Shown piece after piece: positions 1 through 57,336 of a DNA stretch of 57,336 nucleotides. The stretch covers positions 1-57,336 of the forward strand of contig SLTB01000080.1 of NCBI GenBank assembly GCA_007130155.1, written 5' to 3'. Each line of letters begins with the position of its first letter. The first letter of the stretch is position 1. The notes under the pieces were generated by a model. The model made no database searches. It saw nothing but the letters and a program-made list of their open reading frames with translations, and was not told the DNA's origin. The translations under genes were made by a program, and so were the position numbers. Source of the DNA: Pseudomonadales bacterium. Its GTDB lineage: Bacteria > Pseudomonadota > Gammaproteobacteria > Pseudomonadales > Azotimanducaceae.

Positions 1-377
1 CCTACTCCCTGGAACGCAAGCAGTTCGGCCGGCTGATCGGCTCCTTCCAGGCCGTGAAGCACGTCTGCGCCGAAATGGCCGCCGAGATCGAACCCTGCCA
101 CAGCCTGCTGTGGTACGCCGCCTATGCGGCCGAGGCCTACCCGGAGGAGTTCCAGCTGATGGCCTGCCATGCCAAGGCCCACACCGGCGAGGTGGGGCAA
201 TTCGTGGCGCGCAGCGCAACGGAAGTGCATGGTGGGATGGGCTTCACCCACGAGATGGGCCTGCACTATTTCTTCAAACGCATCGGGCTGAACCGGCAGC
301 TGCTCGGCAATCCCGATCAGGTCCGCCAGCACGCCGCAGCGCTGCAGGGCTGGCAAAGAACGGCAGCGGCTTGGTAA
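1..377 (+). CDS. acyl-CoA dehydrogenase, C-terminal part (partial)
   Basis: This is the 3' end of a gene whose start lies outside the window; the reading frame begins at base 3 and ends with TAA. The visible 124 residues begin with YSLERKQFGRLIGSFQAVKH and carry HGGMGFTHEMGLHYFFKR, both typical of the C-terminal helical domain of acyl-CoA dehydrogenases. These FAD enzymes oxidise acyl-CoA thioesters to enoyl-CoA in the cytoplasm. The substrate cannot be told from this fragment. It converges on kdsB, with a perfect palindrome between them. The family call is firm; the specific enzyme is not. Confidence 0.85.
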   Translation, partial: YSLERKQFGRLIGSFQAVKHVCAEMAAEIEPCHSLLWYAAYAAEAYPEEFQLMACHAKAHTGEVGQFVARSATEVHGGMGFTHEMGLHYFFKRIGLNRQLLGNPDQVRQHAAALQGWQRTAAAW

Positions 378-416
378 GCATTCGGTTGATCCGTATCCGT
401 TCGCCGGGACTTGAAT

Positions 417-440
417 CGCTTCGAAATCGATTTCGAAGCG
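417..440. terminator. 24-bp perfect palindrome between convergent genes
   Basis: The 24 bases starting CGCTTCGAAATC form a perfect palindrome, so an RNA copy of either strand could fold on itself. It lies between the stop codons of the acyl-CoA dehydrogenase gene (plus) and kdsB (minus), where a bidirectional terminator is expected. There is only a weak pyrimidine stretch afterwards and no loop in the strict palindrome, so terminator function is inferred. A related TCGAAATC/GATTTCGA hairpin occurs at 5196-5217. Confidence 0.4.
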
Positions 441-493
441 TCTTCCTGCATGCGGCGTCTTTGCGCGACGCGCCGTTACCGTCCTTCGATCCG

Positions 494-1255
494 TCAGGAA
501 GAAGCCAGCAGCCTGCGCACCCTTTCCAGATCGTCAGGCGTATCCACACCACCCGGAACCGGCGCGCAGGCGTCCGCCACGTGAATGCCGACCCCGGCAT
601 CCAGCACCCGCAGCTGCTCGAGCATCTCGATCGCTTCCAGGGCAGCCGGCGGCCAGGTGACGAAGCGCCGCAGCAAGCCCACCCGATAGGCATAGATGCC
701 CAGATGACGGCGCCAGGGTCCACCCAATTCGGCTGCTGACTCCGCGTCGTTGAACGTCGCGCGATCCCAGGGTATCGGTGCCCGCGAGAAGTACAGCGCC
801 AAGCCATCCGACCGCGTCACCACCTTGACCACATTGGGATCGAAAACCCTTGAGCGATCACGGATCGGTTCGGCCAGGGTGGCCATGCCCGCATCCGGAT
901 TCGCGATCAGGTTGGCGGCCACCTGATCCACCACGGCTTCCGGAAGCATGGGCTCGTCGCCCTGCACGTTCACCACCACACAGTCGTCAGGCCAGCCTCG
1001 CCGCTCGGCCACTTCCGCGATGCGATCGGTGCCGGAAGGATGATCCGGCGAGGTGCGTTCGGTATCGGCCCCGAAGGCAGCCGCCGCGGCCAGGACCCGA
1101 TCATCGTCGCTGGCGATGATCACCTCGGCCGCGCGACTGGCACAGGCCCGCTCCCAGACGTGGGCAATCATCGGCCTGCCGGCGATTTCCGCCAGCGGTT
1201 TGCCCGGCAGGCGCGTGGACGCGAAGCGCGCCGGAATCACCACTCGAAAACTCAT
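494..1255 (-). CDS. kdsB: 3-deoxy-manno-octulosonate cytidylyltransferase (CMP-KDO synthetase)
   Basis: KdsB activates KDO with CTP to make CMP-KDO for attachment to lipid A in the cytoplasm. The 253-residue product has the usual length, and its N-terminus contains [20 protein letters not shown], the nucleotide-binding signature of this family. Further family motifs are [11 protein letters not shown] and [11 protein letters not shown]. Its ATG overlaps the lpxK stop by four bases, so the genes are translationally coupled. It is the last gene of exbB-exbD-msbA-lpxK-kdsB, a conserved gammaproteobacterial lipid A/KDO operon. The assignment is secure. Confidence 0.97.
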
Positions 1256-2292
1256 GCCCTGCCCCCCATTGCACAGCCCTTGGCGCTCATCACACCATCC
1301 AGCGCATCCTCCCAGCCAGCCTCCGGGACGGCGTCCACCACCAGGGCCATACAGCGCTGGCGCAGCGCGGCGGGCCAGGCGCTCAAATCAGGCAGACAGC
1401 GCATCATGTCCTTCTCCGTCATCAGGATGGGCCAGGGCTCTTCGAAGTCGAGATCCTGCCAGCGAAAAACATGATGATCAGGATAAGGGTGCCTGATCAC
1501 CTCGCAGCCGAGCTGCTCCAATGTCGCGAAAAAGGCCTCAGGATTGCCGATGCCCGCCACCGCATGCACCGGTCCGTCCGGCAAGTGCTCGAGGCCCAGC
1601 GGCGTCACGCTGCGCGTATGCAGCATGCCACGGGCCTGAATCAACATTCGATGGTCCGCCGGGTGGCGCGACCCTGCGTCGTCGTGGCCGGTGACGACCG
1701 TCAGATCCACGCTTGCCAGCCGGTCTGACGGCTCCCGCAGCGGCCCGGCGGGCAGACAAAGACCGTTGCCGAGCCCGCGCCGACCATCGAGCATCACGAT
1801 CTCCACATCCCGGGCCAGCCTGTAGTGCTGCAGGCCGTCGTCGCTGACCGCGATATCCACGTCCTCCTCGAGCAGCCTGCGGACCGCCGCCGCGCGATCG
1901 CCGGCCACGACCACCGGAACCCCGGTCCTGCGCGCAATCAGCAGCGGTTCGTCGCCGCTCTGCCGCGGATCCGATGCTGCCGTGACCATCATGGGCTCGA
2001 CCCGACGCCGACCACCATGACCGCGGGACACCACGCCCGGGCGCCAGCCCCGGCGCTGCAGATGGCCCACGAGCCAGATGACCATGGGTGTCTTGCCGGT
2101 GCCGCCCACACTCAGGTTGCCGACCACGATGACCGGTACCGGCGCGCGCCAGGCCCCATCGAGACCGGCCTGGTGCCGACGATGCCGGCGTCTGGCCAGG
2201 GCCGCAAACAGCGCCCCGAAGGGTGCCAGGCAGCGCACCAGATGTGACCGGGACCAGAAGCCATGCCAGCCGCGATCAGGAAGCGGCGCCAT
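1252..2292 (-). CDS. lpxK: tetraacyldisaccharide 4'-kinase
   Basis: LpxK phosphorylates the 4' position of the lipid A disaccharide at the inner membrane. The protein has a P-loop GGTGKTP near residues 62-68, preceded by [12 protein letters not shown], and the later motifs [13 protein letters not shown] and MTEKDMMRC seen in LpxK. I start at the ATG at 2292 ([13 protein letters not shown]), which gives a normal N-terminus and a 17-base overlap with the end of msbA; an upstream extension to 2349 looks spurious. The stop overlaps the kdsB start. Position and motifs together make the call secure. Confidence 0.95.
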
Positions 2293-4066
2293 CTTCCTCG
2301 ATGTCCTGGAACTGACGCCGATGCAGGCGCGCGTAGACCCCGTCAGCACGCAGCAATGCTTCGTGCCGCCCCTGCTCGACGATCCGGCCCTGCTCCATCA
2401 CCAGAATGCGATCCGCACCTTCGATGGTGGACAGGCGATGGGCGATCACCAGCGTCGTCCGCCCCTGCATCACCTCGGCCAGTGCCCGCTGGATCAGGTG
2501 CTCGGACTCCGGGTCCAGCGCTGAGGTGGCCTCGTCGAGAATGAGAATCGGCGCATCCTTGAGCAACGCCCGGGCAATGGCCAGACGTTGGCGCTGACCG
2601 CCGGAGAGGCGCACGCCATCATCGCCGATGCGAGTATCCAGACCATCGGGCAGCGCGTCGATGAAGTCGGTGGCCTGAGCCCGGCGGGCGGCGGTGGCGA
2701 TGGCCTCCCGGGGCGCGTCTGCCAGGCCGCCGTAGGCGATGTTGCGGGCCACGGTGTCGTTGAAGAGCACGACATGCTGACTGACGAGACCGATCTGCCG
2801 CCGCAGGGCCGACAGGCGATAGGCTCGGAGGGGTTGTCCATCCAGCAGGATCTCACCCGCCTGAGGGTCGTGAAAGCGCGGAATCAGACTGGCCAGCGTG
2901 GACTTGCCGCTGCCGGAGCGGCCCACGAGGGCGACGGTCTCGCCCGGCTCGATGGTCAGCCAGAGATCCTCGAAGACCGGCTGGTCGGCACCCGGATAAC
3001 GAAAGCCGATGCCCCGCAATTCGAGCCGTCCATGCACACGATCAGGGTCGAGGGTGCCGGCATCAGCCTCGGGCTCCTCGTCGAGCTGGGCGAAAATGTC
3101 CTGGGCAGCGGCCAACCCGGTCTGGATCACGGCGCTGATCTCGGAGAGCTGACGGATCGGCCTGGCCAGCAGACCGGCGGCGGTGATGAAACCCACCACG
3201 TCGCCCTCGGTCATGCCCGCGAGCATGGCCGGGTCCAGCACCAGCCACACCAGCACCGCCAGGGCGATGGCCACCAGGGTTTGAATCACCGGCGTGGCCA
3301 CGGCCGTCGTCGCGATCAGTTTCATGGCCTGGCGGCGATTGTAGGCACTGGCCACCCGGAAGCGCTCCCGCTCCTGGGCTTCGCCGCCGTAGGTGCGCAC
3401 CTCGCGATGACCGGCCACCGTCTCCGACGCGGACTGGGTCACGTCGCCCATGGCATCCTGGATGCGATGGGAATAGCGCCGAAAACGCCGCGCTGCGAAG
3501 GCCACGATCCAGGCAATCGCCGGCGCAATGGCGAAGAACACCAGCGCCAGCTTCCAGTTCATCCACATCAGCCAGGCCGTCAGGCCGATCACCGTGAGGC
3601 CTTCCCGGGCCACCACTTCCAGGGCCTTGGTCGCAGCCCCCGTAACCTGGGTCACCGTGTACGTCACCCGGGACACGAGATGGCCCTGGCTGTTGCGCTG
3701 ATAGTAGGCGCTGGGCAGCACCAGCAGCTGGTCGAACAGGGCACAGCGCAGATCGTGGACGACCCGGTTGCCGACTTTGTTGAGGAAGAAGACCCCGGCA
3801 AAGGAGCCGACGCCGCGACCGGCCACCGCCGCCACCATCAGCACCGGAATCAGGATGCGTTCGCGGCTGATGTCGACGCCGGTATTGAAGGCCCGCACGG
3901 TATCCACCATGAACACCAGCAGTTCGGCGAAGACCACGTGGGAGCTGGCGTAGACAGCGAAGCCGAAAAGGCTCAACAGGAAGTGAAACCAATAGGGCCG
4001 AACGTAGCCGAGCAGCCGGCCATAGAGCGCCAGATCCTTCGCCGGCGCGGCAGGGCTTGCGGTCAC
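2276..4066 (-). CDS. msbA: lipid A export ATP-binding/permease protein MsbA
   Basis: This is a half-transporter ABC exporter that flips lipid A-core across the inner membrane. The 596 residues comprise an N-terminal six-helix membrane domain (about 20-320) and a C-terminal ATPase domain. The ATPase shows Walker A GRSGSGKST (about residue 380), signature LSGGQRQRLAIARALL, Walker B ILILDEATSALD and the switch IAHRLST. The start is GTG at 4066, overlapping the exbD stop by four bases. Lying directly before lpxK and kdsB, it is MsbA rather than another multidrug half-transporter. Confidence 0.95.
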   Translation of the reverse strand: MTASPAAPAKDLALYGRLLGYVRPYWFHFLLSLFGFAVYASSHVVFAELLVFMVDTVRAFNTGVDISRERILIPVLMVAAVAGRGVGSFAGVFFLNKVGNRVVHDLRCALFDQLLVLPSAYYQRNSQGHLVSRVTYTVTQVTGAATKALEVVAREGLTVIGLTAWLMWMNWKLALVFFAIAPAIAWIVAFAARRFRRYSHRIQDAMGDVTQSASETVAGHREVRTYGGEAQERERFRVASAYNRRQAMKLIATTAVATPVIQTLVAIALAVLVWLVLDPAMLAGMTEGDVVGFITAAGLLARPIRQLSEISAVIQTGLAAAQDIFAQLDEEPEADAGTLDPDRVHGRLELRGIGFRYPGADQPVFEDLWLTIEPGETVALVGRSGSGKSTLASLIPRFHDPQAGEILLDGQPLRAYRLSALRRQIGLVSQHVVLFNDTVARNIAYGGLADAPREAIATAARRAQATDFIDALPDGLDTRIGDDGVRLSGGQRQRLAIARALLKDAPILILDEATSALDPESEHLIQRALAEVMQGRTTLVIAHRLSTIEGADRILVMEQGRIVEQGRHEALLRADGVYARLHRRQFQDIEEDGAAS

Positions 4067-4485
4067 CCCTCGTCCGCCGGTGGCTGGGTGGCGATGCGCA
4101 CCCGCTCGAAGCCCAGGCGTCCGGCAGCATCCATGACCTTCACCACGGATTCGTGCGGGGCGCGGGCGTCAGCGCTGATCAGCACCGGGGCGGCCACGTC
4201 GCCGGCAGCGGCGTCCCGCATGGCCGTCATCAGCACCGCCACGGTACGTTCCGCCAGCGGCTGCCCGTTGACGGCATAGCTGCCGTCCACGCCGACGACG
4301 ATCTGCACCGGTTCCAGCGTCCGCGGGACCACCTCGGTATCCGCCTCCGGCAGTTCCAGGGTGACGCCCCCTTCGCGGACGAAGGTGGTGGTGACCATGA
4401 AGAAAATCAGCAGCAGGAACACCACGTCGATCAGCGGCGTCAGGTCGATGCCCACATCCGGCGAACGGCGGCGACGGAACTTCAC
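4063..4485 (-). CDS. exbD: ExbD/TolR-family biopolymer transport protein
   Basis: A 140-residue inner-membrane protein with one N-terminal transmembrane segment (VGIDLTPLIDVVFLLLIFFM) containing the conserved Asp of the proton pathway, followed by a periplasmic domain. It partners the upstream ExbB-like protein to turn the proton gradient into mechanical work. The start overlaps the exbB stop by four bases and the stop overlaps the msbA start. No tonB or tol-pal genes are nearby, so the partner it energises is unknown. The position before msbA-lpxK is common in gammaproteobacteria. Confidence 0.9.
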   Translation of the reverse strand: MKFRRRRSPDVGIDLTPLIDVVFLLLIFFMVTTTFVREGGVTLELPEADTEVVPRTLEPVQIVVGVDGSYAVNGQPLAERTVAVLMTAMRDAAAGDVAAPVLISADARAPHESVVKVMDAAGRLGFERVRIATQPPADEG

Positions 4486-5105
4486 GACGCTTCCTGGTGC
4501 TCGTCATCCGCGTTCAGAAGCTCCACCAGCTTGTTCGCCTCCTGCTCCATGGTCAGGACCAGATCATCCACCCGTCGCGTCAGGAAGCGATGGAAGATGA
4601 GCGCGGGAATGGCGACGCTGATGCCGGTCGCGGTGGTGATGAGCGCCTCAGAGATGCCACCGGCCAGCTGATTGGGATCACCGGTGCCCTCGAGGCGGAT
4701 GACATTGAAGACCTCGATCATGCCGATCACGGTGCCCAGCAGACCCAGCAACGGCGCAATGGCAGCCACGGTGCCCAGCGCCGTGAGGTAGCGCTCCATC
4801 TCATGCAGTACCTGCCCGGCGGTCTCCTCCACGCTGGCCTTCATGGCTTCGCGGCCACGCCGGTGGTTCACGAGGACGGCGGCGAGGACCTCGCCCAGCG
4901 GCGACCCCTGCCGCAACTCCTTGAGGCGCTTGGAGTCCAGTTCGCCCTTCTTCAGCCAACCCCAGACCATCGCCAGCGTGTGTCGCGGCGCAATCCTGGA
5001 GGGCTTCAGGGTCCACAGACGTTCAATGCTAATCGCGGCGGCGAGGACCGAGCAGATGATGATCGGGACCATCAGCCAGCCGCCGGCCTTCACCAGCTCG
5101 AGCAA
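4482..5105 (-). CDS. exbB: ExbB/TolQ/MotA-family proton channel protein
   Basis: A 207-residue membrane protein with an N-terminal helix (AGGWLMVPIIICSVLAAAIS), a cytoplasmic loop and two more helices (LTALGTVAAIAPLLGLLGTV and GISEALITTATGISVAIPAL), the standard ExbB topology. The start is TTG at 5105. It gives the usual N-terminus (LELVKAGGW), and an in-frame stop lies just upstream, so no ATG start is possible there. It opens the exbB-exbD-msbA-lpxK-kdsB operon and forms the ion channel with ExbD. Confidence 0.92.
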   Translation of the reverse strand: MLELVKAGGWLMVPIIICSVLAAAISIERLWTLKPSRIAPRHTLAMVWGWLKKGELDSKRLKELRQGSPLGEVLAAVLVNHRRGREAMKASVEETAGQVLHEMERYLTALGTVAAIAPLLGLLGTVIGMIEVFNVIRLEGTGDPNQLAGGISEALITTATGISVAIPALIFHRFLTRRVDDLVLTMEQEANKLVELLNADDEHQEAS

Positions 5106-5195
5106 GGTGCTTCATCCCTATACATTTGGAGTGCAGGCGGTATCGTAGCTTGAACCCGGCTGAGACGCACGGCAACGGAGCTGCGACCGTCGAAT

Positions 5196-5217
5196 TCGAA
5201 ATCCGGATCGATTTCGA
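5196..5217 (-). terminator. hairpin after the flavoprotein gene
   Basis: Arms TCGAAATC (5196-5203) and GATTTCGA (5210-5217) are perfectly complementary with a six-base loop. The site lies just past the stop of the minus-strand flavoprotein gene and before exbB, where a terminator would be expected. There is no T-tract, so the function is inferred. The arm sequence is the same as in the palindrome at 417-440. Confidence 0.35.
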
Positions 5218-5275
5218 TGGCGGCTCCGAGGCCATCCCACCCCAAGACCGTATGGCGGGTGAGGCCGCAACCCCC

Positions 5276-6472
5276 TCAGGCAAAGCGCTCCGCCAGATAA
5301 GGCGTCAGGAACCGCCCTTCAGGATCCAGCTGGCGCCGATAGCGGCAGAAATCCTGGAACTTCGGGTACAGCGTCGCCAGCGCGGCGCCGTCAAGACTGT
5401 GCTGCTTGCCCCAGTGCGGGCGACCGCCGTGATCACGCAGAATCGGTTCGATGGCGTCGAACAGCGGTCTCGGATCGACATCCGCCGCCTGATGGATGGA
5501 CAGCGTTGCCACCTCGCCGCCCACCGTGGGCGACAGCCAGCCGTCATCGCCTGCGAGCACCCGGTATTCCACCGGCCACATCAGTTTCGGAAAGTCCCGC
5601 AGCATGCGGTTGCGCACCGCCCGGAAGCACTCCGGCGCGGTAGCGACAGGTACCGCATACTCCATCTCGTTGAATTTCAGATCCCGCGTCGAGGGAAAGA
5701 TCTGCCAGGAAGCGCCGAAGCGCTCCCCCTCCTCACCGAAGGGAACCTCCTCCAGGCGGGGCTGCGCGGGAACGTCGATGGCATCCAGGGTCTTGGCAAT
5801 GCAGCGATCCACCCGCGGCACCCACCAGAACTCGTGATGCCGATGACGGCCGAGGCGCAGCTCGAGCTGCTCCAGGCAGGCCTCGACACCTTCCAGATGG
5901 TTGTGTTCATGCAGACCGTAGCTCGGCACCACGGCCAGTTCGATGGCCGTCATCACGCCCAAAAGCCCCAGCGCCACCCGTGCCGCCGCAACGTCGTCCG
6001 CCTGATCCAGGCGCCGGAGGGTCCCTCTGCCGTCCACCAGTTCCACCGCCACCACCTGCGCGGACAGGCTGCCCAGCCTGCGGCCGGTGCCGTGGGTGCC
6101 TGTGGCCACCGCGCCCGCCAGGGTCTGCCGGTCGATGTCACCCATGTTGGCCAGGGCCAGCCCTTCGGCTGCCAGCAGCGGCCCGATGGCGTGCAGCGGC
6201 GTGCCTGCGGCAATGCGGGCGACTTTCCCTGACACGGATTCCAGGCCCGTCAGGTTGCCAAGATCGATCAGCGTGTCGTCGGCCGCCCAGAACGGCACGA
6301 AGGAGTGTCCGCTGCCGTACGCCCGCAGGGCACCCGGCCCCGGATGCCCGGCCACGATGTCGGCCAGTGCCGCCTGATCCGCGGGCCGTTCGATGCGCGC
6401 ATCGGGACAACGAACGCTGCCCGACCAGTTCTGCCAGCTCACCAGCTGCACCCCCGCGCTGTCACCGGCCAC
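5276..6472 (-). CDS. FAD-linked aldonolactone oxidase-like protein (ALO/GULO type)
   Basis: A 398-residue cytoplasmic flavoenzyme. The N-terminal FAD-binding domain has RAYGSGHSFVPF, whose His is the covalent FAD attachment site in this family, and GDIDRQTLAGAVATGTHGTG. The C-terminal domain ends with HWGKQHSLDGAAL and YRRQLDPEGRFLTPYL, typical of D-arabinono-1,4-lactone, L-gulono-lactone and alditol oxidases. Homologues pass electrons from a sugar lactone or polyol to oxygen or another acceptor. The start is GTG at 6472; in-frame GTGs at 6451 and 6442 are alternatives. It overlaps the upstream PLP-enzyme gene by 34 bases. The family is secure, the substrate unknown. Confidence 0.85.
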   Translation of the reverse strand: MAGDSAGVQLVSWQNWSGSVRCPDARIERPADQAALADIVAGHPGPGALRAYGSGHSFVPFWAADDTLIDLGNLTGLESVSGKVARIAAGTPLHAIGPLLAAEGLALANMGDIDRQTLAGAVATGTHGTGRRLGSLSAQVVAVELVDGRGTLRRLDQADDVAAARVALGLLGVMTAIELAVVPSYGLHEHNHLEGVEACLEQLELRLGRHRHHEFWWVPRVDRCIAKTLDAIDVPAQPRLEEVPFGEEGERFGASWQIFPSTRDLKFNEMEYAVPVATAPECFRAVRNRMLRDFPKLMWPVEYRVLAGDDGWLSPTVGGEVATLSIHQAADVDPRPLFDAIEPILRDHGGRPHWGKQHSLDGAALATLYPKFQDFCRYRRQLDPEGRFLTPYLAERFA

Positions 6473-7614
6473 AGTTCGTGCACCAGACCGTCCTCTTCCA
6501 CCACCACCATCCAGTCGTGCAGGTTGATGGTGGGATCACAATGGGGCGTCACCATGCGGATGCGATCACCGAGCTGGATGTCCGGCGCACCATCGAGCAG
6601 CTGCAGCACGCCATGTTCGTCCCCGGCGAAGTGGTAGCGCAGCCCGGGCAGATCGTGGGCCACCGGCGCGACGCTGTCGCTGGCAAAGCTCTTGTAACCG
6701 CCGTCCACCGTCACTGCGCCCGTCCGCGGCTGGCTGATGGCGGTGACCAGCACGAACAGCGCCACTTCGAAGTAGTCGAAGCGGCTCCGATTGCCCTGGC
6801 CGACAGCTGCGTACTCCTCGTCCATGAAGACATAGGAACCGGCCTGAATGTCGGTGATACCGGTAATGCTGGCGTCGACGTCGAAGGTCCCTGTACCGCC
6901 ACCCGTGAACAGCGCCACCTCGTGGCCGTCCGCTTCGATGAGCGCCCGCGTCTCGAGGCCGACGGCCGCCGTTTCCCGCGCCCGCCGGGCGCGCTCGGCC
7001 GCATCCTCGATATGCATGAGATGACCGGCGTACTGCTGCAAACCGCAAAACTCGAGGTGGCTGCAGCCGGCGACGACCCGAACCAGTTCCAGCGCCGGTT
7101 CACCCGTTGCGATGCCGGTACGGCCCATGCGTGGATCGAGATCCACCAGCACCCCCAGGCGGATTCCCGCGGCCCCCGCGACCTCATCGAGCATACGCAC
7201 CCGCTCGGCATCATCGACCACGATCCGGATCTCCGCGCTGTCAGCCGCCAGCGCCGCTACCCGCGCCATCTTGTCGATACTGGCGACCGGCGAAGTGATG
7301 AGGATCTGTTCGATGCCGGCCGCACGCATCATTTCCGCCTCAGACACCTTCGCGCAGCAGATGCCGACGGCACCGAGCTCCAGTTGGCGCCGGGCGATCA
7401 GCGGCGTCTTGTGCATCTTGGCGTGGGGCCGAAGACCGCAGCCTGCCTGCTGCAGATGTTCGGCCATGCGCCGGAGATTGCGCTCCATGGCAGGACGATC
7501 CACCAGCAGCGCCGGCGTCGGCACGGCCGCAAGCGGCAATGGCTCCGGCAGCCGCAGGGGCTCGATGCGCCGCCGCTCCCGCGCCAGCAACATGTCCGCC
7601 AATCCAGCACCCAT
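6439..7614 (-). CDS. PLP-dependent D-threonine aldolase / D-serine dehydratase-like protein
   Basis: The N-terminal alanine-racemase-like barrel begins VPTPALLVDRPAMERNLRRM, with LRPHAKMHKTP holding the likely PLP lysine (the Lys of HAK, about residue 66). Near the C-terminus VTPHCDPTINLHDW has the His and Cys that bind a divalent metal in D-threonine aldolases and eukaryotic-type D-serine dehydratases. It probably cleaves or deaminates a D-3-hydroxy amino acid. I start at ATG 7614, which has a GTGGAG ribosome site seven bases upstream; 7638 and 7725 are possible but add residues unlike the family. It overlaps the flavoprotein gene, suggesting one operon. Confidence 0.82.
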   Translation of the reverse strand: MGAGLADMLLARERRRIEPLRLPEPLPLAAVPTPALLVDRPAMERNLRRMAEHLQQAGCGLRPHAKMHKTPLIARRQLELGAVGICCAKVSEAEMMRAAGIEQILITSPVASIDKMARVAALAADSAEIRIVVDDAERVRMLDEVAGAAGIRLGVLVDLDPRMGRTGIATGEPALELVRVVAGCSHLEFCGLQQYAGHLMHIEDAAERARRARETAAVGLETRALIEADGHEVALFTGGGTGTFDVDASITGITDIQAGSYVFMDEEYAAVGQGNRSRFDYFEVALFVLVTAISQPRTGAVTVDGGYKSFASDSVAPVAHDLPGLRYHFAGDEHGVLQLLDGAPDIQLGDRIRMVTPHCDPTINLHDWMVVVEEDGLVHELWPVTARGCSW

Positions 7615-7774
7615 ACCCAACTCCACTGTCGACCACATCCGGCTGTGATTCTGCGCATGCCGCGAGACCGCGGACAAGCCCTGTCCGGTCTCGACGCCGG
7701 CCGCTCCGCGCATGGATATCGCCATGCCGAGCGACTAAACTGCCCGCCCCATCGATCTCGGCACCACCTTCCTC

Positions 7775-8986
7775 ATGATGTCCATCACGCAGACCCTCGA
7801 CCTCTGGGAACAGGAGCTTCGCCACGGCCACTACCGGCTGCGCGACGTCGCTCCCGGTCAGCCCAGCCTCGGCAAGGCCATCGAGGTGGAGAGCATGCTG
7901 CTTGGCAGTACGTTCACCCCCATCTACAGCCGCGCCCACGACCGCCCGGTCGGCCACCGGCCGACGCTGCGGTTTCTGGACCGGGACTTCGCCGATGACC
8001 CTGCAGCATCACGCGCCGAACTTGCCCGGCGCGACCCGCTCGGGCGGGCCGCCGCGCTCAGCCCGGGGTTGCACATGACCAACTACCGGGACACCTTCAG
8101 CGAGCGCGGCTGGCTGTTTCTCCCTGCTCCGGCGCCGGTTCTCAGTCGCTCTTCGCTATGGCCGCCACTGCCCCAGGATCTGTTTTCTTCGAGCCTGTTT
8201 GCGCCCAAGGACATCGTCCTCGAGGTCTCCGTGGAAGCCGCGAGCATCGCCCAGATCGAGGACTTCACGCGCTACCACCAGGAGTTGGGCTTCATCGTCG
8301 CCGTGACCGACTTCGGCCGACAGCACGCCGACCTCACCGCCATCTGGCAGATCCAACCAGACCTCGTGGAGCTGCCCCTGCGGGCCCTCGGAGATCGCGC
8401 CCTCCGTCACGAGAGCCGCGCCCTGACGGCCCTGTGCAGAGTTCTGCACGAGAGCGGCGCCATGGTGTCGCTGACAGGCATCGACGGCGACGACGCCCTG
8501 CAGCAGGCCCTGCAGACAGATACCGATCTGCTCGAGGGCGAGCTCGCCGGACATCGCCTGACGCCATCGACGGACCAGCCCGCCTTCGCCCCTCGAACCG
8601 AGCCGAGGACAGCACTTCAAGAGAGTCTCGAAGCCATTGCCTCCGGGGCCACCTTCGAGAGCGCCTGCGAGCGTCTGCTCAACGAAGAAGGCGTGCTGCG
8701 CTGCTATCTGCTCGACGGCAAGGGTACGCAGCTGGCTGACAACCTGTCTCCGGTGGGCGTCCGCTCCGACGCCCGCTACTGGCCCCTGGCCAATGCCATC
8801 GGCGCCTCCTGGTCCCACCGCGAGTACTTCAAGTCTGCCCTCTCCCATCCAGGTCAGGTCATGCGGACGGGCCCCTACTTCTCGCTGCCTGATGGCCGCC
8901 ATTGCCTGACGCTTTCCATTGCCCGCAGGGCCGGCGATCAGATGCTCATCCTCTGCTGCGACCTCAGCGAAGCGAAGCCCTCCTGA
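7775..8986 (+). CDS. degenerate EAL-domain protein with C-terminal Cache-like sensor domain
   Basis: A 403-residue soluble-looking protein with no clear transmembrane segment. Residues 1-260 follow the EAL phosphodiesterase fold: FTPIYSRAHDRPVGH at the strand-1 position, LEVSVEAASI, VTDFGRQHADLTAIWQIQPD and LEGELAGHRL. The catalytic ExL motif and the usual metal-binding acids are not recognisable. From about residue 305, RCYLLDGKGTQLADN to ARYWPLANAIGASW and RTGPYFSLPDGRHCLTLS resemble a PDC/Cache sensor such as the C-terminal domain of YkuI. It is probably a c-di-GMP or ligand sensor, not an enzyme. The start has no strong ribosome site. Confidence 0.65.
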   Translation: MMSITQTLDLWEQELRHGHYRLRDVAPGQPSLGKAIEVESMLLGSTFTPIYSRAHDRPVGHRPTLRFLDRDFADDPAASRAELARRDPLGRAAALSPGLHMTNYRDTFSERGWLFLPAPAPVLSRSSLWPPLPQDLFSSSLFAPKDIVLEVSVEAASIAQIEDFTRYHQELGFIVAVTDFGRQHADLTAIWQIQPDLVELPLRALGDRALRHESRALTALCRVLHESGAMVSLTGIDGDDALQQALQTDTDLLEGELAGHRLTPSTDQPAFAPRTEPRTALQESLEAIASGATFESACERLLNEEGVLRCYLLDGKGTQLADNLSPVGVRSDARYWPLANAIGASWSHREYFKSALSHPGQVMRTGPYFSLPDGRHCLTLSIARRAGDQMLILCCDLSEAKPS

Positions 8987-9277
8987 AGTGTTTCCGTAAC
9001 CTTCACGGGTGACTGCCAGGCAGCGCGGCGATGGTCGAGTTGTTGTGCGCAACGTCGCAGTTCTTGATAGGCTCCGGTGCGGCGCTCATGACAAAGAGCG
9101 CCGTGAGCCACCTTGCCCGCCACCGGCAACGATTGATCGGGGAATCCCAGGACACTCCGGGAAGCCTGAGCATTCAGGCAAGGTTGGCCTGCCAAGGCAT
9201 CTGCCCTTGAGGGACAGTCTTAAGAGGTGGTGGCGATTGCCGCGGCCAAACACCGACGTAGTGAAGACGATGAGGAG
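8987..9277. other. intergenic region upstream of the antiporter operon
   Basis: These 291 bases hold no convincing gene. A perfect stem-loop, GCCTGA-GCAT-TCAGGC, lies at 9164-9179 and could be the terminator of the EAL-like gene or part of a leader of the antiporter operon. I see no strong sigma-70 promoter by eye, although the operon's promoter should be here. Confidence 0.4.
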
Positions 9278-9766
9278 ATGACGTTGACCCGATACACGGT
9301 CAGCCTGACCCTGGTTCTGGTCGTACTGTGGCTGCTGCTCTCGGGCATGTGGACACACCCGATCCTGCTGCCGCTGGGAGCTGCCTCGGTGGTGCTGACG
9401 GTTTGGCTTTCCCATCGCCTGGGCATCGTCGACCGTGAGAGCGATCCGGTGCACCTGGTGCTGCCGTCCATCAAATACTGGCCCTGGCTCATGGGGCAGA
9501 TCCTGCGCGCCAATGTGCAGGTCGCTGCACGCATTCTCAGTAACCCGAGAGACCTGACGCCACGTCTGGCCCGCGTCCGCTCCACCCAGCAGAGCGATCT
9601 CGGCCGCTCCATCTTCGCCAACTCCATCACCCTGACCCCGGGGACCGTGACCATTCGGGTCAGCGCCGGCGAGATCTTCTATTACGCCATGAGCGATGAC
9701 CTGGTTGCCGATCTCGACGCAGGCGAAATGGATCGGCGGGTGACTCGCCTGGAAAAGGAACTCTGA
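9278..9766 (+). CDS. mrpE: Mrp-type Na+/H+ antiporter subunit E
   Basis: MrpE is a small membrane subunit needed for assembly of the Mrp antiporter. The 162-residue product has two close N-terminal hydrophobic helices (LTLVLVVLWLLLSGMW and LLPLGAASVVLTVWL), then VHLVLPSIKYWPWLMGQILRAN and FANSITLTPGTVTIRV, which are signature stretches of the family. A GAGGAG ribosome site touches the ATG at 9278, so TTG at 9284, six bases from that site, is an alternative start. It is the first gene of the operon and is followed by mrpF after six bases. Confidence 0.92.
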   Translation: MTLTRYTVSLTLVLVVLWLLLSGMWTHPILLPLGAASVVLTVWLSHRLGIVDRESDPVHLVLPSIKYWPWLMGQILRANVQVAARILSNPRDLTPRLARVRSTQQSDLGRSIFANSITLTPGTVTIRVSAGEIFYYAMSDDLVADLDAGEMDRRVTRLEKEL

Positions 9767-9772
9767 TCCGTC

Positions 9773-10063
9773 ATGTTCCTGGCCACCGCCATCGCCATCC
9801 TGGTCACCCTGGCACTCGCCCTGAGTCGAGCGTTCCTCGGCCCGACCATTCATGACCGCATTCTCGCGGTGAACGTGGTGGGCACCAAGACCGTGCTGAT
9901 GATCGCGGTGATCGGCTTCATCACCGGCCGGCCCGAGTTCATCGACATCGCCATCGTCTATGCCCTGCTCAACTACATCGGCATCATCGCTGTGCTGCGG
10001 GTGTTCGAGGTCGGCAGCCTCGCCCAGGCACCGGCAGATGGCGCCGAAGGGGACCCGGACTGA
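9773..10063 (+). CDS. mrpF: Mrp-type Na+/H+ antiporter subunit F
   Basis: A 96-residue protein with three hydrophobic helices and the MrpF motif LGPTIHDRILAVNVVGTK. The later stretch EFIDIAIVYALLNYIG carries the conserved acidic residue of this subunit. In solved complexes the MrpE/F/G group sits beside the MrpA C-terminal part and MrpB. Its stop overlaps the mrpG start (TGATG), so the two are translationally coupled. Confidence 0.93.
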   Translation: MFLATAIAILVTLALALSRAFLGPTIHDRILAVNVVGTKTVLMIAVIGFITGRPEFIDIAIVYALLNYIGIIAVLRVFEVGSLAQAPADGAEGDPD

Positions 10064-10392
10064 TGGCGCTTGCGATCGAAATCTCGAGCTGGGTGCTGCT
10101 GATGGCAGGGTCGGCCCTGCTGATCATCGGCGGCATCGGATTGATCCGGTTCCCGGACTTCTACTCACGGGTGCAGGCCGCCGGCCTAACGGACACCCTC
10201 TGCTCCATTTTCATTCTGACCGGCCTCATGCTGCAGGCGGACAGCGTGCCGCTGGCCGCGAAGATCCTGTTCACGCTGCTGTTCCTGCTGTTCACCGGCC
10301 CGACCGCATCCCATGCGCTGGCCAAGACGGCACACAACGATGGCTTGCGGCCCTGGAAGCGGGATGACGGAGGTGCGCCATCGAATCAATGA
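10063..10392 (+). CDS. mrpG: Mrp-type Na+/H+ antiporter subunit G
   Basis: A 109-residue membrane protein with three predicted helices and the MrpG signature GGIGLIRFPDFYSRVQAAG. Downstream, LTDTLCSIFILTGLML and FTGPTASHALAKTAH continue the family pattern. It overlaps mrpF by one base and the next gene by four (ATGA). Known function: structural subunit of the monovalent cation/proton antiporter complex. Confidence 0.94.
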   Translation: MALAIEISSWVLLMAGSALLIIGGIGLIRFPDFYSRVQAAGLTDTLCSIFILTGLMLQADSVPLAAKILFTLLFLLFTGPTASHALAKTAHNDGLRPWKRDDGGAPSNQ

Positions 10393-10961
10393 TCGACATC
10401 GTCCTGCTGACGTTTCTGGTGGTGGTAGGCATCGCCATCGCTCGTGTCCGCAATCTGCTCGCGGTCACGATGCTCACCGGCATCTACAGCCTGCTCGTGG
10501 CCATGCTGTTCGTCCTGCTCGATGCGGTCGACGTCGCCTTGACCGAAGCTGCCGTCGGCGCCGGGCTGCTCGTGATCCTCATGCTCGCGACCATCTCCCT
10601 GACGACGCGCAAGGAAAAAGTGCATGCCACCCGCCAAAGCATCATGGCGCTCATCGTGGTCACGGTCACCGGGGCTGCCTTGATCTACGCCACCCTGGAC
10701 ATGCCGCGCTTCGGTGATCCGCAGGCGCCTGCCCATGTCCACTTGTCACCCCGCTTCACCCAGGACTCCCCGACGGAGATCGGCATCCCCAACATGGTCA
10801 CCTCGGTCCTTGCGAGCTACCGCGGCATCGATACCCTTGGGGAGGCGGTGGTCATCTTCGCCGCCGCAGTGGGCGTACTGCTCGTCCTCGGCACCGGGAC
10901 CGTTCGCAGGCGCAGGGACCGCAAGGGTGAAGGCGTCGAGGAGGCCGGGGAGAAATCATGA
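10389..10961 (+). CDS. DUF4040 antiporter subunit (MrpA C-terminal / MbhD-MbhE-like)
   Basis: The 190 residues match the two small modules that form the C-terminus of MrpA. The first 90 residues (MIDIVLLTFLVVVGIAIARV and LTEAAVGAGLLVILML) are the DUF4040/MbhD part. The last part (ASYRGIDTLGEAVVIFAAAV) is the MbhE-like part. The 13-14-helix N-terminal half of a full MrpA is absent here; it is probably replaced by one of the later NuoL-like subunits. A non-conserved soluble linker rich in Pro and His (about residues 110-135) joins the modules. Both ends overlap neighbouring genes. Confidence 0.85.
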   Translation: MIDIVLLTFLVVVGIAIARVRNLLAVTMLTGIYSLLVAMLFVLLDAVDVALTEAAVGAGLLVILMLATISLTTRKEKVHATRQSIMALIVVTVTGAALIYATLDMPRFGDPQAPAHVHLSPRFTQDSPTEIGIPNMVTSVLASYRGIDTLGEAVVIFAAAVGVLLVLGTGTVRRRRDRKGEGVEEAGEKS

Positions 10962-11377
10962 ACCAGTACATCGTGCTCCGGGTTGTCAGCAAGCTGATGA
11001 TCCCGGTCATCATGATCTTTGCGCTGTATGTGCAATTCCACGGTGAATACAGTCCCGGTGGGGGATTCCAGGCCGGCATCGTCTTCACCGCCGCATTCAT
11101 CGTCTACACGCTGCTGTTCGGACTCGAGGCTGCACAGAAGGCCGTGCCTCCGGTAGCGGCCCACATCCTGGCCGCATCCGGCGTGCTGCTGTTCATCGCT
11201 TTCGGCTATGCCTCACTGTTCTTGGGCGGCAACTTCCTCGAGTACAAAGTGCTGCTTCCCAACGATCAGGCCGGCGAAACCTTCGGCATCATCGGCATCG
11301 AGCTCGGTGTCGGCATCACCGTGGCAGCCGTGGCTCTGAGCCTGTTTTATTCCTTCGCCGGGCGGGAGCGACGCTGA
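10958..11377 (+). CDS. mrpB: Mrp-type Na+/H+ antiporter subunit B
   Basis: A 139-residue MnhB-family membrane protein with four hydrophobic helices. The hallmark FHGEYSPGGGFQAGIVFTAA is present, followed by FGIIGIELGVGITVAAVA. In the complex it packs between the MrpA C-terminal part and MrpC. Its ATG lies within the upstream stop (ATGA) and its stop overlaps the mrpC start. Confidence 0.94.
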   Translation: MNQYIVLRVVSKLMIPVIMIFALYVQFHGEYSPGGGFQAGIVFTAAFIVYTLLFGLEAAQKAVPPVAAHILAASGVLLFIAFGYASLFLGGNFLEYKVLLPNDQAGETFGIIGIELGVGITVAAVALSLFYSFAGRERR

Positions 11378-11730
11378 TGGAGTGGCTGGGTCACTACAAC
11401 TACTGGGTGGTCGTGGTGCTGATGATGATCGGCTTCTACATCGTCATCGCCCAGGGCAATCTGATCAAGAAACTGGTCGGCCTGAACATCTTCCAGACCT
11501 CGGTCTTCGTTTTCTTCATCAGCCTCGCCTACCTCGAAGACGGCACGGCACCCATCGCACTGGAAGGGGTGAGCGAATACTCGAATCCGCTGCCCCATGT
11601 GCTCATCCTCACCGCCATCGTCGTCGGCGTCGCCCTCACAGCCATGGGCCTGGCCCTGGTGGTCCGCGTCCAGGAGACCTACGGCACCATCGAGGAAGAC
11701 GAGATCCACCAGCAGGATGACTTGCACTGA
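11377..11730 (+). CDS. mrpC: Mrp-type Na+/H+ antiporter subunit C (NuoK-like)
   Basis: A 117-residue, three-helix protein homologous to NuoK of complex I. VVLMMIGFYIVIAQGNLIKK, LVGLNIFQTSVFVFFI and PLPHVLILTAIVVGVALTAM match MrpC/MnhC. Members have acidic residues that take part in proton transfer toward MrpD. It overlaps mrpB and the following gene by one base each. Confidence 0.94.
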   Translation: MEWLGHYNYWVVVVLMMIGFYIVIAQGNLIKKLVGLNIFQTSVFVFFISLAYLEDGTAPIALEGVSEYSNPLPHVLILTAIVVGVALTAMGLALVVRVQETYGTIEEDEIHQQDDLH

Positions 11731-13211
11731 TGCTCGAGCACCTTCCTGCCCTGCAGGTCGCCATCGCGCTGACCGCAGCCCCCCTGGTGATGATGTTCGG
11801 CCGCGCAACGCGCCTGGCCTGGGCCGTGGCCACCCTGGCCTGCTGGGCGAGCCTGGCGGTGGCGCTCATGCTGTTCGTGCAGGTGGCGGATGGATCCGTC
11901 ATCTCCTACGAGATGGGCGGCTGGGCACCACCGTGGGGCATCGAGTATTCCATCGACGCCGCCAACGCCTGGGTCCTGGTCATCATCGGCCTGATCAGCG
12001 CCATCGTCATGCCCTTTGCACGGCAAAGCGTCGAGCAGGAGATCAGCGAGAGCCGCACCGCCCTGTTCTATTCGGCCTTCCTGCTGGCCAATGCCGGCCT
12101 CATCGGCATCACCGTCACGGCGGATGCCTTCAATATTTTCGTGTTCTTCGAGATCTCCGCGCTGGCCTCCTACGCGCTGATTGCCATGGGCCGGGATCGG
12201 CGCGCCATCCTCTCGTCGTTTCAGTACCTGATCATGGGTACCGTGGGCACCACGTTCCTGCTCATCGGGATCGGCTTCCTCTACATCATGACGGGAACGC
12301 TGAACCTCGGTGATCTGGCCGCCCGGCTGCCGGAGGTATCGGACACGCGCACCATCCGGGCCGCCTTCGGCTTCATCGCGGTGGGCATTTCATTGAAGCT
12401 GGCGCTGTTCCCGCTCCACCTGTGGCTGCCGAACGCTTACACCTATGCCCCGTCCATGGTGACCGTGTTCCTGTCGGCCACGGCCACCAAGGTGGCGATC
12501 TATGTCCTGCTGCGCTTCGTCTATACGGTCTTCGGCTTCGAGTTCAGCTTCGTCGAACTGGCCATGGCCTGGCTGCTGATGCCGCTGGCGGTGCTCGGTA
12601 TTTTCATACCGTCCCTGGTGGCCGTCTTTCAGACCAACGTCAAGCGGCTGCTGGCCTATTCCAGCGTCGCCCAGGTCGGGTACATGATCCTCGGCATCAG
12701 CTTCGCCAGCGCCCTCGGTCTGACGGCATCGATCCTGCACCTGTTCAACCATGCCATCACCAAGGCGGCACTGTTCATGGCGGTGGGCTGTCTGGTCTAC
12801 CGCCTTGGGGGTGTCTCCCTGACGCAGCTCGCCGGTGCCGGACAGCGTATGCCATGGACCATGGCTGCCTTCGTCGTGGCGGGCTTAAGCCTCATCGGCA
12901 TCCCTCTGACCGCCGGCTTCGTGACCAAGTGGCACCTGCTACAGGCAGCCCTTGAAGGTGGCCTCTGGCCCATCGCGGTCTTCCTCCTCGGCACTTCGTT
13001 GCTGGCGGCGCTGTACATCTGGAAGGTGGTGGAAGTGGCCTACTTCCAGGAGCCTGAGAACCCGGACACCGCTGTGAGTGAAGCGCCGCTGGGCATGCTG
13101 ATTCCGACCCTCGTCCTGACGGCATCCACCGTGGTCTTCGGCGTCTTCGGCAACTTCACCGTTGCCAGCGCCCAGACTGCGGCTGCCGTACTCATGGGAG
13201 CTGCCCCATGA
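11730..13211 (+). CDS. mrpD: Mrp-type antiporter subunit D (proton-conducting, NuoM/N-like)
   Basis: A 493-residue protein of about 14 membrane helices from the Complex I/Mrp antiporter family. The key acidic residue of helix 5 is in FFEISALASYALIA. The helix-7 lysine is in SLKLALFPLHLWLPNAY, the helix-8 lysine in SATATKVAIY, and the helix-12 lysine in GFVTKWHL. These form the proton half-channels. It is the first of three such subunits here and the best match to MrpD by position after mrpC. It overlaps the next antiporter gene by four bases. Confidence 0.92.
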   Translation: MLEHLPALQVAIALTAAPLVMMFGRATRLAWAVATLACWASLAVALMLFVQVADGSVISYEMGGWAPPWGIEYSIDAANAWVLVIIGLISAIVMPFARQSVEQEISESRTALFYSAFLLANAGLIGITVTADAFNIFVFFEISALASYALIAMGRDRRAILSSFQYLIMGTVGTTFLLIGIGFLYIMTGTLNLGDLAARLPEVSDTRTIRAAFGFIAVGISLKLALFPLHLWLPNAYTYAPSMVTVFLSATATKVAIYVLLRFVYTVFGFEFSFVELAMAWLLMPLAVLGIFIPSLVAVFQTNVKRLLAYSSVAQVGYMILGISFASALGLTASILHLFNHAITKAALFMAVGCLVYRLGGVSLTQLAGAGQRMPWTMAAFVVAGLSLIGIPLTAGFVTKWHLLQAALEGGLWPIAVFLLGTSLLAALYIWKVVEVAYFQEPENPDTAVSEAPLGMLIPTLVLTASTVVFGVFGNFTVASAQTAAAVLMGAAP

Positions 13212-14677
13212 GCGATGCCACCATGATCGCACTGCCACTGCTGGTGCCCCTGGTCGGGCTGCTGCTGATTGTCGCCAGCGGCCGGGTGGCCGCCCTGCGG
13301 GATGCCGTCACGGTGGTCACCGCCGCGACCATGTTCACCGCAGTACTGCAGTTGCTGCCGCGGGTCAGCGCCGGGGAGCGACCACGCCTGGAACTCTTCG
13401 AGTTCTTCCCGGGCCTCGGCATCACCTTCGAAGTCGAACCGCTGGGCATGGTGTTCGCCCTGCTCGCTTCCGGTCTCTGGATCATCACCGCGATCTACGC
13501 CATCGGCTACATGCGCGGTGCCAAGGAGAAGCATCACACCCGCTTCCATGCGTTCTTTGCCGTGGCGCTGTTCAGCGCCACCGGCATCGCGTTCGCAGGC
13601 AACATGCTGACCCTGTTCGTGTTCTACGAAGTGCTGACGCTGTCGACCTACCCGCTGGTCGCCCACAAGGGCAGTGAGGTGGCGAAGCGTGGTGCCCGCA
13701 CCTACCTGGGCCTGCTGCTCGGCACATCCGTAGGCTTCCTGCTGATGGCCATCCTGCTCACCTGGTGGCTGGCCGGGACCCTGGACTTCACGCCCGGCGG
13801 CATCATGGCCGGGACCGTCGATCCGGCCTACGGCAGCATCCTTCTGGTCCTGTTCCTCTACGGGATCGGCAAGGCCGCCCTGATGCCCTTCCACCGCTGG
13901 CTGCCGGCGGCGATGGTGGCACCGACGCCGGTCTCTGCACTGCTCCATGCGGTGGCGGTGGTGAAAGCTGGCGTCTTCACGGTGCTGAAGGTCACGGTCT
14001 ATCTGTTCGGACTCGACTATCTGACCGAACTCTGGACCAGCGATGTGATGCTCTACATCGCCGTGTTCACACTGCTTACCGCCTCGCTGGTGGCCCTGAG
14101 GCAGGACAATCTGAAGGCGCGGCTGGCCTACTCCACCGTGAGTCAGCTGTCCTACATCGTCGTGGGCGCCATGCTGGTGAACAGCATCGCTGCCCTCGGC
14201 GGCAGCATGCACATCGTCATGCATGCCTTCGGCAAGATCACCCTGTTCTTCTGCGCCGGCGCCATCTATGTGGCCACCAAGAAGACCGAGATCAGCGACA
14301 TGGACGGTCTCGGGCGACGCATGCCCTTCACCTATGCCGCCTTTTTCATCGGCGCCCTGTGCGTGATCGGCATCCCGCCCCTCGGCGGCGTCTGGAGCAA
14401 GTGGCACCTGATGTCGGGTGCCTTCGATGCAGGCTATGGTCTGGTGGTGATTGCGCTGATGATCAGCACGCTTTTGAACATCGGCTACCTCATTCCGCCG
14501 GTCGTTCGCGGCTTCCTGCTGCCGTCGAAGGACGGCGAGGAAACCGGTATGCGGGAGGCACCCCTGCTCTGCGTACTGCCGCTGTCGTTGACCGCACTGG
14601 GCTGCCTCATCCTGTTCGTCGCAGCGAAACCGCTGGCGGAACTCCTCAGCGGCATGCTCGTCGTGCCGGTTCCCTGA
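13208..14677 (+). CDS. second Mrp-type proton antiporter subunit (NuoL/MrpA-N or MrpD-like)
   Basis: A 489-residue polytopic protein of the NuoL/M/N family. The helix-5 Glu is in FVFYEVLTLSTYPLVAHKG. LMPFHRWLPAAMVAPTPVSA and LLHAVAVVKAGVF match the NuoL/MrpA type more closely than the first subunit does, and GGVWSKWHLM carries the distal lysine. It may supply the channel normally given by the N-terminal half of MrpA. It overlaps the upstream mrpD by four bases. After it, the operon is interrupted by a 271-bp palindromic element. Confidence 0.88.
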   Translation: MSDATMIALPLLVPLVGLLLIVASGRVAALRDAVTVVTAATMFTAVLQLLPRVSAGERPRLELFEFFPGLGITFEVEPLGMVFALLASGLWIITAIYAIGYMRGAKEKHHTRFHAFFAVALFSATGIAFAGNMLTLFVFYEVLTLSTYPLVAHKGSEVAKRGARTYLGLLLGTSVGFLLMAILLTWWLAGTLDFTPGGIMAGTVDPAYGSILLVLFLYGIGKAALMPFHRWLPAAMVAPTPVSALLHAVAVVKAGVFTVLKVTVYLFGLDYLTELWTSDVMLYIAVFTLLTASLVALRQDNLKARLAYSTVSQLSYIVVGAMLVNSIAALGGSMHIVMHAFGKITLFFCAGAIYVATKKTEISDMDGLGRRMPFTYAAFFIGALCVIGIPPLGGVWSKWHLMSGAFDAGYGLVVIALMISTLLNIGYLIPPVVRGFLLPSKDGEETGMREAPLLCVLPLSLTALGCLILFVAAKPLAELLSGMLVVPVP

Positions 14678-14716
14678 AACGGAGTTCGCCACTCATTCAG
14701 AGGTGATCGAGATGGA

Positions 14717-14987
14717 CCTAGTGTCATGTCACCCCTCCTTTGCCGCATCAGAGCCTGCCAGGGAGTCCAGGGCAAGGCAGGTCGGCGAAGGCATAGTGGG
14801 CCTATGTCGAGTCGGCCTAACACAGCCATGGGCTCCCTGGCAGGCTCCCAGAGGGCAGGCCCACAAAGCGCGCTCTGCTTTGTTGCTTCCCCTTGACGTA
14901 GGCCCACTACGCCTGCGGGAAAGCGTCGCGCAGAGCGCGCTTTGTGGGCCTGCTGATATGACAAAGGAGGGGTGACATGACACTAGG
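14717..14987. mobile_element. MITE-like palindromic element with 26-bp perfect terminal inverted repeats
   Basis: The 26 bases at 14717-14742 (starting CCTAGTGTCATGTCACCC) are the exact reverse complement of 14962-14987. Inside are two more perfect inverted pairs: 14855-14878 with 14930-14953 (24 bp) and 14752-14765 with 14833-14846 (14 bp). An imperfect pair lies around 14791-14810 and 14893-14911. There is no transposase gene, which fits a miniature inverted-repeat element. I see no clear target-site duplication. The right arm contains AAAGGAGGGG and the ATG of the next gene. Confidence 0.7.
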
Positions 14988-15228
14988 CAAATGGCTGGAA
15001 GTGCTGGTGAACAACGGCGTGGTGCTGCGACGCATCATGTACGTGTTCCTGGCCGGACTCGTCATCGCCGATCTGCTGATTCCGTCCAGTTATGACCGCT
15101 TCCCCTGGGAAAGCTGGGGTGGTTTCGGCGCCGCTTACGGGTTTTTAGGCTGCCTTCTGCTCATCGGCATCGCCAAGGCACTCGGGCACTGGCTCGTGTA
15201 TCGCAGCGAGGACTACTACGATGACTGA
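14977..15228 (+). CDS. small two-helix membrane protein of the antiporter operon
   Basis: An 83-residue product with two hydrophobic helices, IMYVFLAGLVIADLLI and AAYGFLGCLLLIGIAKALG, a central YDRFPWESWGGFG stretch and an acidic SEDYYDD tail. I do not recognise a named family. A gene of this kind sits naturally between antiporter subunits, and its stop overlaps the next subunit by eight bases, so a role in the complex is inferred. Its ribosome site (AAAGGAGGGG at 14963-14972) and first codons lie in the right inverted repeat of the palindromic element. The native start may therefore have been altered. Confidence 0.75.
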   Translation: MTLGKWLEVLVNNGVVLRRIMYVFLAGLVIADLLIPSSYDRFPWESWGGFGAAYGFLGCLLLIGIAKALGHWLVYRSEDYYDD

Positions 15229-16903
15229 CGTCCTGCACCCCTCGCTGCTGCTGTTCTTCGGCGCCGCGGTGGTGGCACTTTTGCGCGGGCGCCTGCAGCA
15301 GGCGTGGATGCTGCTGCTGCCGGCCGGCGTCCTCGCCATGGTGTTCTCGCTGCCGCTGGGCAGCGCTGGCGCGATGAATCTGTTCGGTATGGAACTGCTC
15401 ATCCTGCGCGTGGACACGCTGAGCATGGTCTTCGCCACCGTGTTCGCCATCATCACCCTCATTGGCGCCCTCTACGCCCTGCACGTGAGGGACACCACCC
15501 AGCACGTCGCCGCGCTGACCTACGCGGGCGCGGCCCTCGGCGTGGTGTTCGCCGGTGACCTCATCACCCTCTACGTATTCTGGGAACTGATGGTCTTCAG
15601 CTCCGTGTGGCTGATCTGGTGCCGGCGCAACCCGGTGTCCATGGCCGCCGGCTTCCGCTACCTGATCATCCATGCCCTCGGTGGCGTCGTCCTGCTCGGC
15701 GGCATCATTCTCCACTTCCTCGATGTGGGCTCCGTCGCCTTCGACGCCATCGCAAGCGACAGCGCCGGGTACTACCTCATCCTCATCGGATTCATGGTCA
15801 ATGCGGCGGTTCCGCCGCTGCACGCGTGGCTGACCGACGCCTATCCGGAAGCCACGGTGACCGGTGCGATTTTCCTCTCCGCGCTGACGACGAAGACCGC
15901 GATCTACACCCTGATCCGAGGTTTCCCGGGCGCGGAGCTCCTCGTTGGCTTCGGTCTGGTCATGGCCCTCTATGGCGTGATCTATGCGTTCCTCGCCAAT
16001 GACATCCGCAGACTGCTCGCCTACCACATCATCAGTCAGGTCGGTTACATGGTGACGGGCATTGGCCTCGGCACCATCATGGCGCTCAATGGTACGGCTT
16101 CCCACGCCTTCACCCACATCCTCTACAAGGCGCTGCTGTTCATGGGCGCCGGCGCCGTCATCCACATGACCGGCCGCGCCAAGATGACGGAACTCGGCGG
16201 ACTCTACCGCTACATGCCCATCACGTTCCTGCTGTACATGATCGGCGGCCTGTCGATCTCGGCCTTCCCGCTGACCAGCGGCTTCGTCAGCAAGACCATG
16301 ATCCTGGAAGCGGCGGCGCTGGATCAGCGCGCCATCGTCTGGCTGCTGCTGGCACTGGTATCGGTGGGTACCTTCCTCTCCACGGTCCTGAAGATTCCCT
16401 GGTTCGCCTTCCTGGGTCAGGATTCCGGACTGAGGCCCAAGGAAGCGCCCTGGAACATGCTGCTGGCCATGGGCATCGCGGCGTTCCTGTGCATCTACAT
16501 CGGCATCTTCCCAGGCTGGCTCTACTCGCTGATGCCGGCGCCTGTGGACTACAACGCCTACACCGTCGGCCATGTGCTCTGGGAGCTGCAGCTGCTGCTG
16601 TTCGCCGGGGTCGGGTTCTTCCTGCTGCTGAAGTACGTGGGCGGCAAGCCGAAGATCAGCCTCGACACGGATTGGCTCTACCGCTGGCTGCTGCCGAAGG
16701 TCGCCCTGAGCGCAGAACGTCTGGTGGACAGCTTGTGGAGTCGCATGCTCGGTGGCCTGATGCGGCGGCTGACGTGGCTGGTGACCACCTTGATTCAGCA
16801 CCACGGGCCTCAAGGCATCCTTGCCAGAACCTGGCCGACCGGCAGCATGGTGCTCTGGGTGGCCGTGATGCTGGCGGCGTCGCTGCTGGTGTATTACCTG
16901 TAG
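15221..16903 (+). CDS. third Mrp-type proton antiporter subunit with C-terminal extension
   Basis: A 560-residue NuoM/N/L-family protein. The helix-5 Glu is in YVFWELMVFSSVWLIW; VNAAVPPLHAWLTDAYPEA and SALTTKTAIYTLIRG cover helices 7-8, and GFVSKTMILEAAAL has the distal lysine. After the antiporter core it has about 130 extra residues, with KPKISLDTDWLYRWLLPKVA, an amphipathic helical stretch and a final helix (VLWVAVMLAASLLVYYL). This arrangement recalls the lateral arm of NuoL. It is the last gene of the operon and overlaps the small membrane protein by eight bases. Confidence 0.88.
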   Translation: MTDVLHPSLLLFFGAAVVALLRGRLQQAWMLLLPAGVLAMVFSLPLGSAGAMNLFGMELLILRVDTLSMVFATVFAIITLIGALYALHVRDTTQHVAALTYAGAALGVVFAGDLITLYVFWELMVFSSVWLIWCRRNPVSMAAGFRYLIIHALGGVVLLGGIILHFLDVGSVAFDAIASDSAGYYLILIGFMVNAAVPPLHAWLTDAYPEATVTGAIFLSALTTKTAIYTLIRGFPGAELLVGFGLVMALYGVIYAFLANDIRRLLAYHIISQVGYMVTGIGLGTIMALNGTASHAFTHILYKALLFMGAGAVIHMTGRAKMTELGGLYRYMPITFLLYMIGGLSISAFPLTSGFVSKTMILEAAALDQRAIVWLLLALVSVGTFLSTVLKIPWFAFLGQDSGLRPKEAPWNMLLAMGIAAFLCIYIGIFPGWLYSLMPAPVDYNAYTVGHVLWELQLLLFAGVGFFLLLKYVGGKPKISLDTDWLYRWLLPKVALSAERLVDSLWSRMLGGLMRRLTWLVTTLIQHHGPQGILARTWPTGSMVLWVAVMLAASLLVYYL

Positions 16904-16952
16904 CGGGCCGGCGAGGAATTTGTCGAGCGGCCCGACCGCCAGTCCCTTCCAG

Positions 16953-17048
16953 ATCGAAATCGAAATCGGGATCGGGATCGGAATCGGGATCGGAATCGGA
17001 ATCGGGATCGGAATCGGGATCGGGATCGGAATCGGAATCGGAATTGGG
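16953..17048. repeat. hexanucleotide tandem repeat, 16 units of ATCGRR
   Basis: Sixteen six-base units read ATCGAA, ATCGGG or ATCGGA in mixed order, the last being ATTGGG. The tract lies between the stop of the last antiporter gene and the stop of sohB, which converge. A six-base unit keeps every frame open, producing meaningless Gly-Ile or Ser-Asp translations. It is a simple-sequence tract that could vary in length by slippage. Confidence 0.9.
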
Positions 17049-17082
17049 CGTTCGGCTGGGCCTCACAGGCGCCTCCGGCGCC

Positions 17083-18114
17083 TCACCCAGTCCAGGTTTG
17101 GCGGTCGCGCCAGCGGAGCCAGATTCTTTCCACGCCTTGCGCGAGACCGCGCATGCCCTGGTGCAGGATCCGATCCATGGGATGGCGGTGCTGCACCCAG
17201 CGGATCTCGAAGACATCGGCTTCGGCACAGGCACGGGTCAGGTAGGCATCGCTGGTGATCAGCTCGTCCACCAGCCCGAGTTCGAGGGCCCGGCGGCCGT
17301 ACCAGGCTTCTCCCGTGGCGACCTTGGCGATGTCGAGCTGCGGCCTTGCTTCGATGACGTACTCCTTGAACAGCGCATGGACGTCCTCGAGTTCCTCGAG
17401 GAACTTCGCTCTGCCCTCTTCCGTGTTCTGGCCGAACACGGTCAGCGTCCGCTTGTGCTCACCGGCGGTCAGAATCTCGACATCGATGTCGTTGCGCTTG
17501 AGAAGGCGATGGACGTTGGGAATCTGTGCCACCACGCCAATGGAACCGAGCACCGCGAAGGGGGCGGCCAGGATGCGATGACCGACACAGGCCATGAGGT
17601 AACCGCCACTGGCCGCCACCATGTCCACGGCCACCGTCAGGGTGACGCCTTCGCGCTCCCGCAGCCGATGCAGCTGAGAGGCTGCGAGACCGTAGCCATG
17701 GACCATACCGCCGGGACTCTCGATGCAGGCGACGACCTCGTCCCCTGATTCGGCCAGGGTCAGGATCGCCGTGATCTCTTCACGCAAGGCCTCCACTGCC
17801 GACGCCTGCAGATCGCCGTCGAAACGCAGCACCCACACCCGTCGCCGCTCGCTGTCAGCTGCCTTCTTGCGCGCCTTGGCCTCGGCCTTCGCCTGCTTCT
17901 TGTAGGCCTTGGCCGGCAGCACATGGTGCAGCAACGAATCGCGCATGTCGTCGATGCGTTCGTGCAGCGCATGCACTTCGATCCGTCCCTGATCACCACC
18001 CCGGCGCTGGCGGGCAGCCGCTGCTGCGACCGCAGACAACAGCAGCAGCAGGATCAACAATACGGTGACGGCCTTGGCCAGAAACAAGCCAAATTCGAGC
18101 AGGGTCTCGATCAA
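17083..18114 (-). CDS. sohB: inner membrane peptidase SohB (family S49)
   Basis: A 343-residue signal-peptide-peptidase-like protease. An N-terminal membrane anchor (AKAVTVLLILLLLLSAVAAA) is followed by a charged linker and the S49 domain. The Ser nucleophile is in MVAASGGYLMA and the general-base Lys is probably that of AGEHKRTLTVFG. Other family motifs are CIESPGGMVHGYG and APFAVLGSIGVVAQ. It acts in the inner membrane, with the active site periplasmic in homologues. It stands alone, convergent with the antiporter operon and divergent from the SCP2 gene. Confidence 0.93.
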   Translation of the reverse strand: MIETLLEFGLFLAKAVTVLLILLLLLSAVAAAAARQRRGGDQGRIEVHALHERIDDMRDSLLHHVLPAKAYKKQAKAEAKARKKAADSERRRVWVLRFDGDLQASAVEALREEITAILTLAESGDEVVACIESPGGMVHGYGLAASQLHRLREREGVTLTVAVDMVAASGGYLMACVGHRILAAPFAVLGSIGVVAQIPNVHRLLKRNDIDVEILTAGEHKRTLTVFGQNTEEGRAKFLEELEDVHALFKEYVIEARPQLDIAKVATGEAWYGRRALELGLVDELITSDAYLTRACAEADVFEIRWVQHRHPMDRILHQGMRGLAQGVERIWLRWRDRQTWTG

Positions 18115-18240
18115 GTTCCGCCTCCAGCGGTAGGGTCTCGGCCAAGGTGCGACTTCGCAGCCGCGCGAAAGCGCGCTACTCTACCGACGGGCTTCAGGGC
18201 CGTCCACAGTCGCCCAGACAACCCGAGGTCAGCCAAGCAC

Positions 18241-18561
18241 ATGCATCTCTCCATGGACGACATTGGTGAGCGCCTCCAGCGCAGTTTCAGGCGCGATGCC
18301 GGCGCTGCTCTGATCCGCACCTATCAATTCCGGATTGCCGGTGAGGATCAGTTTCATCTGCGCATCGTCGGCGGGAACTTGACCGTACACGAGGGTGCGC
18401 ACTGCGCGCCCTGTGTCACCATGCTGTTTCCCGATGTGGAGACAGCTCTGGGCATTCTCGAGGGCAGCATGGATCCAATGCAGGCCTTCCTTGACGGACA
18501 CATCCGCAGCGATGGCCATCTGATCCTGGCATTGCAGCTGAGCGGCCTCTTTCGTCGCTGA
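18241..18561 (+). CDS. SCP2 sterol-binding-domain protein
   Basis: A 106-residue protein starting MHLSMDDIGERLQRSF; the ATG at 18253 is an alternative start. The stretch TYQFRIAGEDQFHLRIVGGN, then CVTMLFPDVETALGILEGSM and AFLDGHIRSDGHL, follows the SCP2 (sterol carrier protein 2) fold, which holds hydrophobic ligands. Small bacterial SCP2 proteins probably bind lipids or acyl-CoA, and the ligand here is unknown. It is divergent from sohB and ends 11 bases before the dnaQ stop. There is no membrane segment. Confidence 0.75.
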   Translation: MHLSMDDIGERLQRSFRRDAGAALIRTYQFRIAGEDQFHLRIVGGNLTVHEGAHCAPCVTMLFPDVETALGILEGSMDPMQAFLDGHIRSDGHLILALQLSGLFRR

Positions 18562-18572
18562 AGCCCCTTCGC

Positions 18573-19304
18573 TCATCCCTGCTGAATGCTGTCGTCAAAC
18601 CTGCGCCACAATGAAACGACCCCGCCCGCCTGTTCCATGATCTGTAGCAACTGCTGATGGCGGTCGCGCTCATGATCGCTGGCACGCAGCACGCGCAAAG
18701 GCTGGCGATCAGCAGGCAAACGACGGATGGCTGACGCGTCGTCCACCTCTGTCTGTTGGCTGTCGGCGTCGAGGGACAGTGCAGTCTGGCCGCCGGTCAT
18801 GGCCAGGTACACCTCAGCAAGAATTTCCGCGTCGAGCAGCGCGCCGTGCAGTGTACGCTGGGAGTTGTCGATGCCGTAGCGACGACAGAGGGCATCGAGG
18901 CTGTTGCGTTGCCCGGGATGTCGACGGCGCGCAAGGGTCAACGAGTCGGTGATCTCACAGAGCTCGGACATGACGCCCGGCGACTCCGGGAGCAGAGAGA
19001 ACTCGTAATCGAGAAAGCCGACATCGAAGGGGGCGTTGTGGATGATCACCTCCGCCCCCTTCACGAAATCCAGGAATCCATCGGCCACTTCGACGAAGCG
19101 GGGCTCCGTGGACAGCATCTCGCGTGTGAGGCCATGGACCTCGATGGCGCCTTCATCGAGATCCCGTTCGGGATTGATATAGGTATGGAAGTTGTGCCCC
19201 GTCAATCGACGCCCAATGATCTCCACGCAGCCGATCTCGATCACCCGGTGACCAAGTTCAGGCTCCAGGCCAGTGGTTTCCGTATCCAGCACTACCTGAC
19301 GCAT
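18573..19304 (-). CDS. dnaQ: DNA polymerase III epsilon subunit (3'-5' proofreading exonuclease)
   Basis: The 243 residues open with the Exo I motif VVLDTETTGLEPELGHRVIE and include Exo II IIHNAPFDVGFLDYEF and the Exo III region LHGALLDAEILAEVYLAMTGG. These supply the metal-binding DEDDh residues. The C-terminal tail binds the polymerase alpha subunit in homologues. Its ATG overlaps the rnhA stop by one base; dnaQ and rnhA are commonly adjacent in gammaproteobacteria, although often divergent rather than coupled. Confidence 0.96.
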   Translation of the reverse strand: MRQVVLDTETTGLEPELGHRVIEIGCVEIIGRRLTGHNFHTYINPERDLDEGAIEVHGLTREMLSTEPRFVEVADGFLDFVKGAEVIIHNAPFDVGFLDYEFSLLPESPGVMSELCEITDSLTLARRRHPGQRNSLDALCRRYGIDNSQRTLHGALLDAEILAEVYLAMTGGQTALSLDADSQQTEVDDASAIRRLPADRQPLRVLRASDHERDRHQQLLQIMEQAGGVVSLWRRFDDSIQQG

Positions 19305-19771
19305 CAGCTGCGCTCCTCGGCCATGGCCGTACTTCCCTTGAGCGCGAACTCATCAACGCCACGATTGGCCAGCGCATCCGCCAGCTCGTTACCTGGGTCA
19401 CCGCTGTGCCCCTTCACCCAGTGCCATTTAACGTCATGCCGCGTGCAAACCTCATCCAGTAACTGCCAGAGGTCGGCATTCTTCACCGGTGTTCTGGCAG
19501 CCGTGCGCCAGCCACGCTTCTTCCAGTTCGGCAGCCACTCCAGGATACCGCGGCGGACGTATTCGGAATCCGTATGCAGGTCCACTTCGCAGCGACGCTT
19601 GAGCGCAGCAAGCGCACGCCACGCTGCGGTCAGCTCCATACGGTTGTTGGTCGTAGCAGGCTCCCCACCCCACAGGCGCGTCTCGTGCCCGTTCCAGCGC
19701 AATACCGCCCCCCAGCCACCGGGTCCAGGATTGCCACGACAAGCGCCGTCGGTCCAGATATCAACGCTCAC
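19304..19771 (-). CDS. rnhA: ribonuclease HI
   Basis: RNase HI cuts the RNA strand of RNA-DNA hybrids. The 155 residues contain the catalytic acids in [45 protein letters not shown] and [14 protein letters not shown]. Length and motif order are normal. It overlaps the end of the upstream methyltransferase gene by 11 bases and dnaQ by one, so all three are probably cotranscribed. Confidence 0.97.
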
Positions 19772-20606
19772 GTTCCTGCCCGGATCCGCCGCAGGTCAGG
19801 AAGTAGACATTGTCGACCCGAGCCAGCCGGCCGCGCTCACGGGTTGCACCGCCCGCCGCAAGCGCCCGATCGTTCACGGGCTGACGCCGCGGCTCCCGAA
19901 CCGGTACCGTGGGCAATGCCTGCCGTCGGGCACGGATGATCCAAACCCCTCCAAAGGGCACCTTGACCAGTTGCTTGAGATGCCTTGCGAAGGCGCCATC
20001 AAAAAGGGCTTCACCACGGATCATGGGTGGGCGATAGCGGGCAAACTCCGTGGTCAGCACCCTGAAATCCAGCAAAGATAACCAATCTGCCATGCGCACC
20101 GGGTTGATAAAATTTGCGTTCCAGGGGGCACGACGGCGGGCGAACAATCGACGCAACCCCCAAAGGCTCCAAGGGTTGAATCCGGTGATGATGAGCTGAC
20201 CGCCGTCAGCCAGTACGCGGGCAGCTTCCCGCAAGGCCTGCTGGGGCTGGGGGGCAACATCGAGGGCGTGAAACAACACCACCACATCGAAACTGCCGTT
20301 AACGAAGGGCAGGTTACCAGGATCCAGGACGCTCACCGGACTTGGGCTCACCGGTGCCCGCTGTGGCCCGTCGAACTCAGCCAATCGAGCAATGAAGCGG
20401 TGCTGAACATGCAGCGCATCGAGAATACGCTGATCACGGCCCGTGCCAAGCAGCAAGGCCCGTGCGCCGAAGCACTGATCCACCTGGCGCCGCAGGATCT
20501 CCATCTCTGCGCGCTCGAGCGATTGACCAAGGGGCGTTCCGAAGAACTGCATACCTTCTCGCGCACGGGCCGCATCATAGGGGGTCTCGAAACGCACGGG
20601 ACTCAT
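19761..20606 (-). CDS. SAM-dependent methyltransferase (YafS-like)
   Basis: A class I methyltransferase of 281 residues. The SAM-binding part includes [36 protein letters not shown] and [20 protein letters not shown]. The gene beside rnhA in gammaproteobacteria is usually this type. The start is ATG 20606, which has an AGAAGGAG site at normal spacing; nine further codons upstream look spurious. The substrate is not known. The C-terminal 50 residues are rich in Arg and Pro and look non-conserved. Confidence 0.82.
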
Positions 20607-20717
20607 CCGTGGACTCCTTCTCATTTCCTGCACTTCATTTCACAGCCCGGCGTCCCGGCCTGTCCACGGGCCTGATGCTTTCGTATCATGCCCGAACCGT
20701 CGGCATACGGAGCAGTG

Positions 20718-22466
20718 ATGAGCCCAGGAGAGCATCTGTCCGAATACGCCAGCTCCCATTCTGGGCGTCACCTCGATACCCCGCAAGCAGACAGCGAGGC
20801 GACGACGACTGCCCTCGTCCCCGTGCGGTATAGCGCCCTGCGCGCAGCGGTGATGGCCGGGGCGTTGTTTACACTGGCTGCTTGCGTGAGCCAGCCGCCC
20901 CCATTCGAGGGGAAGATTCCGGTTCCGGTCCCTGAACCGCCGCCTGCGGTCACCCTGCTGCCTGTCGAGACTCGTCCCCTGGAGGCTCCACAGCAGGCTG
21001 ACGAAGAAGCTGCTGCGCCGGTAGACCTGTGGGAACGCCTGCGGCGTGGATTCGCGCTCGAGGACTACGACGACCCCCGCATCGATGCCCAGCTAGCCTA
21101 CTACGTTCGCCATCCGAACTATCTGAACCGGGTTGCCACCCGCGCCGAACCCTACCTTTACCACATCGTCGAAGAACTCGAGCGCCGCAACATGCCACTC
21201 GAGCTCGCCCTGCTCCCCATCGTCGAAAGCGCTTTCGATCCCTACGCCTACTCTCACGGTCGGGCGGCGGGACTTTGGCAGTTCATCCCCGGCACGGGGC
21301 GCATGTATGGGCTGAATCAGGACTGGTGGCATGACGAACGCCGGGACGTGAAAGCCTCGACTCGGGCCGCGCTGGATTTCCTGACCGATCTGGCTCGCGA
21401 CTTCGAGGGCGACTGGCTTCTGGCGCTGGCCGGCTACAACGCCGGCCCCGGCAACGTCCGCCGAGCGTTGCGACGCAATGAAGGCTCCGGCCAGCCGCTG
21501 GATTTCTTCTCGCTGCCGCTACCGGGCGAAACGCGGGCCTACGTACCCAAACTTCTGGCACTGAAACGACTGGTGAACGACCCCGAAGCCTTCGATCTGG
21601 AGCTGCTAAGCATTGCCAATGAACCCCACTTCGAAGTGGTGCCGGTAGGCGGTCAGATCGATCTCGCCCACGCCGCGGATCTTGCCGGCATGGACAGTCG
21701 GGACCTCTACCTGCTCAATCCCGCTCTGAATCGATGGGCGACCCATCCCGAGGGCCCGCATCGTCTTTTGGTGCCCAGGACGCATGCCGAGAACCTGCGG
21801 CAGGGCATCGCCGACATGGATCCAGGCGACCGCGTCGCCTGGCACCGGCACCAGATCCGCCCCGGTGAATCACTGTCCACAATCGCCCGCAAACATGGAA
21901 GCGACGTAGCGACTCTGCGCAGGGTGAACCAGCTTTCAGGTAATGTGATTCGAGCCGGCGATGCCTTGCTTATTCCCAAGGCCAGTGCAGCGGGCTCAGC
22001 CTACGCCCTCAGCGAAGAACAACGGTCCGCAGCGCGGGAAGCCCGATTTGCCAGCGATACAAACCGCCGCGAAAAGCGCTATCGGGTAAGGCGCGGCGAC
22101 AGCTTCTGGTCCATAGCCCGCGCCCATGATGTCACGGTGGCCGAGATCACCCGCTGGAATGGCATGGCGCCGGGAGATCTCCTTCAGGTGGGACGCGAAC
22201 TGCTGCTGTGGTTGCCCCAGACGCCTGACACCCACGCTGCAGTGGCCAGCATATGCGCTGACGCCAGCTGCGCGCTGCCGCAGCGGGAGCCGGAAGTGCG
22301 CCGGGTCGGATACCGGGTGCGCCGTGGTGATTCACTGGCAAGAATTGCCAGCCGCTTTGGCGTGACTGTGGCGGACTTGAGCGACTGGAACCAGCTCGAC
22401 CCCGCCCGCTATCTGCAACCGGGGCAGTCCCTGGTGCTGTATGTGCCCGTGACGCGAACGCTCTGA
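20718..22466 (+). CDS. mltD: membrane-bound lytic murein transglycosylase D with three LysM repeats
   Basis: This periplasmic enzyme cleaves peptidoglycan glycan strands. The SLT domain carries the catalytic Glu in LPIVESAFDPYAYSHGRAAG, then LWQFIPGTGRMYGL and ALAGYNAGPGNVRRAL. Three LysM repeats follow: IRPGESLSTIARKHG, RVRRGDSFWSIARAHD and RVRRGDSLARIASRFG. A lipoprotein signal (MAGALFTLAAC) lies about 35 residues in. I chose ATG 20718 for its GGAG site at 20709-20712; GTG 20823 would give a textbook lipoprotein signal and may be the real start. Confidence 0.92.
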   Translation: MSPGEHLSEYASSHSGRHLDTPQADSEATTTALVPVRYSALRAAVMAGALFTLAACVSQPPPFEGKIPVPVPEPPPAVTLLPVETRPLEAPQQADEEAAAPVDLWERLRRGFALEDYDDPRIDAQLAYYVRHPNYLNRVATRAEPYLYHIVEELERRNMPLELALLPIVESAFDPYAYSHGRAAGLWQFIPGTGRMYGLNQDWWHDERRDVKASTRAALDFLTDLARDFEGDWLLALAGYNAGPGNVRRALRRNEGSGQPLDFFSLPLPGETRAYVPKLLALKRLVNDPEAFDLELLSIANEPHFEVVPVGGQIDLAHAADLAGMDSRDLYLLNPALNRWATHPEGPHRLLVPRTHAENLRQGIADMDPGDRVAWHRHQIRPGESLSTIARKHGSDVATLRRVNQLSGNVIRAGDALLIPKASAAGSAYALSEEQRSAAREARFASDTNRREKRYRVRRGDSFWSIARAHDVTVAEITRWNGMAPGDLLQVGRELLLWLPQTPDTHAAVASICADASCALPQREPEVRRVGYRVRRGDSLARIASRFGVTVADLSDWNQLDPARYLQPGQSLVLYVPVTRTL

Positions 22467-22521
22467 CAGCAGAACAGTGGCAGGCGGACCCATTCTCAAC
22501 CATCAAAACTGCAGGCTGAGT

Positions 22522-22542
22522 ATCGCCCGCCATGCGGGCGAT
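22522..22542. terminator. hairpin between convergent mltD and ppiD
   Basis: ATCGCCCGC (22522-22530) and GCGGGCGAT (22534-22542) are perfect complements with a three-base loop. The site lies between the mltD and ppiD stops and can serve both strands. No T-tract follows in either direction, so termination is inferred from structure and place only. Confidence 0.45.
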
Positions 22543-22602
22543 CAAGAACAGCATCCCATCGGGGGTTTTGCGAGCCCCTTCACTCCGGCCCATTCAAGCC
22601 AC

Positions 22603-24507
22603 TCAGCTACTGCCGCGCTGGATGGTCACGCCCAGATCCCGGCGCAGCGCCTGCCGGTAGCTCTCGAACTCCTGTTCACCAAGATTGTTCCGCAGGAGAT
22701 TCCGCAGCTGCTCAAGCTCGTCACGGCCCAGTGTCGCCGAGTCGCCAGCGCGAACATCGGTCACGACCACTACGACCTGACTGCCATCCGCCAAGGCTAC
22801 ACTGCCGATACTGCGATCCTCCAGCGACGGATGCGGTAGCGCAAACGCCTGCTCCCGTACTCTTCCAGGAACGCTGACATCGTTGCGGGTCAGTCCATCC
22901 TGCCGCTGCCAGTCCAAGCCGTAAAGACCCGCGACCGTAGTTGTACGCGCACCTTCCTGCAGGCGGGTCAAAGCAGTTTCCGCCGCCTCGCGTGCCAGTC
23001 TGCGAGACTCTACGGCCACATAGTCCGTCCGAACCTCCTCGGCCACTTCATCATAGTCGCGCTGCCGGGCCCGCTCCCGCTCATCCACTCGCAGCACCAC
23101 AACAACGCCGTCGCCGACCTCGATGGCGCTGCTATTGTAGCCTTCCTCAAGAACTTCACTGGAGAAAGCGGCCCGAACCAAATCCCGGTTGGCAAACAAG
23201 CCCTCCCCGCCGGCTCGGGTGAAAGGGCCGGCCTCTCGGATCTCGAGCCCGAGGATCTCGGCAGGCTCCTGCAGGTCCGGCGTCTCGAAGGCAAGGGTAT
23301 CGAGTTCCTGACGCAGCTCCGAAAAACGGGCTCGGGCCCCCTCTTCCTTAAGCCTGGCAAGCAGACTCGGACGCCTGCGCTCAAAGGTCGGTGGCTCGGA
23401 GCTGGCGACTTCTTCCAGGCGAATCAGATGCACCCCGAACTGGGTCCTCACGGGCTCGGATACGTCGCCCGTGTTGTCGAGGTCGAATAATGCCCGTTCG
23501 AATGGCGGCACGAAGGTGTCCCTGCCCGCCATACCGAGGTCACCTCCATCCAGGGCGGAGCCAGGGTCGTCGCTATGTTGGCGAGCAAGTTCCGCGAAAT
23601 CCTCACCTTCCATGATCCGCTCACGGAGTTCTTGGGCCTTTATCAGGGCCTCCGCCTCACTGCGGGCATCATTGATGCTGATGAGGATGTGTGAGGCCCG
23701 TCGCCGCTCCTGGCCTTCGAAGGCCTCCATTTCACGTTCGTACGCCCCGCGCAGGGCGGCTTCCGTGACTTCCACATCATCGATGATGGCATCACGCTCG
23801 AGCATGACGTAACGCACGACCACCTGCTCTTCGGCAAAGTAGTCGTCGAGATGGCGCTCATAAAAATCCCGCAGGCGGGCATCATCGACTTCGACCTGCT
23901 CCCTGAAGCCCTCCGGGTCAAAGCGCAGCCAAGCCGCATCACGCTCCTGCAGCAGCAAGGCCGCCATGTCCTCCAGTTCACGACGGGTGGTGAAGCTGGT
24001 TTCTCCCAGCCCCCCTGCCAACTGCTCGATCAGCAAGTCCTCCGCCAGCGCACGTCGAAACCCTGGGGGCGTCATTCCGGCACTTCCAAGCACGAAGCGG
24101 AAGCGGTCCGGGTCGAACCGGCCTTCGGAGCGGAATTCCTCCATAGCCACGATCGTACGGTCAATCTCCCGCTCGGAGACCACCATGCCAGCCGTTCGTG
24201 CACCTTCCAGCAGCAGCCTGCGCTGAACGAGATTGGCCAGCACGCGATCACCCAGGAGGTCGTCATCGAGCAGATCAGGGTCCACATCCGGCCCCATCTG
24301 CGCCAGCATCTGACGCCGCTGACGGTCGATACCCTGTTCGAGCTCACCGCGGGTGATTTCGGCCTTGCCGACTTTGGCTACCGTGGGCTCACTCGACACA
24401 AACGCCGTGAAGGCCCCGAAACCGAACAAGGTCAGTACGACAACGATAGCGCCGAGGATGATCCAGCCGAAAACGCCCCGGGAGTGGTCTCGAATCTGCT
24501 GCAGCAT
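22603..24507 (-). CDS. ppiD: peptidyl-prolyl isomerase PpiD (SurA-N/parvulin)
   Basis: A 634-residue periplasmic folding factor anchored in the inner membrane. The N-terminus MLQQIRDHSRGVFGWIILGA leads into one transmembrane helix (IVVVLTLFGFGAFTAF). A SurA-N-like chaperone region follows, then one parvulin domain at about residues 265-365 (RRASHILISINDARSEAEAL, DLGMAGRDTFVPPFERALFD). It follows hupB in the lon-hupB-ppiD order of gammaproteobacteria, with a terminator between. Confidence 0.94.
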   Translation of the reverse strand: MLQQIRDHSRGVFGWIILGAIVVVLTLFGFGAFTAFVSSEPTVAKVGKAEITRGELEQGIDRQRRQMLAQMGPDVDPDLLDDDLLGDRVLANLVQRRLLLEGARTAGMVVSEREIDRTIVAMEEFRSEGRFDPDRFRFVLGSAGMTPPGFRRALAEDLLIEQLAGGLGETSFTTRRELEDMAALLLQERDAAWLRFDPEGFREQVEVDDARLRDFYERHLDDYFAEEQVVVRYVMLERDAIIDDVEVTEAALRGAYEREMEAFEGQERRRASHILISINDARSEAEALIKAQELRERIMEGEDFAELARQHSDDPGSALDGGDLGMAGRDTFVPPFERALFDLDNTGDVSEPVRTQFGVHLIRLEEVASSEPPTFERRRPSLLARLKEEGARARFSELRQELDTLAFETPDLQEPAEILGLEIREAGPFTRAGGEGLFANRDLVRAAFSSEVLEEGYNSSAIEVGDGVVVVLRVDERERARQRDYDEVAEEVRTDYVAVESRRLAREAAETALTRLQEGARTTTVAGLYGLDWQRQDGLTRNDVSVPGRVREQAFALPHPSLEDRSIGSVALADGSQVVVVVTDVRAGDSATLGRDELEQLRNLLRNNLGEQEFESYRQALRRDLGVTIQRGSS

Positions 24508-24540
24508 GTGTTATCCGCTCAGTTCCCAAGCGGCTCCAAA

Positions 24541-24571
24541 ACGAAAAAGGCGCACCCGTGGATGCGCCTTT
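24541..24571 (-). terminator. Rho-independent terminator downstream of hupB
   Basis: On the minus strand, AAAGGCGCA and TGCGCCTTT form a nine-base-pair stem (24546-24554 with 24563-24571) with an eight-base loop. A T-rich run (TTTTTCGTTTT) follows. This is a standard intrinsic terminator about 150 bases after hupB, separating it from ppiD. Confidence 0.85.
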
Positions 24572-24725
24572 CAGGGTTAATGGGCTCCAAGGACCGCCGG
24601 CATCGTCGAGACCTGCCCGTGCGCCCCGGTAGGCCTGTCAGGCAAACCAAACCCGTCGAGACCGGCCTTGCCGAAGGCGACCGTGATCGACAGCATGCAT
24701 ACGCCAGCCCGCAGGATGAACGCAA

Positions 24726-24998
24726 TCAGTTCAGGGCGTCCTTGAGCGCTTTACCCGCCTTGAATGACGGAATTCGCGCTGCGGAGATCTCGATAGGCGC
24801 CCCCGTCTGCGGATTGCGGCCCGTGCGTGCCGCTCGCTCCTTGACGGCAAAGGTTCCGAAACCCACCAGCACCACCTGCTCGGACTGCTTCAGCGAATCC
24901 GTCACGGCTTCGAGCATGGAATCAAGCGCGCGTGCAGCGGCTGCTTTGGAAATGTCCGCAGAAGCGGCCATCTTGTCGATCAATTCGGCTTTGTTCAC
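24726..24998 (-). CDS. hupB: DNA-binding protein HU-beta
   Basis: A 90-residue nucleoid protein that bends DNA as a dimer. [20 protein letters not shown] begins the helical body; [20 protein letters not shown], then [18 protein letters not shown] form the beta arms and signature. An AAGGGG site precedes the ATG and a strong sigma-70 promoter lies at 25083-25112. It has its own transcription unit between lon and ppiD, bounded by the terminator at 24541-24571. Confidence 0.98.
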
Positions 24999-25082
24999 AT
25001 TCGCCCCTTAAGAGAGAAAGGCTTTCTGTTTTAGGAGATGTCAGCGGGATTGGCGACGTCTCTAGCCACCAGAAACCGCTGG

Positions 25083-25112
25083 TTTATACCAACCGGCTGA
25101 AAACAGTGTCAA
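25083..25112 (-). promoter_or_regulatory. sigma-70 promoter of hupB
   Basis: Reading the minus strand, TTGACA (25107-25112) and TATAAA (25083-25088) are separated by 18 bases. This is a near-consensus sigma-70 promoter about 85 bases before the hupB ATG. The leader contains an AAGGGG ribosome site. Confidence 0.8.
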
Positions 25113-25267
25113 GGAAGCCCCCAAGGCAGTGCCAACCGCATCACAAACGAACGCGGCAGCGCAGCGGAAGACCTCGAACTCGCCGGAAGCGCGGCCATCT
25201 TCCCATGAATTACACCGAGGCGCACGAAGGGATGACGCCGGATTGCCGAACCATCCCGACATCGCTC

Positions 25268-27694
25268 TCAATGGGTGCTGATACGCACCCCATCCTCCTT
25301 GTCGCCCTTGCCGTCGGTGGTATTGCCTGCGGGCGTCGGCTCTTCCTTGCGAGGGACCGGCATATGCTGAAGCCCGATCTCGAGAACCTGATCCATCCAG
25401 CGCACGGCGTGTATATCGAGATCACCCTTGATGTTCTCAGGGACTTCCTTGAGATCACGCTCGTTGTCTGCCGGAATGATCACGGTCCGAATACCACCAC
25501 GATGGGCAGCCAGCAGCTTTTCTTTGAGCCCACCAATAGGCAGCACCTGTCCACGCAGTGTGATCTCGCCCGTCATGGCGACGTCGGCCTTGACTGGAAT
25601 CCCCGTGAAGGCGGAGATGATGGCTGTACACATGCCAATGCCTGCACTCGGGCCGTCTTTAGGCGTGGCCCCTTCGGGCACGTGGATGTGGATGTCGAAT
25701 TTCTCATGAAAGTCTGGGGCCACCCCGAGGACCGCCGAACGCCCACGGACGAAAGTCAGTGCAGCCTGGATTGACTCCTGCATGACATCACCCAAGGAAC
25801 CGGTGCGGATCTGCCGGCCCTTGCCAGGCACCACTGCGGCCTCGATATTGAGCAGCTCCCCCCCCACCTGGGTCCAAGCCAGCCCGGTCACCAGACCGAC
25901 CTGATCCTTTTCTTCTGCGCGACCGAAGTCGTATTTGCGAACACCGTTGTAATGCTCGAGCAATGAGCTGTCGACCACCACTGGCTCCCGACTGTCTGCA
26001 GCCGAGTGCTCGCGCACCACCTTGCGGCAGAGCTTGGCGATAGCCCGCTCGAGTCCACGCACACCCGCCTCGCGCGTGTAGTAGCGAATCATCTCGCGGA
26101 TGGTTGCATCAGGCAGATCCAGCTCCTTGGCATCGAGACCCGCGTTCTTGCGCTGCTTGGGCAGCAGATAGCGGCGTGCTATCGCGACCTTCTCCTCCTC
26201 CGTGTAGCCAGGCAGACGGATCACTTCCATGCGATCAAGCAGCGGCGCCGGTATATTCATGGAGTTAGAAGTACAAATGAACATTACATCGGAAAGATCG
26301 TAATCCACCTCCAGGTAGTGATCATTGAAGGTGTGATTCTGCTCCGGGTCGAGCACTTCAAGTAGCGCGGATGCAGGGTCCCCGCGCATGTCCATGCCCA
26401 TCTTGTCGACCTCGTCGAGGAGGAAGAGCGGATTCTTCACGCCGACCTTGGCAAGCTTCTGCATCACCTTTCCCGGCAAGGAGCCGATGTAGGTCCGACG
26501 ATGGCCGCGAATTTCCGCTTCGTCGCGCACACCACCCAGCGCCATACGGACGAACCTGCGGTTAGTGGCACGGGCGATGGACTCGCCGAGCGATGTCTTA
26601 CCGACACCGGGCGGTCCGACCAGGCACAGCACCGGCCCTTTGAGCTTCTTCACCCGACCTTGCACCGCCAGGTACTCGAGAATGCGTTCCTTGACCTCTT
26701 CGAGTCCATGATGGTCCTCATCGAGGATGGCCTCAGCCGCCTTGAGATCACGCCGAACCCGATTCTTCTGCTTCCAGGGAACGCTGACCATCCAGTCGAT
26801 GTAGCTGCGCACGACGGTGGCTTCCGCGGACATCGGCGACATCATCTTCAACTTACCGAGCTCGGCCTGGGCCTTCTCCCGAGCCTCCTTGGGCATTCCG
26901 GCGTCTGCGATCTTCTGCTGCAGTTCGTCGACCTCGTTCGGCGCCTCGTCGAGCTCGCCCATCTCCTTCTGAATGGCCTTCATCTGCTCGTTGAGGTAGT
27001 ACTCGCGCTGACTCTTCTCCATCTGCTTCTTGACCCGCCCGCGGATGCGCTTCTCCATCTCGAACAGATCGATCTCACCCTCCATGAGAGCCAGCAGGTG
27101 CTCGATGCGCTCAGCCAGAGGCACCGTCTCGAGAATGATCTGCTTGTCCTCGACTTTCAGCGCCAGCTGACCGGCAATGGTATCCACCAACCGACCGGGC
27201 TCTTCGATGCTCGACAGCGAGGTCAGCACTTCCTGGGGCACCTTCTTGGAGAGCTTCACGTACTCTTCGAACTGAGTCATCACTGAGCGCACCAGCCCCT
27301 CGGCCTCCCGGGCCGCCAGCCTGGGCTCTTCGATCAGTTCCACCGTCGCCCGAAGGTGATCGCCCGAGCCATCCATGCCCACGGTGCGGGCCCGCTGACC
27401 ACCCTCCACCAGGACTTTGACCGTGCCGTCGGGGAGCTTGAGCAGCTGCAGAATGGTCGACACCGTACCGAGTTCAAACAAATCGCCCTCAACTGGGTCT
27501 TCACAGGCCGGGTCGCGCTTGGCCACCAGAAGCACCTGCTTATCACCAGACATGGCAGCCTCAAGGGCCCGAATGGAGCGCTCGGTGCCTACGAACAGAG
27601 GGTGGACGCCCTGGGGATAGACGACCATGTCGCGCAGCGGCAGCACCGGCACATCAGTCACGTTCGAAGCACTCTGTTGTCGTGATGCAGACAT
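25268..27694 (-). CDS. lon: ATP-dependent protease Lon
   Basis: An 808-residue cytoplasmic AAA+ serine protease that degrades damaged and regulatory proteins. The N-terminal substrate-binding domain starts with VPVLPLRDMVVYPQGVHPLF. The ATPase has Walker A GPPGVGKTS and Walker B PLFLLDEVDKMG. The protease domain has the Ser-Lys dyad: Ser in TPKDGPSAGIGMC and Lys in IPVKADVAMTGE. Length is normal. It lies between clpX and hupB in the conserved order. Confidence 0.98.
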   Translation of the reverse strand: MSASRQQSASNVTDVPVLPLRDMVVYPQGVHPLFVGTERSIRALEAAMSGDKQVLLVAKRDPACEDPVEGDLFELGTVSTILQLLKLPDGTVKVLVEGGQRARTVGMDGSGDHLRATVELIEEPRLAAREAEGLVRSVMTQFEEYVKLSKKVPQEVLTSLSSIEEPGRLVDTIAGQLALKVEDKQIILETVPLAERIEHLLALMEGEIDLFEMEKRIRGRVKKQMEKSQREYYLNEQMKAIQKEMGELDEAPNEVDELQQKIADAGMPKEAREKAQAELGKLKMMSPMSAEATVVRSYIDWMVSVPWKQKNRVRRDLKAAEAILDEDHHGLEEVKERILEYLAVQGRVKKLKGPVLCLVGPPGVGKTSLGESIARATNRRFVRMALGGVRDEAEIRGHRRTYIGSLPGKVMQKLAKVGVKNPLFLLDEVDKMGMDMRGDPASALLEVLDPEQNHTFNDHYLEVDYDLSDVMFICTSNSMNIPAPLLDRMEVIRLPGYTEEEKVAIARRYLLPKQRKNAGLDAKELDLPDATIREMIRYYTREAGVRGLERAIAKLCRKVVREHSAADSREPVVVDSSLLEHYNGVRKYDFGRAEEKDQVGLVTGLAWTQVGGELLNIEAAVVPGKGRQIRTGSLGDVMQESIQAALTFVRGRSAVLGVAPDFHEKFDIHIHVPEGATPKDGPSAGIGMCTAIISAFTGIPVKADVAMTGEITLRGQVLPIGGLKEKLLAAHRGGIRTVIIPADNERDLKEVPENIKGDLDIHAVRWMDQVLEIGLQHMPVPRKEEPTPAGNTTDGKGDKEDGVRISTH

Positions 27695-27800
27695 GAATTC
27701 ACCTGCTGTGGCAAAGAAAAGAAAATAGGGCTCCAGCGCCAGGGAAGCAGCAAGCTTCGTGCCGCGCAGAGAACCCGAATGAGGGAGGGAGGGGGGACGA

Positions 27801-27819
27801 CGCCGCCCAAAGGGCGGCG
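27801..27819. terminator. GC-rich hairpin between clpX and lon
   Basis: CGCCGCCC and GGGCGGCG (27801-27808 and 27812-27819) form an eight-base-pair stem with an AAA loop, 37 bases after the clpX stop. On the minus strand it is followed by a C-rich rather than T-rich run, so it may slow or partly terminate clpX transcripts. A purine tract, GAGGGAGGGAGGGGGGA, flanks it at 27781-27797. Confidence 0.5.
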
Positions 27820-27855
27820 GGTAAGGCGACTTGGGCCGACCGATGGATAGATCAG

Positions 27856-29142
27856 TCAGTGCTCCTCCGGCATGGCCTTGGGCTGCTCTACGCTCTCGTA
27901 GATGAGCATCGGCTCGGACTCGCCCTTGATCACGCTCTCGTCGATGACCACTTTGGTGACGCCCTTCTCGGAGGGAATACGGTACATGGTGTCGAGCAGC
28001 ATGGCCTCAAGAATCGACCGCAGCCCGCGAGCCCCGGTCTTGCGCTCCATGGCTCTTTCCGCCACGGCCCGCAGCGAGTCCTCACGGAAGTCCACCTCGA
28101 CACCGTCCATTTCGAAGAGCTTGGCATACTGCCGCGTCAGCGAGTTGCGGGGCTCGGTCAGAATACGGACGAGTGCATCGACGTCGAGCTCCTCGAGGGT
28201 CGCCAGCACCGGGAGACGGCCGACAAACTCGGGAATCAATCCGTACTTGACCAGATCCTCGGGCTCCACCTGCTTGAGGGTATTGCCGATGGTCGGCTTA
28301 TCCTCTTCGCCCTTCACGACCGCATTGAAGCCAATACCGCTGCGATCGGAACGCTCCAGAATGACCTTGTCGAGACCGCCAAAGGCACCCCCACAAATGA
28401 ACAGGATGTTGCTGGTGTCCACCTGCAGGAATTCCTGCTGAGGATGCTTGCGCCCACCCTGAGGCGGCACTGAGGCTACCGTACCCTCGATCAACTTGAG
28501 CAGAGCCTGCTGCACCCCTTCCCCGGAAACGTCACGGGTGATGGAGGGGTTATCGGACTTGCGCGAGATCTTGTCGATCTCGTCGATGTAGACAATGCCG
28601 ACCTGAGCCTTCTCGACATCGTAGTCGCATTTCTGCAACAGCTTCTGAATGATGTTCTCGACGTCCTCGCCAACGTATCCCGCCTCGGTGAGCGTCGTGG
28701 CATCGGCGATGGTAAACGGCACATCGAGCAGGCGAGCGAGAGTCTCTGCCAGCAGCGTCTTACCGCTTCCGGTTGGGCCAACGAGCAGGATGTTCGACTT
28801 CGACAGCTCGACGTCGTCCTTCTTGCCCTTGTAATTCAGACGCTTGTAGTGATTGTAGACCGCCACCGAGAGAATGCGTTTCGCGCTGTCCTGGCCGATC
28901 ACATACTGGTCGAGGATGGCCTTGATCTCATCCGGCCTGGGCAGGCGGGCACTGTCCGACTTGTCGGCGCTCTCAGCAACCTCCTCGCGAATGATGTCGT
29001 TGCACAGCTCGACGCACTCGTCGCAGATGAACACCGACGGACCAGCGATCAGCTTGCGGACTTCATGCTGGCTCTTGCCACAGAAGGAGCAATAAAGAAG
29101 CTTGCCGCTATCGTCGCCCTTTCCGGTCTTGTCGTCGGCCAT
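27856..29142 (-). CDS. clpX: ATP-dependent Clp protease ATP-binding subunit ClpX
   Basis: A 428-residue AAA+ unfoldase that feeds substrates to ClpP. The zinc-binding domain has Cys18, Cys21, Cys40 and Cys43 (LLYCSFCGK and [10 protein letters not shown]). The ATPase has Walker A GPTGSGKT and Walker [11 protein letters not shown]. The IGF loop ([10 protein letters not shown]) that docks on ClpP is present, as is [10 protein letters not shown] of the pore. It lies just after clpP, as in most proteobacteria. Confidence 0.98.
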
Positions 29143-29178
29143 TCAGGCACCTCGATCAACTTGCTCATGCTCCCCAAC

Positions 29179-29206
29179 CATGAGGGGAACGTCGGATTTT
29201 TGCAAG
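29179..29206 (-). promoter_or_regulatory. possible heat-shock (sigma-32-like) promoter of clpX
   Basis: On the minus strand CTTGCAA (29200-29206) is followed after 13 bases by CCCTCATG (29179-29186), about 37 bases before the clpX ATG. This resembles the sigma-32 pattern CTTGAAA...CCCCATNT but with mismatches. It is a candidate only. Confidence 0.3.
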
Positions 29207-29276
29207 GGCCGGCAATGTCGAAGCCAGCCCGGAGTTGCGTGCCGCAGTGCAAGCCGCCGCAGCGTCCGAAGGGATC

Positions 29277-29948
29277 TCAACGTGCGGCGACGGTAGCCTT
29301 CGCGCTGGCCCGATGGCGTGGCTCCTGGACCTGATCGATCAGCCCATAGGTAACGGCCTCAACCGGAGTCATCCAGCGGTCCCGCTCCGTATCCTTGGCG
29401 ATCTGCTCCACCGATTGCCCGGTGTGATGGGCCAGCACGCCGTTGAGCTGCTCGCGCATGCGCAGGATCTCTCGGGCCTGAATCTCAATGTCTGCGGCCA
29501 CACCCTGCGAACCACCAGAGGGCTGATGGATCATGATCCGCGAGTTCGGCAGGGCATAGCGCTTGCCCGCAGCACCGCCTGCAAGCAGCAGCGCGCCCAT
29601 GCTCGCGGCATGGCCGACGCACATGGTGAGCACGTCGCAGCGGATGAACTGCATGGTGTCGTAGACCGCCATGCCGGCTGTCACCACGCCGCCCGGCGAA
29701 TTGATGTAGAGATGAATGTCCTTGTCGGGATTCTCCGACTCCAGGAACAGCATCTGCGCGATAATGAGATTCGCCATGTGGTCCTCCACGGGCCCCACAG
29801 CGAAAATGATCCTGTCCTTCAGCAGACGCGAGTAGATGTCGTAGCCACGCTCACCGCGAGCAGTCTGCTCAACCACCATCGGCACGAGGCCCAGATTACG
29901 CACCTCAGACACGCCGGCACCCGTACCCGGTCTATCGAATTCGCTCAT
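29277..29948 (-). CDS. clpP: ATP-dependent Clp protease proteolytic subunit ClpP
   Basis: A serine peptidase that forms a double heptameric ring with ClpX. Catalytic residues are Ser in [14 protein letters not shown], His in [12 protein letters not shown] and Asp in DTERDRWM. I start at ATG 29948 ([12 protein letters not shown]), which has a GAGGAG site upstream; a TTG six codons earlier is not needed. It begins 14 bases after the tig stop. The C-terminal tail [10 protein letters not shown] is slightly longer than usual. Confidence 0.97.
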
Positions 29949-29962
29949 AGCGTCACTGCTCC

Positions 29963-31333
29963 TCAACCGGCCTGATCAGAGGTATCTTCGGACGAGGATG
30001 CCTCTTCGTCGCCGTCCTCGCTCGCGGTGCGGCCTGCGGCAGCAGCGAGCACGGCATCGTAGTCCTTTTGGACCTCGGTGACGGTCGCTCGTTCCAGCAC
30101 GAAATCCACCACGGCATCTTCCAAAGCTGCGGAGCGGATCTGCTCCATCTGCTCCGGATTGCCATGATACCAGCTCTTGACCTGTTCCGGCTCCTGATAG
30201 CGCGAGGCCACGTCATCGAGAATCGCCTCGACCCGCTCAGCCTCCGGCTCGATGCCATGAACTTCGACTATATGATTCAGGATCAGGCCCAACCGGACCC
30301 GACGCTCAGCCTGCTCGCGGAACAGCTCTTCAGGCAGCGAGTGGGGGTCCATGCCCTGACCGCCAAAGCGCTGAACCATTTCGTGCTGGAGATTGTGAAT
30401 CTGTTCATGCACCAGGGCTTTCGGAGGACTGACTTCGTGGGCCGCCACCAAGCCGTCCATGACTTGATTCTTCGCCAGATTGCGGCAGGCCGTCTCCAGC
30501 TCCCGCTCCATGTTCTCGCGCACTTCGGCCCGGAACGTCTCGAAACTGCCATCCTCTACGCCCAGTTCACTGAACAACTCGGCGTCAACTGGCGGCAGCA
30601 CCGACTCGCGGACGGCAGAAACGCTGGTGTCGAAGCGCACGACCTTACCCTTGAGAATATCGTTACCGTAATCCTCGGGGAAAGTAACCTCAAAGGACCT
30701 CTCTTCGCCCGCCTTGACGCCAAGCAGTGCATCCTCGAACCCTGGAATCATCCTGCCGCTGCCGAGAATCAGCTCGATGTCGTCGGCCTTGGTGCCCTCT
30801 GCCGCCTCGCCATCGAGGAACCCCGCAAAGCTTAGGACCAACTGATCACCGTCCTCCGCCGGCCGATCCTCGCGATCTTCAAAGCGCTTACGCTGCTCGC
30901 GAAGGCGCTCGACCATCGTGTCGATATCCGCATCGGTCACTTCCGCAACGGGCCGCTCGACGCTGATCGTCGCCAAGTCTCCGAGCTCGATGTCCGGCAT
31001 CACTTCAAAGGTGGCGGCATAGGTGAAGTCGACGCCGGCATCCATCTGCACCGGCTCGAGGCGCGGCTGCCCGGCCGGCTTCAACTGTTCGTCACGCACG
31101 GCCTCGAAGAAGGAACTCTGCATCAGTTCACCTGCGACCTCTGCACGGACGCCTGGCCCGAAGCGACGGCGCACCTCCTTCATGGGCACCTTGCCCGGGC
31201 GAAAGCCCGGTAGCCGAACCGAACGGGCGGCCTGATTCAAGCGCTCATTGACCTGCTCCTCGAACTGGGCGGCCGGCAACGTCACGGTCATTCTCCGCTC
31301 AAGGCTGGAGGTCGTCTCGATGGAAACCTGCAT
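29963..31333 (-). CDS. tig: trigger factor (ribosome-associated chaperone)
   Basis: A 456-residue chaperone that meets nascent chains at the ribosome exit. The ribosome-binding signature is in [19 protein letters not shown] (about residues 40-60). The FKBP-like PPIase domain includes [16 protein letters not shown] and [21 protein letters not shown] long C-terminal helical arm follows. The tail from about residue 435 is rich in Glu, Asp and Ser and looks unstructured. It opens the tig-clpP-clpX block. Confidence 0.97.
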
Positions 31334-31381
31334 CTTCGTCTCTATTTAACGAGTGAAATGGGAATCATCGCAAAGCGTTGA

Positions 31382-31440
31382 GCGCGTCGGGGCGGTCGCT
31401 TTGGACTTCGCCTCCGACCGCGCCTGCCGGCGCAGGCGGG
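31382..31440. other. GC-rich structured stretch between tRNA-His and tig
   Basis: Two inverted repeats lie here: GCGGTCG (31392-31398) with CGACCGC (31415-31421), and CGCCTGC (31421-31427) with GCAGGCG (31432-31438, four-base loop). The stretch follows tRNA-His on the minus strand and precedes tig. It may be the tRNA operon terminator or part of the tig leader; no T-tract is present. Confidence 0.35.
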
Positions 31441-31500
31441 ACATCGCCGGCCGGACTGGCGGGTCGAACTGCGACCCTGGACTACGCCTGCGATCCTGTC

Positions 31501-31577
31501 TGGGGTGGACGACGGGACTTGAACCCGCGACCGCCGGAGTCACAATCCGGAGCTCTACCAACTGAGCTACGCCCACC
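31501..31577 (-). tRNA. tRNA-His (GTG anticodon)
   Basis: The minus strand folds as a complete cloverleaf with the anticodon loop TTGTGAC in a CCGGA/TCCGG stem. The extra G at position -1 (31577), opposite the discriminator C, is the histidine identity element. The T arm GCGGGTTCAAGTCCCGT is normal and CCA is encoded at the 3' end. Confidence 0.96.
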
Positions 31578-31668
31578 AATCAAATCATGGAGATCTCGAA
31601 GAACTCCGTTATTTTCGCTACTTCTTTCAAGTGTTGCCAATTACAAGTATTGCCAAGTCCTTGGACTT

Positions 31669-31745
31669 TGGCGCGCCCGGCAGGGCTCGAACCTGCAACC
31701 CTCGGCTTAGAAGGCCGATGCTCTATCCAGTTGAGCTACGGGCGC
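31669..31745 (-). tRNA. tRNA-Arg (TCT anticodon)
   Basis: The minus strand gives a 77-base cloverleaf with acceptor GCGCCCG/CGGGCGC and anticodon loop CTTCTAA in a TCGGC/GCCGA stem. It decodes AGA/AGG arginine codons. The T arm contains GGTTCGAGCC and CCA is encoded. It is the middle gene of a Pro-Arg-His cluster. Confidence 0.96.
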
Positions 31746-31775
31746 TAGCACTCGAGCTGGCTGCGTACGCGATGA

Positions 31776-31852
31776 TGGTCGGGGTAGAGAGATTCGAACT
31801 CCCGACATCCTGCTCCCAAAGCAGGCGCGCTACCAGGCTGCGCTATACCCCG
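31776..31852 (-). tRNA. tRNA-Pro (TGG anticodon)
   Basis: The minus strand gives a 77-base cloverleaf beginning CGGGGTATAGCGCAGCCTGG, with anticodon loop TTTGGGA in a CCTGC/GCAGG stem. The acceptor stem starts with C1 pairing G72, as usual for bacterial tRNA-Pro. CCA is encoded. It is the first gene of the Pro-Arg-His cluster. Confidence 0.96.
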
Positions 31853-32268
31853 AAAACTGGCCTCGCTACCGACCGCATGCGCTCTGAGTGAGCCACCCCG
31901 GCTGTCCGAAATCGACTTCCTGAAGCCTGAGACCCATGCCGCGGTAATCACGCCCAGCCCCGTGGGATCACTGGGATCACAGAGCCGGAAACGCAAGACG
32001 CGGCATCATACTCAGGGCCCGGCAGACCGTCAACGCGCCTTCCGGGCAGTGTGGGCAGCCACGATTCTCTGCCGTCGACACCCTACTGCGCAGATCTGCC
32101 ACCGCGAAAATGTGAGACCCAACGTCGAGCCACCGTAACCGGGTTCGTCCAACGCGGTGGGCTGAGACCCGTGAGCGTGCGAGAATTGCCGCCCACGGAA
32201 GCCGGCCGCCCTTTCCTGCATGGCTCCGCCCGGAATCGCAGCCGAATTCGCTCGAGGAGTCACGATCC
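31853..32268. other. intergenic region between tRNA-Pro and folD
   Basis: These 416 bases separate the divergent tRNA cluster and folD. I see no credible gene and no strong promoter by eye. It must hold the promoters of both units. A GAGGAG ribosome site at 32254-32259 serves folD. Confidence 0.5.
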
Positions 32269-33177
32269 ATGCCCCCGGTGGAGTCACCCAAAGCCCTGCG
32301 CCCAGACCCGACCGCCAGGGGACGCATCCTCGATGGCCGCCGGATCGCTGCAGAAGTTCGCCTGCAGGTGGCTGCAGCTGTCGCGGCCAGAGTCCAGGCA
32401 GGGTTCGTCCGGCCTGGACTCGCGGTGATTCTGGTGGGATCTGATCCGGCCAGCGAGATCTATGTCCGCAACAAGAGTCGGGCCTGTGACGAGGCCGGCA
32501 TCACCTCATCAGTCATGTCCCTGCCCGCGAGCATCGATCAGGCCGACCTGCTCGCAGAGGTCGCCCGCCTCAATGACGACCCCCGCATTCACGGCATACT
32601 CGTCCAGAGCCCCCTGAGCCCTCATCTCGACTCCTACGCCGTGATCGACGCCATTGATCCAGGCAAGGACGTGGACGGGTTCCATCCTTTCAATCTCGGT
32701 CGACTGGCTCAGCGCCGCCCGGTTCTGCGGAGTTGCACACCGAAGGGAATCATGACGTTACTCGCCCACACCGGCACGCCCATCCGCGGCCTCGATGCCG
32801 TCATCGTAGGCGCATCCAACCACGTCGGGCGCCCCATGGGCCTCGAACTGCTGCTGGCAGGCTGCACCGTGACCACGGCTCACAAATTCAGCCGTAACAC
32901 CGCCGAGCATGTGCGCCGGGCCGACATCGTCATTGCGGCAGCGGGTCGCCCTGGGTTGATCCGTGGTGATTGGATCAAAGACGGTGCCGTGGTCATCGAC
33001 GTCGGCATCAATCGTCTCGAGAATGGCCGCATCGTCGGCGATGTGGAATTCGAGACTGCTCGCGAGCGTGCCGCCTGGATCACGCCGGTTCCAGGCGGCG
33101 TCGGCCTGATGACCGTGGCCGCCCTGCTTGAGAACACCCTGCAGGCGGCCAATCAGCAGGATCCGCCAAGGGCGTGA
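32269..33177 (+). CDS. folD: methylenetetrahydrofolate dehydrogenase / cyclohydrolase
   Basis: FolD interconverts one-carbon folates: NADP-dependent oxidation of 5,10-methylene-THF and hydrolysis of methenyl-THF. The 302 residues contain [14 protein letters not shown] with the catalytic Lys, [33 protein letters not shown] and [19 protein letters not shown]. An extra 15 or so residues precede [15 protein letters not shown]. The stop overlaps the lpxH GTG start. cysS, often next to folD, is absent. Confidence 0.96.
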
Positions 33178-33899
33178 CGCGCCTGCTGTTCATCGCCGAC
33201 CTGCACCTGGATGCCTGCGACCCTGCGACCCTTGCCCTGTTCCACCGGTTCTGCCGGCAACAAGCGGCCAGCGCCGACGCGCTGTACATCCTAGGGGACC
33301 TGTTCGAGGCCTGGGCAGGCGACGACGCCAATGACGACGCCGCCACCTGCGCGCGACAGGCCCTGGCCGAACTCAGTGCCAGCGGCACAGAAATCCTGCT
33401 TCTGCAAGGCAATCGCGACTTCCTGCTCGGCCCAGGCTTCGTCGCCAGCTGCGGTGGACGGCTGCTGTCCGACCCCAGCATCATTGAATGGTCAGGCCAA
33501 CGCATTGCGCTCTGCCACGGCGACAGCCTGTGCACTGCAGACGAGGACTATCAGATCCTGCGGCATCGTTTGCGCCGGCCAGAGGTCCAGGCCGCCCTCC
33601 TCGCCCAGCCTCGCAGCGAACGCGAGACCCTCGCCCGCCAAGCCCGCGAGGCTTCCCGCCGAGCCGGCGCCAACAAGCCCGATACGATCACGGACGTCAC
33701 TCAGGCGGCCGTGGATGCCTTGCTTGGAGAGCTCGACGTCGATCTCATGATTCACGGCCATACCCACCGCCCTGCTGACCATTGCTGGCAGCATGACGGC
33801 CGGTCGCGCAGGCGACTGGTGGTCGGGGCCTGGAGCGACAGCGCCGATTACGTCGTCGCGGATTCCGGGGAGCTCACAATACGGCGGTTTCCCCTGTAG
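33174..33899 (+). CDS. lpxH: UDP-2,3-diacylglucosamine diphosphatase
   Basis: LpxH makes lipid X in lipid A synthesis at the inner membrane. The calcineurin-like metal ligands are in [35 protein letters not shown] and [10 protein letters not shown]. The 241 residues are normal length. The start is GTG within the folD stop (GTGA), showing coupling. It is one of four lipid A/KDO genes in the window, apart from the msbA operon. Confidence 0.95.
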
Positions 33900-33931
33900 A
33901 CGCGACGCTGGGGGCCAACGGGCTTGCAGTC

Positions 33932-34048
33932 GATCCGCATCCGGCAGCACGCTCGCCTGCTCTGGCACAAATGCGGAAATCATTGAGCTGGCAGGACGAT
34001 CTGCGGGCCCGAGCGTGTGCGGTTGATCCGCATCCGGCGACAGGCTCG
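33932..34048. repeat. short imperfect direct repeat between lpxH and miaE
   Basis: GATCCGCATCCGGC occurs at about 33935 and again at about 34025, each followed by a related run ending GCTCGC. The copies lie about 90 bases apart between the convergent lpxH and miaE genes. I assign no function. Confidence 0.4.
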
Positions 34049-34122
34049 CGGCGCGTACACGCGTGATCTGCATGCGACTCGCTCACAGGAAAAGCAAGCG
34101 GGGCTCTGTAGGCCCGACGCCA

Positions 34123-34839
34123 TCAGCGGGCGGCCAGCTGTTCCCCGCCAGGCAGCCCGCTGTGAAAACGAAACTGCGCATCCGGCGACGTGATCAGTTC
34201 CGCCTCGCGCTGTTTGAAAAGCAGCAGGCGCTGAGCCACCTCTTCCACCGTCGCCACGGTGTCTGCCAGCAGCAGGTAATCCTCGAAGTGCCGCGCCTCG
34301 GAGACCAGCAGCCGTCGGTAGAAGCGCGCGAGATCCGGCTCCAGAACTGGCAGCAATGCCGCAAAGCGTTCGCAGGAGCGGGCCTCGACCAGCGCACCGC
34401 AGAGCAGAAGATCCACAAGGCGGTCGGGTTCCGAAGCGCGGACCAGCTCCCGCAGCCCGCCCGCATAGCGGCTGGCCGTCACCGGCCGCAGCCCCACCTT
34501 GCGCCGGGCCAGGATGGCCAGCACCTGTTCATAGTGGCGCAACTCCTCCCGCGCCAGGCGACTCATGCGCTCCGGCAGTCCCGGCACCCGCTCATAGCGG
34601 AACAACAACGAAACCGCGGTCGCCGCAGCCTTGCGCTCACAGTTGGCGTGATCGAGTAACAGAATGTCGAGGTGACCCATGGCTGCAGCCACCCAGGCCT
34701 CCGGCGTGGCGCAGGGCAGAAAGCTCCGCACCGCGGTCAGCCCCTGCTCGATATCGAATGGAGACCGGGGGGTCGCGCCAGACCGATTGGGGCCCAAGCC
34801 TGGCGTCCCTGCGGCATCTGCAGGCCTCACGCTGCTCAC
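34123..34839 (-). CDS. miaE: tRNA 2-methylthio-N6-isopentenyl adenosine hydroxylase
   Basis: MiaE is a diiron enzyme that hydroxylates ms2i6A at position 37 of tRNAs reading UNN codons. The ferritin-like iron ligands appear as LDHANCERKAAATAV, REELRHYEQV, EARSCERFAAL and SEARHFEDYLLLA. The start is GTG 34839, overlapping the DUF1289 stop by four bases. The first 25 residues are a non-conserved Pro/Gly-rich extension. The call is firm from the repeated ExxH pattern. Confidence 0.92.
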   Translation of the reverse strand: MSSVRPADAAGTPGLGPNRSGATPRSPFDIEQGLTAVRSFLPCATPEAWVAAAMGHLDILLLDHANCERKAAATAVSLLFRYERVPGLPERMSRLAREELRHYEQVLAILARRKVGLRPVTASRYAGGLRELVRASEPDRLVDLLLCGALVEARSCERFAALLPVLEPDLARFYRRLLVSEARHFEDYLLLADTVATVEEVAQRLLLFKQREAELITSPDAQFRFHSGLPGGEQLAAR

Positions 34840-35327
34840 TGATCCACCCCTCCTCCCTCCACCGTCGACACGGCGAAGTAACGTTCGTAGTGCGCTTCAG
34901 AAAGGCGCTGATAGTCGCTGTCGATCAGGTCCCGCAGCGCCAGCGGCGACATGGTGTCGAAGGGCGCAATGGCCTGCAGACCATAGCAGGCCAGCGAGCG
35001 CATGTGGCGAGCGCCCCGCGCCAGCAGCAGCCAGACCCGGGAAGCATCAGAGTCCGTCGCAGCGAATGCAATGCGGTGGTGGCCGAGCTGGGCCTCGAGC
35101 AGCTCCCGATCCGCCACCTCAATACGCCCCGCGACGACTTGATCGCGCAGCATGAGCAAACGCCGCCACACCGCATCCTTGGCCTCATCATCGTAGCGGT
35201 TCCAGGCCACGATCTCGTGGGCGAAACGCTTGCAGCCGCGGCATACCAAATCCCCATAGGTGGTAGAACAACGACCGGCACAGGGCGTACGGGAGCGCAA
35301 TGCACGAGCATCCAACGGCACCGACAT
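34836..35327 (-). CDS. DUF1289-domain protein with an N-terminal Cys cluster
   Basis: A 163-residue protein. The first 60 residues match DUF1289: TPCAGRCSTTYGDLVCRGC contains four Cys that probably bind an iron-sulfur cluster or zinc, followed by KRFAHEIVAWNRYDDEAKDA. The C-terminal 100 residues are longer than in most family members and unrecognised. The function is unknown. Its ATG overlaps the tgpA stop by one base and its stop overlaps miaE by four, so it is tightly coupled to both. Confidence 0.8.
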   Translation of the reverse strand: MSVPLDARALRSRTPCAGRCSTTYGDLVCRGCKRFAHEIVAWNRYDDEAKDAVWRRLLMLRDQVVAGRIEVADRELLEAQLGHHRIAFAATDSDASRVWLLLARGARHMRSLACYGLQAIAPFDTMSPLALRDLIDSDYQRLSEAHYERYFAVSTVEGGGVDQ

Positions 35328-37438
35328 CAGGACACCGGCTCTGGATGACGGCGCAAGGTCCGGGCCAGCCTAAGCCAGACCAGACGGCGCCTCAGGCGCC
35401 ATAAGCGGAAACGGCTGTCCAGCGTCTCAGGCAGCGTCCCCAGGGCAGTCGCTGCCGGACCGAACAGGGCGTCATCGAGGCGGCCTGCAAGAACCTCGAT
35501 GTCATCAGCCAGTTCCGGAAATCGGGCTTGCAGCCGCTTCCCGTAATGGCGCGGCGTTTCGCTGGGATGACGCAGGAACCCGGCCCGCGTGAAGGCCCGA
35601 CAGAAATGATCGTGCCAGCGCAGTAGCGGTGGACGGCGTCGACGCATGAGACCCGGCAAAGCGCCAAGCATAACGATCAAGATGGCCAGAGCCGCGGCCG
35701 AACCTGCTGCGATGGCCACCCTGAGGGGCGTGACCGCGCCGAGAAGTTCACGCAGAAAGCGACTCTGCAGCGAGGCATCGTAGCTCACGACCATAACGTT
35801 CCACCGATGCTCAAGACTCTCGATGAAGTAGATCACTTCTGCAAGCGCCTCCCAGCGCCGCCAGAAGTTGTTGCTGGCGAAGTTACCGAAAGCCGCCTCG
35901 GACTCATTCTGTGCGAACGCTGCTTCAGCACCGAGTTCGATCCGATCAGGTGCCACCGCCATGGTGGGATCGAAGCGTACCCAACCTTCGTTCTCGATCC
36001 AGATCTCAGCCCAGGCATGCGCATCATATTGTCGCACCGCCATGTAACCACCCACGGGATTGAACTCGCCACCCTGGTAGCCGGCGACAATCCGTGCCGG
36101 GATCCCGGCCAGCCGCATCATGAACACGAAGGCCGACGCATAATGCCCGCAAAAACCTCGCCGGGTCTCGAAGAGGAACTCGTCGATGTCGTGGGTTCCC
36201 AGACCCGGGGGATTGAGCGTGTAGTGAAAAGGTTCACGGGCAAAGTGCCCAAGCACGCTCAGCGCGAGGCCACGCGCCGTGTCCTGCTGCTCGAGCAGTC
36301 CGTCGACGAATTCCCGGGTGCGCGGATTGCCCGCAGCCGGGAGCAAAGTCTCACGAAGCTGGTACCGGTCCGCAAGGTCGATATCCAACCCAGTCCGGCG
36401 CGATTCAACTTCATAGCGGAAGCGCTGTGTGATCGGACCGTGGTGCACCACCCGGAAGTCCCGGCCGAGCCCTGTGGATCGGGTCAGCGGCCGCGCCAGA
36501 TCCAGAGCATAGAGCCAGGGCCGGAAGGTGGGCTCCGCCAGCACGGTATAGCGGATGGGCTCGGCATCATCCCCGACAGACGCCTTCAATCGTCGCACCC
36601 AACCCGGGGCAGCCGAAGCACCGTACCAGTGCACGGGCTGTTCGATAAAACCGTTGTTCGGGCCCTGCTTCCAGGTACCGTCTTCATAGCTGGAGTACGT
36701 CATCACGCGCCAGTACAGCGCTGACGGAGGAGGCGGTGCTCCCTCGAACTCGACCCGGAACGCCAGTTCGCGGCTGCGTCCGAGTTGGGTGATGGAACCG
36801 GGCGTCATGGACTCCGACAGTCCTGTCCGCGTCGAGGCATCCGGCAATGGCACCGACCACAGCGGCGCGATGCGCGGGAAGAACACAAAGATCACGATGG
36901 TCAGCGGTACCGCCTGCAAGAGAATGATGCCCGCCGTGCGCAGAGAGGCCATCGGCCGAGGCCGATTCCAGCTCTGGTGCAGAGCGACCAGCGCGGCCGT
37001 CACCATCAGCACCGCAAGCAGCTGATAGAGCGTGATCAGAATGCCCTGCTCAAACAGAAACCCGGTAGCGATGATGAAGTAGCCGAGAAAGATCACCACC
37101 AAAGCATCGCGCCGGGTGCGCATTTCCAGCAATTTGAGCGCGAAAGCGATAATCAGCAGCGCCACCGCAGGATCCAGACTGAACTGGATGCCATAGGACG
37201 TGCTGACGCCGACGCCTGCCAGAATGACGAAGGCGGCCTTGGTCAGCGCCGATGGATAACCCCAGCGGCCCTGGTGAATCAGTAGGCGCCAGAGGACGCA
37301 GGCGCCCCAGATCAGCAAGGTCCAGGACGCCATGCGCGGCAGGTGAGGGACGATAACTGCCCCTTGGGACAGCAGCAGCAGCGTCAGCGAAGATCGCGGA
37401 ATCTGTTCCAGGACCCCTCCGTGGATGCCCCGGTTCAC
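35327..37438 (-). CDS. tgpA: TgpA-family transmembrane transglutaminase-like protein
   Basis: A 703-residue inner-membrane protein. The N-terminus has several helices (DUF3488 region, about 15-190), then a periplasmic transglutaminase domain. The catalytic triad is Cys in RRGFCGHYASAFVFMMR, His in YDAHAWAEIWIE and Asp in WVRFDPTMAVA. One more helix (AIAAGSAAALAILIVMLGAL) and a DUF4129-like tail close the protein. With the MoxR-type ATPase and DUF58 protein upstream it forms a conserved set. In Pseudomonas aeruginosa, TgpA is essential. The start overlaps the DUF58 gene by four bases. Confidence 0.9.
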   Translation of the reverse strand: MNRGIHGGVLEQIPRSSLTLLLLSQGAVIVPHLPRMASWTLLIWGACVLWRLLIHQGRWGYPSALTKAAFVILAGVGVSTSYGIQFSLDPAVALLIIAFALKLLEMRTRRDALVVIFLGYFIIATGFLFEQGILITLYQLLAVLMVTAALVALHQSWNRPRPMASLRTAGIILLQAVPLTIVIFVFFPRIAPLWSVPLPDASTRTGLSESMTPGSITQLGRSRELAFRVEFEGAPPPPSALYWRVMTYSSYEDGTWKQGPNNGFIEQPVHWYGASAAPGWVRRLKASVGDDAEPIRYTVLAEPTFRPWLYALDLARPLTRSTGLGRDFRVVHHGPITQRFRYEVESRRTGLDIDLADRYQLRETLLPAAGNPRTREFVDGLLEQQDTARGLALSVLGHFAREPFHYTLNPPGLGTHDIDEFLFETRRGFCGHYASAFVFMMRLAGIPARIVAGYQGGEFNPVGGYMAVRQYDAHAWAEIWIENEGWVRFDPTMAVAPDRIELGAEAAFAQNESEAAFGNFASNNFWRRWEALAEVIYFIESLEHRWNVMVVSYDASLQSRFLRELLGAVTPLRVAIAAGSAAALAILIVMLGALPGLMRRRRPPLLRWHDHFCRAFTRAGFLRHPSETPRHYGKRLQARFPELADDIEVLAGRLDDALFGPAATALGTLPETLDSRFRLWRLRRRLVWLRLARTLRRHPEPVS

Positions 37439-38460
37439 GATGACGCTCCCAGGAAATGCCCAGGCTGACCGTGCAATGCCAGGGCGCGCAGCAGTTCAGC
37501 TCGGTGTGCTTCGCCACGCCCTGGGGCAATTTCCACTCCCGGCAGGCGCAGGCCATACTCGTCGCGCCCCCCATCGCAGGCCAGCACCCAGCCGCAGAGC
37601 GTGGAGAGGCGATCCTCCACGCTCAGACCCGGCAGCGCTTCCCAGTCCAGCCAAAGACGGCGATCAGCATGGCCGCCGTACTCCTTCACCATCAGTTCGC
37701 CTTCCTGTGCGAAGGATTTCCAGGCGATATGTTTGAGGGAATCTCCCGCCCGGTAGGGTCGCAAACCGACGAAGTCATCATTGCCTTCGGTCACCAGCTG
37801 CTCGCCGTCGCCCGTGGCCAGCGCCGGCCGCTGCGGCGGTCCTGCTGGCAGCGGTCGCGGATAGACCAGCGCCGCCTGGGCCAGATCAAGCCAGGTCCAG
37901 GCCCGCAACAGGCCGAGGGGCCAAGTGGTTTCCAAGCGCAGCCGACCGGGATTCAGCCAGCCGCGGGTCGGCGCAAGGACCGGGATGTGCAGCCGCTGTT
38001 CCACCTCCTCGTCCAGATCCACGATCTGAGGAATCTCTCCGGGCCACCCCAACCACAGGGCATGGTGACCGCGCGGCGAAGCTCGTGTCAGTCGCAGGCC
38101 GAATTCAGCATGCTCCCCGGCAAAGACAGGGCGGACGCCGGCCGCCTCGATGGTCAAGCCACTCAGATTGCGAAAAGTGTGGCTGATGGCCAGGACAAAC
38201 GTACTGGCCAGCAGGAAGGCCAGTCCGAATACCATGGAGTTCTGATAGTTGATGGCAGCAAGGATCAGCAACGCAATCAGACCCACGAAAACGAAACCGG
38301 TACGCGACGGAAAAATAAACACATTGCGCCGGTGAAGGACCACGCAGCGGGTGGGAGGCACGCGTCGATTCAGCCAGACTCGCCAGCGGCCGCGCGGGGT
38401 ACGAGGCATGAAGCGAGTATCACTGTAATCACTTTGCCCGGTCGAGCGGGCTTCGGCCAT
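37435..38460 (-). CDS. DUF58-domain (von Willebrand-like) membrane protein
   Basis: A 341-residue protein with two adjacent N-terminal helices (GFVFVGLIALLILAAINY and MVFGLAFLLASTFVLAI). The DUF58 signature LRPYRAGDSLKHIAWKSFAQ and LMVKEYGGHADRRLWLDWEA are present. DUF58 proteins work with MoxR ATPases, probably in cell envelope or metal-insertion chaperoning; the exact role is unknown. It lies between the MoxR gene (121 bases upstream) and tgpA, which it overlaps. Confidence 0.9.
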   Translation of the reverse strand: MAEARSTGQSDYSDTRFMPRTPRGRWRVWLNRRVPPTRCVVLHRRNVFIFPSRTGFVFVGLIALLILAAINYQNSMVFGLAFLLASTFVLAISHTFRNLSGLTIEAAGVRPVFAGEHAEFGLRLTRASPRGHHALWLGWPGEIPQIVDLDEEVEQRLHIPVLAPTRGWLNPGRLRLETTWPLGLLRAWTWLDLAQAALVYPRPLPAGPPQRPALATGDGEQLVTEGNDDFVGLRPYRAGDSLKHIAWKSFAQEGELMVKEYGGHADRRLWLDWEALPGLSVEDRLSTLCGWVLACDGGRDEYGLRLPGVEIAPGRGEAHRAELLRALALHGQPGHFLGASS

Positions 38461-38581
38461 GACTGCTCCGTCGAACCATAATGGGCGGGCTCATGAAATG
38501 TCCGTTTCAGCAGCCTGGATCACGGGCATCGCTGATTGCAAAACTGCCGGACAACACCTTTCAGTAACCCGTCAGTCCTTG

Positions 38582-39502
38582 TCAGCCGACCGCGTCGACC
38601 ACCGCCAGCAATCGCTGCGCCAGGGCTTCGCCGCCGCTGCGACCATGATCGGCATGTTCCCGCAGCCGATGCTCCACCACGGCTGGCAGTACAGCCTGGA
38701 CGTCCTCAGGAATCACGTGCTGCCGACCGCGGATCAGCGCCCAGGCCCGGGCCGCACGCACCAGCGCCAGGGCTCCGCGGGGCGACAGGCCCCAGGCGAA
38801 GGTCGGATCCTGACGGGAATGCTGTACCAGACGTTGAACGTAGTCCAATAGTGCATCCGACACGCGGATGTCGGCAGCCTGTTGCTGCAGACTGCCGAGT
38901 TGGTCCACGTCGAGACAGGGTTCGAGCTGATCGAGCATGACTCGACGATCCATGCCACGAATGATCTCGCGCTCAGCTGCAGCATCCGGATAGCCAAGTT
39001 CGATGCGCATCAGGAAGCGATCGAGCTGCGACTCCGGCAGCGGATAGGTTCCAGCCTGGGTCACCGGATTCTGAGTGGCAATCACGAAGAAGGGATGGGG
39101 TAGTGGCCGCGTGGCTCCCTCCACTGTCACCTGCGCCTCCTCCATCGCCTCGAGCAGGGCAGACTGGGTCTTGGGCGTGGTGCGGTTGATCTCATCGGCA
39201 AGAAGTACCTGGGCAAAGATCGGACCAGGGTGAAATTCGAAGCTGCCGCTGTCCCGATCGAACACGGAGATCCCGAGAATATCCGCCGGGAGCACGTCGC
39301 TGGTGAACTGGATGCGGTTGAAGGACAAACCCAGGGTACGCGCCAGGGCCTGCGAAAGCACGGTCTTGCCCATGCCCGGCAGGTCCTCGATCAGCAAGTG
39401 CCCCCCTGCCAGCAGACAGGCCACGGCCTGCTCGATCTGATGGCGCTTGCCCACCAGGACCTTCCCCACCTGGGTCAGACTCTTCTCGATCAGCTCCTGC
39501 AC
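38582..39502 (-). CDS. MoxR-family AAA+ ATPase
   Basis: A 306-residue cytoplasmic ATPase of the AAA_3/MoxR family. Walker A is EDLPGMGKTVLSQALA (about residues 40-50), Walker B VLLADEINRTTPKTQSALLE, and sensor 1 IATQNPVTQAGTYPLPESQ. The C-terminal lid contains SPRGALALVRAARAWA. MoxR proteins are chaperone-like remodelers paired with DUF58 proteins. It is the first gene of the moxR-DUF58-tgpA-DUF1289-miaE run. Confidence 0.92.
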   Translation of the reverse strand: MQELIEKSLTQVGKVLVGKRHQIEQAVACLLAGGHLLIEDLPGMGKTVLSQALARTLGLSFNRIQFTSDVLPADILGISVFDRDSGSFEFHPGPIFAQVLLADEINRTTPKTQSALLEAMEEAQVTVEGATRPLPHPFFVIATQNPVTQAGTYPLPESQLDRFLMRIELGYPDAAAEREIIRGMDRRVMLDQLEPCLDVDQLGSLQQQAADIRVSDALLDYVQRLVQHSRQDPTFAWGLSPRGALALVRAARAWALIRGRQHVIPEDVQAVLPAVVEHRLREHADHGRSGGEALAQRLLAVVDAVG

Positions 39503-39596
39503 GTCACCTCCTCTTTACGAGCACCCTGGGCCGCCCGACAGCGCTGGAGCAAGCCTGATCGCGAGGGCCAACCCGTGAGGTCCAATCGGACTCGGC

Positions 39597-41129
39597 TCAA
39601 ACGTGATCGTGAAGATCGGACAGGGCGCGTTCGCCCTCCGGGTTCTCGTTGGGTTCGCGCCGGTTCTTGGCCGCATCATTGCGGGAATCCGAGATGCGCT
39701 GCAGATAGTCCGCATCGACATCGCCGGTGACGTAGATGCCGTCGAACACCGAGCACTCGAAGTCGCGGATGGCGGCATTGCCCTCCGCCGAACAACTGAT
39801 CAGATCTTCGAGCTGCTGATAAACCAGCCAGTCGGCGCCGATCAGCGCGGCGATCTCCTCGTCGCTGCGGGCGTGGGCGACGAACTCGCTCGCTGCGGGC
39901 ATGTCAATGCCGTAGACGTTGGGATAGCGCACCGGGGGTGCGGCCGAAGCCAGATACACCTTGCGGGCGCCCGCCTCCCGGGCCATCTCGATGATCTGGC
40001 GGGAAGTGGTACCGCGGACGATGGAGTCATCCACCAACAAGACATTCTTGCCGCGAAACTCCAGCTCGATGGCATTGAGTTTCTGGCGCACCGATTTCTG
40101 TCGTTCACTCTGGCCGGGCATGATGAAGGTGCGGCCGATGTAACGGTTCTTGACGAAGCCCTCCCGATACTTGACGTCGAGTTGGTGCGCAAGCGGCAGG
40201 GCTGCGGTACGGCTGGTCTCAGGGATCGGAATCACGACGTCGATATCATGATCATTACCCGGGAACTGCGTGAGGATGCGCTCGGCCAGCTTCTCTCCCA
40301 TCCGAAGCCTGGCTTTGTAGACCGAGATGTTGTCCATGATCGAATCCGGCCGGGCCAGATAGACGTGCTCGAAGATGCACGGCGCCAGCTGGGTCTGCTT
40401 GGCACAGATCCGACTGTGCAGGTCACCCCGCTCATCAATCCAGATCGCCTCACCGGGCATCACGTCCCGCACCAGGGTGAAGTCGAGCACGTCCAAGGCC
40501 ACCGACTCGGAGGCGATCATGTATTCCGTACCTTGATCCGTCTCACGCTTACCGAATACCAGGGGGCGTATGCCAAAGGGATCCCTGAACGCCAGTACGC
40601 CATGCCCCACCAGAAGCGCCACGGCTGCGTAGGCGCCCCGGCAGCGAGCATGGACGCCCGCCACCGCCTCGAAGATGTCCTCGGGCTCCGGGCTGTGCCG
40701 GTGCAGGCGGCCGAGTTCATGGGCAAAGACGTTGAGCAGGATCTCAGAGTCCGATTCCGTATTGATGTGGCGCAGATCGGCCTTGAACAGGTCCTGCTTG
40801 AGGGTCTCTGCGTTGGTCAGATTGCCGTTGTGGGCCAGCGTGATGCCATAGGGAGAATTGACGTACATGGGCTGGGCTTCGGCGGATGACGAGCTGCCCG
40901 CTGTGGGATAACGGACATGGCCGATGCCGAGATTCCCGGTCAATCGCTGCATGTGATTGAGCCGGAACACGTCGCGAACCAGGCCGTTGGCCTTGCGCAT
41001 GTTGAGCCGGCCCTGATGGCTGGTAACAATGCCCGCTGCGTCCTGGCCCCGATGCTGGAGTACGGTCAGGGCGTCATAGAGGCGCTGATTGACCGCATGC
41101 CGGCCGACGATGCCTACGAGTCCACACAT
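39597..41129 (-). CDS. purF: amidophosphoribosyltransferase
   Basis: PurF makes phosphoribosylamine from PRPP and glutamine, the first committed purine step. The product begins [19 protein letters not shown], where Cys2 is the glutaminase nucleophile after Met removal. The PRPP-binding loop is [18 protein letters not shown]. The 510 residues fit the E. coli type. It lies 123 bases after cvpA, the classic cvpA-purF pairing. Confidence 0.97.
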
Positions 41130-41252
41130 GAAAGGTGTTCCCCGGATGGATGGGCCGATGTCCTGCGCGCCTTCCCGAAAGAGCCGGGAATGATGGCTGC
41201 AGAACGACAGAAAAACTCTGCAACGGGCGCCTTGCAGCGTTGCACAGCCAAT

Positions 41253-41780
41253 TCAAGAACCTCCTGGGGACGGCATGGCCGCGGTAACCGCAGCGAAAGC
41301 CTGACGCAGAAAATCAATCACCTCCTCCTGCGCCGCGAGCAGATGAGGCAGGAGACGCGATTCCTGCCACCACGCCTCGGAAGCAAACAGTGGCTCCAGG
41401 ACTGCCGCCAGGACCACCAGCAGCACTCCGGCTCTGAGCATTCCGAACAGCGTGCCGAGCACACGATCGAGACCACTCAAGCCCGTGGCTTCCACCAGCA
41501 ATCCCACCACGTGCTGCAGGACCGCTCCGAGCAGCAGCATGGCGACGAACACCGCAGCGAAGGCCAGGGGGTAGCGCAAGGACTCGACGTCGATCCATCG
41601 CCCCAGACTGGCGCTGACCGGATCCGCAAACAAGGCCGCCATGATAAGGGCAGCCGCCCAGATGACAAGGGACAGCGCCTCCCGAAACAACCCGCGGACC
41701 GCCCCGACGATCACCGACACCAGGGCCACGGCCAGAATCACCCAATCCAGCAAAGACGGCAGTCCCAAGCCCTCAGCCAT
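41253..41780 (-). CDS. cvpA: CvpA family inner membrane protein
   Basis: A 175-residue membrane protein with four hydrophobic helices, including SLLDWVILAVALVSVIVGAV and LAFAAVFVAMLLLGAVLQHV. The motif RGLFREALSLVIWAAAL after the first helix is characteristic. CvpA is linked to colicin V production and envelope stress tolerance; the mechanism is unclear. I start at ATG 41780 (MAEGLGLPSLLDW), overlapping the dedD stop by eight bases; 17 extra upstream codons look spurious. Confidence 0.92.
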   Translation of the reverse strand: MAEGLGLPSLLDWVILAVALVSVIVGAVRGLFREALSLVIWAAALIMAALFADPVSASLGRWIDVESLRYPLAFAAVFVAMLLLGAVLQHVVGLLVEATGLSGLDRVLGTLFGMLRAGVLLVVLAAVLEPLFASEAWWQESRLLPHLLAAQEEVIDFLRQAFAAVTAAMPSPGGS

Positions 41781-42396
41781 TCTGCCGCCCTGCAGCACCG
41801 CCAATGACGAAGCGAACCACCAGCCCTTCAAGCTGATAGCGCTCCGCCAATTCCGCCTGCAGGCGGACGGCGGCGTCGCGATCGATGCGCGGCCCCACTG
41901 CCACCCGATGAAGCGTCGCTTCGCCGCTGCCCTCCTCGATCATGTAAGCATCATAGCCATCGTCGAGCAGGCGCTGGCGCAGAGCTCGCGCATTGTCCCG
42001 CTCACGAAAGGCCGCAAGCTGGACGCTGAAGGCCCGCGGCAGCCCTCTGCCATCGAGCCCGGGCGACGTCTCTTCTGCTCCCACGCCCAACACCGGGGCT
42101 CGAGGGCCTCCGCCCAATGTTGATTCAGGTTCCGGCGGGAGGCGATGCTCCGGTTGGCCGCGAATCGGCTCGGCGCTCCGTCGCGACTCCACTTCATCGA
42201 CAAAGGCCCAGGCAGCGGGCTCGGGGTCGCCGTCGAAACTGTCCTCGCCGGCCTTGATCTCGAGAGCTCCAGCCGGCCATTCAGCCAGTTTGCGCCGTTC
42301 TATGCCGGCACCATCGAAGAGCATAGGCAGCAGGATCAGGGCCAGCGACACCAGGATCACGGCCCCGACCAGACGATTGCGTCCACGCTCGGTCAT
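41773..42396 (-). CDS. dedD: SPOR-domain protein DedD
   Basis: A 207-residue cell-division-associated protein. An N-terminal signal anchor (LVGAVILVSLALILLPMLFD) is followed by a variable periplasmic linker and a C-terminal SPOR domain (FSVQLAAFRERDNARALRQR, LHRVAVGPRIDRDAAVRLQA). SPOR domains bind denuded septal peptidoglycan. It overlaps folC by four bases upstream and cvpA by eight downstream, in the usual folC-dedD-cvpA-purF order. Confidence 0.92.
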   Translation of the reverse strand: MTERGRNRLVGAVILVSLALILLPMLFDGAGIERRKLAEWPAGALEIKAGEDSFDGDPEPAAWAFVDEVESRRSAEPIRGQPEHRLPPEPESTLGGGPRAPVLGVGAEETSPGLDGRGLPRAFSVQLAAFRERDNARALRQRLLDDGYDAYMIEEGSGEATLHRVAVGPRIDRDAAVRLQAELAERYQLEGLVVRFVIGGAAGRQNG

Positions 42397-43658
42397 GGCG
42401 TCGCCGAACCTCCGCAGGCAGAATCGAGCCAGCGATCAGCCGCTGCCACCAGGGTGAATGATCCCACCACCAGGATGCCGAGAGCCTGACGACAGGCATC
42501 CCGCCGGGCAGCCACCAAAGCTGCTTCGATATCCCCATGCTGCCGTCGCGGCAGGGATGGCACGACTTCGCTCAAGCGCCCGGCAAGTTCCGCAGCCGAC
42601 TGGCCACGGGAACCCGGTGTAGGCGCCAAGTGCACAGCCGCCACACAGGGTTCGAGCAGCTCAAGCATTCGATCTGCACGTTTGTCACGAAAGGTACCGA
42701 ACACTGCCACCCAGCGTCGCTCCGTCCCGATTTTCGCCACCAGCGCGGCCAGGGCATGGGGATTGTGGGCCACATCCAGGATCCAGTCCGAACCCATGAC
42801 CTGCCGGTGCTGCGCTCGCCCCGGCAGATCCAGCCCAGTCAGGGCATCATGGACGTGCGCCGGAACGAGTTCCAGCAGCAAGCTGGCAGCCTGAAGCGCG
42901 GCAGCGATATTGGACGGCAGAAGCCGCGCCGGCGGCAGACAGCCGAGTTCCAAATGGTGCTCACGGCCACCGCGGAACATGGCTCCCGCAGTCGTCTCAA
43001 CCCAATGGAAGTCAAAACCGGCGCGATACACCGGGACCTCCAGTTCATCCGCCCGGTCAAGCACCGATTGTGGCGGCTGCAGCTCGCCGATCACCAGTGG
43101 GCGGCCGCGGCGCAGGATCCCGGCCTTTTCGCGCCCGATGGTTTCCCGGTCCGAGCCGAGCCAGGCCTCGTGATCGAGATCCACGCTGCTGATCACCGCC
43201 ACGTCGGCATCGATGAGGTTCACCGCATCGAGGCGGCCACCGAGACCCACCTCGAGCACCGCGACGTCGAGATCCGAATCTGCCATCAGCTCGAAGGCTG
43301 CCAGAATGGCGAACTCGAAATAGGTCAGGCTGATGCTTCCCCGAGCCCGCTCGATGCGCTCGAACGCTTTGATGATGTCCGCATCACTCGCCACTCTGCC
43401 CGCGATGACGATACGCTCATTGAAGTGATGCAAGTGAGGTGAAGTGGTAACACCGACCTTCAGGCCCTCGGCACGGAACAAGGCATCCAGCGTGGCGACC
43501 ACCGAACCCTTGCCGTTGGTTCCGGCGACCGTAATCACCTGCGGCGCCGGCCGCCGGGCGCCAAGTCTTTCGAACACCTGTCGCAGTCGCTGGAGCCCGA
43601 GATCCATCTCCTGCGGGTGCAGGCGCTCGAGTCGGACCAGCCAATCGTTGAGGGTCAT
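42393..43658 (-). CDS. folC: bifunctional dihydrofolate synthase / folylpolyglutamate synthase
   Basis: FolC adds glutamate to dihydropteroate and folates. The P-loop is ITVAGTNGKGSVVATLDALF (near residue 50), and LEVGLGGRLDAVNLIDADVA and DVAHNPHALAALV are family motifs of the Mur-ligase-like fold. I start at ATG 43658 (MTLNDWLVRLERL), with a GTGAGGG site upstream; a longer frame to 43808 runs into trpA. It begins just 19 bases after trpA. accD, normally between trpA and folC, is missing. Confidence 0.95.
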   Translation of the reverse strand: MTLNDWLVRLERLHPQEMDLGLQRLRQVFERLGARRPAPQVITVAGTNGKGSVVATLDALFRAEGLKVGVTTSPHLHHFNERIVIAGRVASDADIIKAFERIERARGSISLTYFEFAILAAFELMADSDLDVAVLEVGLGGRLDAVNLIDADVAVISSVDLDHEAWLGSDRETIGREKAGILRRGRPLVIGELQPPQSVLDRADELEVPVYRAGFDFHWVETTAGAMFRGGREHHLELGCLPPARLLPSNIAAALQAASLLLELVPAHVHDALTGLDLPGRAQHRQVMGSDWILDVAHNPHALAALVAKIGTERRWVAVFGTFRDKRADRMLELLEPCVAAVHLAPTPGSRGQSAAELAGRLSEVVPSLPRRQHGDIEAALVAARRDACRQALGILVVGSFTLVAAADRWLDSACGGSATP

Positions 43659-43677
43659 CCCATGGCCCTCACGTCGC

Positions 43678-44484
43678 CTAAGCGGCGTCCATGGCCGCGC
43701 GCAACTCTGCGGCGAAGGCAGCTGCCGCGGCAGGAATGGCAGCAGGCTCGGCGGCGAGTTCTCCCATCCGCCGGACCAGGGCACTGCCGACAACGACCCC
43801 ATCGGCAAACCCGGCCACCGCGCGCGCCGTCACGCCATCACGAATGCCGAAACCCACAGCCAGGGGCAGAGCCGTCATGGTTCGCAATTGATCGAGTCGC
43901 TTACGCACGCCCTCCACATCCAGATTGGCGGAGCCCGTTGGCCCCTTCAGCGACACGTAGTAGACGAAGCCACTGGCCCGGGCCAGTATATGCTGGGCTC
44001 TTTCGTCGGTGGTCGTGGGTGCCAGCAGGAAGATCAGGTCCACGCCCCGGGAGGCAAGCGCCTGCCGAAGTTCGTCGGCCTCCTCGGGCGGCAGATTGAC
44101 GAGAATGACGCCATCCACACCAGCCTCGGCTGCGGCATCGGCGAAGCGCTGCTGGCCCATGGCCTCCACCGAGTTCAAATAGCCCATGAGCACCACCGCC
44201 GTACGGGCATCCTGCTTCCTGAATGCCACGACCATGTCGAGAACATCCAACAGGCGCACCTTGTGCATCAGGGCTCGCTCACAGCCGGCCTGGATGTCGG
44301 CGCCCTCCGCTTCCGGATCCGAGAACGGGATCCCGAGTTCGATGACATCAGACCCTGCTCTGGCCAGGGCATGCATGGCCGGCACGGTGACCTCGGGAGT
44401 GGGGTCTCCGGCTACCAGATAGGTCACCAGGGCGCTGGATTTCGCTGCCATGCGCTCCGCGAAGCGCTCTGTCAACCTGCTCAC
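43678..44484 (-). CDS. trpA: tryptophan synthase alpha chain
   Basis: TrpA cleaves indole-glycerol phosphate to indole, which is channelled to TrpB. The 268 residues contain the catalytic Glu in [15 protein letters not shown] and Asp in [36 protein letters not shown] and [19 protein letters not shown] complete the TIM barrel signature. The start overlaps the trpB stop by four bases. Confidence 0.97.
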
Positions 44485-45755
44485 AGCTCGATACCGTCGT
44501 GGCGGGCGACCGTTAAAATGTCCTTGTCGCCACGCCCGGAAAGGTTCACCACGATGATCTGCTCCGAGTCCATCTTCGGGGCATGCTCCATGACCCAGGC
44601 AATGGCATGACTGGTTTCCAGAGCGGGCATGATGCCTTCGGTCCGAGTCAGGTGATGGAACGCGCGAAGCGCCTCGTCGTCGGTAACTGCGACATACTCC
44701 GCCCGGCCAAGATCTTTCAGGAAGGCATGCTCGGGTCCTACACCAGGATAGTCCAACCCGGCGGAGATCGAGTGAGTGGAGATGATCTGGCCGTCCTCGT
44801 CCTCCATGAGGTAGGTGCGATTACCGTGCAACACGCCAGGAACACCTGCGCACAAGGGCGCCGCATGACGCCCAGTAGCTAGGCCGTCACCGCCGGCCTC
44901 AACGCCTACCATGCGCACGCCAGCGTCACGAATGAAGGGATGGAACAGCCCCAGAGCGTTGGAGCCGCCGCCAACGCAGGCCACCAGCACGTCCGGCAGC
45001 CGACCTTCTGCCACCAGACACTGCTCCCGGGTCTCCCGGCCAATCACAGCCTGGAAATCCCTCACCAGCGCTGGGTAGGGGTGAGGACCAGCCACCGTGC
45101 CGATGATGTAGTGCGTATCGTCCACGTTGGTGACCCAATCACGCATAGCCTCGTTCAAGGCGTCCTTGAGCGTACGTGAACCGGACTGAACCGGTACCAC
45201 TCTCGCCCCCAGCAACTTCATGCGATAGACGTTGAGGCTCTGCCGCTCGACGTCTTCCGCACCCATATAGACCACACATTCCATCCCGAGCCGGGCCGCC
45301 ACCGTGGCCGATGCCACACCATGTTGGCCGGCCCCGGTCTCGGCAATGATCCGCCGCTTGCCCATGTGCTGGGCCAACAGCGCCTGGCCGATGGTGTTGT
45401 TCACTTTATGGGCGCCAGTGTGGTTCAGGTCCTCGCGCTTGAGATAGATCTTCGCACCGCCCAATTCACGCGTCATACGCTCTGCCAGATACAGCGGTGA
45501 CGGTCGGCCAACGAACTCGGCGAGATCGCGATCGATGCGGCGCTGGAAGGCCGGATCCGCTTTAAGGGTCCGATAGACACGATCGAGATCATCCAGGGCA
45601 TGAGTCAGGGTCTCAGCGACAAAACGGCCACCGAAACGGCCGAAGTGTCCTCGCTCATCGGGAAAGTTGTAGTCCGCAAACGACACCATCCCGGCAGCTG
45701 CTTCGAGGTTACTCTGCTGCGTTTGTTCCCTAGACATGACTTCCTCGCGACTCAT
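44481..45755 (-). CDS. trpB: tryptophan synthase beta chain
   Basis: TrpB condenses indole with serine using PLP. The PLP lysine is in [40 protein letters not shown] binds the cofactor phosphate. The product is 424 residues from ATG 45755, which overlaps the trpF stop by one base. ATG 45737, preceded by GAGGAA, is a possible later start that removes six residues. It belongs to the trpF-trpB-trpA unit. Confidence 0.97.
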
Positions 45756-46396
45756 CAATCATTCACTCCAGTCTCGGCGGCGCGTACCGCGCGCACAAAT
45801 GCTTCCATGGCGGCAGGATCCTTTACGCCCGGCTCCCGCTCCACACCGCCGCTCACATCCACAGCCCAGGGTCTGACCCGGCGGATGGCTTCACCTACAT
45901 TCGCCGCAGTCAGGCCCCCGGCCAGCACGATAGGCCGGGGACGTTCCTGCGGAATACGATCCCAGTCGAAAACCTCACCCGTACCGCCCGGCACCCCCGG
46001 GCGATAACCATCCAACAGAATGCCCGTCGCCCTGGCATGCGCAGCGAGCGCCGCCTGCGTATCGAGATCCCCGCGCATGCGTAGCGCCTTCAAATAGGGC
46101 CGACGCCACTGACGGCAATAGGCTTCGTCCTCGTCACCATGAAACTGCAGCATCTGCAGCGGGACCTCATCGAGCACCCTCGAGACAAACGCGGCGGGCG
46201 CATCCACGAACAAGCCGACAGTGGTGACGAAAGGCGGCAGGGCATGGCAGATGTCCCGCGCGACGGCCGGCTCAACCGAGCGCGGACTGGCTGCGTAAAA
46301 ATTCAACCCTATGGCGTCCGCGCCGGCGGCCACCGCTGCCAGTGCCTGTTCCGAACTCCGCAAACCACAAATCTTGATGCGTACCGACGATGTCAT
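45755..46396 (-). CDS. trpF: phosphoribosylanthranilate isomerase
   Basis: TrpF performs the Amadori rearrangement in tryptophan synthesis. The 213 residues start [20 protein letters not shown] with the catalytic Cys in KICGL, and have the Asp in [38 protein letters not shown] and [18 protein letters not shown] bind the phosphate. I start at ATG 46396 because upstream in-frame residues do not resemble TrpF. It follows truA by 125 bases, as in Pseudomonas. Confidence 0.96.
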
Positions 46397-46476
46397 GGGG
46401 CTCTCGACCCTGAGGGGAACCTGCCGAATGGCCCCGCTCCACCGTCGGCGCGATCGTTCAGGGACCTGACTTCCTG

Positions 46477-46502
46477 TCTGCCGATGGTCTCTGCCGATGG
46501 TC
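46477..46502. repeat. perfect 13-bp tandem duplication between truA and trpF
   Basis: TCTGCCGATGGTC is present twice in direct succession (46477-46489 and 46490-46502). It lies in the truA-trpF gap, upstream of trpF on the minus strand. It may be a recent replication-slippage event; no operator is recognised. Confidence 0.8.
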
Positions 46503-46521
46503 GGTTCAGGGAGCGCGGATG

Positions 46522-47328
46522 TTAGCAGAAACCCGCCCAGGATGCGGGCCATGTGGTGGCCGGCCACGATGGCAACGCACTCTCCCCAGGATAGCCCACC
46601 TCCACCAGGTAGAGGCCCTCAGGCGGGGCCGCCACACCAGCGCGGGTGCGGTCCCGTTCGGACAGCACTTCTCCGAGCCAGGAACCGGGACGTTCACCGC
46701 GCCCCACCTCCAGCAGACTGCCGACGATATTACGCACCATGTGCTGCAGGAAGGCATTGGCCTGGATCTCCACGGCCACCAGGCTACCGGCCCGCCGAAC
46801 ATCGATCCTCTGCACGGTTCGGCGAGCATGTCGGGCCTGGCACCCGGCTGCCCGGAAACTGCTGAAATCGTGCTCACCCAAAAGCGCCAGAGCAGCCTGA
46901 CCCATGCTGTCCGCATCGAGAGGACCGGTCACCTCGGCCACGCGATCCCTGAGCAGCGACTGTCGTGGACGCTGATCGGTCATGAGATAGAGATAACGGC
47001 GCCACAAGGCGGAAAACCTGGCATGGAAGGCTTCGTCCCGGGCAATGGCCCAATGTATGCAGATGCCTGGATGAGTCAGGGTATTGCCACCTCGAACCCA
47101 GTCCTTTGCTGCGCGCAGCGCGAAACTGTCGAAGTGAACGACTTGTCCGGTGGCGTGGACGCCCGCATCGGTGCGACCGGCACAGACCAGCCGAACAGGA
47201 TGATTGGCAATGCGGCTCAAGGCTGCCTCGAGGTCACCCTGCACCGTGGGCAGTCGGGGAGATGCCTGACGCTGAAAACCGCTGAAACAGGTGCCATCGT
47301 ATTCGACGCCGAGCACCCAGCGCGTCAT
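46522..47328 (-). CDS. truA: tRNA pseudouridine synthase A
   Basis: TruA makes pseudouridine at positions 38-40 of tRNA anticodon arms. The catalytic Asp lies in [20 protein letters not shown], with the N-terminus [40 protein letters not shown] is the C-terminal signature. I start at ATG 47328, since eight upstream codons look non-conserved. The order fimV-truA-trpF is typical. Confidence 0.96.
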
Positions 47329-47663
47329 GGATCCATGGCTCTCATGGAGCAATCGCTAACCCTTCGATGTGACGATTCGACGCACCCGCATATCTCACCG
47401 ATTCACGGTTACGGCCGCGGATGTGCCGGCTGAAGCCGACGGACTTCAAGGGCTGGCCGTTGAGCCTCAGGCTGGCAAGCAGGACCACCCACGCCGGAAC
47501 CCATTTTAATCCTTTGGTTTTATGGGAGTTATTAAGGTCCTAAGCTCGGGATCACAGTCCTTGCAAGTGGGCAAGACCACGGCGTGCGCCGCGTTCCATC
47601 GGCCTGCCTCTTCCCGGCACAAGAACGCCGACCATGTTGTTGGACCGCTACAGCAGAGGACGC
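47329..47663. other. intergenic region between fimV and truA
   Basis: These 335 bases contain no credible gene. A short AT-rich stretch around 47503-47540 stands out from the GC-rich surroundings and could hold the truA promoter, but no good -35/-10 pair is visible. I see no intrinsic terminator for fimV. Confidence 0.45.
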
Positions 47664-50588
47664 TCAGCCCAGCCGGGCAAGAAGCTCAGCCGCCTCCTGC
47701 TGCTGGGTGTCACTGCCATCGCGCACCACTTCATCCAGGATTTCCTTGGCACCATCTTCATCGCCCATATCAATGTAAGCGCGCGCCAGTTCGAGCTTGG
47801 TGGACGTCTCGTCGCCCGCCTCATCGAAGTCCATGTCGAACTCGAGATCATCATCTGCCAGATCCACGGGCAGTTCCGCTGCCATCGAAGCTGGGGGCTC
47901 TGCCGAGTCGGAGTCGTCCTCATCGAGCTCTTCGAGCGAGAGCTCGATCATGTCCTCATCCTCTTCTTCAGCACTCGACAGAAGCAGATCGGTGACATCC
48001 TCGCTCTCTGCGTCATCCGCGGCCCTGGACAGGGTGGCGGACAAATCCTCTTCCGTCCTGGCTTCTGCATCCGGAGTTTCTGCGCCCGAAGCCTCTGCAG
48101 CCAGATCCTCGATGTCGAAATCAAGATTCAGGTCGTCATCATCATAGACAGATGCAGCATAGGCAGATGCAACGCCCACCTCCGGCCCGGGGGACGGCTC
48201 GCCTGCCAAAGGCTCGGTCGTTTCGGGATCACCAGCCCCTCCGGCAAGATCGAAATCCAGATCGTCGACTTCGCCATCATCCTGGGCGGTCCTTGTCGGC
48301 GCTGCCACCTCTGGCTTCTCGACAAAGCCCGCGCCATCCATGGTCAGGTCGAATTCAGTATCGACATCGGCCGGCGCTTCAGATCCGTCATGCTTGCCGC
48401 CATCGACCGAGGTCGATTCGTCCACTACGCCATCCAGCGGCGTTATCGGCGCCGTCGAATCCCCCATCGGAAGCTCGAGATTAAAATCACCTGCAGGCAT
48501 CGGTGTTCGGGTAACCGGACCGTCGTAAGCGAGTGTGTCGTCGAGAGAGGCATCATCACCATCGAGGTCGAACTTCAAATCCAACTCGTCGTCCTGACCG
48601 TCGGCCTCCACCCTGGGTTCATCCAGATCGAGATCAAGATCGAGACTGGCATCGCCCTTCGCCGTTCCCACCTGTTCAGCACCATCATCATCCAGCACCA
48701 GGGTGATGTCACCAGAATCATCGGTCAGGGCTGCAGCGTGTTTCGGCTTGTTCGAGGCGTCGAAGTCGATATCAAGACTATCGAGATCAGCAGGTTCGCC
48801 GAACTCATCGCCAAGATCGAAGTCGAGGTTGACTTCACCTTCACCCAGGGTCCGGGTCGGGCCTGCCAACTCACCCTCGGAAGTGGCGCCAGTGGATGTG
48901 ACCCCGCCGGGAAGACGACTGGCGAGGTCGTCCGCCAGGCCAATGGCCTGTTGATCGGCGAAACCACGCAGCGCCTCGGCCTGAGCATTGAAGGCATCGA
49001 CATCCTGAGTCTCGACCAGCACCTCCATGAGTTTGAGGCGGAGGTCGGCACGTTGACCATCGGCCTCGATGGCCGAATTCAGGACACGAGCCGCCTCGCC
49101 GAAGCGGCCGTAAGCCATGTAGACGTCCGCCTCGGCAATGACATCGCTTTCATCCTCGACATCATCGGCTCGAACATTGCCGGCCAAAGCACCTGTCACA
49201 ATGCCGGCATGGGCAAGGTCTTCGTTGCTGACGGAGGGCAGCAATGGCGCCTGTTGAATCGATTGGCTACCCGCCTCCGGCACCCCATCGGCGGCCAGAA
49301 CATCACCGCCCTGCTCGCGGCGTCGACGCAGCATAAGCAACGCGGCAACCATGAGCACCAGCCCGCCCAGGCCACCGGCAAGCAGCGTCCAATCCATCCC
49401 GAGCGGCCCTGGTGCCGACGGACGCGGAGCGGCTGAAGACGCTTGCTGCTGCGCAAGCAGGCCCTGCAACCGCGCGAGCTCCTCATTGCGCAACTCGAGC
49501 TGGCGACTGACTTGATCCAGTTCGCTGGCCATCTCCTCTCGTTGCCGCAGGGCCACACTGCGCGCCGCCTCCGCTTCGCTCAGGCGTGACTCAACCGCGG
49601 CCAGATCACTTCGCAAGGCATCCGCTGCCTCGCCGGTGACCGCGCCGACACCGGCGGGTGTCGTGTCCCTGCTGACGCGAACATCATCGCCCTCGCCCGT
49701 AATCAGGCGCAGCTCACCGCTGGGGCTCCTCCGAGTCCCTTCGCCCACCGCCGCCTCAGGTCGGGCATCCACGGGCATAGCCGGCGTTCCGTCACGCCAG
49801 CGGGCGTTGTGCTCGGCCACCTGCACTACGGCGTCCCGACGGGAGAGGCGAGCAATCTCTTCGGCACTCGGAACCTGCAGGACATAGCCTGCCTTGAGCA
49901 GATTGATGTTGCCGCCGATGAAGGCGTCGGGGTTCAGACGCTGCAAGGCCAGCATAGTCTGCTGGACGCTGAAGTTGGTGGACGGTCGAACCTCGAGGGC
50001 AATGGCCCAGAGCGTGTCGTTGCGATCGGTTACACCATAGCTGTCGCCGTCAAAGCGGCCTACACCAGGGGATGCCTGCGGCTCGGTGCGGACCTGAGTC
50101 GGCTGTGGACGCGACGCCTGGGCAGGCGCCTCCCCCGGGCGCGCCGAGGCCGGCGTCTCCACAGGACGCGCAGCAGGTACGGGCCGCTCGATACCACTGG
50201 GCGGGTCGAGAAGTACGGTGTATTCACGCAGCATCCGACCGGTGGGCCAGCGCACGTCGACGACGAAGTTGACGAAGGGTTCGTTGATCGGTCGGTTACT
50301 GGAGACACGAATCAAAGGCCGGTTGCGGTCGGACAGATCCGTTGAGAACTCGAGTTCGGACAAATAGAAAAATCGCTGCACCCCGAGTCGCGAGAAGTCT
50401 TCTGCCGAAGCCAGACTGGCAATGATTTCGTTCTGCGACAACGTCTCTATGCGACGCAGTTCAATGGTCGCGGCGAACCGCTCATTGAGCCCAGACCGAA
50501 CTTCGATCTCCCCGAGCCCCAGTGCCCAGGCAGACCCATGCCAAAGACCGAGGCACGCGGCCAGCAGCAGAGCCAGCTTCCGAGTCAT
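47664..50588 (-). CDS. fimV: FimV/HubP-type polar and pilus-assembly protein
   Basis: A 974-residue inner-membrane protein that organises the cell pole and type IV pili. A signal peptide (MTRKLALLLAACLGLW) is followed by the FimV N-terminal domain (LGEIEVRSGLNERFAATIEL). A LysM-like segment (DRNDTLWAIALEVRPSTNFS) and a coiled coil precede one transmembrane helix (LLAGGLGGLVLMVAALLMLR). The cytoplasmic part is very acidic, with repeated DLDFDL-type runs, and ends in a TPR-like FimV C-terminal domain (TSTKLELARAYIDMGDEDGA). ATG 50588 has a GAAGGA site. Confidence 0.92.
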   Translation of the reverse strand: MTRKLALLLAACLGLWHGSAWALGLGEIEVRSGLNERFAATIELRRIETLSQNEIIASLASAEDFSRLGVQRFFYLSELEFSTDLSDRNRPLIRVSSNRPINEPFVNFVVDVRWPTGRMLREYTVLLDPPSGIERPVPAARPVETPASARPGEAPAQASRPQPTQVRTEPQASPGVGRFDGDSYGVTDRNDTLWAIALEVRPSTNFSVQQTMLALQRLNPDAFIGGNINLLKAGYVLQVPSAEEIARLSRRDAVVQVAEHNARWRDGTPAMPVDARPEAAVGEGTRRSPSGELRLITGEGDDVRVSRDTTPAGVGAVTGEAADALRSDLAAVESRLSEAEAARSVALRQREEMASELDQVSRQLELRNEELARLQGLLAQQQASSAAPRPSAPGPLGMDWTLLAGGLGGLVLMVAALLMLRRRREQGGDVLAADGVPEAGSQSIQQAPLLPSVSNEDLAHAGIVTGALAGNVRADDVEDESDVIAEADVYMAYGRFGEAARVLNSAIEADGQRADLRLKLMEVLVETQDVDAFNAQAEALRGFADQQAIGLADDLASRLPGGVTSTGATSEGELAGPTRTLGEGEVNLDFDLGDEFGEPADLDSLDIDFDASNKPKHAAALTDDSGDITLVLDDDGAEQVGTAKGDASLDLDLDLDEPRVEADGQDDELDLKFDLDGDDASLDDTLAYDGPVTRTPMPAGDFNLELPMGDSTAPITPLDGVVDESTSVDGGKHDGSEAPADVDTEFDLTMDGAGFVEKPEVAAPTRTAQDDGEVDDLDFDLAGGAGDPETTEPLAGEPSPGPEVGVASAYAASVYDDDDLNLDFDIEDLAAEASGAETPDAEARTEEDLSATLSRAADDAESEDVTDLLLSSAEEEDEDMIELSLEELDEDDSDSAEPPASMAAELPVDLADDDLEFDMDFDEAGDETSTKLELARAYIDMGDEDGAKEILDEVVRDGSDTQQQEAAELLARLG

Positions 50589-50739
50589 ATCGCGCGTCCT
50601 TCCCTCATGTGGCTGGCTGTGCCTCGCAGCCATCGAAACGACCGTGGCGCCCTAAAGCTGCATGGACATGGTGCCATGCTGACAGGAGTGGTATCGCGTT
50701 GGAACGCCCTGCCCCCGAAACTTCATTCAAGGTAACCTA

Positions 50740-50756
50740 GAAACGACGTTCGTTTC
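50740..50756. terminator. hairpin downstream of asd
   Basis: GAAACGA (50740-50746) and TCGTTTC (50750-50756) pair perfectly around a three-base loop, 16 bases after the asd stop. On the minus strand TAGGTTACCTTG follows, which is only weakly T-rich. It may terminate asd or structure the fimV upstream region. Confidence 0.4.
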
Positions 50757-50772
50757 GTGAACTAAGTTGCCT

Positions 50773-51804
50773 TTATGCAAGTTCTTTTAGCAGAAGTTCC
50801 CCAATTTGTACACTATTGAGCGCCGCTCCCTTGCGGATGTTGTCAGCCACGATCCACAGGTTAAGACCGCGCTCGTGTGAGATATCCTCGCGGACGCGGC
50901 CTACGAAAACAGGATCCGCCCCGGCGCACTCCGTGACCGCCGTCGGATAGCCGCCATCCGCATGCTTGTCGAGCAGTTTCACGCCCGGCGCCTTGCGCAA
51001 AAGACGCTGCGCCTCCGCCGCGGTGAGCTTGCGCTCAGTTTCGATGTGCACAGCCTCCGAGTGGCCATAGAACACCGGAATGCGCACACAGGTGGGGTTC
51101 ACCTGGATGCTGTCATCACCGAAGATCTTCTGGGTTTCCCAGACCATCTTCATTTCCTCCCGCGTGTACCCGTTTTCCTGGAAGGTGTCGATGTGCGGAA
51201 TGGCGTTGAAGGCAATCTGCTTGGGATAGACCTTGCCCGGCGATGGTTTGCCGTTCAAGAGCGCCGCGGTCTGTCCGGCCAGTTCTTCCACGCCTTTCTT
51301 ACCTGATCCGGACACGGCTTGATAGGTGGCGACGTTGATCCGCAGAATGCGGGCAGCATCGTGCAGGGGCTTGAGCGCCACCACCATCTGGATGGTCGAA
51401 CAGTTCGGGTTGGCGATGATGCCACGCTTGCGGTACTCACCCAGCGCATGGGCGTTGACCTCCGGCACGATCAGCGGAATATCGGCCTCGCGCCGAAAGT
51501 GCGAGGTGTTGTCCACCACCACGCAGCCAGCGGCCGCCGCCCGGGGCGCATGCTCAGCGGAGATGCTGCCTCCGGCAGAGAAGAGCGCCAGCCTGACCTT
51601 GCTGAAATCGAAGCTGTCCAGATCCTCCACCGCCACGGGCCGCTTGCGGAACATCACGGTTTTCCCCACCGAGCGGGCGCTGGCCAGCGGATAAAGCTTG
51701 CCGATCGGGAAATTACGCTGCTCGAGAATCTCGATCATCACCTCGCCGACGGCACCGGTGGCGCCGACGACAGCGATATCCATGGTCCCACTGTTGCTGC
51801 TCAT
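50773..51804 (-). CDS. asd: aspartate-semialdehyde dehydrogenase
   Basis: Asd reduces aspartyl phosphate to aspartate semialdehyde for lysine, threonine and methionine. The 343 residues include the NADP motif VVGATGAVGEVMIEILEQR, active Cys in IANPNCSTIQMVVAL and substrate residues in VSGSGKKGVEELAGQ. The His base is in ISHERGLNLWIVADNIRKG. The ATG at 51804 has GAGGAG six bases upstream; ATG 51783 is an alternative. It sits between leuB and fimV, a common order. Confidence 0.97.
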   Translation of the reverse strand: MSSNSGTMDIAVVGATGAVGEVMIEILEQRNFPIGKLYPLASARSVGKTVMFRKRPVAVEDLDSFDFSKVRLALFSAGGSISAEHAPRAAAAGCVVVDNTSHFRREADIPLIVPEVNAHALGEYRKRGIIANPNCSTIQMVVALKPLHDAARILRINVATYQAVSGSGKKGVEELAGQTAALLNGKPSPGKVYPKQIAFNAIPHIDTFQENGYTREEMKMVWETQKIFGDDSIQVNPTCVRIPVFYGHSEAVHIETERKLTAAEAQRLLRKAPGVKLLDKHADGGYPTAVTECAGADPVFVGRVREDISHERGLNLWIVADNIRKGAALNSVQIGELLLKELA

Positions 51805-51935
51805 CCTCGTCTCCTCGCTGATCTGTATGAATGCTGTATGGACCCGCCTGCCCCGCGCGGCTCAGCAAAGCGCCCGGCACCGGCCTGGCCGTACCTGCCG
51901 GGGCGAGCTCGTCAGCTTAAGCCCATGGGTCGGTT

Positions 51936-53036
51936 TCAGGCGTCCAGCCGGCGGCTGAAGGCCGCGATCACAGCGTCCGTCATGCCGTCTGTACCCACCA
52001 GGGTCACGCCGGCGCCATCGGTCGGCGCAATGTCCCGGGTTCGCAGGCCCGCGTCGAGGACGTCACTGACCGCGGCTTCGAGATCATCCGCCAACTTCGC
52101 CTCGCTGAAGGTGTACCGGAACATCATCGCGATGGACATCAGCGTCGCCAGCGGATTGGCCAGATTCTTCCCCGCGATATCCGGCGCACTGCCGTGCACC
52201 GGTTCGTACATGCCCTTACTGTTCGCATCCAGGGCGGCCGATGGCAGCATCCCCAGCGAACCAGTGAGCATGGCCGCCACGTCCGAAAGGATGTCGCCAA
52301 ACATGTTGCCAGTGACGATGACATCGAACTGCTTAGGTGCACGCACCAACTGCATGCCGGCGTTGTCCACATACATGTGGCTGAGCTCGATATCCGGAAA
52401 ATGGCGACCCTCGTCTTCGACGATCTCCCGCCACAGGGCCGTCACTTCGAGCACATTGGCCTTGTCTACGGAGCAAAGACGTTTGTTGCGCGCAGCGGCC
52501 AGCTCGAAGCCGAGCCTCGCGATACGGCGGATCTCCGGTTCAGTGTAGACATAAGTGTTGAAGCCACGACGATTGCCATTAGCGTCCCGATCGATACCCC
52601 GCGGCTCGCCGAAATAAATACCACCGGTCAGCTCTCGCAGGATAAGAATATCGAGGCCGGCCACCAGTTCCGGCTTCAGCGAAGACGCCGACGCCAGCTG
52701 CGGAAACAGAATGGCCGGACGCAGGTTCGCAAACAGCTCCAGACCGGAACGCAAGCCCAGCAACCCACGCTCCGGGCGCTTCGCCGTGGGCAGATCATCC
52801 CACTTGGGCCCGCCGACAGCACCAAGCAGCAAAGCGTCCGCCGCCTTGGCCAATGCCAGCGTCGACTCGGGCAGCGGCGTGCCGTGGGCATCGATAGCGG
52901 CACCGCCCACCAGGGCGTGCTCGAGTTCAACATCGAAGCCCTGGCGGTCCCGCGCCACATCCAGCACCCTGACGGCATGCTGCATGATCTCCGGGCCGAT
53001 GCCGTCACCGGCCAGGATCAGTATACGTCGCGTCAT
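51936..53036 (-). CDS. leuB: 3-isopropylmalate dehydrogenase
   Basis: LeuB performs the NAD-dependent oxidation and decarboxylation in leucine synthesis. The N-terminus is [20 protein letters not shown]. Family motifs include [34 protein letters not shown] and the metal/NAD signature [40 protein letters not shown] binds NAD. The 366 residues are normal. It lies 81 bases after leuD in leuCDB. Confidence 0.97.
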
Positions 53037-53117
53037 GATTCACTCTCTTCACGTCACGCCCACCTGCGGGCAGTCATGGGATCTGGCTGAATGTTGGAAA
53101 CGACCTTGCCAGCGACA

Positions 53118-53765
53118 TCAACCTGTATTGGCGAACAACCAGGGCGCGCGTTGCCGATGCGCTGCCTCGAAATCGCGGATCGCTTGGGCGTCCGTGAGGG
53201 TGACGCCGATATCGTCGAGCCCCTCGAGCAGGCAACGCTTGCGGAAACTGTCCACCTCGAAGCCCAGCGTTTCACCGGACGGCATGGTGATGACTTGTTC
53301 GGCCAAGTCCACGGTCACATCGAGGCCTTCGCCAGCCGCCTCGATCTCAAACAAAAGGTCTATTGTTTTATTTTCTAAAACAATAGGTAAAACGCCATTC
53401 TTAAAGCAGTTACTAAAGAATATGTCCGCGAAACTGGGGGCCAGAACCACGCGCAGACCAAACTCCTCTAACGCCCACACCGCATGCTCGCGACTTGAAC
53501 CGCAGCCAAAGTTTTCCCGCGCCAACAGCACGCAGGCGCCCTGATAACGGGGCGCATTGAGCACGAAGTCAGGATTGATCTGACGCTCGTTCGGCGTTTT
53601 CGACGGATCACCCTCATCCAGATAGCGCCAGCCATCGAAAAGGTTGTCGCCAAAGCCCGTACGCCGGATGGATTTCAGGAACTGCTTGGGAATGATCTGA
53701 TCGGTATCGACGTTGGCCTTGTCCAATGGCACTACACGGCCGGTGAGCGTCGTGAAAGCTTTCAT
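53118..53765 (-). CDS. leuD: 3-isopropylmalate dehydratase small subunit
   Basis: LeuD pairs with LeuC to isomerise 2-isopropylmalate. The 215 residues start [20 protein letters not shown], with [20 protein letters not shown] as the hallmark swivelling-domain motif. The start overlaps the leuC stop by four bases. Codons for about residues 115-145 (around 53330-53420) are unusually AT-rich, including TTA, ATA and AAT codons, against the GC-rich rest. They contain an 11-bp inverted repeat. The frame is intact. Confidence 0.96.
53360..53386. repeat. AT-rich perfect inverted repeat inside leuD
   Basis: CTATTGTTTTA (53360-53370) and TAAAACAATAG (53376-53386) are exact complements with a five-base spacer. 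The pair lies within leuD codons for roughly [11 protein letters not shown]. An AT-only stem of this length is striking in this GC-rich window. Regulatory function is unknown. Confidence 0.75.
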
Positions 53766-55201
53766 GCCACACCTCCCTGAGTAACCTCGAGCATCTCTCG
53801 CACGTCCATGAAGTGGCCCGCCACCGCAGCAGCGGCAGCCATTTCGGGACTGACCAGGTGGGTCCGGCCGCCATGACCCTGGCGACCCTCGAAATTGCGG
53901 TTCGAAGTCGAGGCGCAGTGCTCGCCTGCGCCCAGGCGATCCGCATTCATGGCCAGGCACATGGAGCAGCCCGGGTCTCGCCACTCGAAGCCGGCGGCCA
54001 GGAACACCTCATGCAGACCTTCGGCTTCCGCCTGCTGCTTCACCGGACCGGATCCGGGCACCACCATGGCCTGCAGCACGCTGTCAGCGACCTTGCGCCC
54101 ACGCACCACGGCCGCCGCAGCGCGCAGATCCTCGATGCGGGAATTGGTACAGGAGCCGATGAACACCCGGTCCACCCCGATGTCACGGATGCGCCTTCCC
54201 GGCTCGAGCCCCATGTAGCGCATGGCCGACTCCCACCCCTGCCGCTGACCCGCATTCTCCGCGGCGTCCAGGTCTGGCACGATGCCATTGATGCTCACGA
54301 CCATCTCCGGCGACGTCCCCCAAGTGACCTGTGGCTCGAGGGAGGATGCGTCGAGGTGTACTTCGGCGTCGAAGACCGCATCCGAATCACTGACCAGATC
54401 GCGCCAGGCAGCGGCAGCCTGCTCGAAAAGTGCACCCTTAGGCGCAAAGGGACGTCCGCGCACGTATTCCAGCGTGACCTCGTCGAAGGCCACCATGCCA
54501 GACCGCGCACCGGCCTCGATGGCCATGTTACACAGGGTCATGCGCCCTTCCATGGACAGCCCGCGCACGGCCTCGCCGCTGAACTCCAGAGTGTAGCCCG
54601 TCCCTCCGGCAGTGCCGATGCGGCCGATGATGGCCAGCGCCAGATCCTTGGCCGTCACCCCCCGCGGCAGGTGACCGTCAGCGACAATCCGCATGTTCCT
54701 GGCCTTGCGCTGAATCAGACACTGGCTGGCGAGCACGTGTTCCACCTCGGAGGTCCCGATGCCATGAGCCAGTGCCGCAAAGGCACCGTGCGTCGATGTG
54801 TGGGAGTCACCACAGACCACAGTCATGCCCGGCAAGGTCGCCCCCTGCTCCGGCCCTACTACGTGAACGATGCCCTGCCGCGGATCGAGGATGGCGAATT
54901 CGAGAATGCCAAAGTCGCGACAGTTGTCATCCAGGGTCTCCACCTGAATGCGCGAAATAGGATCGGTGATCCCAGCCAGGCCTTCTGAACGCTTAACCGT
55001 TGGCACGTTATGGTCGGGCGTGGCGATGTTCGCATCCACCCGCCAGGGCCGCCTCCCTGCCAGACGCAGACCCTCGAAGGCCTGAGGTGATGTCACCTCG
55101 TGCAGCAGGTGGCGGTCGATGTAGATCAGCGCCGTCCCGTCATCGCGTTGCTTGACCAGATGGGCATCCCAGAGTTTGTCGTAGAGCGTTCTGCCGGCCA
55201 T
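53762..55201 (-). CDS. leuC: 3-isopropylmalate dehydratase large subunit
   Basis: LeuC holds the [4Fe-4S] aconitase-type active site. The three cluster cysteines are in [14 protein letters not shown] and [30 protein letters not shown] and [13 protein letters not shown] are catalytic motifs. The 479 residues begin [16 protein letters not shown]; the ATG at 55201 has GGAG eight bases before it. It is the first gene of leuCDB and is divergent from a LysR-type gene. Confidence 0.97.
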
Positions 55202-55267
55202 TGCGCAGACTCCATGGGCTTCAAGCGCGATGAGCACGCGCTGATGATCAATAACTCAAGAAGCACC

Positions 55268-55296
55268 ATGCTACGGGCTTGGCAGGAATGAAACAA
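55268..55296 (-). promoter_or_regulatory. probable leuCDB promoter
   Basis: On the minus strand TTGTTT (55291-55296) and TAGCAT (55268-55273) are 17 bases apart, about 65 bases before the leuC ATG. It overlaps the divergent LysR promoter, and the inverted repeat at 55287-55303 covers its -35 box, which suggests regulation by the LysR protein. Confidence 0.45.
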
Positions 55297-55308
55297 ATTC
55301 ATTATTAT
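55279..55308 (+). promoter_or_regulatory. probable promoter of the LysR-type gene
   Basis: TTGGCA (55279-55284) and TATTAT (55303-55308) are separated by 18 bases. The -10 box touches the ATG at 55310, so that ATG would be nearly leaderless. This supports the later GTG start at 55349. Confidence 0.5.
55287..55303. promoter_or_regulatory. candidate LysR-family operator
   Basis: AATGAA-ACAAA-TTCATT is a perfect inverted repeat of six-base arms with a five-base spacer. It resembles the interrupted-dyad, T-N11-A style of LysR binding sites. It lies in the leuC/LysR intergenic region, across the leuC -35 box and within the spacer of the LysR promoter. Confidence 0.5.
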
Positions 55309-55348
55309 CATGACTTTCATGCACAAAGAGCATAGCGGAGAGCCCGGC

Positions 55349-56230
55349 GTGGATACCCCTGATCTCAGCGCCTTCGTCCAGGTGGCGGACACCGGGTCTT
55401 TCTCCACCGCTGCCGAGCGCCTGCATGTAACCCAACCTGCGATCAGCCGCCGCATTGCCACCCTCGAACGCGAGCTCCACGCGCGCCTCTTCGATCGCTT
55501 TGGCCGTTCGGTTACCCTCACCGAAGCCGGCCGGACGCTACTGCCTCGCGCCCGCCGTATCCTCCGCGAGATCGAGGACAGCAGGGTGCTGCTGCGCAAT
55601 CTCAGCGGCGCGGTGAGCGGGCGCCTGCTGCTTGGCACCAGCCATCACATTGGTCTGCACCGGTTGCCGACAGTGCTTCGCGCATTCAGCGACCGCCATC
55701 CTGAGGTCGCACTCGATCTGCAGTTTCTCGATTCCGAAACGGCCCATGACCTTCTGCTTCACGCTCACCTGGAACTGGCCGTGGTGACGCTGGCCCCGGA
55801 CGGCGTCCCACCCCTGGCGAGCCGCACGATCTGGAATGACCCACTGGTCTTCGCTGTGGCAGCAGAGCATCCACTGGCGGGCATACCGTCTCCGCGCCTT
55901 GCCGAGCTCGGTGAGCATCGCGCGGTATTGCCTGGAGCGGGGACCTATACCGGACGCATCGTCACCGCCATGTTCGAAGCAGCCGGCGTCCATCTCGACG
56001 CCACCATGTCCACCAACTATCTGGAGACCATCCGCATGATGGCGGGTATCGGCCTAGGCTGGACCGTACTGCCAGCCACCATGATCGACCATCGTCTGCT
56101 GCAGATCACGCCCAAAGACGCGCCTCCCATGACGCGCCGTCTCGGCTGGGTTCGGCATCCTGAACGCACCCCCTCCAATGCCGTACGCGCCTTCCTCGAA
56201 GTTCTCGAAGCCCACGGCGATGCCCCCTGA
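55349..56230 (+). CDS. LysR-type transcriptional regulator, divergent from leuCDB
   Basis: A 293-residue regulator. The helix-turn-helix is DLSAFVQVADTGSFSTAAER and LHVTQPAISRRIATLERELH. The C-terminal substrate-binding domain begins around residue 75 (GRLLLGTSHHIGLHRLPTVL). I start at GTG 55349 because it has a GGAGAG site eight bases upstream and gives the usual LysR N-terminus; ATG 55310 overlaps the putative -10 box. Position suggests control of leuCDB, perhaps by a leucine-pathway intermediate. It is convergent with aroC. Confidence 0.88.
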   Translation: MDTPDLSAFVQVADTGSFSTAAERLHVTQPAISRRIATLERELHARLFDRFGRSVTLTEAGRTLLPRARRILREIEDSRVLLRNLSGAVSGRLLLGTSHHIGLHRLPTVLRAFSDRHPEVALDLQFLDSETAHDLLLHAHLELAVVTLAPDGVPPLASRTIWNDPLVFAVAAEHPLAGIPSPRLAELGEHRAVLPGAGTYTGRIVTAMFEAAGVHLDATMSTNYLETIRMMAGIGLGWTVLPATMIDHRLLQITPKDAPPMTRRLGWVRHPERTPSNAVRAFLEVLEAHGDAP

Positions 56231-56295
56231 ACACCGTGGGAGATGACATGGACCCCTCCTCTCAAGCCACTCCCCCGGGAGGTCCGGCGATGTGT

Positions 56296-57336
56296 TCAGT
56301 CCTGAGTGTTCGGGGCCCGGTTGGGATTCTGGCCGCGCTGGCGCAGCAGGTGATCCATGAGTACCAGGGCCACCATGGCTTCGGCGATGGGCGTCGCGCG
56401 GATACCAACACAGGGATCGTGCCGCCCGGTCGTCACCACTTCCACTTCGTTACCGTCGCGATCGATGCTGCGGCCAGGAATGCGCACGCTGGAAGTCGGT
56501 TTCAGGGCAATGCTCGCAATGATGTCCTGGCCACTGCTGATCCCCCCAAGGGTTCCGCCCGCTCGGTTCGACAGAAAACCCTGCTGCGTCATTTCATCGC
56601 GATGTTCACTACCGCGCTGCGTCACCACCGCCAGGCCGTCACCGATCTCCACCGCCCGCACGGCATTGATACCCATCAGTGCATGGGCCAGGTCGGCATC
56701 GAGCTTGTCGAACACCGGCTCACCAAGCCCCACCGGAACATTACTGGCCACCACGGTGACCCGGGCTCCCACCGAATCACCCTCCCGCCGGAGGGCATCA
56801 ATGGCGGCCTCGAGATCACCGACGGTATCCGGATCAGGCCAGAAGAAAGGGTTCTCAGCCACAGCATCCCAGTCGTGCTGCCCTGGCAAGAACGCCCCCA
56901 TCTGGGAGAGGTAGCCGCGGATCGCTACGCCACAGCGCAGTGCAAGATAGCGTCGCGCTATGGCACCTGCGGCCACCCGAGCTGCCGTCTCCCTGGCCGA
57001 TGAGCGACCTCCACCGCGGTAGTCCCGCCGACCGTATTTGCGATCGTAGGTCAAGTCGGCGTGGGCTGGACGGTACTGTTTGGCGATATCGGCGTAATCC
57101 CGGGAACGCTGATCCGTGTTCTCGATCAAAAGCCCGATCGGCGTACCGGTGGTCTGACCCTCGAAGACCCCGGAAAGAATGCGCACCTGGTCGGGTTCAC
57201 GCCGCTGGGTGGTGTACCTGGACGTTCCGGGACGGCGGCGATCGAGATCGAGCTGGATGTCCGCTTCGGTCAGCGGCAGCCCGGGCGGACAGCCGTCGAC
57301 AATACAGCCAAGGGCCGGGCCGTGACTTTCACCGAA
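56296..57336 (-). CDS. aroC: chorismate synthase (partial, N-terminus outside window)
   Basis: AroC makes chorismate from EPSP with reduced FMN. The visible 346 residues start inside [19 protein letters not shown] and continue to the native stop. Signatures include [39 protein letters not shown] and [35 protein letters not shown] is the C-terminal motif. Only a few N-terminal residues lie beyond the window. Confidence 0.97.

Follow-up and report, generated by a model that had tools for sequence, protein, structure and literature searches.

A Mrp/Mnh-type antiporter operon, recognised with Pfam and NCBIfam, occupies about 9227-16903 of the window (the whole stretch of 57,336 nucleotides that was analysed). 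A palindromic element lies within it, between the gene of an antiporter subunit and a gene of 83 residues. The features of the locus are as follows.

13208-14677, + strand: upstream antiporter subunit, Proton_antipo_M (Pfam, E 1.2e-54)
14700-14714, + strand: native Shine-Dalgarno GAGGTGATC and native ATG (14712-14714), now severed from the gene; identical GAGGTGATCGAGATG in the sister L007
14712-14975, + strand: leader frame of native ATG-GAC-CTA, then 84 MITE codons, then TGA at 14973-14975 (translation, stop scan)
14719-14720, unstranded: TA target duplication, left copy, in CTAG; the joined flanks ATGGACCTAGGC match ATGGATCTGGGC of the sister
14719-14751, + strand: left terminal inverted repeat with TA, complement of the new ribosome site, resembling IS630-family ends
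14721-14983, unstranded: the MITE proper, two-hairpin and IS630-type, 263 bp (inverted repeats, empty site of the sister, match to a covariance model with this copy in its training set)
14751-14847, unstranded: inner hairpin 1, arms 14751-14773 and 14825-14847; the two-hairpin layout is also found in relatives
14855-14953, unstranded: inner hairpin 2, arms 14855-14878 and 14930-14953; basis of the covariance model R1
14953-14985, - strand: right terminal inverted repeat with TA, reading outward on the + strand AAAGGAGGGG-TGAC-ATG-ACA-CTA
14963-14979, + strand: replacement Shine-Dalgarno AAAGGAGG, 6-nt spacer and ATG (14977-14979), in the right tip of the MITE
14977-15228, + strand: 83-residue gene, MTLGKW... 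here and MDLGKW... in the sister; its end overlaps the next gene
14984-14985, unstranded: TA target duplication, right copy (joined flanks as for the left copy)
15221-16903, + strand: downstream antiporter subunit D (Pfam E 1.5e-46; NF009310 above cut-off), its ATG within the 3' end of the 83-residue gene

The 83-residue gene is flanked by those of two large membrane subunits. Its protein has no family in Pfam or NCBIfam and was detected in 12 of 38 genomes (its own and relatives); apart from its own, five of the 12 are congeners and six are more distantly related. Together with its relatives (L007-L017), it is a candidate for an unnamed Mrp accessory subunit. Directly after the last antiporter gene lies a tandem array of about 15 copies of the 6-bp unit ATCGGA (16952-17044).

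Structure and origin of the palindromic element

The sequences at 14717-14742 and 14962-14987 are exact inverted copies of 26 bp within a longer repeat of 35 nt (91%), of which they form the core; the outer C/G of these ends is target DNA outside the element proper. A search for the 24-nt end with up to three mismatches allowed gives two places in the window, where shuffles predict 0.00, and the element strand is predicted to fold at -200 kcal/mol against a shuffle mean of -117 (z = -15.3). Only short frames, and no transposase gene, lie inside the 263 bp, and an Rfam search of the element returned microRNA models only, below gathering scores, which were regarded as noise. An earlier note, made from the sequence of the window, had described perfect 26-bp ends with perfect inner pairs of 24 and 14 bp in an element at 14717-14987. 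The ends are exactly as it had them, as is the 24-bp pair (14855-14878 and 14930-14953); the shorter pair is really 15 bp, the perfect outer part of the hairpin 1 arms, which are 23 nt long at 91%; and the palindrome, itself real, narrows to an element proper of 14721-14983 beside a TA pair that is the target duplication.

The empty site of the sister reads gaggtgatcgag ATG GAT CTG GGC AAA TGG, whereas the window reads gaggtgatcgag ATG GAC C-TA, then the element, then TA-GGC AAA TGG; the other four congeners start the gene with ATG GAT (CTA or GTA) GG(C/A). All five sampled congeners lack the element and begin the gene with MD(L/V)G, and element DNA was matched in its own genome only, among the six genomes of the genus. 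It follows from a comparison of the starts that the 263-bp element went into codon 3 at the TA of a CTAG, with duplication of that TA, as the empty site demonstrates. On this sequence comparison, the palindrome is an insertion of mobile DNA and not a native switch. Since the left arm is perfectly complementary to the ribosome site, the arms could be taken instead for an evolved translational switch of the antiporter operon; that is scarcely credible, as the arms are missing in five of five sampled congeners, the empty site contradicts the idea, the TA duplication sits precisely at the element edges and related elements are found at unrelated genes. The earlier proposal of a mobile element is thus upheld by the empty site, the five congeners without it and the dispersed related elements, and of the two outcomes that had been named as speaking for a native hairpin, a single copy and the same arms in relatives, only the former was seen: no further copy with these ends was found in the assembly, but the relatives are without the arms.

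Start replacement and its proposed translation

Read outward, the right tip gives AAAGGAGG-GGTGAC-ATG-ACA-CTA and runs in frame into GGC AAA TGG, by which the native ATG-GAC-CTA-GGC has become ATG-ACA-CTA-GGC with the protein kept at 83 residues and a single change, D2T. Since the tip carries a Shine-Dalgarno, a 6-nt spacer and an ATG in the phase of the gene, a protein of 83 residues with one of them changed can still be encoded. The sequence supports the view that the insertion cut the gene off from its own ribosome site and start, for which the right tip provides replacements. With the native Shine-Dalgarno and ATG intact upstream, a second frame of 87 codons leads through the element to the TGA at 14973-14975, ending 1 nt before the new ATG at 14977, which is the spacing of a coupled pair. 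Either orientation of the element leaves this read-in frame open; the share of structure-preserving shuffles that did as well was 16% for the present orientation, 20% for the opposite one and 4.8% for the two together, so that the openness is suggestive only. A scan of 14500-15200 for promoters and terminators found no promoter-like site and a sole terminator-like site at 15117-15136, outside the element; promoter donation by the element is therefore not favoured.

Opening the new Shine-Dalgarno and ATG is predicted to cost 36.3 kcal/mol in the full RNA, against 1.9-4.6 kcal/mol without the left arm or with everything upstream covered. For the native Shine-Dalgarno and ATG the predicted cost is 6.7 kcal/mol with the full RNA folded and 10.5 for a transcript of 91 nt, both to be set against 8.3 in the sister. 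These results bear on the remaining claims of the earlier note, which had placed AAAGGAGGGG and the ATG-ACA-CTA of the 83-residue frame (14977-15228) in the right end, made that repeat the donor of the start site, and suggested a hidden ribosome site and a translational switch. The motif and codons are present and the donor role has the support of the sequence, but the native start and Shine-Dalgarno just left of the element had been overlooked. The hiding of the ribosome site holds by calculation only (36.3 against 1.9-4.6 kcal/mol without the left arm), and the switch does not hold, the native start being about as accessible as that of the sister and its frame extending across all of the element and stopping 1 nt short of the new ATG. 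As a whole, the observation is confirmed, with both mobile element and start donation borne out; the switch is unsupported, because an accessible native start and a frame to a stop so placed make constitutive coupling, in our view, the simpler reading of the layout.

The proposed course of events begins with the insertion of a non-autonomous IS630/Tc1-type MITE into the third codon of an accessory gene of the Mrp-type operon, at the TA of a CTAG. Ribosomes would then initiate at the untouched native ATG and translate 87 codons through the element, passing the left arm, melting the hairpin and thereby freeing the right tip, before stopping at the TGA 1 nt upstream of the new ATG. The exposed site would be used by the same or by new ribosomes, and it is from this modelled arrangement that we infer translational coupling as the mechanism by which the downstream start is used.

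Two other accounts of the locus have to be weighed. According to the one, the MITE inactivates the 83-residue gene, the in-frame start in the tip being a one-in-three coincidence of phase and the hairpin silencing that start. The predicted burial of the new ribosome site at 36 kcal/mol suits this account, and so does the chance that the divergence from the sister is old: the orthologues are 99% identical, with eight synonymous and no non-synonymous differences over codons 4-83, all of which may have arisen before the insertion. We nevertheless consider it unlikely, given that the frame is intact without amino-acid change in those codons, that the native start is about as accessible as that of the sister and is read through the left arm, and that the same start replacement recurs in a second copy from another genus (L133, below). 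Moreover, the next antiporter gene starts within the end of the 83-residue gene, so that its translation might also suffer if that of the latter were lost. The other account dispenses with coupling: RNase III would cut the long mRNA duplex, free the right tip and so make the new ribosome site active. In its favour are the fold of -200 kcal/mol and the action of RNase III on transcripts of the Neisseria NEMIS MITEs, which the excerpted source describes as proposed (PMC2229807); cuts in the inner hairpins, on the other hand, would presumably leave a terminal duplex that still hides the site, and we rate this release as quite improbable. Coupling through the frame from the native ATG is retained as the preferred reading.

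Relatives of the element and the sites they occupy

The exact 15-nt end GTGACATGACACTAG is found in three of 206 genomes of the family, its own, G001 and G156, of which the last two each have a match to an IS630-type transposase. The match directly adjoins the exact end in G156; in G001 the end TAGTGTCATGTCA stands beside it and the exact 15-nt end follows 2.5 kb further on the same contig. The ends of the window element are also like those of IS630-type elements met with a loosened end pattern (below): a 1.2-kb insertion sequence (L036) has 31-nt arms, 77% complementary, around frames with DDE_3 and HTH domains (DDE_3 at E 3e-31), and L034, similar to it, has DDE_3 at E 7e-30. No match to an IS630 transposase or DDE_3 was obtained in the genome of the element itself, the assembly of which is 98% complete in 356 contigs, so that this lack is not decisive. 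A resident transposase in the genome is not strictly defining for an IS630-type MITE.

Searches of the same genome by DNA and by end pattern yielded the element itself and one distant related hairpin only, two further end matches at two mismatches being at the level of the control (three matches in the reversed control). The related hairpin is part of a palindromic element on contig C128 (L003 1443-1606; G000:C128, hairpin match 5306-5413), which has other 23-nt ends (AAGGAAGCGCTGACCAATTCGCC), shares the inner hairpin core with the window element and, by eye, is apparently inside a HAD-hydrolase-like reading frame. The full 24-nt end had no copy in the other genomes searched apart from one lone end with three mismatches in G215, and the exact tip of the window element has thus been seen once. 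That lone end (L026 1500-1540; L040 from 4994; JAPPDJ010000166.1) has 21 of 24 matches to the terminal repeat, had no partner end found and lies between genes resembling, by eye, those of PdxA and glutamine synthetase. Longer end patterns in samples of the order and class returned the own genome alone (1/390 and 1/369). Among genome contigs, the 25-nt end gave no match and a loosened end pattern gave 13 stretches (10 Fulvivirga and one Croceivirga MAG contigs, one Bacteroidales MAG and one gammaproteobacterial MAG), 12 of them in MAGs named as Bacteroidota. There were no matches for shortened and loosened ends in viral contigs, for the window stretch in plasmids, or for the relative L082 in plasmids and phages.

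The interior of the element (14752-14952) has matches in 12 of the 206 family genomes including its own, some of them partial. Eight of these matches are full elements of 266-286 bp (TA to TA), whose ends, about 33 nt long and mostly starting TAGTG, vary in sequence and whose two inner hairpins measure about 96-115 bp. A covariance model, R1, was built on hairpin 2 from nine sequences, the window copy included, and under stricter filters matched 34 of 206 family genomes and 16 of 37 genera. Of 107 places read, 26 were dropped for unclear ends and some matches at contig edges were left unread; recognisable terminal inverted repeats bound the remaining 81, of which 59 measure 261-286 bp and 58 have the flanks C|TA..TA|G. 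By its architecture, and not by its exact ends, the element can thus be placed in a dispersed two-hairpin MITE superfamily. The terminal repeats of the 81 elements (L112, L153 and L197, for example) vary widely, including TAGTGCTCC, TAGTGGTCG, TAGTGTCGTG and TAGGGAGCC amongst others, and the hairpin cores stay alignable despite this, as though ends had been swapped to suit different transposases. That the family conserves a translated frame across the element was considered and rejected: frame 2 is the most open (of 76 strands from 38 non-redundant elements, 62% are open over 60% of the length, where the other frames reach 45% and 37% and shuffled interiors 20-30%), but it is broken early in some copies and in L133, and is a hint only.

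The sites of insertion were assessed with one home-made gene caller, the starts of which are uncertain, on joined flanks and on a null of CTAG sites in 799 kb from 12 of the same genomes; seven of the 81 elements were dropped for short flanks, leaving 74, and null sites less than 600 nt from the ends of stretches were dropped, leaving 446. No two of the 74 sites share flanks. Inserts inside genes are few (8 of 74, against 196 of 446 in the null). At the non-coding sites, a called start lies within -12 to +15 nt in 27 of 66 against 25 of 250 null sites (p 3e-8; 1e-7 excluding L133, which counts through a called start at +15, its native start being read at -7), a TAG stop lies exactly at the site in 39 of 66 against 52 of 250 (p 5e-9), and both coincide in 17 of 66 against 12 of 250. 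CTAG targets alone give 19 of 48 start-adjacent sites and 29 of 48 TAG stops. In all 41 stop cases (39 sites) the TA and the first base G of the element regenerate TAG, with a co-directed start following in 17; at L148 and L155 two convergent called genes use one target as both TAG stops, and the element regenerates both. Gene starts touched by copies include those of aspartokinase (L093), succinyl-CoA synthetase/SucC (L089), ribosomal proteins L2 (L153) and S5 (L154), HemD (L172), an Rnf/Nqr subunit (L197) and a RecN/SMC-like protein (L198), the names being given partly by eye. Thirty neighbouring proteins were compared with Pfam, and 29 matched at E <= 1e-5; from the start-adjacent set of 27 genes, 23 were included (L091, L140, L146 and L177 were left out) and 22 matched at that level, L145 having none. 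A Shine-Dalgarno-like energy of -4 kcal/mol or below precedes the start after insertion in 18 of 27 cases, compared with 38% of random 14-mers (p 0.002), a measure that is crude given that the joined native sequence reaches it in 13 of 27.

As part of the joint explanation given below, the superfamily appears concentrated at stop and start codons, with a TAG tip that restores the stop and an outward tip that is often Shine-Dalgarno-like. A further step would be to regard it as adapted to operons, the TAG tip regenerating the stop and the outward tip acting as a portable ribosome site, in some cases with a start codon (ATG or GTG) at 9 nt from the end; both neighbours would then stay translatable after an insertion into codon 3 or at C^TAG junctions, with a translated or sequestering hairpin added between them. 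This is put forward tentatively, as possible but rather doubtful. We see about an even chance that the enrichment reflects survivorship or target preference only and that the tips were never selected as translation signals: 58 of the 81 copies have CTAG flanks, insertions at other places would be harmful and survivors in gene-dense genomes fall between genes, and selection for a Shine-Dalgarno in start-adjacent tips was tried and rejected, these being no more Shine-Dalgarno-like than other tips of the superfamily (p 0.73). Against this stand the way in which the enrichment was scored, on non-coding sites only and with CTAG sites from 12 of the same genomes as the null, the inclusion in the enriched zone of the gap between Shine-Dalgarno and start, where an insert would normally be harmful, and the 18 of 27 Shine-Dalgarno-like starts against 38% of random 14-mers, by the crude measure above.

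Five inserts lie just inside a gene start. Three are weak cases (L138, L146 and L168), and only the window copy and L133 have both a strong coding frame and, at -9 in the tip, an ATG or GTG in frame. L133 comes from genome G205, in another genus; its element occupies the identical motif, ATG-GAC-C^TA-GGC, in a gene whose product has an O-antigen ligase domain; we read the ATG of that motif as the native start, from the L133 sequence alone, the gene caller having picked a GTG 15 nt inside rather than the ATG. Its tip reads GAGGG-TTGAC-GTG-ACA-CTA-GGC, turning MDLGRTDR into VTLGRTDR at equal length, and its left TA is mutated to TG. The hidden site is predicted to need 45 kcal/mol to open, and 7.3 without the left tip. 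The read-in frame meets a premature TAG after 71 codons, a point against selected tips and against the explanation preferred here; these codons still span the left arm, so that RNA unfolding fits better than reinitiation by the same ribosome. Taken jointly, a MITE insertion with its start supplied by the tip, translational coupling as proposed above and a two-hairpin superfamily concentrated at gene junctions is probably the best explanation of these findings.

Significance and comparison with known systems

Should this explanation be true, transposon tips would be movable translation start (and stop) signals for existing genes, an added route by which new start sites and couplings could arise, and the persistence of strong-hairpin elements in mid-operon, including beside the frames of ribosomal proteins S5 and L2, would be explained in part. 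The most interesting aspect may be the family-wide position at stops and starts along with two matched start replacements. In the open-access literature, as far as excerpted, no MITE end was found that provides a pre-existing gene, once entered, with its ribosome site and start codon, nor any junction-enriched MITE family of two-hairpin layout; the MITE effects given there are promoters, RNA processing, small RNAs, added peptides and new ORFs.

IS630/ISY100 elements of the Tc1/mariner type share with the present element the TA duplication, and its terminal inverted repeats are similar to those of elements with DDE_3; it differs in having no transposase and in ends joined by hairpins. A CTAG target preference of IS630, a further shared feature, was reportedly the subject of a 1991 paper by Tenzen and Ohtsubo, to go by its title (as cited in PMC2170065). 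Translational coupling, according to the excerpted sources, involves short stop-start distances, Shine-Dalgarno motifs and unfolding dependent on upstream translation (PMC6728339, PMC10666635, PMC12548453). The gene pairs described in these extracts resemble the present case in a stop and start 1 nt apart, a Shine-Dalgarno before the start and its pairing with upstream translated sequence; here, however, both arms and the leader frame derive from a transposable element, and coupling is proposed from sequence and folding.

The RUP repeat of Streptococcus pneumoniae, 107 bp long and proposed to be mobilised by IS630-Spn1, is likewise short, with a TA target and terminal inverted repeats resembling an IS630 element, a likeness drawn by description only (PMC3049150, PMC2229807); the present element is about 265 bp with two inner hairpins, and donation of a start codon or ribosome site is not described for RUP in these excerpts. 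Closer in effect is BOX of the same species, a small repeat that encodes the start codon of an expressed ORF with its stop beyond the repeat (PMC3049150). The BOX ORFs are reported in that extract to match hypothetical proteins only and to be without good Shine-Dalgarno candidates, whereas the start and Shine-Dalgarno of the present element stand before a conserved gene that already existed and that keeps its native length. Rickettsia palindromic elements and other intragenic MITEs are also palindromic repeats that enter genes with protein synthesis kept, and in the excerpted accounts they add an in-frame peptide or extend an ORF (PMC10969869, PMC2229807, PMC5896051). The in-frame fused peptide that is the criterion of a Rickettsia palindromic element is absent here, for the leader ends at the TGA and the gene restarts at the new ATG: the present element fuses nothing and replaces the start site.
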